DNA of 33,462 bases. It comes from Bacillota bacterium. GTDB taxonomy: Bacteria; Bacillota; Sulfobacillia; Symbiobacteriales; ZC4RG38. Position numbers and translations under genes: made by a program. Under the pieces are notes generated by a model, which worked only from the letters and a program-made list of their open reading frames with translations, was not told where the DNA came from and did no database searches. The stretch lies in assembly GCA_021890795.1 (NCBI GenBank), contig JAKKUO010000022.1, positions 1 to 33,462 of the forward strand, read 5' to 3'. Positions 1 through 33,462 of the stretch are shown here, one piece after another. Numbering within the stretch: position 1 is the stretch's first letter; every line of letters begins with the position of its first letter.

Positions 1-55
1 CTGTCAACCACCGCCCGGACTACACGGGATTTTACACCCTACCTGGGACACTAAC
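1..55 (-). mobile_element. End of a repeat element (probable IS terminus), left copy
   Basis: Read on the minus strand, positions 55 to 1 match positions 33366-33420 read on the plus strand at 51 of 55 bases. Both begin GTTAGTGTCCCAGG and end in TTGACA. The two copies are inverted, with their interiors pointing out of the window. The element begins exactly where the AIPR reading frame is cut: the TAG stop of that frame (51-53) is made from the repeat. A GTGTAAAAT core about 20 bases inside the tip recalls IS256/Mutator-type ends, but no transposase is visible and the family is a guess. The element body lies outside the window. Confidence 0.6.
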
Positions 56-1040
56 CCCTGAAATAGTTAAAGATCTCAGTGCTAGTTTGCAGTCCATTAA
101 CGACCTTAGCATCTTCAACTGTCAAAGTCTTGCCTGCTAACGAGGCACGGGAGCCAAGAACGGTGATGCCGTTGTTAAGCCACCAAAAATCTTCTGGGCC
201 TCCAGCCTCGAGTGTCTCCCTAATAGCTTCATTAACTTCAGTTGCACCCTCATAGTCTCGAACATTTGCGTCAAACATTGACTTGATCAGATTTCCATTT
301 TCGTCAGTGATGAAAGAGTAGTAGTCCTTGAGTCGAACTAGACATACGTATCCGACCTGTCCCGAAGTAATGGGGCCCTCTGCAATCTGCAGGTTATGTG
401 TCCGGGTTGGTTCACGACGAGCGAGCCTCAGGAGTTCGCGGGAACCCAAGAAAGTGAATGTGAAATGACAATCTGTGAACAGCCTATTGATGATGCCCCT
501 AAGTGTGTCCACTTTTCTCGCCACATTTGGATGTATATCGAGCCCCTTGGTTGCATAGAAGTAGGAAATCTCAAGCGATGGAAACTTTGAGGCCAGCGAT
601 GTGTGTATCGTCCTAAAATTAGAGAAGGCAGCAACAACATCGCTATTATAATGAGACCTTAAGCGAGATAGATTTTGGGAAAAATCAAGAAGTTCTGATG
701 TCGTTGTGATGAGGCGGTCTAGAGCACTTTCGGGGAAGCCCCCAGTGTTCTTCGCTTGAACGACAGTGAGATTGATCGTGATATCTCTCTTAAGGTGTGA
801 TACATCAGTATCGTCTACAACAAGCTGTCCATTTACGAACACATATACCGCATCAATCCCCCCATCACCAGGCCCTCCTACAATTCCTGATTCGATCTCG
901 TCGTAGGAAAGATCATACTGTTTGAGAATCTGTTCGCAAACAAATAGCTCGAAGAAGTCGTTGTCACTCATTTCCGGGGCGATTTCCGCCTTCCTCTGTT
1001 GCAAGAGGTGTTCCAAAAGGATCTGATCGTTCGAAGGCAT
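51..1040 (-). CDS. AIPR-family (abortive phage infection) protein, C-terminus cut off by the repeat
   Basis: 329 residues remain. ATG at 1040 was chosen because GGAGGT sits about 7 bases upstream; the frame stays open further upstream but runs into foreign GC-rich DNA. The N-terminal part has a GGPGDGGIDAVYVFVNG motif and, about 30 residues on, VVQAKN. Together these look like the D...(E/Q)xK core of PD-(D/E)xK-type nucleases. The later part carries WWLNNGITVLG and VVNGLQTS, typical of the AIPR domain (PF10592). Family members are usually much longer, so a large C-terminal part is missing: the frame ends where the terminal repeat begins. Base composition is about 40-45% GC, unlike everything else here, so the gene was probably acquired by transfer. 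It lies alone and divergent from the following genes. A role in phage defence is inferred from the family, and the truncated copy may be inactive. Confidence 0.8.
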   Translation of the reverse strand: MPSNDQILLEHLLQQRKAEIAPEMSDNDFFELFVCEQILKQYDLSYDEIESGIVGGPGDGGIDAVYVFVNGQLVVDDTDVSHLKRDITINLTVVQAKNTGGFPESALDRLITTTSELLDFSQNLSRLRSHYNSDVVAAFSNFRTIHTSLASKFPSLEISYFYATKGLDIHPNVARKVDTLRGIINRLFTDCHFTFTFLGSRELLRLARREPTRTHNLQIAEGPITSGQVGYVCLVRLKDYYSFITDENGNLIKSMFDANVRDYEGATEVNEAIRETLEAGGPEDFWWLNNGITVLGSRASLAGKTLTVEDAKVVNGLQTSTEIFNYFRG

Positions 1041-1087
1041 CGCAGCACCTCCATTGTGGTGCCATGTGTATTTGAACTTTCGAGTAT

Positions 1088-1117
1088 GAAGTACACTGGT
1101 CAGAGGACACAAGTCAA
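1088..1117 (-). promoter_or_regulatory. Possible promoter of the AIPR gene
   Basis: On the minus strand TTGACT (1117-1112) is followed after 18 bases by TACTTC (1093-1088), about 50 bases upstream of the ATG. The -35 matches well and the -10 is moderate. It sits at the junction between AT-rich and GC-rich DNA. This is a pattern match only. Confidence 0.35.
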
Positions 1118-1127
1118 GGCCGTTCAG

Positions 1128-1416
1128 TGGCTCGGCGTCAGACGTGGTCGCGGCTTGGTGGTCCAGGCTTTCCGGGACAGCGGGCAGCGATGCCAGATCG
1201 GCATCACCCTCAACTGGACCCACTTCGCTCTGGCCACCGGTGCCCCGGGGGACCGGGCTACGGCGATGCTCTTCGACGGGTCTGTGAACTGCCGGTTCCT
1301 CAATCCCGTCTTCCAGGCCGTCTACCCGGTGGAAATGATGGAACTATATTGGGACGTGCTGCCGGCGGACCTGATCCGGCCCGGCGAACTGGCAATCATC
1401 ACCACCCCGGTGGATG
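1128..1416 (+). pseudogene. Remnant of a GH1 family beta-glucosidase gene
   Basis: An open stretch reads VVQAFRDSGQRCQIGITLNW, then DGSVNCRFLNPVFQAVYPVEM and LIRPGELAIITTPVD. These follow, in order and spacing, the middle of glycoside hydrolase family 1 proteins (AVQAFR...GKIGI.LN..., DG..NRWFLDPVF.G.YP.DM, DL..I..PIDF). The N-terminal third with the acid/base glutamate and the C-terminal third with the nucleophile are absent. The left edge coincides with the switch to the AT-rich AIPR patch, so an insertion probably broke the gene. The homology fades after the PVD residues. The fragment cannot encode a working enzyme. Confidence 0.6.
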
Positions 1417-1447
1417 TCCCCCCGGCATCGACCTGCGTGCATATGAC

Positions 1448-1462
1448 TGCAGCGATGCTGCA
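1448..1462. promoter_or_regulatory. Inverted repeat, candidate activator site upstream of the sigma-54 promoter
   Basis: TGCAGC-GAT-GCTGCA is a perfect 6-3-6 inverted repeat. Its centre lies about 95 bases upstream of the sigma-54 -24 element, where enhancer-binding activators usually bind. No activator gene is in the window. The assignment rests on position and symmetry alone. Confidence 0.35.
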
Positions 1463-1546
1463 ACCGGTGGCAGGACCCGGGGCGGGGCGCGGGGTTCCCT
1501 GCCGCCCCCGGCGCGCCCCCGGGGGCTCATCGGGCCCTCACCATCC

Positions 1547-1563
1547 CTGGCACGGGAATTGCT
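1547..1563 (+). promoter_or_regulatory. Sigma-54 (SigL/RpoN) promoter of the leucine dehydrogenase-ptb unit
   Basis: CTGGCACGGGAATTGCT matches every defined position of the sigma-54 consensus YTGGCACGrNNNTTGCW. The -24 GG (1549-1550) and -12 GC (1561-1562) are separated by exactly 10 bases. Transcription would start near 1574, about 40 bases before the GTG start of the first dehydrogenase. In Bacillus subtilis the bkd operon (ptb, leucine dehydrogenase and branched-chain keto acid dehydrogenase genes) is also read from a SigL promoter with the activator BkdR, so the gene content downstream supports the call. Confidence 0.8.
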
Positions 1564-1612
1564 GGGGTTCCCGGGGCGGAGGGAACAGGTCGGGTGGGGA
1601 GGGGGACCCTCC

Positions 1613-2686
1613 GTGGACATCTTCGAAAGGATGGCGGCGTACGGCCACGAGCAGGTCATCTTCTGCCACGACCGGGTCACGGGGCTGAGGGCCATTGTCG
1701 CCATCCACGACACCACCCTGGGGCCGGCCCTGGGCGGGACCCGGATGATGGCTTACGGAAGCGAGGAGGAGGCCCTGGAGGATGCCCTCCGGCTCTCCCG
1801 GGGGATGACCTACAAGGCCGCGGCCGCGGGGCTGGACCACGGCGGCGGCAAGGCGGTGATCTGGGGCGATCCCCGCACTGACAAGAGCGAGGAGCGCTTC
1901 CGGGCCTTCGGCCGGATGGTCCAGACCCTGGGGGGCCGGTTCATCACCGGCACGGACCTTGGCACCGCCAAGGAAGACTTTGTCTGGTCCCGGGCGGAAA
2001 CCCCCTACCTGGTGGCCCTGCCGGAGGAGCACGGCGGCAGCGGCGACTCAGGGGTGGTGACCGCCTTCGGCGTGTTTCAGGGGATGCTGGCCGCTGCGGC
2101 AGAGGTCTGGGGCGAACCGAGCCTCCGGGGCCGGCACGTCGCAGTCCAGGGGCTGGGCAAGGTGGGCGCCCGGCTGGTGGACCACCTGGTGGAAGCCGGG
2201 GCCCCGGTGACGGTGACGGACATCGCCCCGGAGAGCCTGGCCCGGGTCCGGGAACGCCACCCCGGGGTGGAGGCAGTGCCGCCGGAGGCGATCTACGACG
2301 TGCCGGCGGACATCTTCTCCCCCAACGCCCTGGGGGGCGTCCTGAACGATGAGACCATCCCCCGGCTCCGGTGCCGGATCGTGGCCGGGGCAGCCAACAA
2401 CCAGCTGGCTGCACCCCGTCACGGCCGGATGCTGATGGAGCGGGGCATCCTCTACGCCCCGGACTTTGTCATCAACTCCGGGGGACTCATCCAGGTCGCG
2501 GACGAACTCCTGGGGTATAATCGTGAACGGGCGCTGCGGAAGGCCGCGGCCATCTACGACCGGCTGCGGGCGATCTTCGCGATCAGCCGCCGGGAGGGGA
2601 TTCCGACCCAGGAGGCCGCCGAACGGCTGGCGGAAGAGCGGATCCGCCGGATCGCCGCCCTCCGCCGGATCTACACCCCGGGCTGA
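1613..2686 (+). CDS. Leucine dehydrogenase family protein (copy 1)
   Basis: 357 residues, the usual length of the Glu/Leu/Phe/Val dehydrogenase family. It should carry out NAD-dependent oxidative deamination of branched-chain amino acids to 2-oxo acids. The GTG at 1613 was chosen by alignment with the paralogue at 3775; the open frame extends far upstream, through the promoter and the GH1 remnant. K68 (GMTYK), K80 (GGGK) and D115 fall at the positions of the substrate-binding and catalytic residues of leucine dehydrogenase. A dinucleotide-binding GLGKVG lies at about 180-185, followed by GAANNQL. The segment around D115 reads TGTDLGT rather than the usual TAEDVGT, so substrate preference may differ from copy 2. 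It is the first gene after the sigma-54 promoter. A phenylalanine- or valine-preferring enzyme cannot be excluded. Confidence 0.88.
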   Translation: MDIFERMAAYGHEQVIFCHDRVTGLRAIVAIHDTTLGPALGGTRMMAYGSEEEALEDALRLSRGMTYKAAAAGLDHGGGKAVIWGDPRTDKSEERFRAFGRMVQTLGGRFITGTDLGTAKEDFVWSRAETPYLVALPEEHGGSGDSGVVTAFGVFQGMLAAAAEVWGEPSLRGRHVAVQGLGKVGARLVDHLVEAGAPVTVTDIAPESLARVRERHPGVEAVPPEAIYDVPADIFSPNALGGVLNDETIPRLRCRIVAGAANNQLAAPRHGRMLMERGILYAPDFVINSGGLIQVADELLGYNRERALRKAAAIYDRLRAIFAISRREGIPTQEAAERLAEERIRRIAALRRIYTPG

Positions 2687-2838
2687 GCCCCCGGACTGGG
2701 ACTCCGGACTGGGCTCTCTGCCCGGGCTAGCCGAAGGACGCCCCTCCGCCCAGACGCCCCGGCCGGTTGGAGCCGTATGGCAGCGACGGACGCAGCACAA
2801 CACCCACCGAGTTACACCGAAGGCGAGGGGAAGTGAAC

Positions 2839-3729
2839 ATGAAGAGTTTTGCAGAGATTCTGGCAGCAGCCCGGGCCCGGGGGCCCAAGCGGGTGGCGGT
2901 GGCCGCGGCGGCGGACCAGGCGGTGCTGGAGGCCATCGCCCTGGCCGACCGGGAAGGGCTCTGCCAGGCGGTGCTGTTCGGTGACAGCGAGGAGATCCGC
3001 CGGTTGGCCCCGACGGTGGGGCTCGACCTGAGCCGGCATGAGGTGGTGCACGTCACCGACAAGGCTGAGGCCGCGGCCCAGGCGGTGGCCCGGGTCCGGG
3101 CCGGGGGCGCGGAGGTCCTGATGAAGGGGATGCTGGACACCGCCACCCTGCTCCGGGCGGTGCTGAACCGGGAGACTGGCCTGCGCACCGGGCGGCGGCT
3201 CACCCACTGCTTCGTCCTCGAGGTGCCGGGGCTGGACCGGCTGCTGCTGATCAGCGACGCCGCCTTCAACGTGGCCCCGGACCTCGCGGGCAAGGCGGCC
3301 ATCCTCAGCAACGCGGTCTCCCTGGCCCACGCCCTGGGCATCGAGGAGCCGAAGGTGGCGGTCCTGGCGGCGGTGGAGGTGGTCAATCCCGACATGCCCG
3401 CGACCACCGATGCCGCGGCCCTGAAGGAGATGGGCGCCCGGGGCGAGTTCGGCCGGTGCCTGGTGGACGGGCCTCTGGCCATGGACCTGGCGGTCTCCCC
3501 GGAGGCGGCCCGGCACAAGGGGGTCGGGGGGCCGGTGGCCGGCCACGCGGACATCCTGATTGTGCCCGACATTGAGGCCGGCAACATCCTGTATAAGGGG
3601 CTGGTTTACCTCGCCGGCGCCAAGGTGGGCGGGGTAGTCCTGGGCGCGGCGGCCCCGGTGGTGCTGGTCTCCCGGGCGGACAGCCCGGAGAGCAAGCTCA
3701 ACGCCATCGCCCTGAGCCTCCTCGTGTAG
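2839..3729 (+). CDS. ptb: Phosphate butyryltransferase (phosphate acyltransferase family)
   Basis: 296 residues from ATG 2839, preceded by GAGGGGAAG; upstream in-frame codons lack a site. The protein aligns throughout with the phosphate acetyl/butyryltransferase family, which converts butyryl- or branched-chain acyl-CoA plus phosphate to acyl phosphate and CoA. Visible blocks include VLMKGMLDTATLLRAVLN, the LTHCFVLE segment, the ISDAAFNVAPDL segment and, near the end, VPDIEAGNILYKGL. It sits between two leucine dehydrogenase paralogues, as ptb sits beside leucine dehydrogenase in the Bacillus bkd operon. This points to branched-chain amino acid catabolism rather than butyrate fermentation. 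No butyrate kinase gene is present in the window, so the acyl phosphate must be handled by a kinase encoded elsewhere. Confidence 0.87.
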   Translation: MKSFAEILAAARARGPKRVAVAAAADQAVLEAIALADREGLCQAVLFGDSEEIRRLAPTVGLDLSRHEVVHVTDKAEAAAQAVARVRAGGAEVLMKGMLDTATLLRAVLNRETGLRTGRRLTHCFVLEVPGLDRLLLISDAAFNVAPDLAGKAAILSNAVSLAHALGIEEPKVAVLAAVEVVNPDMPATTDAAALKEMGARGEFGRCLVDGPLAMDLAVSPEAARHKGVGGPVAGHADILIVPDIEAGNILYKGLVYLAGAKVGGVVLGAAAPVVLVSRADSPESKLNAIALSLLV

Positions 3730-3774
3730 GTCCTCCCGGCGGCTGCCGCTGGACTTGGAACAGGAGGGATCCCG

Positions 3775-4842
3775 GTGGGTGTCTTTGAGCTCATGGGGAA
3801 ACACGGTCACGAGCAGGTGGTCTTCTGCTACGACCGGGACAGCGGCCTCAAGGCGATCATTGCTATCCACGACACTACCCTGGGCCCGGCCCTGGGGGGC
3901 GTCCGGTTCTGGCCCTACGAAAAGGAAGAGGACGCGCTCAACGATGTCCTGCGGCTCTCCCGGGGGATGACCTATAAGAACGCCGCGATGGGACTGAACC
4001 TGGGTGGCGGCAAGGCGGTCATCCTCGGCGACCCGGCCCGGGACAAGAGCGAGCACCTCTTCCGGGCCTTCGGCAAGTTTGTCCAGAGCCTGGGCGGCCG
4101 CTACATCACCGCTGAGGACGTGGGCACCACCGTCCAGGACATGAACTACGTCCTGGCTGAGACCACCTACGTGGCCGGTCGGGCAGACCTCTCCGGCGAT
4201 CCCTCCCCGGTAACCGCCTTCGGCGTCTACCGGGGGATGAAGGCGGCGGCCCGGTGGATCTGGGGGGAGGAGAGCCTCCGGGGGAAGACCGTGGCGGTGC
4301 AGGGGCTGGGGAAGGTCGGCTACCATCTCTGCCAGCACCTCCACGGGGAGGGGGCCCGGCTGGTGGTGACAGACATCCACCCGGCCGCGGTGGAGCGGGT
4401 GGTCCGGGAGTTCGGCGCCACCCCGGTGGAGCCGGAGGCGATCTACGATGTCGACTGCGACATCTACGCCCCCTGCGCCCTGGGCGGCACCCTCAACGAC
4501 CAGACCATCCCCCGGCTGAAGTGCAAGATCGTGGCGGGAGCGGCCAACAACCAGCTCCAGGAGCCCCGGCACGCCCGGATGCTGATGGAACGGGGGATCC
4601 TCTACGCCCCGGACTTCATCATCAACGGCGGCGGCGTGATCAATGTGGCCGAGGAGTTCCACCCCTCGGGCTACAACCGGGACCGGGCTTACGCCAAGGT
4701 GGCGACCATCTACGACAAGCTGCTCACGGTCTTCCGGATCGCCCAGGAGCGGGGGATCACCACCGCCGAGGCGGCGGAGATCCTGGCGGAGGAGCGGATC
4801 GCCAGGGCCCTGGCCCTTCGGCGGATCTACACCCCCCGGTGA
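3775..4842 (+). CDS. Leucine dehydrogenase (copy 2)
   Basis: 355 residues from GTG 3775, with AGGAGGG just upstream. It has all features of canonical leucine dehydrogenase: K68, K80 and D115 in the standard [10 protein letters not shown] context, GLGKVG near 180, GAANNQL, and [12 protein letters not shown] near the C-terminus. It is clearly a paralogue of the gene at 1613: the order of motifs, the ends (RIYTP) and the length are the same, but many residues differ, so the duplication is not recent. It lies 45 bases after ptb and is followed by a terminator, closing the unit. Of the two copies this one is the better match to characterised leucine dehydrogenases. Confidence 0.9.
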
Positions 4843-4941
4843 CCCCGGCGGACCTGGACAAGGGGCGTCGAGGCCGGCCCGGCTGAGAGGGCCGGCAAGC
4901 CACGGCACAGTATGCGGCGGTTCTGGGTCGAACTGGCAGCA

Positions 4942-4983
4942 GGCCCGGGGAACCTGCGGGTTGCCCGGGCCGTTTCTTATTTC
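4942..4983 (+). terminator. Rho-independent terminator after the leucine dehydrogenase-ptb unit
   Basis: GGCCCGGG (4942-4949) pairs with CCCGGGCC (4964-4971). An inner AACC/GGTT pair closes the TGCG loop. The tail GTTTCTTATTTC follows. A second hairpin without a T tail (4873-4880 with 4889-4896) lies just upstream. Confidence 0.7.
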
Positions 4984-5115
4984 AAGGGGCATTTCAGGAA
5001 GCACGGGCTTCAGGCGCACCGGCTTCCGGAGCAGCGGCTTCAAGGGGTACGGGCTTCAAACAGCGGCAGGGCACCCGGCGGCCGGGGAAGCCCCGCCGGC
5101 GGAGGAGGGGTTGGG

Positions 5116-6489
5116 GTGAACCATCGGGACCCGGAGCCGGGCACGGCCCATGACAGGCGGCCGGGGCGGGGGGCCGGGCTTGTGGCCGGGGGACTCCTGG
5201 CGGCGGGTCTGGCCCTGGCGGTGGCCATGACGGCATGGATGACCGTCACCAGGGAGGAGCAGGCACCCCGGGAAGGAAGGGGCGACCCCGGGGTGGCGAC
5301 GGGTGAGAGTCCGGCGGTGGGCGGCCAGCCCGGCGTCGGATCGGAAGCCCCACCGGAGGCTGGCCAGCCCGGCGTTGGGACGGAAACCCCACCGGAGGCC
5401 AGCCGGCCGGGTGCAGGGTCGGGCGCACCGGCGGAGGACCCGGCGGCGGACTGGGTCCCCTACGACGGGCCGGTGGAGCACATCTTCTTCCACCCGCTCA
5501 TCGTCTACCCGGAGCTGGCCTTTGACGGAGACGCCATGGCCCAGGGCTACGACGACTGGTTTGTCACCGTGCCGGAGTTCCAAGGGATCTTGGAAGGCCT
5601 TTACCAGCGGGGCTACGTGCTGGTGGGCATCGGCGACCTCTTCGACGAGCAGGTGGAGGACGGCCGGACGGTCCTGGTCCGGAAAGAGCTGCGGTTGCCG
5701 CCGGGCAAGCGCCCCCTGGTGCTCTCCATCGACGACCTGAACTACTACGCCTATATGCGGGAGAACGGCAACGCCCACCGGCTCGTCGTTGACGACGACG
5801 GCCGGGTGACCGCCCTCGTGGTCACCTCCCGGGGCGAGCGGTTTCTCTCCCGGCGGGCCGAGATCGTCCCGATCCTCGACGACTTTGTGGCCGCACACCC
5901 GGACTTTTCCCTGAGCGGCGCCAAGGGGATCATCGCCCTGACCGGGTACGAGGGCATCCTCGGCTACGCCACCCACGACCCGGACGCCCCCGGATACGAG
6001 GCCGAGCGCCAGGAGGCCCTGCGGGTGGTGGAGCGGCTGAAGGCCACCGGCTGGAGCTTCGCCTCCCACGGCTGGGGGCACCGGGACGCGGCCCGGATCC
6101 GGCTGGAGAGCCTGGTGGAAGATACCGACCGGTGGAAGCGGGAGGTGGAGCCCCTGGTCGGGCCCACGCCGGTCTATATCTTCCCCTTCGGCAGCGGTGT
6201 CCGGCCGGGGGATCCGAAGTTCGAGGCCCTTCTGGCCCGGGGGTTCCGAATCTTCTGCGGCGTGGGCCCGCGGCCGTACCTGGAGGTGACCGACCGGCAC
6301 GCCTGGATGGACCGGCGGCACATCGACGGCCTGGCCCTCCGAACCCAGAGGGACCTGCTCCGGGAGCTCTTCGACCCGGAGGCGGTGGTGGACCCGGCGC
6401 GCCCCTGGGCCCCGGCCGGGGCCGGGAGGCCCGGGAGACCCGAACTCGGCTCCCTCTGGGAACCGGAGCCGGGGTCTCTGCGGGAATAG
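5116..6489 (+). CDS. Membrane-anchored polysaccharide deacetylase-like protein
   Basis: 457 residues from GTG 5116, with GGAGGAGGGG 7 or so bases upstream. The longer open frame is rejected because it would start before the terminator at 4942. Residues 21-43 form one hydrophobic segment after a short basic N-terminus, a signal anchor. Residues 70-108 are three 13-residue Pro/Gly-rich repeats, a likely wall-spanning linker. The outer domain has SIDDLNYY (D206, D207) and SHGWGH (H318, H322), which fit the metal-binding Asp and HxxxH motifs of the NodB/CE4 fold, and a later FPFGSG block. It therefore probably acts outside the membrane on peptidoglycan or another glycan. The spacing of the motifs is longer than in classic deacetylases, so activity on acetyl groups is inference. 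No sporulation motif is apparent. Confidence 0.75.
   Translation: MNHRDPEPGTAHDRRPGRGAGLVAGGLLAAGLALAVAMTAWMTVTREEQAPREGRGDPGVATGESPAVGGQPGVGSEAPPEAGQPGVGTETPPEASRPGAGSGAPAEDPAADWVPYDGPVEHIFFHPLIVYPELAFDGDAMAQGYDDWFVTVPEFQGILEGLYQRGYVLVGIGDLFDEQVEDGRTVLVRKELRLPPGKRPLVLSIDDLNYYAYMRENGNAHRLVVDDDGRVTALVVTSRGERFLSRRAEIVPILDDFVAAHPDFSLSGAKGIIALTGYEGILGYATHDPDAPGYEAERQEALRVVERLKATGWSFASHGWGHRDAARIRLESLVEDTDRWKREVEPLVGPTPVYIFPFGSGVRPGDPKFEALLARGFRIFCGVGPRPYLEVTDRHAWMDRRHIDGLALRTQRDLLRELFDPEAVVDPARPWAPAGAGRPGRPELGSLWEPEPGSLRE
5323..5439 (+). repeat. Three 39-bp tandem repeats coding the deacetylase linker
   Basis: Units start at 5323, 5362 and 5401 and encode GQPGVGSEAPPEA, GQPGVGTETPPEA and SRPGAGSGAPAED. 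The first two are nearly identical and the third is diverged. The length keeps the frame, so copy number can vary without breaking the gene. Confidence 0.8.
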
Positions 6490-6530
6490 GGGGGCTTCTT
6501 CGGGAATCGGGGCTTCAGCGGGAATCGGGG
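6481..6530. repeat. Short tandem repeat after the deacetylase gene
   Basis: CGGGAAT(A/C)GGGG recurs at 6481, 6501 and 6519, separated by a GGCTTC-like spacer. The first copy includes the stop codon of the deacetylase gene. No function is evident. Confidence 0.6.
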
Positions 6531-6539
6531 ACGCGGCTA

Positions 6540-6548
6540 TGGTACAAT
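6540..6548 (+). promoter_or_regulatory. Extended -10 promoter of nudF
   Basis: TGGTACAAT is an extended -10 element (TGn + TACAAT). It is placed to start transcription near 6555, 18 bases before the ATG. No good -35 is seen, as is common for extended -10 promoters. Confidence 0.5.
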
Positions 6549-6572
6549 GGCCCCCGGAAGGGGGCTTGTCTC

Positions 6573-7127
6573 ATGGACAGCGGCGAGAATCCGACCCGGC
6601 TCGCTTCCGACCTCATCTTCGCGAGCCGGGTCTTTTCCGTTTGCCGGGAGCGGTACCGGCTTGGGGAGCGGGAAGTGGTCCGGGACGTGGTCCACCACCC
6701 CGGTGCGGTGGTGATGGTGCCCCTGCTGGGGGACGGCCGGGTGGTGATGGTCCGCCAGTGGCGGGCCCCGGCGGGCCGGAAGCTGCTGGAGCTGCCCGCG
6801 GGCACCCTGGAGCCCGGGGAGGAGCCTGCGGCCGCCGCGGAGCGGGAACTGCAGGAAGAGATCGGGTACCGGGCCGGCCGGCTCACCGCCCTGGGGAGCT
6901 TCTACTCCGCCCCGGGGTTCTGCACGGAGCGGTTGCACCTCTTCCTGGCTGAGGACCTGGTGCCCGACCCCCGGCCGGGGGACGAGGACGAGGCCATCGA
7001 GGTGGTGACCCTGCCTCTCGGAGAGGCCCTGGAACAGGCCCTCCGGGGGGAGCTGCAGGATGCCAAGACCATCGCCGGGCTCTGCCTGGCCGCGGCCCGG
7101 CTGGGGCTGTGGGGGGCCGGCCGGTGA
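6573..7127 (+). CDS. nudF: ADP-ribose pyrophosphatase, Nudix hydrolase
   Basis: 184 residues from ATG 6573, with AAGGGGG upstream. The Nudix box is complete: G77, E83, then R91-E92-L-x-E95-E96-x-G98. It is preceded by the VVMVRQWRAPAG strand typical of ADP-ribose pyrophosphatases and followed by SFYSAPGFCTERLHLFLA, whose PGF motif is characteristic of the NudF subfamily. The enzyme would cleave ADP-ribose to AMP and ribose 5-phosphate in the cytoplasm. The next gene starts within its stop codon (GTGA overlap at 7124-7127), so the two are translationally coupled. The neighbourhood with spoIIM, xerD, deoB and dacF fits the usual place of nudF in Bacillota. Confidence 0.9.
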   Translation: MDSGENPTRLASDLIFASRVFSVCRERYRLGEREVVRDVVHHPGAVVMVPLLGDGRVVMVRQWRAPAGRKLLELPAGTLEPGEEPAAAAERELQEEIGYRAGRLTALGSFYSAPGFCTERLHLFLAEDLVPDPRPGDEDEAIEVVTLPLGEALEQALRGELQDAKTIAGLCLAAARLGLWGAGR

Positions 7128-8383
7128 GCCGGGGAGAGCAGCCGCAGGTCGTCTACGCCGACCTCCACATCCACCTCGGCGGGATCAAGATGGCCGCAGC
7201 CCGGGACCTGACGGTGGAGAACATCCTGGCGGAGAGCGCTGGCCGCAAGGGCCTGGGGATGGTGGGAATCATCGACGCCGCAGCACCCCCGGCCTTGGCC
7301 CGGCTCCGGGAACTGGCCCGGGCCGGGGAACTGGAGGAACTCCCCGGTGGGGGCCTCCGGTACCGGGACCGGCTCACCCTGATCCCGGGCTCGGAAGTGG
7401 AGGTCTGGCATCCGGGGCCGGGGAGCACCGGCCCCTTCCACCTCCTGGTCTACCTCCCCGGCCTTCGGGAGCTGGAGGAGTTCGCCCGGTGGCAGGCGAC
7501 CCAGGTGAAGAACCCCTGCCTCTCCACCCAGCGGCACCGGGCCAGCGCCGCGGAGGTGGTGGCGGTGGCGGCGGAGCTCGGCGGATTTGTGATCCCGGCC
7601 CACGCCTTTACCCCGTACAAGGGCATCCTGGCCGCGGCAGGAAGCGTGGCCGCGGCCATCCCGCCGGAGCTGTGGGCCCATGTCCCCGCGGTGGAACTCG
7701 GCCTCTCCGCGGACACCGAGATGGCCGACCGGCTGCCGGAGCTCCAGGCCTTTGCCTACGTGGCCAACTCCGATGCCCACTCCTTGCCCCGGATCGCCCG
7801 GGAGTACAACGCCCTGGCGGTGGCGGCTCCCACCTTCCGGGAACTGCACCTCGCCCTCCGGGAGGCGGAGGGCCGGGCGATCCTGGCCCACTACGGCCTG
7901 GACCCGCGCCTGGGCAAGTACCACCGGAGCTACTGCCTTACCTGCGATCGGCCCCTGGAGGGCCCGCCACCTCAGGATGCCTGCCCCCGGGGCCCGGGCC
8001 ACCGGCTGGTTCTTGGCGTGCTGGACCGGATCCACCTCCTGGCCGCGGCCGGAGGCGAGCCGCTGGGGACGCCGGCGACCCACCAGGAGTCGCCGGTGAC
8101 GCCGCCGCCGGCGCCCCACCAGGCGCCGGGGGCCCGGCGCCGGCGGCCGCCCTACGTCCACCAGATTCCCCTCGCCTTCGTCCCGGGGGTGGGCCGCCGC
8201 ACCCTGGACCGGCTGCTGGAAGCCTTCGGCTCGGAGATGGCGGTGCTCCACCGGGCGACCCGGGAGGAGCTGGCAGAGGTGGTGGGCCCGGTTCTGGCGG
8301 AGCGGATCGATGCCGCCCGCCGGGGCGCGGTGGCCATCGCCTCCGGCGCCGGCGGCATCTATGGCCGGCTGGTCCTGGATTGA
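7124..8383 (+). CDS. Endonuclease Q family protein (PHP domain, YqxK-like)
   Basis: 419 residues from GTG 7124, which overlaps the nudF stop; a GTG at 7109 is possible but less likely. The N-terminal part is a PHP metal-dependent hydrolase: YADLHIHLGG at 11-20, then IPAHAFTPYKG and NSDAHS, each supplying metal-binding His/Asp. A zinc-binding segment follows (CLTC ... ACPRGPGH). After a Pro-rich insert rich in ACC/CCG codons comes a helix-hairpin-helix-like DNA-binding end (AFVPGVGRRTLDRLLEAFGS). This is the domain order of EndoQ, which nicks DNA 5' of deaminated bases or abasic sites. A role in base-damage repair is inferred from the family; it may protect DNA in spores or in hot habitats. 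Confidence 0.82.
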   Translation: MSRGEQPQVVYADLHIHLGGIKMAAARDLTVENILAESAGRKGLGMVGIIDAAAPPALARLRELARAGELEELPGGGLRYRDRLTLIPGSEVEVWHPGPGSTGPFHLLVYLPGLRELEEFARWQATQVKNPCLSTQRHRASAAEVVAVAAELGGFVIPAHAFTPYKGILAAAGSVAAAIPPELWAHVPAVELGLSADTEMADRLPELQAFAYVANSDAHSLPRIAREYNALAVAAPTFRELHLALREAEGRAILAHYGLDPRLGKYHRSYCLTCDRPLEGPPPQDACPRGPGHRLVLGVLDRIHLLAAAGGEPLGTPATHQESPVTPPPAPHQAPGARRRRPPYVHQIPLAFVPGVGRRTLDRLLEAFGSEMAVLHRATREELAEVVGPVLAERIDAARRGAVAIASGAGGIYGRLVLD

Positions 8384-8454
8384 GCCTGGGCCTGCCGAAC
8401 CCGGGGCCGGTTCCGGCGCAGCGCTGGACTGAACCCCCGCCGCCCTGCATACCC

Positions 8455-9132
8455 ATGCTCCAGGTTCGTCCACCGGGGGTGGCGGCGGTGGTCTTTCTGG
8501 AGCAGGTTCTGGGCCGGTCCCTCGCCCAGCGGGGCGGGCACCTGGCCCTGGGAATGTCCCTCTTGGTCCTCGGGGTGGTCCTCGGCGCCCTGGGTGTCGG
8601 GGCCCTGGGGGAGCGGGACCGGATGGAGCTGGTGGCCCTGGTCTCCGGCCACCTGGCAGCCCTGGGGCAGGGTGGGGCTTTGGGCCGGCTGGAGCCCGGG
8701 CCGGCCCTCGCCCTGGCGGTCCGGAACCTGCGGCTGGTGGCCTTCCTCTGGCTCCTGGGGCTTACCGTGGCCGGCAGCCTGGTGGGGCTTGGCCTGCTCT
8801 TTTTCCGGGGCTTTGTCGCCGGCTTTGCCGCCGGGTTCCTGAGCGCTCAGCTCGGGTGGCGGGGTGCGGTGCTGGCCGCCGCGGGGCTGTTGCCCCACAA
8901 CCTGGTGGCCATCCCCGCGCTGGCCCTGGCCGGGGCGGGAGCCCTGGACTTCGCGCTCGCTGTGGTCCAGGGCCGGGCCCGGCGGAGCCGCTCCCACTTC
9001 TACCGGGAGCTGGGGGATTACACCCGCTGGATGGCGGGAGCCGGGGCCCTGGCGGTGGTCGCCGCCCTGGTGGAGGGGTGGGTGACGCCGCTCCTCCTCG
9101 GGCTCGCCGCCCGGCTGGCCCTGGCTCCGTGA
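8455..9132 (+). CDS. spoIIM: Stage II sporulation protein M
   Basis: 225 residues from ATG 8455. No strong ribosome site precedes it, and GTG 8479 in the same frame is an alternative. The protein is almost entirely hydrophobic, with about five membrane segments. It contains the conserved FFRGFVAGFAAGFL stretch and LLPHNLVAIPALALAGAGAL (compare PHG-E/L type motifs of the SpoIIM/DUF95 family). SpoIIM joins SpoIID and SpoIIP in a complex in the engulfing mother-cell membrane that remodels septal peptidoglycan. Length and topology fit the family (about 215 residues). It follows the EndoQ gene by 71 bases on the same strand, in a neighbourhood of other sporulation genes. Confidence 0.85.
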   Translation: MLQVRPPGVAAVVFLEQVLGRSLAQRGGHLALGMSLLVLGVVLGALGVGALGERDRMELVALVSGHLAALGQGGALGRLEPGPALALAVRNLRLVAFLWLLGLTVAGSLVGLGLLFFRGFVAGFAAGFLSAQLGWRGAVLAAAGLLPHNLVAIPALALAGAGALDFALAVVQGRARRSRSHFYRELGDYTRWMAGAGALAVVAALVEGWVTPLLLGLAARLALAP

Positions 9133-9139
9133 CGGCCCC

Positions 9140-9168
9140 TTGTGTTGCCCAGGGGCGTCTGGGATAAT
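9140..9168 (+). promoter_or_regulatory. Promoter of alanine dehydrogenase
   Basis: TTGTGT (9140-9145) and GATAAT (9163-9168) are separated by 17 bases. Transcription would start near 9175 and leave a leader of about 140 bases that contains a 20-bp palindrome. Confidence 0.55.
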
Positions 9169-9244
9169 CGCAATGAAAAGAGAGTTTCCGGACGTCGCGT
9201 CCGTCACCGGTCCGCCTGGCTCCGCCCGGGCAGGAGCCGGGGCT

Positions 9245-9264
9245 CCGGCGCGGGCCCGCGCCGG
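9245..9264. promoter_or_regulatory. 20-bp perfect palindrome in the ald leader
   Basis: CCGGCGCGGGCCCGCGCCGG is a perfect palindrome between the ald promoter and its start codon. It could be an operator or a leader hairpin, but such palindromes arise more easily in GC-rich DNA. Confidence 0.35.
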
Positions 9265-9317
9265 TGGCGACGGAGCGCGCCATGCCGGTGCCGAACCAGG
9301 AGAGGGGCAGATCCATC

Positions 9318-10436
9318 GTGAAGGTCGGCGTGGTCAAGGAGATCAAGCCATACGAGCACCGGGTCGCCCTGACGCCGGCGGGGGTGAAGGCCCTGACGGG
9401 GGCCGGCCACACCGTCTATGTGGAGGCCGGGGCCGGCCTGGGGAGCGGATTCACCGATGACGAGTACCGGGCCACCGGGGCCCAGATCCTGCCCTCCGCA
9501 GCGGAGGTCTACGCCGCCGCGGAGATGATCCTGAAGGTCAAGGAGCCCCTGCAGCCGGAGTACCCCCTGCTCCGGGAAGGGCAGATCCTGTTCACCTACC
9601 TGCACCTGGCGGCTGAGCCGGAGCTCACCCGGGTGCTGATGGACCGGAAGGTGGTGGCCATCGCCTACGAGACGGTCCAGCTTCCGGACGGCAGTCTGCC
9701 CCTCCTCACCCCCATGAGCGAGGTGGCGGGCCGGATGGCGGTTCAGATCGGTGCCCGGTTCTTGGAAAAGCCCCAGGGGGGACGGGGGGTCCTCCTGGGG
9801 GGCGTGCCGGGTGTCGCCCCGGGTCGGGTGGTGATCATCGGCGGCGGCACCGTGGGGACCAACGCGGCCCGGATCGCGGTGGGCCTGGGGGCCCACGTCA
9901 CCATCCTGGACATCAACGCCGAGCGCCTCCGGTACCTGGGTGACATCTTCCAGGGCCGGGTGGAGACCCTGTACTCCAACGAGTACAACATCGCCGCGGC
10001 GGTTACCCAGGCGGACCTGGTGATCGGCGCGGTGCTGATCCCCGGTGCCCGGGCGCCCAAGCTGGTGACCGAGGAGATGGTCCGGGCGATGCAGCCCGGC
10101 TCCGTCATCGTCGACGTGGCCGTCGACCAGGGGGGCTCGGTGGCCACCATCGACCGGACGACCACCCACGCGGACCCGGTTTACGTCAAGTACGACGTGG
10201 TCCACTACGCGGTGCCCAACATGCCGGGGGCGGTCCCCCGGACCTCCACCCTGGCCCTCACCGGCGCTACCCTTCCGTATGCCCTGGAGATCGCCAACAA
10301 GGGCTGGCGCCGGGCGCTCCGGGAGAACCCCGCCCTGGCCAGGGGGGCCAACGTGGTGGAGGGGCACGTGGTGTACGAGGCGGTGGCCCGGGCCCACGGC
10401 CTGCCCTACGTCCCCCTGGAGGAGGTCCTTGGGTAG
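9318..10436 (+). CDS. ald: Alanine dehydrogenase
   Basis: 372 residues from GTG 9318, giving the standard [20 protein letters not shown] start. Upstream ATGs (9264, 9282) would add residues the family lacks. R15, K75 and H96 fall exactly at the pyruvate-binding and catalytic positions of known alanine dehydrogenases. The nucleotide-binding motif is [14 protein letters not shown], and [14 protein letters not shown] supplies the later catalytic Asp. The enzyme interconverts L-alanine and pyruvate with NAD and ammonia in the cytoplasm. In spore formers it supplies pyruvate during sporulation and helps alanine catabolism. It has its own promoter and a very strong terminator, so it is a single-gene unit set between spoIIM and xerD. 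Confidence 0.94.
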
Positions 10437-10515
10437 GGGGAAGGCCCGAAGGGTCCTTGGACCGGAGAGGGCCTTGGCGGTGGCGTCCAGGGCCCCATGG
10501 GAATGGCGAGGCGAA

Positions 10516-10557
10516 AGGCGAGGCGGCATCCCCTGCGGATGCCGCCTCGCCTGTTTT
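10516..10557 (+). terminator. Strong rho-independent terminator after ald
   Basis: A perfect 16-bp stem (10516-10531 with 10537-10552) has a 5-base loop CCTGC and is followed by GTTTT. It lies between ald and the convergent MFS remnant. Confidence 0.9.
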
Positions 10558-10574
10558 CCTGCTGACCCCCGGGT

Positions 10575-11561
10575 TTATTCTCCGGCGGCTTCCTGGGCGC
10601 CGCCCACCTCTTCCCAGATGGAGGTCCGGGCGGTCTCCCGGAGGTAGATCGAGCCGATGACAAAGGTGAGCGCCGCCACCCCGATGGGGTAATAGAGGCC
10701 GGCGTAGGCGTGGCCGGTTTCCGCGGCGATCCAGGTGGCCACGAAGGGCACCAACCCATCGAAGACCCCGTTGCCGATGTGGTACGGCAGGGAGAGGGAG
10801 GTGTACCGGATCCGGGCCGGGAAGAACTCTACCAGGAAGGCGGCGACGGGGCCGTAGACCATGGTGACGTAGAGGACCTGGATGAAGACCAGGAGGGTGA
10901 GCATCACCGGGTTCTCCCGGTTGGCGGACATGAGGGAGTAGAGGGGGATGTAGGTCACCGCGCCCAGGAGGTTGCCGGCCATCATGATCCACTTGCGGCC
11001 GATTCGGTCGGAAAGGGCGCCAAAGACCACGAAGAACGGAGTGGCCAGGGCCAGGGCCGCGGCCATGACGATGGTGACGGTGAGGAAGGGGACCTCCAGG
11101 GTGTTGAGGAGAAAGCTCTGAGCGTAGAACTGGCCGGTGTACCAGACCACCCCCTGGCCGGCGGTGGCCCCGAAGAGCGCAAGCAGCATCAGCCGCAGGT
11201 TGCGCGGGTCCCCCAGGCTTTCCCGGATCGGGGCCTGGGAGGCCTTCCCCTTCTCCTTGAGCCGGGTGAAGAGGGGCGACTCCCGGAGGCTCATCCGGAT
11301 CCAGAGGGAGACGCCAACCAGGACGATGGAGAGGAGGAACGGGATCCGCCAGCCCCAGGCCCGGAAGGCCTCTTCACCGACGGCAAGGCGCACCGCCAGG
11401 ATGACCAGGAGAGAGAGGAAAAAGCCGCCGGTGGCGGTGATCTGGATGAAGCTGGTGTAGAACCCCCGGCGGTTGTCCGGCACGTGCTCGGCCACGTAGA
11501 TCGCCGCACCCCCGTACTCGCCCCCCAGGGCGAGCCCCTGCAGGAGCCGCCCGGGGTTCAT
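10575..11561 (-). pseudogene. MFS transporter of the metabolite:H+ symporter (ProP/ShiA-like) family, N-terminus missing
   Basis: 328 residues remain, starting MNPGRLLQGLALGGEYGG. In full proteins of this family the RLLQGLALGGE(Y/W)GGA motif lies about 120 residues in, at membrane segment 4, so the first three segments and the signature loop are gone. The rest is intact: the SLRESPLF loop, the central cytoplasmic loop, FGALSDRIGRKW after segment 7-8, and PVAAFLVEFFPARIRYTSLSLPYHIGNGVFDG. The break lies just left of the xerD upstream region (about 11561). The ATG at 11561 has no ribosome site. GC content is like the host. Proteins of this family take up osmolytes, dicarboxylates or shikimate; this one's substrate cannot be told. 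It is probably a decayed gene, although a shortened product cannot be excluded. Confidence 0.75.
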
Positions 11562-11696
11562 ACGCCAAAGTCGGTCGTCATAAGGTAAAGGGAAACCGTC
11601 GGGAAGCCCGCCGCCCCTGAAAAGGGCATCCGGCCGGGGGGAGCAGTGGCGCCGCCCCTTGTGTGCATACTCCGCCCCGGCACGGGCACAGAATAG

Positions 11697-11712
11697 GTTC
11701 CAGAACTGGAAC
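11697..11712. promoter_or_regulatory. Inverted repeat just upstream of xerD
   Basis: GTTCCAG-AA-CTGGAAC is a perfect 7-2-7 palindrome ending 14 bases before the xerD ATG. Its moderate GC makes a chance origin less likely than for the many GC-only palindromes here. It could be a repressor site or a leader hairpin next to the ribosome site. Confidence 0.4.
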
Positions 11713-11726
11713 GAAGGGGATGCCCG

Positions 11727-12617
11727 ATGAAAAAACTGATCAATGAGTTCATTAATTACTTAAGTGTCGAACGCGGGCTGGCGATGAACACCCTGGAATC
11801 CTACGGCCGGGATCTGCGCCAGTACCAGCAGTACCTGGAGCAGGACGCAGCGACCCTGGACAGCGCGTCGACCCAGACCATCGTCAACTACCTGCTCTAT
11901 CTCCAGCGGCAGGGGAAGGCCACCGCCACCATCGCCCGCCGGCTCGCGGCCCTGAAGGCCTTCTATCAGTTCCTGGTCCGGGAGAAGTACGTGGAGGCCG
12001 ATCCCACGGTCAACCTGGAGTCCCCCAAACTGGAGAAACGGCTGCCAAAAGTGCTTACCGTCCGGGAGGTCGAGCTGTTGCTCCAGCAGCCGGACCCCTC
12101 CCAGCCAGCAGGGCTCCGGGACCGGGCGATGCTGGAACTGCTTTACGCCACGGGAATCCGGGTCTCGGAGCTCGTCGCCCTCAACGTCGAGGCCGTGAAC
12201 CTGGAGATGGGCTACATACGGTGCCGGGGGCGGGGAGCCAAGGAACGGGTGGTGCCCATGGGCTCCCTGGCGATCCGCAGCTGCCGGGAGTACCTCGAGC
12301 GTGGCCGGCCCCGGCTGGTGAAGGATCCGGGGGAGCAGGCCCTTTTCGTCAACCACCACGGCCGGCGCCTCACCCGGCAGGGATTCTGGAAGATCGTCAA
12401 GAAGTACGCAGAAGACGCCCGGATCGACAAGGAGATTACCCCCCACACCCTGCGGCACTCCTTCGCCACCCACCTCCTGGAGAACGGCGCCGATCTCCGG
12501 TCGGTGCAGGAGATGCTCGGCCACGCGGACATCTCCACCACCCACGTCTACGAAGAGGTCGTGAAGATGAAGGGGCGGCTGAAGGAGATCTACTCCCGCA
12601 CCCACCCCCGGGCATAG
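11727..12617 (+). CDS. xerD: Site-specific tyrosine recombinase XerD
   Basis: 296 residues, the usual length, from ATG 11727 with AAGGGG upstream. The N-terminal SAM-like domain (about 1-105) is followed by the catalytic domain, with all tyrosine recombinase residues: R145 (ATGIRVSELV), K172 (GRGAKER), H240 and R243 (HTLRHSFATHLL), H266 (LGHADISTTHVY) and nucleophile Y275. With XerC it resolves chromosome dimers at dif. It lies upstream of deoB and dacF, as in Bacillus, where xerD heads the same group of genes. Specialised integrases have other lengths and contexts, so XerD is the likely identity; a XerC-type paralogue is a small possibility. Confidence 0.92.
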   Translation: MKKLINEFINYLSVERGLAMNTLESYGRDLRQYQQYLEQDAATLDSASTQTIVNYLLYLQRQGKATATIARRLAALKAFYQFLVREKYVEADPTVNLESPKLEKRLPKVLTVREVELLLQQPDPSQPAGLRDRAMLELLYATGIRVSELVALNVEAVNLEMGYIRCRGRGAKERVVPMGSLAIRSCREYLERGRPRLVKDPGEQALFVNHHGRRLTRQGFWKIVKKYAEDARIDKEITPHTLRHSFATHLLENGADLRSVQEMLGHADISTTHVYEEVVKMKGRLKEIYSRTHPRA

Positions 12618-12677
12618 GGGAGCGGCGCCCCGGCCGGGAAACCGAAGGAGAAGCCGCACCGGCGCCGACGACAGCGC

Positions 12678-12708
12678 AGCCGGCCCATGGGGGCCGGCTC
12701 TTGGTCTC
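12678..12708 (+). terminator. Possible terminator after xerD
   Basis: AGCCGGCCC (12678-12686) pairs with GGGCCGGCT (12691-12699) around the loop ATGG. The tail CTTGGTCTCT is only moderately T-rich. Confidence 0.45.
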
Positions 12709-12848
12709 TCCGCCCCTGGTTCCCCCCCGCCTCTGGCCTCTCCGCTCGTGGTCGCGGCGCCGAGGCTGCCGGCCTCCTTGTCGATACCGGCTCAGGCGTA
12801 TCCCGTCGATTCAGTCGAATCCTGTCAAGGCAGAGGAGGACGCCCAGG

Positions 12849-14036
12849 ATGGCAGCAGCGGTCGAACGGGTCACCCTGATCGTCCTGGACAGCGTCGGGA
12901 TCGGTGCGATGCCCGACGCCGCCGAATACGGCGACGAGGGCGCCAACACCGTGGGCAACCTCGCCCGGGCCATGGGCGGGCTCGACCTGCCGAACCTCGG
13001 CCGGCTGGGGCTGGGGAACCTCCTGGAGGTCCAGGGAGTGCCTCCTGTGGACCGCCCCGAGGGGGCCTACGGCCGGATGGCCATCGCCAGCGTGGGCAAG
13101 GACACCATGACCGGCCACTGGGAGATGGTGGGGATCCGGATCGACGAGCCCTTCCGCACCTACCCCAACGGCTTTCCCGAGGACCTGATCCAGCGGTTCA
13201 TCGAAGCCGCGGGGATCGGCGGGGTGCTGGGAAACAAGGTGGCCTCGGGCACCGAGATCATCAAGGAGCTGGGCGCCGAGCACATGCGCACCGGCTGGCC
13301 CATCGTCTACACCTCCGCGGACAGCGTCTTCCAGATCGCGGCCCACGAGGAGATCATCCCGCTGCCGGAGCTGTACCGCATCTGCGAGGTGGCTCGGAGC
13401 CTCCTCCAGGGCGAACACCGGGTCGGCCGGGTGATCGCCCGCCCGTTTGTGGGGGATCCGGAGCGGGGCTTTACCCGCACGGCGAACCGGCATGATTACG
13501 CCCTGGAGCCCCCGCCCATGCTCCTGGACTTCGTCAAGGAGGCGGGGCTGGAGGTGGCCGCGGTGGGGAAGATCCGGGACATCTTCAGCGGCCACGGCAT
13601 CACCCGGGCGATTCCCACCAAGAACAACACCCACGGCCTGGACGTGGTGGAAGAGCTGATGGCGGAGCGGTGGCAGGGGCTCATCTTCGCCAACCTGGTC
13701 GACTTCGACATGCTCTACGGCCACCGCCGGGACCCGGCGGGCTACGCCCGGGCGCTCAAGGAGGTGGACGACCGGCTGCCCCGGCTGCGGTCGCTCCTGG
13801 GAGAACGGGACGTGCTGATCCTCACCGCGGACCACGGCAACGACCCGACCTTCCGGGGCACCGACCACACCCGGGAGTACGTTCCGGTCCTGATCACCGG
13901 CCGGCCGATCCGGTCCGGCGCCTACTTTGGCACCCGGCCGACCCTCGCGGACCTGGGGGCGACGGTGGCCGAACTCCTCGGGGTGCCCTGGCGGGGCCAG
14001 CAGGGCCAGAGCTTCGCCAGCGCCATTCTGGCCTGA
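12849..14036 (+). CDS. deoB: Phosphopentomutase
   Basis: 395 residues from ATG 12849, with AGAGGAGG upstream; the frame is open further back but non-homologous. The protein interconverts (deoxy)ribose 1-phosphate and 5-phosphate, linking nucleoside salvage to the pentose pathway. Alkaline phosphatase superfamily metal motifs are complete: [15 protein letters not shown] (first Asp), [10 protein letters not shown] with the phosphorylated Thr, [11 protein letters not shown], and TADHGNDPT followed by TDHTREYVP. In many Bacilli a purine nucleoside phosphorylase gene lies between deoB and dacF. Here it is missing and only a short repetitive spacer separates them. A GATTC-AGTC-GAATC inverted repeat (12808-12821) upstream may be regulatory. 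Confidence 0.94.
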
Positions 14037-14038
14037 GA

Positions 14039-14096
14039 GGGTGGCCCCGGCACGACAGGGTGGCTCCCGCCCGACGGGGTGGCCCCGGCACGGGGC
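14039..14096. repeat. Three imperfect 19-bp tandem repeats between deoB and dacF
   Basis: GGGTGGCCCCGGCACGAC-type units recur three times, the middle one with GGCTCCCGCCC. No ORF or protein motif is associated. Confidence 0.55.
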
Positions 14097-14205
14097 GATC
14101 CCGGCCGCCCCGCCCCTGGCGGCGCGAATTCCCTGGCGGTGCCAATCCCTGCCGGGATGGCTGCCGCTCCACCCTGGGGAGAATAGCCCCAGGAGGTTGA
14201 GGGCC

Positions 14206-15573
14206 ATGACCCACGTGCGCGTAGGGGCCAGGCGCTGGGCGGGCCGGGCGGGCTGGCGGAAGGGGCTGCTGTTGGTTCTCACCCTGCTGGTGACCGCCCT
14301 GGCGGCGCCGTCGGCGGCGGCTCCGGCAGGGACGGCCCCCGGGGCGCCGGAGCCCGGGGGGACCCCGTCGGGGCCGGGACAGCCCGGGGAAGCACCGGGG
14401 AGGCCGGCCGCGGCGCCGGGCCAGCCCGGGGAAGCCCAGGGGAGGCCTGCCCGGGGACCGCAGGATGCCCCAGGGGAGACCGCCGGCCCCGCCCTGGCCA
14501 TCGGGAGCCCTTCGGCGGTACTGATGGAGGCCCGGAGCGGCCGGATCCTATTGGCCAAGAACCCCCACGAGCGCCGCAACCCGGCCAGCGTCACCAAGAT
14601 CATGACCCTGCTGGTGGCCTACGACGCCCTGGCCGCGGGCAAGGCCACCTGGGACGAGGCGGTGACCACCAGCGAGCTGGCCAAATCCCAGGGGGGAACC
14701 CAGGTCTTCCTCGAGGTAGGGGAGGTAAACCCTCTCGGGGCGCTGCTCAAGGCGATCTCCGTCGGCAGCGCCAACGACGCCGCGGTGGCGGTGGCGGAGC
14801 ACCTCGGGGGCTCCCACGAAGGGTTCGTGGCGATGATGAACGACCGGGCCCGGGGGCTGGGGCTGCAGAACACCCAGTTCCAAAATGCGACGGGGTTCGA
14901 CGCACCTGGTCATTACTCGACGGCACACGACATCGCCGTCATCGCCCGGGAGCTGATCCTCCGGTACCCCCAGGCTCTCCGCCATTCCAAGGTCTTCTAC
15001 GAGCTGTTTCAGCACCCGGACGGCCGGGAGACGGAGATGCTCAACCGGAACCGGCTCGTCCACTTCTACGACTGGGTGGACGGGCTGAAGACGGGCCACA
15101 CCCAGGCGTCGGGGTACAGCATCGCGGCCACCGGGGAGCGGGGCGGAACCCGGATGATCGCGGTCGTCCTGGGGGCCCCGGACGCCGCCACCCGGCAGGC
15201 CGACGCCCTGCGGCTACTGGAGTATGGCCTTGCCCGGTTCACCACCGTCACCCACGCGCCGGCGGGCAAGCCCCTGGCAGCGGTGCCGGTGCTCCGGGGG
15301 ATGCGCCGGCAGGTGGCCGCGGTGCCCCGGGTGCCCGTGGCGGTGACCGTGCCCCGGGAAGACCGGGAGAAGGTAGAGTGGCGGGTCCAGGTCGCCCCCC
15401 GGCTGCAGGCGCCGGTCACCCAGGGGCAGGTGGTCGGCCGGGTGAGCGCGGTGGTGGGGGGCCGGGAGGAGGCGGCCTACGAGCTGGTGGCGGCGGAGAA
15501 CATCCCCCGGCTCACCCTGTGGGGCGCCCTGCGCCAGGCCTTCGGGCGGGTCCTGGGTTCGGAGTCAGACTAG
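14206..15573 (+). CDS. dacF: D-alanyl-D-alanine carboxypeptidase, sporulation-type (DacF-like)
   Basis: 455 residues from ATG 14206, with AGGAGGT upstream. A signal peptide (basic start, hydrophobic core 20-34, AAPSAAA) is followed by a Pro/Gly-rich linker (about 40-95) with two 14-residue repeats (PGQPGEA(P/Q)GRPA). The S11 peptidase domain then has S128-V-T-K131 (SxxK), S188-A-N190 (SxN) and K295-T-G (KTG). A C-terminal beta domain (PBP5 C-type) ends near residue 440. The enzyme trims the terminal D-Ala of peptidoglycan stem peptides. Position directly upstream of spoIIAA, as in Bacillus, indicates DacF, which acts in the forespore. It is longer than typical DacF (about 390) because of the linker. 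Confidence 0.9.
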   Translation: MTHVRVGARRWAGRAGWRKGLLLVLTLLVTALAAPSAAAPAGTAPGAPEPGGTPSGPGQPGEAPGRPAAAPGQPGEAQGRPARGPQDAPGETAGPALAIGSPSAVLMEARSGRILLAKNPHERRNPASVTKIMTLLVAYDALAAGKATWDEAVTTSELAKSQGGTQVFLEVGEVNPLGALLKAISVGSANDAAVAVAEHLGGSHEGFVAMMNDRARGLGLQNTQFQNATGFDAPGHYSTAHDIAVIARELILRYPQALRHSKVFYELFQHPDGRETEMLNRNRLVHFYDWVDGLKTGHTQASGYSIAATGERGGTRMIAVVLGAPDAATRQADALRLLEYGLARFTTVTHAPAGKPLAAVPVLRGMRRQVAAVPRVPVAVTVPREDREKVEWRVQVAPRLQAPVTQGQVVGRVSAVVGGREEAAYELVAAENIPRLTLWGALRQAFGRVLGSESD

Positions 15574-15682
15574 GCGGGCTCAGGCTCGGCGGGGATCCCG
15601 GGCGCACCCCGGCGCGGGGCGCCAGGCCCCCGGGGGCAGGCCGCGGACAACGGGATCTGACATCGGGATGCGAATATCGCGC

Positions 15683-15710
15683 AAGGCCCCGGGCCTCCCG
15701 GGGCCTTTGG
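15683..15710 (+). terminator. Hairpin between dacF and spoIIAA
   Basis: AAGGCCCCGGG (15683-15693) pairs with CCCGGGGCCTT (15697-15707) around a 3-base loop. Only TTT follows, so termination would be partial. It may set dacF apart from the spoIIA operon. Confidence 0.4.
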
Positions 15711-15814
15711 CGCGGGCGCGAGGGATCTTGTCGCACGAATCCTCCGGTTCGACACAGGAGATCCAGGGTCTGCCGGCGAAACCACTTTCCGTATCCAAGG
15801 GGGTGGGATGGGCG

Positions 15815-16147
15815 GTGGAACTGGAGACCCGGGTGCAGGGCGATACCCTTTACGTCCGGGTCCGGGGGGACCTGGACCTGATGACCGCCGGAACCTTCCG
15901 GGAGGAGGTGGAGGCGGAACTGGAGCGGACCGGCGTGAGCCGGCTGGTGCTGAACCTGGCGGGGCTCAAGTTCATCGACTCCTCCGGGCTGGGGGCGATC
16001 CTCGGGCGGTTCCGGCGACTCCAGCACCGGGGCGGCCGGTTGGTGCTGGAGGACCCGCCGCCGGCTATCCGGCCCGTTCTGGAGATGGCAGGGTTCTACC
16101 GGCTGATGGAGGTCCGGGAATCCGGCCCCGGCCGCACGGCCGGGTAG
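15815..16147 (+). CDS. spoIIAA: Anti-sigma F factor antagonist
   Basis: 110 residues from GTG 15815 (VELETRVQGDTLYVRVRGDL); GTG 15803 would add four residues. The STAS domain is complete, with the phosphorylation motif D55-S-S-G-L-G60 and the flanking LNLAGLKFI strand. Dephosphorylated SpoIIAA binds SpoIIAB and frees sigma F in the forespore; SpoIIAB inactivates it by phosphorylating the serine. The gene is the first of three closely packed genes (15 bases to spoIIAB, 12 more to sigF), the classical spoIIA operon. The promoter could not be identified with confidence; a Spo0A/sigma-H type would be expected from Bacillus. Confidence 0.92.
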   Translation: MELETRVQGDTLYVRVRGDLDLMTAGTFREEVEAELERTGVSRLVLNLAGLKFIDSSGLGAILGRFRRLQHRGGRLVLEDPPPAIRPVLEMAGFYRLMEVRESGPGRTAG

Positions 16148-16162
16148 GGAGGTGGGGTTGCG

Positions 16163-16606
16163 GTGCACAACCGGGTGGTCCTCGAGATCCCCAGCCTGCC
16201 GGAACACGTGAGCCTGGCCCGGCTCCTGGTGGCCCAGATGGCGGCCCAACTGCGGTTTACCGTTGCCGAGGTGGAGGAGATCAAGGTGGCGGTCTCCGAG
16301 GCGGTAACCAACGCCATCGTCCATGGGTACCAGGGGCGGGGCGACGGCGTGGTGCGGCTGGAGGTGTCGCTTCACCCGGGAGAGCTGGAAGTGGAGGTCA
16401 TCGACCAGGGGTGCGGCATGGCGGACCTGGAACTGGCCCGGCAGCCGGCCTATTCCACGGACCCGGATCGGATGGGGCTGGGCTTCATCTTTATGGAAAA
16501 CTTCATGGACCACCTGGAGGTGCGGTCCGAGCCAGGCCGCGGGACTCGGGTGCGGATGCGGAAGCGGACGGGAACCTGTGGGCCAGTCACCACCGGCGGG
16601 CAGTAG
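16163..16606 (+). CDS. spoIIAB: Anti-sigma F factor (serine kinase)
   Basis: 147 residues from GTG 16163, with GGGAGGTGGGG upstream. GHKL ATPase motifs are clear: the N box EAVTNAIVHGY, G1 box VIDQGCGMAD and G2 box MGLGFIFM, followed by GRGTRVRM. It holds sigma F inactive and phosphorylates SpoIIAA. It is the middle gene of the spoIIA operon. The C-terminus runs about ten residues past the usual end. Confidence 0.94.
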   Translation: MHNRVVLEIPSLPEHVSLARLLVAQMAAQLRFTVAEVEEIKVAVSEAVTNAIVHGYQGRGDGVVRLEVSLHPGELEVEVIDQGCGMADLELARQPAYSTDPDRMGLGFIFMENFMDHLEVRSEPGRGTRVRMRKRTGTCGPVTTGGQ

Positions 16607-16618
16607 GGGGGGCCGCCG

Positions 16619-17383
16619 GTGACCGATGCCCAGCGGGGAGTCGAACGCCAGTGGGCAGAAGAGACCACCCGGGCCCTGATCGCCCGGGCCCAGGCGGGGG
16701 ATGAGGAGGCCCGGGAGGAGTTGGTGCTGCGCCACGACCGGCTGGTCCGGTCCATCGTCCACCGGTTCCAGGCCAGCGGCCGCGAACAGGAGGACCTCTA
16801 CCAGCTGGGGCGGCTGGGGCTCTTGAAGGCCATCGACCGGTTCAACCTGGACCTGCCGGTGCAGTTCAGCACCTACGCGGTGCCCCTCATCCTGGGCGAG
16901 ATCCGGCGGTACCTCCGGGATGACAGCCCCCTTCGGGTCAGCCGCACCATGAAGGCCCTGGCCGCGCAGGCCCGCAGGACCCAGGAGGCGCTCTACCGGA
17001 CCCTGGAGCGGGAGCCCACCCTGGCGGAGGTGGCCGGGGCCCTGGGGGAGTCGATGGAGACGGTGATCCAGGCCCTGGAGTCGGTGCGGCCGCCGGCCTC
17101 CCTCCACGAGCCCATCTACACCGGCAGCGACGAGCCCATCTACCTCCACGAGCAGCTGGCTTCCGACGAGAGCGAGCCCCTCTGGTTGGACCGGGTGGCC
17201 CTGCGGGAGGGTCTCGACCACCTGGGGACCCGGGAGCGGGAGATCCTGCTCCTCCGGTACTTCCGGGACAAGACCCAGACCGAGGTGGCCCGGCTCCTGG
17301 GCATCAGCCAGGTGCAGGTCTCCCGGCTGGAGCGGCGGGCGCTCAACCAGATCCGGCAGTACCTCACTGGCACGGAGGATTAG
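16619..17383 (+). CDS. sigF: RNA polymerase forespore sigma factor SigF
   Basis: 254 residues, family length, from GTG 16619. Region 2 (EDLYQLGRLGLLKAIDRFNL ... FSTYAVPLILGEIRRYLRDD), region 3 and region 4 (LGTREREILLLRYFRDKTQTEVARLLGISQVQVSRLERRAL) are complete. It directs the first forespore-specific gene expression after septation and is held by SpoIIAB. It follows spoIIAB by 12 bases. In many Bacilli the spoVA operon follows sigF; here small unrecognised ORFs and a dodecin gene follow instead, with no terminator in between. Confidence 0.94.
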   Translation: MTDAQRGVERQWAEETTRALIARAQAGDEEAREELVLRHDRLVRSIVHRFQASGREQEDLYQLGRLGLLKAIDRFNLDLPVQFSTYAVPLILGEIRRYLRDDSPLRVSRTMKALAAQARRTQEALYRTLEREPTLAEVAGALGESMETVIQALESVRPPASLHEPIYTGSDEPIYLHEQLASDESEPLWLDRVALREGLDHLGTREREILLLRYFRDKTQTEVARLLGISQVQVSRLERRALNQIRQYLTGTED

Positions 17384-17440
17384 GGATAAGGAGTAAACAC
17401 CGCCGGGCTGTGAGACCCTATGCCCGAGGTGGCATGCGCC

Positions 17441-17629
17441 ATGAGGCACGATCCAGCCATCCGCAGGCCCTGGGTGCTGGGGCTGATGCTCCTGGCCCTG
17501 GTGCTGATCTTCTCCGGGCTCTGGCGGATCGCCCGGCGCCTCGACCCGCCGGAGCCGCCGGCCCGGGCGACCCTGGTCCGGTCGGGGCCCGTTCCCGGCG
17601 CATATTTCCCTTCCGCCTTCGCATCCTAG
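17441..17629 (+). CDS. Small single-pass membrane protein, unknown
   Basis: 62 residues from ATG 17441, chosen for GAGGTGG 8 bases upstream; ATG 17420 is in frame without such a site. After a short charged start (MRHDPAIRRP) there is one hydrophobic helix (VLGLMLLALVLIFSGLW), then RIARR and a Pro/Ala-rich tail: a type with one membrane segment and a basic stop-transfer stretch. It begins about 60 bases after sigF on the same strand and may be read with the spoIIA operon. I do not recognise it. A forespore membrane role is possible only by position. Confidence 0.45.
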   Translation: MRHDPAIRRPWVLGLMLLALVLIFSGLWRIARRLDPPEPPARATLVRSGPVPGAYFPSAFAS

Positions 17630-17730
17630 GGAGAGACCGGACCGGGGGAGGGTCCCGATCGCCGCAGGCTCGGTCGGGGGTTGGTACCCACCCCGGTCGC
17701 GGTCAACTCCGCCGGAGCGGAGGGAGAGCC

Positions 17731-17922
17731 GTGACCGGGGCAGCGGACCGGCAGGCGACGCCCGACCCGCCGGCCCAAAGAGGCGGCCGGTGGAAGGCGG
17801 ATCGGCTATGGCCAGGGCTTCCGGATCTGGTGGCCCCGGAAGGCCAGGGGCCCATCTGGCCCGCGGTCGGTGGGCTGGCAGGAGCGGAACCAGCAGCAGA
17901 GGGGGAGGAGGAGCCGTCGTGA
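17731..17922 (+). CDS. Hypothetical 63-residue protein coupled to dodecin
   Basis: The frame opens with GTG 17731 after a very good site (GGAGGGAG, 5-6 bases) and ends in a TGA that overlaps the dodecin start (GTGA at 17919-17922), which suggests translational coupling. The product is rich in Pro, Gly and Ala with tryptophans (GGRWKADRLWPGLPDLV) and an acidic end (EGEEEPS). It has no membrane segment or known motif. It could instead be an untranslated spacer that happens to be open; the start and overlap are the main support. Confidence 0.4.
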   Translation: MTGAADRQATPDPPAQRGGRWKADRLWPGLPDLVAPEGQGPIWPAVGGLAGAEPAAEGEEEPS

Positions 17923-18140
17923 CCACCATCAAGGTGACGGAGCTTGTGGGGCAGTCGAAAACCTCCTGGCAGGACGCGGTCCACACGGCGGTCAAGGAAG
18001 CCGCCAAGACCGTGCGGAACATCAGCGGGGTTGAGGTCTACAACCTGACCGCCGACGTGCAGGACGGAAACATCGTCGAGTACAAGGCCAACGTGAAGAT
18101 CGCTTTCCGGGTGGAGCCCGACCGGGGCACGAGCCGCTGA
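17919..18140 (+). CDS. Dodecin family flavin-binding protein
   Basis: 73 residues from GTG 17919, preceded by GGAGGAGG. The sequence has the dodecin pattern: KVTELVGQSKTSWQDAV, then VKEAAKTVRNISGVEV, and a last strand (YKANVKIAFRVE). Dodecins form hollow 12-subunit particles that store or shield flavins. In archaeal and bacterial forms a tryptophan stacks on the flavin; W19 in SWQDAV fits. The gene ends the run of genes that starts with spoIIAA and is followed by a terminator, so it may be expressed with the sporulation sigma-factor operon or from an unseen promoter. Confidence 0.88.
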   Translation: MTTIKVTELVGQSKTSWQDAVHTAVKEAAKTVRNISGVEVYNLTADVQDGNIVEYKANVKIAFRVEPDRGTSR

Positions 18141-18198
18141 AGGACAGAACCCGTACCTGCCGGGGCCGGCCCGTCCGGTCCCCGGGCTGCTGGCACAG

Positions 18199-18233
18199 GA
18201 GGGGGCACGTGCGCCCCCTTGCTCTGTCTTTTT
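18199..18233 (+). terminator. Terminator after dodecin
   Basis: GGGGGC (18201-18206) pairs with GCCCCC (18213-18218), extended by an A-T pair. CTTTTT follows after a short gap. Confidence 0.65.
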
Positions 18234-18279
18234 GCGCTATGGTGGGCCGGTCCCGGGGCGGCGCTGCCCCGGGGCCGCG

Positions 18280-18450
18280 TTACCCGCGCCGGTCGATCAG
18301 GTGGATGACCACCCGGTATACGAAAGCAGCGACTGCAAGGGCGCCCAGGCTGCCCCAGAACCCGAGGCGCGGGAGCATGAAGTAGACCGCGGCGAGGGAG
18401 AGGATCACGAAGCCCAGTTCTTCAAGGATCGCCCAGCGGTTTCCATGCAT
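18280..18450 (-). CDS. Small two-helix membrane protein, unknown
   Basis: 56 residues from ATG 18450 on the minus strand, with GAGGTG 8 bases upstream. It starts MHGNRWAILEELGFVILSLA and ends HLIDRRG. Two hydrophobic stretches (about 12-27 and 32-49) are joined by a short PRLGFWGS turn, so it should form a membrane hairpin with charged ends. The clean start signal and coherent hydrophobicity support a real gene. It runs against its neighbours and converges on the dodecin gene. A GC hairpin (18252-18259 with 18266-18273) lies just beyond its stop. I do not recognise the family. Confidence 0.6.
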   Translation of the reverse strand: MHGNRWAILEELGFVILSLAAVYFMLPRLGFWGSLGALAVAAFVYRVVIHLIDRRG

Positions 18451-18513
18451 GGCTGACACCTCGCGGCGACGGGGGCAACGTCCTCACCTAGCAATGTCCC
18501 TACCCAACAGAGT

Positions 18514-18552
18514 AAGAACCCCTTGACCACTCGTCGCGGTCAAGGGGTTCTT
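18514..18552. terminator. Perfect 15-bp hairpin, possibly a terminator remnant
   Basis: AAGAACCCCTTGACC (18514-18528) pairs with GGTCAAGGGGTTCTT (18538-18552) around a 9-base loop. No long T run follows on either strand. On the minus strand it would lie downstream of the 6-phosphogluconate dehydrogenase remnant, where that gene's terminator would be expected. Confidence 0.45.
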
Positions 18553-18595
18553 GTGGCAGGCCAGGGACGGCGCCCCGGCCGGTGAGCCCGGCCCC

Positions 18596-18757
18596 CTACT
18601 TGGACCGGGGGACGACCTCGTGCCCACCGAACTCGTGCCGGAGCGCGGCCACCACCTTGCCGGCGAAGGTGTCTTGCTGCCGGGAACGGAGTTGCCGCCG
18701 TCGGTCAGGACATCCCCCGGCTCCAGGACCGGGAACCAGAGCCGGGCACGCAAGGTC
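18596..18757 (-). pseudogene. Remnant of decarboxylating 6-phosphogluconate dehydrogenase gene, internally deleted
   Basis: On the minus strand one frame reads LEPGDVLTDGGNS, the (V/I)DGGNS substrate-binding motif found near residue 80-90 of 6-phosphogluconate dehydrogenase. Directly after, in another frame, comes SRQQDTFAGKVVAALRHEFG followed by GHEVV and a stop, which is the C-terminal end of the YqeC/GntZ type. About 200 residues between them are missing and the junction changes frame. Start and N-terminal Rossmann fold are also missing. GC is like the host, so this is a decayed native gene. The identity rests on two short but characteristic motifs. Confidence 0.6.
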
Positions 18758-18770
18758 TGGGAGAAGATTT

Positions 18771-18842
18771 GGCCCCTCCTGCACCCCGTGCAGGAGGGGC
18801 CGCTTCTGCTAGCGAAACGTTGCCGGTGCCACCCGGCGTCCC
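18771..18842 (-). promoter_or_regulatory. T-box-like antiterminator/terminator pair (orphan)
   Basis: On the minus strand GGGTGGCACCG (within 18827-18841) matches 11 consecutive bases of the T-box motif AGGGTGGNACCGCG. The GGG and GGC on either side of TGGCACC can pair with GCCCCT downstream to form the antiterminator. The same GGCCCCT is the 5' arm of a perfect 14-bp hairpin (18801-18788 with 18784-18771). The two folds are mutually exclusive, as in T-box leaders that sense uncharged tRNA. No stem I or specifier loop could be found, the hairpin is followed by AAATCTTCTC rather than a T run, and only the dehydrogenase remnant follows. It is probably a leftover of a deleted amino-acid gene. 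Confidence 0.4.
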
Positions 18843-18947
18843 GACGGATGTGCAGAGTGGCTCAACGGACCCCGTCGAAAAGTCCGGTGGGTGAGACATC
18901 CCTTCGCCTGGCCTTGCCGCCGCCCCCAGGGGAGCCGCCCATCGGCG

Positions 18948-18976
18948 TTGACACTGGATCCCCGCCGTGCTACCTT
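18948..18976 (+). promoter_or_regulatory. Promoter of lysA
   Basis: Consensus TTGACA (18948-18953), a 17-base spacer and TACCTT (18971-18976) lie about 50 bases upstream of the lysA ATG. The leader is too short to hold a lysine riboswitch. Confidence 0.65.
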
Positions 18977-19027
18977 CGTAATGATTTCAAAGTCGCTGCA
19001 CGAGTGCTGAGGAGGCGGACCGCGTAG

Positions 19028-20362
19028 ATGCACCTATATGGCACCCAAGCCATCGACGCCGAGGGACACCTGACCATCGGCGGGGTCCGGGCGGTGGACC
19101 TTGCCCGCCGGTTCGGGACGCCCCTCTACGTGTTGGATGAGGAACTGATCCGGCAGAATTGCCGGGCTTACGTCGACGCCTTTCGGTCCGCTTGGCCGGA
19201 TTTCATCGTGGCCTACGCGGCAAAGGCCTTCCTTTGCACTGCGATGGCGGCCCTGGTCCATCAGGAAGGGCTTTACCTGGACGTGGTCTCCGGCGGGGAA
19301 CTCATTACAGCCCTCCGGGCTGGGGTCCCCGCCGAGCGCCTGATCTTCCACGGGAACAACAAGACCCCGGAGGAGCTGGACCTCGCTCTCCGGGCCGGGG
19401 TGGGCCGAATCGTGGTGGACAGCTTCTCCGAGCTGGACCTTCTGGCCGACATGGCCGCCGAGCGGGAGGTCCGGCCGCGGATTGCCCTCCGGATCACCCC
19501 CGGGGTGGAGGCCCACACCCATCACTACATCGCTACCGGCCAGCTGGACAGCAAGTTCGGCATCCCCATCGCCGGCGGGGCCGGGCTGGAGGCGGTCAGG
19601 CGGGCCCTGGAGACGCCGGCGGTGGACCTGGTGGGCCTGCACTGCCACATCGGCTCCCAGATCTTGGACCTGGGCGGGTACGAGGTCACGGCCGCGCGGA
19701 TGGTGGATTTCATGGCCGCGGTGCAGCGGGAGACCGGGTGGACCTGCCCGGAGCTGAACCTGGGCGGCGGCCTCGGGGTGCGGTATACCGCCGAGGATAG
19801 GGCCCCGACGCCGGCGGAACTCGTCGCGGTGCTGACCCGGACGGTACGGGCCCGGTGCGAGGCCCACGAGCTGCCCCTTCCCCGGCTGGTGGTGGAACCG
19901 GGGCGGTCCATCGTCGGGGAGGCCGGCACCACCCTCTACACCGTGGGGGCGATCAAGGAGATCCCCGGCGTGCGCACCTACGTGGCCGTGGACGGAGGGA
20001 TGGGGGACAATCCCCGGCCCGCGCTTTACCAGGCCCGGTACGACGCGGTGGTGGCGAACCGGGCCGCGGAGCCCCGGATCCGGTTGGTGACCGTCGTCGG
20101 CCGGACCTGCGAGTCCGGCGACGTGCTGATCCGGGACCTGCCGGTGCCGGAGACCATTGCCCGAGGGGACATCCTGGCGGTTCAGGTGACCGGGGCGTAC
20201 AACTACAGCATGGCGTCCCACTACAACCGCTTCCCAAAGCCGGCGGTGGTCCTGGTCCGAGACGGGGAAGCGGACGTGGTGGTGGAACGGGAGACCTGGG
20301 AGGACCTCCTGCGGTTTGACCGGATGCCCGAGCGGCTTCGGGCCGGGGTGGCCTGGCGGTAG
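19028..20362 (+). CDS. lysA: Diaminopimelate decarboxylase
   Basis: 444 residues from ATG 19028, with GAGGAGG upstream. It is a fold-type III PLP enzyme: AYAAKAF with the PLP lysine K66, LHCHIGSQI, the LNLGGGLG phosphate loop, EPGRSIVG, and GRTCESGD with the catalytic Cys of the dimer partner, ending in the GAYNYSMAS motif. It converts meso-diaminopimelate to L-lysine, the last step of lysine synthesis. It has its own promoter. In Bacillus lysA follows sigF/spoVA, so its place here keeps that order despite the decayed DNA in between. Confidence 0.95.
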   Translation: MHLYGTQAIDAEGHLTIGGVRAVDLARRFGTPLYVLDEELIRQNCRAYVDAFRSAWPDFIVAYAAKAFLCTAMAALVHQEGLYLDVVSGGELITALRAGVPAERLIFHGNNKTPEELDLALRAGVGRIVVDSFSELDLLADMAAEREVRPRIALRITPGVEAHTHHYIATGQLDSKFGIPIAGGAGLEAVRRALETPAVDLVGLHCHIGSQILDLGGYEVTAARMVDFMAAVQRETGWTCPELNLGGGLGVRYTAEDRAPTPAELVAVLTRTVRARCEAHELPLPRLVVEPGRSIVGEAGTTLYTVGAIKEIPGVRTYVAVDGGMGDNPRPALYQARYDAVVANRAAEPRIRLVTVVGRTCESGDVLIRDLPVPETIARGDILAVQVTGAYNYSMASHYNRFPKPAVVLVRDGEADVVVERETWEDLLRFDRMPERLRAGVAWR

Positions 20363-20570
20363 GGTAGCCGGAACGGGTGCGGAGTTGCCCGGCGCTAGCC
20401 GGAGCGGCTTCGGCCCGCTGCGGGCCGGTGGCGGCCCGAGCGGCTCCGGGTCCAGGGGGCTCGGCTTCAGATCGACGGGCTCGGCGGTCAGGGGAACACG
20501 CCGGGAGTCCAGCCGGGAGGAAGCCGGCCCCGAAGCGCCAATCTTAAGGCGAAGAGGAGGCGGAGGCCCC

Positions 20571-21059
20571 ATGGAGCAGTCGCGGCGGGACCGGCCGGCG
20601 GAGCCTGGGGACCGGCTCTCCCCCTACTGGACCAATCCGGAACCCAGCCCCCTGGCGGTGAAAGGCTACCGGGACTGGGTAGAGGAGCAGATCCAGGAGG
20701 CCATGGCCCGGGGCGACTTCGACAACCTCCCCGGCCGGGGAAAGCCCCTGGACCTGACGGAGAACCCCTTTGAGAAGGACTGGCTGGTCCACCACATCCT
20801 GAAAAACGCCGGCGTGGCGCCGGAGTGGATCGAGCTGCGCCGGGAGATCCAGGCGGACCTGGCCTGGCTCCGGGACCACCCGGACCACCCAGACCGGGCG
20901 GAGCGGATCCGGGAGACGAATCGAAAGATCGACCGGTACAATCTCCTGGTGCCCATCCCGAACCTCCAGTATCCCCGGCTGACCCCGGCCACCGCGCCGG
21001 GGGCGCCGCCCCGGACGGCCGGGGGTGGAGCCCAGCCGTCGCCGGAGGGATCCAGGTGA
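20571..21059 (+). CDS. DUF1992 (DnaJ homologue C28-like) domain protein
   Basis: 162 residues from ATG 20571, with GGAGG upstream (GGAGGCCCC). It carries the DUF1992 block VEEQIQEAMARGDFDNLPGR followed by GKPLDL, then a second block with EWIELRREIQADL and a tail of NRKIDRYNLLVPIPNLQ. The function is unknown; the domain name comes from a eukaryotic DnaJ-like protein and there is no J domain here. It ends in a low-complexity Pro/Gly tail. The next gene starts at its stop codon (GTGA), so the two are coupled. The 208 bases before it hold only a GC hairpin (20411-20427). Confidence 0.85.
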   Translation: MEQSRRDRPAEPGDRLSPYWTNPEPSPLAVKGYRDWVEEQIQEAMARGDFDNLPGRGKPLDLTENPFEKDWLVHHILKNAGVAPEWIELRREIQADLAWLRDHPDHPDRAERIRETNRKIDRYNLLVPIPNLQYPRLTPATAPGAPPRTAGGGAQPSPEGSR

Positions 21060-23923
21060 CCAGCGGACCCTTTGTCGTGACCGCGCCGCCGGACCGGCCC
21101 CGGCGGATCATCGTCCCCCACGCCAACACCGACCCCGACGCCCTGGGGGCGGCGGTGGCCGCCCGGGTGCTCTACCCGGGGGCCGCTGTTGTGCTGCCCG
21201 GGCTGGTGCTGCCCGGCGCGGCGGAGTTTGCCTCCCTCCACCGGTACCAGGTCCGGGCCCGGAAACCGAAGGAGTTGGACCTGGACCGGTTGGAGATGGC
21301 GGTGGTGGTGGACACCCGGGACCCGGCCCGGCTCGGTCCCCTGCGGGAGGTGGTCCGCCGGGAGGGGCTGCGGCTCCACCTCTACGACCACCACCCTGGC
21401 GACCCGGGGGACCTGGGGGGCGAGCTGGAGGTGGTGGAGCCCGTCGGCGCCACCTGCACCCTCCTCGCCGAGCTCCTGGAGGAGGCGGGGGTGCGCCCCT
21501 CGCCCTTCGAGGCCACCGCACTGCTCCTGGGGATCTACGCAGACACCGACCACCTGACCCTCCCCACCACCAGCCCCCGGGACGTCCGGGCCGCGGCCTG
21601 GCTCCTGGAGCAGGGGGCAAGCCTCCAGGTGGTGGCCCGGTTCACCCGGCCGGAGCTGCAGCCGGCCCAGCAGGAACTGTTGGCCCAGCTTATCGCCCGG
21701 AGCAGGGTCCACACCGTTCGGGGCGTCCGGGTGCAGGTCGCGGTGGGGGAGACCGCCGCCTACGTCGGAGGCCTGGCCCGGTTGGTCCACAAGCTCTGCG
21801 ACCTGCGGCCCGCCGCGGCCACCTTCGTCGTGGTGCGGATGGAGGACCGGGTGCACCTGGTGGGCCGCAGTACCGTCCCCTGGGTCGACGCCGCCCGGGT
21901 GATGGCGGCTTTTGGCGGTGGCGGCCACCGGGGCGCGGCCTCGGCCACGGTCCGGGGGCTCAGCGCGGAGGCGGCGGCCGAGCGTCTGCTCCAGGTGCTG
22001 GCGGAGGTGGGGGTCGGCCAGCCGCTGACCGCCCGGGACCTGATGAAGACCCCGGTTCGGGCGGTGCCCCAGGACGTGTCCATCGGCGAGGCGGAGCGGC
22101 TGATGCTCCGCTACGGCTACTCGGGCCTGGTGGTGGTGGACAGCGGCCACCGGGTGGTGGGGGTGATCTCCCAGCGGGACGTGGAGAAGGCCCGGCGCCA
22201 CGGCCTCACCCACGCCCCGGTGAAGGGCGTGATGAGCTCCCCGGCTCTCACCATCCCGCCGGACCTGCCCCTCGATGAGATCCAGGCCCTGATGGTGGAG
22301 CGGGACATCGGTCGGCTGCCGGTGGTGGAGGACGGCCGGCTGGTGGGCATCGTCACCCGGTCCGACGTCCTGGGCCGGCTCTACGGAGCGCCAGTCCCCC
22401 ACTGGCACCGGCCCCTCTACGAGCCCGGCGTTGGGGGCGAGGTCGCCGGGGCGGCGATCCGGGACCGGGCCCGGGACCTGCCGCCCCCGGTGGCCCGGGC
22501 CCTCCGGGCCGCCGGCGAGGTGGCCCGGGAGACCGCGGTGCCGGCCTACGCGGTGGGGGGCTTTGTCCGGGACCTCCTCCTGGGTTGGCCGGTGCTGGAC
22601 GTGGATATCGTGGTGGAGGGGGACGGCATCGCCTTTGCCCGGCGGCTGGCGGAGCGGCTGGGAGGCCGGGCGGAGGCGGTCCCCCGGTTCGGCACCGCGC
22701 ACGTCTACGATGCCGAGGGGTTCCGGGTGGACGTGGCCACGGCCCGGCGGGAGCTGTACGCCTACGCCGCTGCCCTGCCCGAGGTGGAGGCGGCCGACCT
22801 CCGGGAGGATCTCTACCGCCGGGACTTTACCATCGGGGCGATGGCCATCCGCCTCACCCCGGAAGGGCTCGGGGAGCTGGTGGACTTCTTCGGCGGCTAC
22901 CGGGACCTCCAGGAGGGTGTAGTTCGGGTGCTGCACTCTCTTAGCTTTGTGGAAGACCCGACCCGGATCCTCCGGGCCGCCCGGTTTGCCGGCCGGTACG
23001 GGATGCGGCTGGAGCCCGAGACGGCCCGGCTCGCCCGGGAGGCGGTGGCCGGCGGGTTTCTCGAGCGGGTGACCCCTGAGCGGGTCCGGAACGACCTCAT
23101 CCGGCTCCTGCAGGAGCCCGCGGCCCCGGCCTGCCTCCAGGTCCTCCGCGAGCTGGGGGCCCTCGAGCACGTTCTGCCCGAGGTGCGCTGGACCGACGAG
23201 ACGGAGGCCCTCGTGGAAAGGGTGCGGGAATGCCTCGCCGGGGCCGGCGCCGGTGCGGGCCCGGGAGCAGCGTCCGGCGGTGAGGCTGGAGCGGGCCCGG
23301 CGTCCCCAGCGCTGCCCCCGGCAGTGGTGTCCATCGCCCGGGCGGCGGAGCCCTGGCGGCTTTACCTGGCGGCCCTGCTGGTGGGCGGGGCATGCGGAGC
23401 GGGATGCGGCGACCCGGGCCGCGGCGGCAAGTACCCCGGAGACGGCGGCGCCCCGGACGCCTCCCCTGAGGCCCGGGCCGGGGCTCTGGCGGAGCGGCTC
23501 CGGCTCAGCCGCCGGGACCGGGAGGCCCTCCTCGGGGCGGTGGCCGGGGTCGCCGCGGCCCTGGCCATCCTCACCCGGCCCGACCTCCGGCCCTCCCAGG
23601 CCGTCGGGATCCTGGAGCCGCGGCCGCCGGAGGGGCTCCTGCTCCTCTGGCTCCTCGGCGAGCGGACCCCGGCCCGGGGATGGGTCGAGCGGTACTGGGC
23701 AGAACTTCGGCACATCCGGCCGGCCATCACCGGGGACGACTTGCGCCAGACGGGGCTGCCGCCGGGCCCGGCCTACGCCGTCGCCCTGGCGGCGGCCCGG
23801 GCGGCCCGGCTCGACGGCCGGGCCGTTGGCCGGGAGGCGGAGCTGGCGGTGGCCCTGGCCGCGGCCCGGGAAGCCATGGCCCGGGAAGCCGGGGCTGGAC
23901 CGGAGGCGCAGCGGCTGCGGTGA
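21056..23923 (+). CDS. DHH-CBS-CBS-polynucleotide adenylyltransferase (tRNA nucleotidyltransferase) fusion protein
   Basis: 955 residues from GTG 21056, with GGAGGG 6 bases upstream and overlap with the previous stop. Domains in order: DHH phosphoesterase (about 17-320; HANTDPDAL, VVVDTRDP, D111-H-H113, DHHA1 motif GGGGHRGAAS near 287-296); two CBS domains (about 325-440); and class II nucleotidyltransferase (GGFVRDLLLG at 501, DVD 515-517, RRDFTIGAMAI, DPTRILRAARFAGRYGMRLE). The head is like the A-adding or CCA-adding tRNA enzymes, and the same fusion occurs in the Aquifex A-adding enzyme. The DHH part may be a nano-RNase or phosphatase; CBS domains may sense adenine nucleotides. Two Gly/Ala/Pro-rich inserts interrupt the C-terminal helical part. 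Whether it adds CCA or only A cannot be told without a separate CC-adding partner. Confidence 0.85.
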   Translation: MTSGPFVVTAPPDRPRRIIVPHANTDPDALGAAVAARVLYPGAAVVLPGLVLPGAAEFASLHRYQVRARKPKELDLDRLEMAVVVDTRDPARLGPLREVVRREGLRLHLYDHHPGDPGDLGGELEVVEPVGATCTLLAELLEEAGVRPSPFEATALLLGIYADTDHLTLPTTSPRDVRAAAWLLEQGASLQVVARFTRPELQPAQQELLAQLIARSRVHTVRGVRVQVAVGETAAYVGGLARLVHKLCDLRPAAATFVVVRMEDRVHLVGRSTVPWVDAARVMAAFGGGGHRGAASATVRGLSAEAAAERLLQVLAEVGVGQPLTARDLMKTPVRAVPQDVSIGEAERLMLRYGYSGLVVVDSGHRVVGVISQRDVEKARRHGLTHAPVKGVMSSPALTIPPDLPLDEIQALMVERDIGRLPVVEDGRLVGIVTRSDVLGRLYGAPVPHWHRPLYEPGVGGEVAGAAIRDRARDLPPPVARALRAAGEVARETAVPAYAVGGFVRDLLLGWPVLDVDIVVEGDGIAFARRLAERLGGRAEAVPRFGTAHVYDAEGFRVDVATARRELYAYAAALPEVEAADLREDLYRRDFTIGAMAIRLTPEGLGELVDFFGGYRDLQEGVVRVLHSLSFVEDPTRILRAARFAGRYGMRLEPETARLAREAVAGGFLERVTPERVRNDLIRLLQEPAAPACLQVLRELGALEHVLPEVRWTDETEALVERVRECLAGAGAGAGPGAASGGEAGAGPASPALPPAVVSIARAAEPWRLYLAALLVGGACGAGCGDPGRGGKYPGDGGAPDASPEARAGALAERLRLSRRDREALLGAVAGVAAALAILTRPDLRPSQAVGILEPRPPEGLLLLWLLGERTPARGWVERYWAELRHIRPAITGDDLRQTGLPPGPAYAVALAAARAARLDGRAVGREAELAVALAAAREAMAREAGAGPEAQRLR

Positions 23924-23993
23924 CCGGGCAGGGGTGGGCCGGCATCGCTGAGCCCACGGCGCACCGGCCAGGCAGTGAGAAGGAGGGGCACCG

Positions 23994-24656
23994 TTGGACG
24001 TCATCCGTCTGATCCTGAGCATCCCCGGGCTGGTCCTGGGCCTGTCCTTTCACGAGTTTGCCCACGCCTGGGTGGCCGACCGTTTCGGCGACCCCACTCC
24101 CCGGAACCAGGGGCGCCTGACCCTCGACCCCCGGGCCCACTGGGACTGGTTTGGGGCGCTGATTTTCCTCCTCTCCGGCGGCCAGTTCGCCTGGGCCCGG
24201 CCGGTCCAGGTGAACGTCTGGCGGCTCCGGCCTCGGTATGCGGGGGAACTGGCGGTGGCTCTGGCCGGGATTGCCATGAACACCCTCCTGGCCATCGTAC
24301 TGTTGATCGGGTCAGAACTGCTGGACCCGGTTCTGCCCGCTGGCCCGGGCGGCGCGGGCCGGTTCCTGGTGCAGGCCATCCGGTACGGGGGCTTCATCAA
24401 CCTCGGGCTGGCCATCTTCAACTTCCTGCCGGTGCCCCCTCTGGACGGGTGGCGGTTTTTCAGCCGGCTGATTCCCGGCTTTGGCCGCAGCCGGGTCGCC
24501 TTCTACCTGGACCAGTACGGCATGTTCTTCCTCATGCTGCTCCTCGTCCTCGACCGGCGGGGCGAGATCCTCCGGCTGCTCCTCGCGCCCTTCATCTGGC
24601 TCATCGGCGGTCTCGTTCACGGCGCGGTGGCGCTGGTGGTCGATCTCGTCGGCTGA
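23994..24656 (+). CDS. Site-2 protease family (M50) membrane metalloprotease
   Basis: 220 residues from TTG 23994, with AGAAGGAGGGG upstream. H20-E-F-A-H24 is the zinc-binding HExxH, placed in the first membrane helix, and NFLPVPPLDGWR supplies the third metal ligand (NxxPxPPLDG). Four to five hydrophobic helices are visible. This short form is widespread in Bacillota next to scpA/scpB (YwhC/Rv-type S2P-like). It is distinct from SpoIVFB, which carries a CBS domain in some lineages. Substrate unknown. It lies 70 bases after the tRNA nucleotidyltransferase gene. Confidence 0.87.
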   Translation: MDVIRLILSIPGLVLGLSFHEFAHAWVADRFGDPTPRNQGRLTLDPRAHWDWFGALIFLLSGGQFAWARPVQVNVWRLRPRYAGELAVALAGIAMNTLLAIVLLIGSELLDPVLPAGPGGAGRFLVQAIRYGGFINLGLAIFNFLPVPPLDGWRFFSRLIPGFGRSRVAFYLDQYGMFFLMLLLVLDRRGEILRLLLAPFIWLIGGLVHGAVALVVDLVG

Positions 24657-24725
24657 CGGGCCGCTGGGCGGGCGCTGCGCGCCGCCCGGCGGCAGCCGCT
24701 GCCCGCCGCCGTGCCCGCGGCCGCC

Positions 24726-24754
24726 TTGTCCCCCGGGGGATCGGGCGGTAAACT
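24726..24754 (+). promoter_or_regulatory. Promoter of scpA-scpB
   Basis: TTGTCC (24726-24731) and TAAACT (24749-24754) are separated by 17 bases. They lie in an otherwise GC-rich gap 47 bases upstream of scpA. Confidence 0.5.
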
Positions 24755-24800
24755 AGAGAAAGATGGCAGCGGCCACATTTACAGGGGAGTGAGGCGGCGG

Positions 24801-25598
24801 GTGACGGTGGTGTCAGCGCCGGAGCGGACCGGCCAGGGGACCGAATGGCGGGGGCTGCCGGTGCGGCTCGACGCCTTCGAGGGGCCCCTGGACCTCCTGC
24901 TGTACCTCATCCGCCGGGAAGAGGTTAGCATCTACGACATCCCCATCGCCCGGATTACCGAGCAGTACCTGGCGTACATCGCCGACCTGTCGGACCTGGA
25001 CATCGACCGGGCCGCGGAGTACCTGGTGATGGCGGCCACCCTGCTGCAGATCAAGGCCCGCACCCTCCTGCCCCGGCCGCCCCGGCCGGAACCGGAGCCC
25101 GAGGGAACCTGGGAAGAGGAGGAGGATCCCCGGGCGGAACTGGTCCGGCAACTGGAGCTGTACGCCCTCTACAAGGAGGCAGCCCGGGAGCTGGCCCGGC
25201 GGGAGGCGCAGGCCCAGCGGGTCTGGACCCGGGGCTGGTATCCGGAGCCGCCGGGGGGACCGCCGCCCCTGGTGGGGGTCACCCTGGAGGACCTGGTGGC
25301 GGCCTTCCGGCAGGTGCTGGAGGCCGAGTCCTCCTGGCGGGAGGTGCCCCGGCAGGAGATCCCCCTCCGGGAGAAGGTCCGGCAGATCCTCGCCCGGGTC
25401 CGGGAGTGTCCGGGCGGGGTGCGGTTCCACGAGCTCTTTGACCGGCGGGCCTCCCGGCTGGAGATTGTCGTCACCTTCCTGGCCCTCCTGGAGCTGGTCC
25501 GGCAGCGGAAGGTGGTGGCGGAGCAGCGCCAGGTCTTCGGGGAGATCTGGATCCGGCCGGCCCCGGGAGCGCAGACGGAGGAGGCAGACGAGGCTTGA
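24801..25598 (+). CDS. scpA: Segregation and condensation protein A
   Basis: 265 residues from GTG 24801 (other GTGs at 24789, 24807 and 24810 are possible). It shows the ScpA kleisin signature LDAFEGPLDLLLYLIRREEV near the N-terminus, then AAEYLVMAATLLQIKARTLLP, an acidic stretch (EEEEDPRAEL) and a C-terminal winged helix (VRFHELFDRRASRLEIVVTFLALLEL). ScpA bridges the two SMC heads and binds ScpB, forming the condensin that compacts and separates chromosomes. It overlaps scpB by four bases (TTGA) and has its own promoter. Confidence 0.94.
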   Translation: MTVVSAPERTGQGTEWRGLPVRLDAFEGPLDLLLYLIRREEVSIYDIPIARITEQYLAYIADLSDLDIDRAAEYLVMAATLLQIKARTLLPRPPRPEPEPEGTWEEEEDPRAELVRQLELYALYKEAARELARREAQAQRVWTRGWYPEPPGGPPPLVGVTLEDLVAAFRQVLEAESSWREVPRQEIPLREKVRQILARVRECPGGVRFHELFDRRASRLEIVVTFLALLELVRQRKVVAEQRQVFGEIWIRPAPGAQTEEADEA

Positions 25599-26158
25599 TC
25601 TGGGACTTCGGCAAGGCTGTGGTCGAGGCGCTCCTGCTGGCGTCACCGGAGCCCCTCACCGCCGCCCGGATTGCGGAGGTCCTCGGGGTGGAGGAGCGGG
25701 AGGCCCGGATCCTGATCGACGACCTGCGCCGGGACTACCAGGCTCCCGGCCGGGGGCTGGCCATCCGGGAGGTGGCCGGCGGCTACCAGCTGGTCACCCG
25801 GCCGGAGCTGGCGGACTACGTGGAGCGGCTCCTGGCCCCCAAAGGCCGGGGGCTCTCTCCTGCCGCCCTGGAGACCCTGGCCATCATCGCCTATCGGCAG
25901 CCCATCACCCGGGCGGAGATCGAGGCGGTGCGTGGGGTGAGCGTCGAGCGGATCCTGGACAACCTTCTGGAGCGGCGCCTCATCCGGGAGGTGGGTCGCC
26001 GGGACGGGCCGGGCCGGCCCATTCTCTACGGCACTACCCAGGAGTTCCTCACCTACTTCGGCCTCAAGGACCTGTCGGAGCTGCCGCCGGTGGAGCCCCG
26101 GGCCGAGGGGCAGTCCCTCCTTCGGCGGCTCGATGCGGAAAGAGGCAGCAGGGACTGA
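25595..26158 (+). CDS. scpB: Segregation and condensation protein B
   Basis: 187 residues from TTG 25595, overlapping the scpA stop. Two winged-helix domains are recognisable, with LSPAALETLAIIAYRQPITR and EIEAVRGVSVERILDNLLER, the most conserved part of ScpB, and GRPILYGTT near the end. It binds ScpA in the SMC condensin complex. Translational coupling to scpA fits their stoichiometric need. Its last codons run into a 12-bp tandem repeat. Confidence 0.95.
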   Translation: MIWDFGKAVVEALLLASPEPLTAARIAEVLGVEEREARILIDDLRRDYQAPGRGLAIREVAGGYQLVTRPELADYVERLLAPKGRGLSPAALETLAIIAYRQPITRAEIEAVRGVSVERILDNLLERRLIREVGRRDGPGRPILYGTTQEFLTYFGLKDLSELPPVEPRAEGQSLLRRLDAERGSRD

Positions 26159-26189
26159 GCCTGGGCCTGAGCCTGGGACTGAGCCTGGG
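26151..26189. repeat. 12-bp tandem repeat at the end of scpB
   Basis: GGGACTGAGCCT, GGGCCTGAGCCT, GGGACTGAGCCT then GGG. The TGA of scpB lies in the first unit, so the array is mostly untranslated. Confidence 0.75.
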
Positions 26190-26282
26190 CGCCGCGGCTG
26201 AGCCGGTAGCGCCCGTGAGGTGGGTGGACCAAGGCGCGGCCGTTGCCGTCCCGATATGGGACTGGAAGATCCTGTGGGCAAA

Positions 26283-26330
26283 GGGAACACTACCGCCAGA
26301 GCGGTGCGGGAGGTGTTCCCCTTTTGTTTT
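26283..26330 (+). terminator. Terminator after scpAB
   Basis: Outer stem GGGAACAC (26283-26290) with GTGTTCCC (26313-26320), inner stem ACCGC/GCGGT around CAGA, then CTTTTGTTTT. Confidence 0.85.
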
Positions 26331-26350
26331 GGCTCTCACCGGCCCTGTCG

Positions 26351-26917
26351 ATGACCCTGTCCGCCCTGGGCCTAGCCCTGGGCGGCGCCCTGTTCATTCT
26401 CCTGGTATTGATGGTTTCCGTACCCATGAAAATCACCGCTGATTTGGAGGTGGAACGGGAGATTCTGGCGAATTTCCGTATCCAGTGGCTTCTGGCAGGG
26501 AGAGCCTGGCACCGCCGGTGGGACCTGGCGGACCTGCTGCAGGCTGACCACCGCCAGGCGACGCCCAGGCCAGGGGGCCTCCGGGACGCCGCCGGGGCGA
26601 TGGGGTTCCTCTGGTCCCGGGTCCGGCGACGGGTCCGGTGGCGCGCCGTGGCAGTGGACCTGGTGGTGGGGCCGGCGGACGAGCCCCACCTGGCCGCGCT
26701 GGCCGCGGGCTGGCTCTGGGGCATCGTCCCTTCCCTGTTGGCCTGGCTCGGCATCCCGCCCCGAGCGGTGCGCCTTGGGATCCGACCGGCCCGGGGAGCC
26801 GAGCCCACCAGGGGCCGGCTGCACCTTACCGCGAGCCTCCGGCCCGTCCACGGCCTCCTCCTTGGCTGGCAGGCCTACCGGCTTCTCCGCCGGAGGCGCC
26901 AGACCGCTCCGGCTTGA
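26351..26917 (+). CDS. DUF2953 family membrane protein
   Basis: 188 residues from ATG 26351. The start has no clear ribosome site and lies 20 bases after the terminator T run, so it may be translated from a very short leader. One strong N-terminal helix (LGLALGGALFILLVLMVSV) is followed by a soluble domain with WDLADLL, a mid-protein helix (LAALAAGWLWGIVPSLLAWLG) and a basic tail (LLRRRRQ). The layout and the position behind scpB match DUF2953, which in clostridia lies between scpB and ytfJ. Here no ytfJ follows. The function is unknown; a forespore envelope role is suspected from its usual neighbours. Confidence 0.65.
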   Translation: MTLSALGLALGGALFILLVLMVSVPMKITADLEVEREILANFRIQWLLAGRAWHRRWDLADLLQADHRQATPRPGGLRDAAGAMGFLWSRVRRRVRWRAVAVDLVVGPADEPHLAALAAGWLWGIVPSLLAWLGIPPRAVRLGIRPARGAEPTRGRLHLTASLRPVHGLLLGWQAYRLLRRRRQTAPA

Positions 26918-27002
26918 TCCCCCCTTCAGGATCCCGCCAAGGCGCCGCCAGGGCCCCTGCGAGAAACCTCCGCGACGAACCCTCGACGAAGGAGTGGATG
27001 GC

Positions 27003-30000
27003 ATGCCCCGGCAGCGTTGGCTTGCCATGGCACTGGTCCTCGCCCTGGCCCTCGGCCTGGTACCGGCGCCGGCGGCCGGCGAGACCACCGCGCCCGTGGC
27101 GCCGGAGGCTGGCAAGACCTCTGCACCCGTGGTCTCCGGGGTCGGCGACACCTCCGCGCCTGTAGCACCAGCGGCCGATGACACGTCCGTACCCGCCGCC
27201 CCGACAGCCGGCGCCGACCCGACGGTGGCGGCGGCAGAGACCCTCCGGGCCCTGGGAATCGTCACCGGGGACGCCCGGGGGCTCCGGGTGGAGGACCGGA
27301 TCACCCGGGCGGAGATCGTCACCATTCTGGTTCGGGCTGCCGGCTTCGCCTACATGGAGCCCCTCAACCGGGAGGTCTACTCCTTCCCCGACGTGGCCGG
27401 CCACTGGTCCCGGGGGTTCGTGGCCGTGGCCAGGAACCTGGGGTACATCTCGGGCCGGGGGGACGGCCGGTTTTACCCCGACGCCGAGGTGACCCATGCC
27501 GAGGCGGTCACCCTCGTGGTCCGGCTGGCCGGCATCGAGGTGACGGAGTCCGACTGGCCCGATAACTACTTCCGGGCCGCCCAGGCCGCGGGGATTCTCC
27601 CCGAGGACCTGGACCTCACCGCGGCCCCTAACCAGCCGGCCCTCCGGGGGACGGTCTTCCGGCTGGTGGATGCGGCGATGCGGGTCGCAAAGGATGAAGC
27701 CGGCCGGAATCTCTACCAGCGCCACCACGACGCCGAGGCCCCGACCATCACCCTGACCGCGCCCACGGGCCCGGTGGAGGCCGCCGGGGCGGATGCGACG
27801 GTGACCGTCGAGGGGACGGTCCGGGAGAACCGGCGCCTGGCCCGGCTGGAGGTCGCGGGCATCCCCGTGCCGGTGGGGGAGGACGGCCACTTCCGGGTGA
27901 ACGTCTCTGTGCCGGCAGACGGAAACCCCATCGCCGTGGTGGCCACCGACGCCGCGGGGAACGTCGCCCGGGTGGAGATCCCTGTCGCCGCTGGGTCCCG
28001 GGCGGCGGCCACCCTCGAGGTCGAGGTGGAGGGCACCCTGGAGCTGACCGTCGGGGAGAGCCGGGAGGTGCCGGTCCAGGTCCTGGACGATCGGGGCCAG
28101 CCCATCCCCGATGCGCCCCTGACCGGTGAGGTGGTGGGCGGCATCGGCACCTTCGACCCGGAGACCCGGACCTTCACCGCCACCCGGAACGGCAGTGGCT
28201 ACCTGGAGCTCCGTTCCGGGGAGGCGACGGCCCGGGTGCCGGTGCGGGTGGTCTCCCCCGTCGCCCGGCTGGAGATTTCCCCGGCGGAGGCCACCGTGGC
28301 CCGGCTTACCGAGACCCCGGTCACCCTCCGGGCCTACGACGCCGATGGCCGGCCCATGGCCGTGGAGCCCGAATGGGCCCTGGAGCCCCAGTCCGGGGCG
28401 GTTTTTGAGGACGGGGTCTTCGTCGCCTGGCGGCCGGGGGTCTACACCCTCACCGCCCGGGCCCTGGGGACCGAGGCGAAGGCCACCTTCCGGGTCTACG
28501 GCGAGCCGGCCCGGCTGGAGCTGAAGGGCCCCGATGAGCTGGTGGCCAGCGAGGGGGCCGAGGTGATGTTCACCGCGGTGGTGGTGGACGAGCGGGGCAC
28601 CCCGGTCCTCAGCCACAGCGAGCCTATCAGCCTGGCGGTGGTCGGAAACCGGCCCGGCATCGCGGTGGAGCCCGTCGGGCCTCTGGCGGACGGCGCCCAG
28701 CGGTTCCGGGTCCGGACCACCGGCGGCCTCTCCCTGGTGGGCCTGGTCTACGACCTGGAGGCCAGCACCCTCACCCCGGAGGGGGAGGCCCTCGTCGCCC
28801 GGAAGACAGTGGAGATGGTGCCCCAGCAGGCCGCGGGGATCCGCATCGAGGCGCCGGAGTACCTGGCGGTGAACACCGGCGAGGAGGTGGCGCCGGTCTC
28901 CATCTGGGTGGTGGACCAGACCGGCCGGCCGGTCAGCTACGGCCTCTGGGAGCTGGAGGTGACCGTCACCGGCCCGGCGGTGCTGGAAGGGGGCCGCGCC
29001 GAGGGGAAGGTGACCTACGCCGGCTCCCCTGACCCGGCGCCGGCGGTGGTCCGGCTCCGGTCCCTCAAGGGCCGGCCCGGGGAGATCCGGGTGACGGTGG
29101 CCCTGGACGATGTCGAGCCCGCCACTGCCACCATCCAGGGCGTGGTGGCCCAGGCGGCCAGCCGGGTCGCCCTGGCTGCGGACCCGAACGTGGCCCGGGC
29201 GGCGGCAGACTACGTGGACCCCGAGGGCCGGTACGCGCCGGAGGCCATCGGGCTTACCGTCACCACCACCGACCCCGCCGGGGTGCCGGTGCTGGGGCCG
29301 GCAGAGGCGACGGTGGAGGTGATCGCATCCCGGTCCGGGGCCCTTGAGGAGCTGGACATCGCCTACGTCGATCCCCTCATCGGCCGGCCCGGGGAGTGGA
29401 TCCCCCTCCAGTCCCTGGGCGGTCGCTACACCGTCACCCTCACCGGGGGCCAGGCCCGGCTCCTCCTCCGGTCCCGGGGCTACGTGGGCGACCTCACCCT
29501 CCGGGCCCGGGCGCCGGGGCTGGCGGAGGGGAGCGCCCGGGTGACCTTCACCCCCGGCCCGGCGTACCAGATCGCCTTTGCCGAGGGGACGGACCTCGTC
29601 TACGTGCCGGCGGGGACGGAGTCCTTCCGCCTCCAGGTCCAGGTCCAGGACTTCCACGGCAACCCCACCCCGGCGGGCGGCCTTCCCATCACCTTCACCG
29701 CCAGCCACCCGGAGGTGAAGCTGAGCGGCAAGCGCCGGACGGCGACGGTGACGGCGGACGCCCAGGGCCTGGCGACGGTGGAGGTGAGCCTGCCGCCGGG
29801 GATCGGCACCTATACCATTACCGCCAGCGCCGACGGCCTGGCCGGGGGCCTCGCTCGAGCCACCATGACCGTGGAGGTCCGGCACGCGGTTCCGCACAGC
29901 ATCCAGGTTCAGTTCCTCGACGCCGGGGGCCAGCGCCGGACCGCGGTGCCGGCGGGGGAGCCGGTGACGGTGAAGGCCATCGTCACCGACCCCCACGGCG

Positions 30001-30572
30001 CCCGGGTCTCGGACCTGCCGGCCTCGGCCCTGCGGCTTGCGGTGACGGAGGGCGACCTGGCCTACGACAAGCCTGAGCCCACGGGCTTTGTCGCCCACGG
30101 CAACGGCGAGTACACCGCGGTGATCTACCCCGGCCGGGGTCCCCTGACCGTTGAGGTCGCGGTGCCAGTGGTGGGCGGGGTGCGGAAGGGCACTGGCCGG
30201 CTCCAGGTCTCCGCCGGTCCTGCGGCCCGGGTGCAGGTGGTCCGCTCCGGGGGCGAGGGCCTCGCGGTGGACGCCTACCGACCCACCGGGCCCTTCCTCC
30301 TCCGGGTGACCGACGCCTACGGCAACCCCGCCTACGCCCAGGCGGACATCATCGTCACCTTCTCCGCCACCGGCCTGAGCGCCGGCGCCTATTTCGACGT
30401 CCGGGAGACGCCGTCCAGCGCGCCGGTGACCGTCACCGGGGGCCTCACCCTCCGGGCGACGAAGAGCATCTACATCCTGGCCGGGGGCGACGCCGACGGC
30501 CGCTTCACCCTGGTGGTCACCCCGGTCACCCCCGGGGTGGAGGGGGACGAGGTGCCGGTGACCATCCGGTAG
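27003..30572 (+). CDS. SLH-domain surface protein with Ig-like repeats
   Basis: 1189 residues from ATG 27003, with AAGGAG upstream. A signal peptide (about 1-26, cut after PAPAAG) is followed by a Thr/Ser/Pro/Ala linker of four 11-12-residue repeats (T-S-A-P-V type; 28-71). Three SLH motifs lie at about 73-114, 127-177 (FPDVAGHWSRGFVAVARNLG) and 185-229. The remaining 950 residues are a chain of beta-rich Ig-like domains, with recurring phrases such as VTDAYGNP, VQDFHGNPTPAGG and VVDERGTPV typical of invasin/Big-like folds. SLH motifs bind pyruvylated wall polymer, so the protein is an S-layer or surface-display protein with adhesive or structural domains. No enzyme domain is seen. It stands alone with its own terminator. 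Confidence 0.9.
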   Translation: MPRQRWLAMALVLALALGLVPAPAAGETTAPVAPEAGKTSAPVVSGVGDTSAPVAPAADDTSVPAAPTAGADPTVAAAETLRALGIVTGDARGLRVEDRITRAEIVTILVRAAGFAYMEPLNREVYSFPDVAGHWSRGFVAVARNLGYISGRGDGRFYPDAEVTHAEAVTLVVRLAGIEVTESDWPDNYFRAAQAAGILPEDLDLTAAPNQPALRGTVFRLVDAAMRVAKDEAGRNLYQRHHDAEAPTITLTAPTGPVEAAGADATVTVEGTVRENRRLARLEVAGIPVPVGEDGHFRVNVSVPADGNPIAVVATDAAGNVARVEIPVAAGSRAAATLEVEVEGTLELTVGESREVPVQVLDDRGQPIPDAPLTGEVVGGIGTFDPETRTFTATRNGSGYLELRSGEATARVPVRVVSPVARLEISPAEATVARLTETPVTLRAYDADGRPMAVEPEWALEPQSGAVFEDGVFVAWRPGVYTLTARALGTEAKATFRVYGEPARLELKGPDELVASEGAEVMFTAVVVDERGTPVLSHSEPISLAVVGNRPGIAVEPVGPLADGAQRFRVRTTGGLSLVGLVYDLEASTLTPEGEALVARKTVEMVPQQAAGIRIEAPEYLAVNTGEEVAPVSIWVVDQTGRPVSYGLWELEVTVTGPAVLEGGRAEGKVTYAGSPDPAPAVVRLRSLKGRPGEIRVTVALDDVEPATATIQGVVAQAASRVALAADPNVARAAADYVDPEGRYAPEAIGLTVTTTDPAGVPVLGPAEATVEVIASRSGALEELDIAYVDPLIGRPGEWIPLQSLGGRYTVTLTGGQARLLLRSRGYVGDLTLRARAPGLAEGSARVTFTPGPAYQIAFAEGTDLVYVPAGTESFRLQVQVQDFHGNPTPAGGLPITFTASHPEVKLSGKRRTATVTADAQGLATVEVSLPPGIGTYTITASADGLAGGLARATMTVEVRHAVPHSIQVQFLDAGGQRRTAVPAGEPVTVKAIVTDPHGARVSDLPASALRLAVTEGDLAYDKPEPTGFVAHGNGEYTAVIYPGRGPLTVEVAVPVVGGVRKGTGRLQVSAGPAARVQVVRSGGEGLAVDAYRPTGPFLLRVTDAYGNPAYAQADIIVTFSATGLSAGAYFDVRETPSSAPVTVTGGLTLRATKSIYILAGGDADGRFTLVVTPVTPGVEGDEVPVTIR

Positions 30573-30583
30573 CGGAATGGGCG

Positions 30584-30620
30584 GCGGTGCCGGGGAGGCT
30601 TCCCCGGCACCGCTCAGCTA
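30584..30620 (+). terminator. Terminator after the SLH protein gene
   Basis: A perfect 13-bp stem (30584-30596 with 30601-30613) with loop GGCT is followed by TCAGCTATTGG, a weak T tail. Confidence 0.6.
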
Positions 30621-30631
30621 TTGGATTGCAA

Positions 30632-30686
30632 CACCCGGAACCGGGCCGGCACCCTGGTAAGCCTGCCGGCCCGTGGCCCGGGGGTG
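30632..30686 (+). promoter_or_regulatory. Structured leader of the cobalamin genes
   Basis: Outer arms CACCCGG (30632-30638) and CCGGGGGTG (30678-30686, two bases bulged) enclose a 9-bp hairpin (30643-30651 with 30664-30672). The structure ends six bases before the GGGGGAT ribosome site. It lacks the conserved boxes of cobalamin riboswitches. Regulation is inference. Confidence 0.3.
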
Positions 30687-30703
30687 CAGATGGGGGATCC
30701 GCC

Positions 30704-31462
30704 ATGCGGCGCCGGGATGTGACAGTCTTAGACCTGCCGGGCGGGGTGAGGCTACTTGTGGCCTGCGACGCGGCCGGCGGCATCGGGCCCAAGGAGCAGG
30801 ACCGGGTCCGGGTCTCGGGCTACGTCCTGGGCCGGTTCACCGCCCGGGTGGCGCTGATGGAGATCGTCGCGGCCGGCGGGCGGCCCCTCCTCTTGGTCAA
30901 CACCGCCTGCGTGGAACCGGAGCCTACGGGAAAGGAGATCCTCGCGGGCATCGAGGCGGAAGCCCGGCTCGCGGGCCTCGGGCCCGACGCCATCACCGGC
31001 TCCTGGGAGAAGAACATCCCCACGGTCCAGACCGGCCTCGGGGTGACGGCCCTGGGGCTGGCGGAGGGATCGCCCCCGGGGGCGGTAGCGGGCGATCTCA
31101 TCGTCGCCATCGGCCGGCCGAAGGTGGGGGACGAGGTCTCCCTGGCGGACCCGGAGATCGCCGACCTCCCCCTGGTGCTCCGGCTGGCGAAAGACCCCCG
31201 GGTCCACGACCTGTTGCCCGTGGGCTCCCGGGGGATCGCCGCGGAGGCAGAGGAGATGGCCGGGAGCGCGGGGCTCGACCTGGAATGGCTCGAGCCCCAG
31301 CCGGGCTGGGACTTCCGGAAGTCCGCCGGCCCGGCTACCTGTGTCCTGGCGGCGGTGGCCCCGGAAGACCTCCCCGGCGTCACCCAGGGCCTCCGGCAGC
31401 CCTGGACCCCTGTCGCCCGGCTGGCGGCCCGGGGCGGTGGACGGGAGCCGGAGGGGGCCTAG
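30704..31462 (+). CDS. AIR synthase-like ATP-binding protein, putative alpha-ribazole kinase (CblS)
   Basis: 252 residues from ATG 30704. The fold is of the PurM/ThiL/SelD type: an N-terminal half with LLVACDAAGGIGPKEQDRV, RVALMEIVAAGGRPLLLVN, a Gly-rich middle, and a C-terminal half with GDLIVAIGRPKVGDE. The ACD-x-x-GxIG...D and RVA.ME..AAG patterns resemble CblS proteins of Listeria and Geobacillus. CblS phosphorylates alpha-ribazole so that CobS can use it, replacing the CobT route. Location directly before cobU and cobS strongly supports a role in lower-ligand activation. No transporter CblT gene is present. A thiamine-phosphate or selenophosphate synthase role is less likely from context. 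Confidence 0.65.
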   Translation: MRRRDVTVLDLPGGVRLLVACDAAGGIGPKEQDRVRVSGYVLGRFTARVALMEIVAAGGRPLLLVNTACVEPEPTGKEILAGIEAEARLAGLGPDAITGSWEKNIPTVQTGLGVTALGLAEGSPPGAVAGDLIVAIGRPKVGDEVSLADPEIADLPLVLRLAKDPRVHDLLPVGSRGIAAEAEEMAGSAGLDLEWLEPQPGWDFRKSAGPATCVLAAVAPEDLPGVTQGLRQPWTPVARLAARGGGREPEGA

Positions 31463-31546
31463 GGAGCTGCCTGCCCGGAGGAGGGGCGGCGGAGCGGCGC
31501 TGGCCCCGCCGCCCTGCACAGACGGAGCCGAAGGGAGGGCATCAGA

Positions 31547-32095
31547 ATGGGGCGGCTGACCCTGGTCCTGGGCGGGGCCCGGAGCGGGAAGAGCCGGTTT
31601 GCCCAGCGCCTTGCCGAAGCGTACCGGCGGGTGATCTACCTGGCCACCGCCCACGCGACGGACGCGGAGATGGCGGAGCGGATCCGGCGCCACCGGGAGG
31701 CCCGGCCGGCCCACTGGCGGACGGTGGAGGAGGGGTACGCGCCGGCCGCGGCCCTCCGGCAGGCCCTGGCCGGGGAGCCAGCCGACGCAGTCGTGCTGGA
31801 CTGCGTCACCCTGCTCCTTTCCAACCACCTGCTCCGGTCCCCGGAGGATTTCGAGGAGACGGCCCGCCGGGAGCTGGTGGAGCTCATCGCCCTCTGCCGG
31901 AGGGAGGGGGTCCACCTCATCGCCGTCTCCAACGAGGTGGGCCTGGGGCTGGTGCCGGACAACCCCCTCGGCCGGCGGTTCCGGGATGGCCAGGGGCGGG
32001 TGAACCAGTTCCTCGCCCGGGAGGCAGATCAGGTCTACGCCTGCATCGCCGGCATCGCGGTAGACCTGCGGCGGGTGGGCGAGGTGATTGGGTAG
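31547..32095 (+). CDS. cobU: Adenosylcobinamide kinase / adenosylcobinamide-phosphate guanylyltransferase
   Basis: 182 residues from ATG 31547, with AGGGAGGG upstream. The P-loop GGARSGKS (9-16), the IYLATAHATDAEMAERIRRHR segment with the guanylylated histidine region, VVLDCVTLLLSNHL (Walker B-like) and VSNEVGLGLVPDNPLGRRFR are all canonical. It phosphorylates adenosylcobinamide and transfers GMP to make AdoCbi-GDP. It is followed after three bases by cobS, whose enzyme uses its product. The 84 bases before it contain a GC hairpin without T tail (31484-31514). Confidence 0.94.
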   Translation: MGRLTLVLGGARSGKSRFAQRLAEAYRRVIYLATAHATDAEMAERIRRHREARPAHWRTVEEGYAPAAALRQALAGEPADAVVLDCVTLLLSNHLLRSPEDFEETARRELVELIALCRREGVHLIAVSNEVGLGLVPDNPLGRRFRDGQGRVNQFLAREADQVYACIAGIAVDLRRVGEVIG

Positions 32096-32098
32096 GCC

Positions 32099-32962
32099 AT
32101 GGGGACCCTGGGAAAGGGGCTGAGGCCCCTGCGCATCGCCCTCGGCTTTCTCACCCGGCTGCCCGCCGGCCGGTTGGAGGCAGAGGACTGGGTCGGGGAG
32201 CTGGGGCGCTCGGCCTGGCTCTTCCCCCTGGCGGGCCTCGCGGTGGGGATGGTAGTCGCGGCGGTGGATGCCGTGGCCGGGCTTCTCTTCGGCCGGGCGG
32301 TCCGGGCGGCGATTGCCGTGGCTGCCGGCCTGTGGGTCACCGGCGGCCTGCACCTCGACGGGCTCATGGACGCCGCTGACGCCCTGGGCTCTGGCCGCAG
32401 CCGGGAGCAGATGCTGGCGATCCTGAAGGACAGCCGGGTGGGGGCGATGGGGGCCGCAGCCGGGGCCCTGGCGCTTCTCGTCCGGGCCGGACTGCTCTTG
32501 GAGATCCCCGGGGATCTCCTTCCGGTGGCTCTTCTGGTGGCCCCGGCCCTGGGGCGGATGGCTATTACGCTGGCGGCGGGGCTTCTGCCGCCGCACCCGG
32601 CCGGGGCCGGGCTGGGAGCCGCCTTCAGCCGCCAGCTGGGCCCGGCCCGGGCCTCCGGGGCGGCGGCCCTCGGCCTGGGGTTGGCGGTGCTGGTCCCGGC
32701 CGCGGCGGCCCTGGCGGCCGGGGGGACGGGGCTAGGCGTCGCACTGGGCGGCGCGCTGTTGGAGAGCCCCTGGCTGCTGCCGGCCCTGGCCCGGTCCCTC
32801 GCGGCCTGGGTGGCCGCTGCCGGGGCAAGCCTCCTCGCTGGCCGGGTCCTCGCCGCCCGGCTGGGCGGGCTCACCGGCGATACCCTCGGAGCCATCTGCG
32901 AGTTGGCCGAGATGGCCGCCCTCGGGTGCTTTGCTGCCCTGGCGGGGGGCGGCGGTCTGTGA
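32099..32962 (+). CDS. cobS: Adenosylcobinamide-GDP ribazoletransferase (cobalamin synthase)
   Basis: 287 residues from ATG 32099, overlapping nothing but three bases after cobU. A polytopic membrane protein with the CobS signature FLTRLP at the N-terminus and VTGGLHLDGLMDAADALGSG followed by an RVGAMG block, which binds the Mg and substrate. It joins AdoCbi-GDP to alpha-ribazole (phosphate) to form adenosylcobalamin (5'-phosphate) at the membrane. It ends the cobalamin group and is followed by a terminator. Confidence 0.94.
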   Translation: MGTLGKGLRPLRIALGFLTRLPAGRLEAEDWVGELGRSAWLFPLAGLAVGMVVAAVDAVAGLLFGRAVRAAIAVAAGLWVTGGLHLDGLMDAADALGSGRSREQMLAILKDSRVGAMGAAAGALALLVRAGLLLEIPGDLLPVALLVAPALGRMAITLAAGLLPPHPAGAGLGAAFSRQLGPARASGAAALGLGLAVLVPAAAALAAGGTGLGVALGGALLESPWLLPALARSLAAWVAAAGASLLAGRVLAARLGGLTGDTLGAICELAEMAALGCFAALAGGGGL

Positions 32963-32990
32963 CCATGCGCTCCCTCCCTATGAAAGGCGG

Positions 32991-33031
32991 AAGGCTGCGC
33001 ACCTCGGCTGCGCAGCCTTTCCTTATTTTGT
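32991..33031 (+). terminator. Terminator after cobS
   Basis: AAGGCTGCGCA (32991-33001) pairs with TGCGCAGCCTT (33009-33019) around a 7-base loop. TCCTTATTTTG follows. Confidence 0.85.
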
Positions 33032-33292
33032 TTACAAGTTGAGCTTGGCGAGCTTCACTTCCTGTTCGAGCCGGACCACTGCCCGGGGTGTTCGTCCCTG
33101 CTGTGGGAATTGCGGTGCTTCCGGGCTGTGGGCCTCCTGGAAGGGGTGCAGATGGGCCTGCACGCCTTGTTGGGGGCGGCGGTAGCCTTCGGCTTCAACT
33201 CCGGGGTTGTCTCCTTGCCGCAGATGCCGGGGGCCGCAGATGGCGTAACGGCGGTGCGGCCATCCCTGCCTCCCGGCCTCGGAGCGGAATAG
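33032..33292 (+). other. Unrecognised open frame without a clear start, possible gene remnant
   Basis: The stretch between the cobS terminator and the right-hand repeat holds one coherent plus-strand frame. It reads VELGELHFLFEPDHCPGC, then SSLLWELRCFRAVGLLEGVQ and a hydrophobic part (LHALLGAAVAFGFNSGVV), ending in TAG at 33290-33292. No ATG or GTG with a ribosome site opens it; TTG 33110 is the only weak start. A CxxC pair suggests a metal site. I do not recognise it. It may be a decayed gene cut by the nearby mobile repeat, or chance. Confidence 0.25.
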
Positions 33293-33365
33293 CCGCATTG
33301 CCGGTGTCATCCTGCCGGTGGAACGGCTGCGAACGCCTACAGTTGTAAGGCTGGGCTCCTGCCTC

Positions 33366-33462
33366 GTTAGTGTCCCAGGTAGGGTGTAAAATGCCGGGGA
33401 GTCCGGGCGGTGGTTGACAAAAAAGGTCACCGGCGCGTTCCCTTCGAGTAGAAACACCCACC
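33366..33462 (+). mobile_element. End of a repeat element (probable IS terminus), right copy
   Basis: Positions 33366-33420 match the left edge of the window inverted, at 51 of 55 bases. The element continues to the window end through TTGACAAAAAAGGTCACCGG. GGTGTAAAAT at about 20 bases inside the tip recalls IS256-type ends. The 8 bases before the tip differ from those flanking the left copy, so the two are separate insertions. No transposase is inside the window. Confidence 0.6.

Follow-up and report, generated by a model that had tools for sequence, protein, structure and literature searches.

The ldhA-ptb-ldhB operon

The window analyzed here is the whole stretch of 33,462 nucleotides that makes up contig C66 of a Symbiobacteriales genome (G000, 2.79 Mb). 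Downstream of a -24/-12 element near its left end lie three genes in the order ldhA-ptb-ldhB, with one ptb between two ldh paralogs (Table 1).

Table 1. Features of the promoter region and operon in the window
Feature	Position	Strand	Basis or remark
GH1 beta-glucosidase remnant	1111..1480	+	PF00232, E 9e-6, profile positions 201-289 only; contains the candidate upstream activator site; context for the promoter rather than part of it
Candidate BkdR upstream activator site, TGCA-N6-TGCA-N7-TGCA	1438..1462	+	TGCA at 1438, 1448, 1459
-24/-12 sigma-54 promoter element CTGGCACGGGAATTGCT	1547..1563	+	Consensus match
Predicted transcription start	1574	+	~12 bases past the GC of -12, from sigma-54 promoter geometry
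ldhA, Glu/Leu/Phe/Val dehydrogenase, first gene	1613..2686	+	PF02812 and PF00208; outside the LeuDH/Bcd clade
ptb, phosphate butyryltransferase	2839..3729	+	NF004472, 405 bits (cut-off 399); PF01515
ldhB, leucine dehydrogenase (Bcd) ortholog	3775..4842	+	PF02812 and PF00208; LeuDH clade

The first-pass annotation had described these genes as a duplicated leucine dehydrogenase-ptb unit, a description that the molecular evolutionary record does not bear out. In our tree of 44 proteins, ldhB groups with the LeuDH proteins of Bacilli bkd operons with robust support (100/100), in a clade that spans both the class and the Bacilli, and the ldhA proteins of the whole class fall outside this clade. Given this topology, ldhA and ldhB are the products of an ancient duplication, a recent duplication of an ldh-ptb unit is ruled out, and the operon is better described as a single ptb flanked by two ancient paralogs.

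Butyrate kinase (buk) is absent from the genome, in which the only acetokinase-family protein is AckA. We considered AckA as a candidate butyrate kinase and rejected it, as it scores 510 bits against TIGR00016 and 80 to 93 bits against the butyrate-kinase models, far below their cut-off. The presence of Ptb in an organism without a butyrate kinase raises a specific metabolic question about the role of this enzyme.

A sigma-54 promoter element upstream of ldhA

We judged the element against the sigma-54 promoter consensus TGGCAC-N5-TTGC with GG-N10-GC spacing. All 14 of the defined positions of YTGGCACGRNNNTTGCW are matched, exactly 10 bases separate the GG (1549-1550) from the GC (1561-1562), and a search of the entire window returned this element as its sole zero-mismatch TGGCACN5TTGC. 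The GTG start of ldhA follows after 49 bases, so that the exact consensus and the position some 50 bases before the first gene, as originally described, are both confirmed.

Such a motif could be a chance match in GC-rich DNA, with the operon transcribed from an ordinary promoter. From base composition alone, a simulation of 12 Mb predicts about 4 to 5 copies of the 10-base core per 2.79-Mb genome, and at that frequency the core by itself would not convince. The expectation of a core match within a single 300-bp upstream window on one strand, however, is ~0.00025, and the full sigma-54 consensus occurred 0 times in 12 Mb of simulated sequence. No sigma-70-like site was found between positions 1000 and 5200 of the window. 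At the matching place in the sister species stands CTGGCACCGAACTTGCT, which differs from the element of the window by three changes, all of them confined to the spacer.

The genome as a whole suggests that this promoter type is in use. TGGCAN6TTGCW has 8 matches in the genome versus 2 for a reversed-pattern control, and three of the other matches (on C11, C57, and C95) lie directly after sigma-54 activator genes, on the same strand. Four other good -24/-12 elements can be listed by position: C57:15067, C95:18182, and C11:10190, each after an activator gene and before, respectively, an AMP-binding acyl-CoA ligase (by family search), a tryptophanase-like gene, and an ABC transporter ATPase-like gene, and C36:33895, which precedes an aminotransferase-like gene.

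RpoN and an ortholog of BkdR

The first-pass annotation had named an rpoN gene, a BkdR-like activator, and conservation of the motif in relatives as the points on which its reading could be checked. The rpoN gene is present on C4 and encodes a protein of 447 aa (TIGR02395, 442 bits, above the cut-off) with all three Pfam domains, AID, CBD, and DBD. The genome encodes five full sigma-54 activators, P0004 on C43 and those on C11, C57, C95, and C103. The gene for P0004 (L022, C43:9102-11201) adjoins spo0A, and its product carries a Rossmann-like N-terminus, two PAS domains (PF00989), a sigma-54 AAA+ domain (PF00158) with the GAFTGA loop, and a Fis-type HTH (PF02954).

P0004 shares 68 to 73% full-length identity with activators that adjoin the ldh operon or spo0A in order-level relatives; in four of these, the protein (68 to 70% identical) is encoded directly between spo0A and ldhA. 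It is 35 to 55% identical to the Bacilli activators that lie downstream of spo0A and directly before complete bkd operons, a bkd-linked set drawn from Planococcus, Exiguobacterium, Heyndrickxia, Aquibacillus, and others that leaves out B. subtilis itself. In the activator tree, 26 proteins, including P0004 and the Bacilli proteins in the BkdR position, form one clade with support of 99/99, and the four other sigma-54 activators of the genome fall outside it. From identity, clade, and position together, we conclude that P0004 is the BkdR ortholog of this genome, with the PAS, sigma-54 AAA+, and Fis-type HTH domains of the BkdR family and common descent with the BkdR of Bacilli.

Residues 6 to 96 of P0004 form a GFO/IDH/MocA-type NAD-binding Rossmann stretch (PF01408) that can be aligned in several Bacilli BkdR proteins and is possibly a redox or nucleotide sensor. 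Elsewhere in the genome, a gene start at C100:3848-5194 resembles those of GAF-type acetoin activators and adjoins a 2-oxoacid dehydrogenase operon.

Co-occurrence of the element and the activator

For each relative, we took the highest-scoring -24/-12 match in the 300 bp that precede the ldh/buk/ptb cluster, with at least 12 of 14 positions counted as positive. The element is present in 10 of the 12 genomes that have a BkdR ortholog versus 1 of 27 loci without one (Fisher p = 1e-6), and when the comparison is limited to rpoN-positive genomes, at 1 of 16 loci without the ortholog (p = 5e-5); since the compared genomes share ancestry, the 12 and the 27 are not independent and these p values are indicative only. 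The motif is thus kept in relatives, and its presence follows that of the BkdR ortholog.

The exceptions are few. In G005, a match of 11/14 lies at nearly the same distance as the element of its congener G003. In G002, of the same family as the genome studied here, BkdR is present, ldhA has been lost, and no element stands before ptb-ldhB; because this genome keeps the activator together with its bkd promoter, the main exception is accounted for. The single activator-less locus with a positive score (12/14) is in G008. Given this co-occurrence and the conservation in the sister species, we reject the chance match, which we regard as exceedingly improbable. In all likelihood, the element at 1547-1563 is a genuine sigma-54 promoter for leucine-breakdown genes, with a relative of BkdR as its activator.

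A phased TGCA array as the candidate BkdR site

Upstream of the promoter, TGCA recurs in a phased array. The pattern was picked from these upstream regions, and the only independent prediction is therefore the second site per genome (below), a limit that applies to the following counts: TGCA occurs 49 times (14 expected) upstream of activator-bearing loci versus 9 times (18 expected) at loci without the activator, and 19 promoters together contain 25 copies of TGCA-N6-TGCA versus a mean of 0.15 in shuffles (at most 2 in 300). The dominant spacings are 10, 14, and 24. In the sister species, 12 of the 12 TGCA bases are kept and 7 of the 13 spacer bases are changed (p = 0.005); the spacings of 10 and 11 are unchanged, and the distance from array to promoter has shifted by ~100 bp. 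Similar TGCA arrays are present in the bkdR-ptb interval of most of the Bacilli examined, and none of the genome's other four well-placed sigma-54 promoters has the phased array.

These patterns bear on whether the promoter is real but driven by another sigma-54 activator, that of C11, C57, C95, or C103. Four such proteins do exist in the genome. The activator genes on C11, C57, and C95, however, are each closely followed by a -24/-12 element, as is the case for self-linked activators, and the promoters concerned are without the phased array; among the relatives, it is only the P0004 ortholog that adjoins the ldh operon and tracks the motif. We therefore consider control by one of these four proteins highly unlikely and retain the BkdR ortholog as the activator. 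Judged by sequence, the promoter would have both elements by which sigma-54 control is recognized, a cognate activator (the BkdR ortholog) and an upstream site (the TGCA array).

It is likely, in our estimation, that the phased array, with its spacings of 10, 14, and 24 bp, is the BkdR site across the Bacillota, from Exiguobacterium and Planococcus to the Symbiobacteriales, and that it keeps both halves of the bkd system under one activator even where that activator is unlinked. B. subtilis BkdR acts via an upstream activating sequence (PMC6461809), and no sequence definition of a BkdR upstream site was found in the accessible literature. Phased TGCA provides a concrete, searchable candidate for this site, one that could allow the BkdR regulon to be predicted in any Bacillota genome and that a single binding experiment would test.

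A second target operon

A genome-wide search with the pattern TGCA-N6-TGCA-N6..11-TGCA returned exactly two loci in the 2.79 Mb, the promoter of the window and C51:7973-7997. The array on C51 is followed by a -24/-12 element, ACGGCACGGAACTTGCTTGGGTTCCC, close to CTGGCACGGGAATTGCTGGGGTTCCC of the window and with CGG at -24 where the consensus has TGG. Downstream lie genes for lpd, E1 alpha, E1 beta, and E2 (lpd-bkdAA-bkdAB-bkdB). Because this E1 alpha is 57 to 62% identical to the BkdAA proteins of Bacilli, versus 35 to 45% for the two other E1 alphas of the genome, we assign the operon on C51 to a branched-chain 2-oxoacid dehydrogenase.

The pairing recurs in relatives. The same search of G003 gave hits at the ldhA promoter and at that of lpd-bkd and nowhere else. 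In G004 and G006, too, lpd-bkd is preceded by the array with a -24/-12 element and paired with the ldhA promoter, and the two-operon pairing is likewise present in G001 and G005. In G002, the array and element before lpd-bkd are present and weaker. On the evidence of these paired sites, the Bacillus bkd regulon is here predicted to be two operons under one activator.

A probable origin of the arrangement

In Bacilli, bkdR is followed by a single operon, ptb-ldh-buk-lpd-bkdAA-bkdAB-bkdB; in Symbiobacteriales, the lpd-bkd part is separate, with its own array and promoter. The family to which the window belongs has a further peculiarity, in that secretion-ATPase (T2SSE/CpaF-like) and pilus-type genes come after the activator, where ldhA otherwise stands. 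A single AIPR/AbiU gene is divided between the ends of the window and of C43, its two halves matching profile positions 1-76 and 83-269. This low-GC, abortive-infection-like gene has its N-terminal half at 51-1040 of the window (minus strand) and its C-terminal half at C43:3-785 (L191). The split gene suggests an insertion element in a defense gene and joins both contigs; no direct overlap was found between the contig ends, and we infer the join from the two halves. C43 and the window are thus probably neighbors, with the ldh operon after bkdR in the ancestral order and ~20 kb away. We had also considered that the ldh operon moved far from bkdR, an idea that we dropped in favor of insertion given the AIPR/AbiU halves at both contig ends.

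If BkdR control was lost upon this ~20-kb insertion, the promoter would be a relic. The activator is no longer adjacent to the operon, buk is gone, and G002 is without ldhA and its promoter, all of which would fit such decay. Against it stand the constraint within the genus, where the TGCA bases are unchanged and the spacer is not and where the -24/-12 element is intact, and the intact activator gene. Activators unlinked to their targets are moreover known, as 38 of 263 in a reconstruction of the Clostridiales (PMC6615313). A relic is accordingly a most improbable reading, and we hold to a functional promoter.

Several observations concern the surrounding sequence. The sister species has a different GH1 fragment at the place of the remnant in Table 1 (L138, 2623-3018), decayed differently. 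Farther into the window, an MFS transporter gene at 10575-11561 (minus strand) is without its N-terminal part, and the sequence past 11561 has a foreign look, which may reflect an insertion or a junction in the assembly.

A model for control of the two operons

We are confident in the following overall reading, whose steps of binding, induction, and transcription are drawn from sequence: the element at 1547-1563 would be a functional -24/-12 promoter of ldhA-ptb-ldhB, switched on by the BkdR ortholog via the phased TGCA array, with the second operon on C51 under the same activator. RNA polymerase with RpoN would sit on 1547-1563 as a closed complex, and P0004 would bind the array ~85 to 110 bp upstream. 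Array-bound P0004 would then loop over, and ATP hydrolysis would drive formation of the open complex. The inducer would be branched-chain amino acids or their keto acids, presumably perceived via the N-terminal domains of P0004. The same activator would drive lpd-bkdAA-bkdAB-bkdB through the TGCA array and -24/-12 element of that operon, such that deamination by LeuDH and oxidative decarboxylation by BKDH would be co-induced.

The first-pass annotation had proposed that sigma-54 control of branched-chain amino acid catabolism persists in a distant, GC-rich Bacillota lineage, and this proposal is supported by rpoN, the BkdR ortholog, the conserved motif, and the array and element of the bkd operon on C51. 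Its accompanying view, that the downstream genes are those of the SigL-type bkd operon in rebuilt form, stands for the bkd enzymes and for BkdR/sigma-54 and needs refinement for the rebuilding: the operon has divided in two, without being freely rebuilt, and buk has been lost. Control by sigma-54 and BkdR would thus have been kept in a deep, GC-rich lineage of the Bacillota despite the splitting of the operon, the loss of a gene, and the separation of the activator.

Comparison with known systems

The kind of system is already known; what is new is that the regulon is split, that the activator stands apart from its operon, and that buk is missing, as well as the phased TGCA site. Experiments in B. 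thuringiensis have shown that BkdR and sigma-54 activate the bkd promoter there, TTGGCACGGTATTTGCT at -44 (PMC4428206). A broad survey places COG0334 dehydrogenases of the Bacillota, phosphotransacetylase, and the butyrate kinase of Clostridia under sigma-54 control (PMC12316311).

With the bkd system of B. subtilis and B. thuringiensis (bkdR; ptb-bcd-buk-lpd-bkdAA-bkdAB-bkdB; SigL and BkdR), the system described here shares the sigma-54 promoter, an orthologous activator beside spo0A, the enzymes, the lpd-bkdAA-bkdAB-bkdB order found on C51, and, for most of the Bacilli examined, phased TGCA in the interval from bkdR to the first gene. It differs in having two operons, an extra ldh paralog in first position, and no buk in the genome, and in the placement of the activator, which is probably ~20 kb from the ldh operon and on a different contig than lpd-bkd. 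A single transcription unit of the Bacillus type after bkdR is therefore not what we find, the genes lying on two contigs; judging from its genes and sites, the system is one that would act like a bkd regulon, and it differs from the Bacillus bkd operon.

A close likeness is to the Symbiobacterium-type locus, spo0A-bkdR-ldhA-buk-ptb-ldhB, of G003, G004, G005, and G006, which shares the promoter, the array, the activator, the gene set, and the second target, lpd-bkdAA-bkdAB-bkdB, with its array, and which differs in having buk and in an activator immediately upstream of the operon. The predicted sigma-54 regulons of Clostridiales (PMC6615313) are alike in their multiple activator sites upstream of -24/-12 elements and in the unlinked state of some activators, and unlike in that 15 of their activator groups share TGT/ACA inverted repeats with 10- to 12-bp spacers; neither ptb nor leucine dehydrogenase is mentioned in the main text of that study.

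Three Planococcus loci (L082, L087, and L110) and one of Indiicoccus (L068) have a perfect four-fold TGCA-N6 array ~100 to 210 bp upstream of ptb, and no -24/-12 element is recognizable before ptb at these four loci. Several of the Planococcus and Indiicoccus ptb upstream regions contain the cre-like sequence AAGCGCTT. In these Caryophanaceae, BkdR may work without sigma-54.
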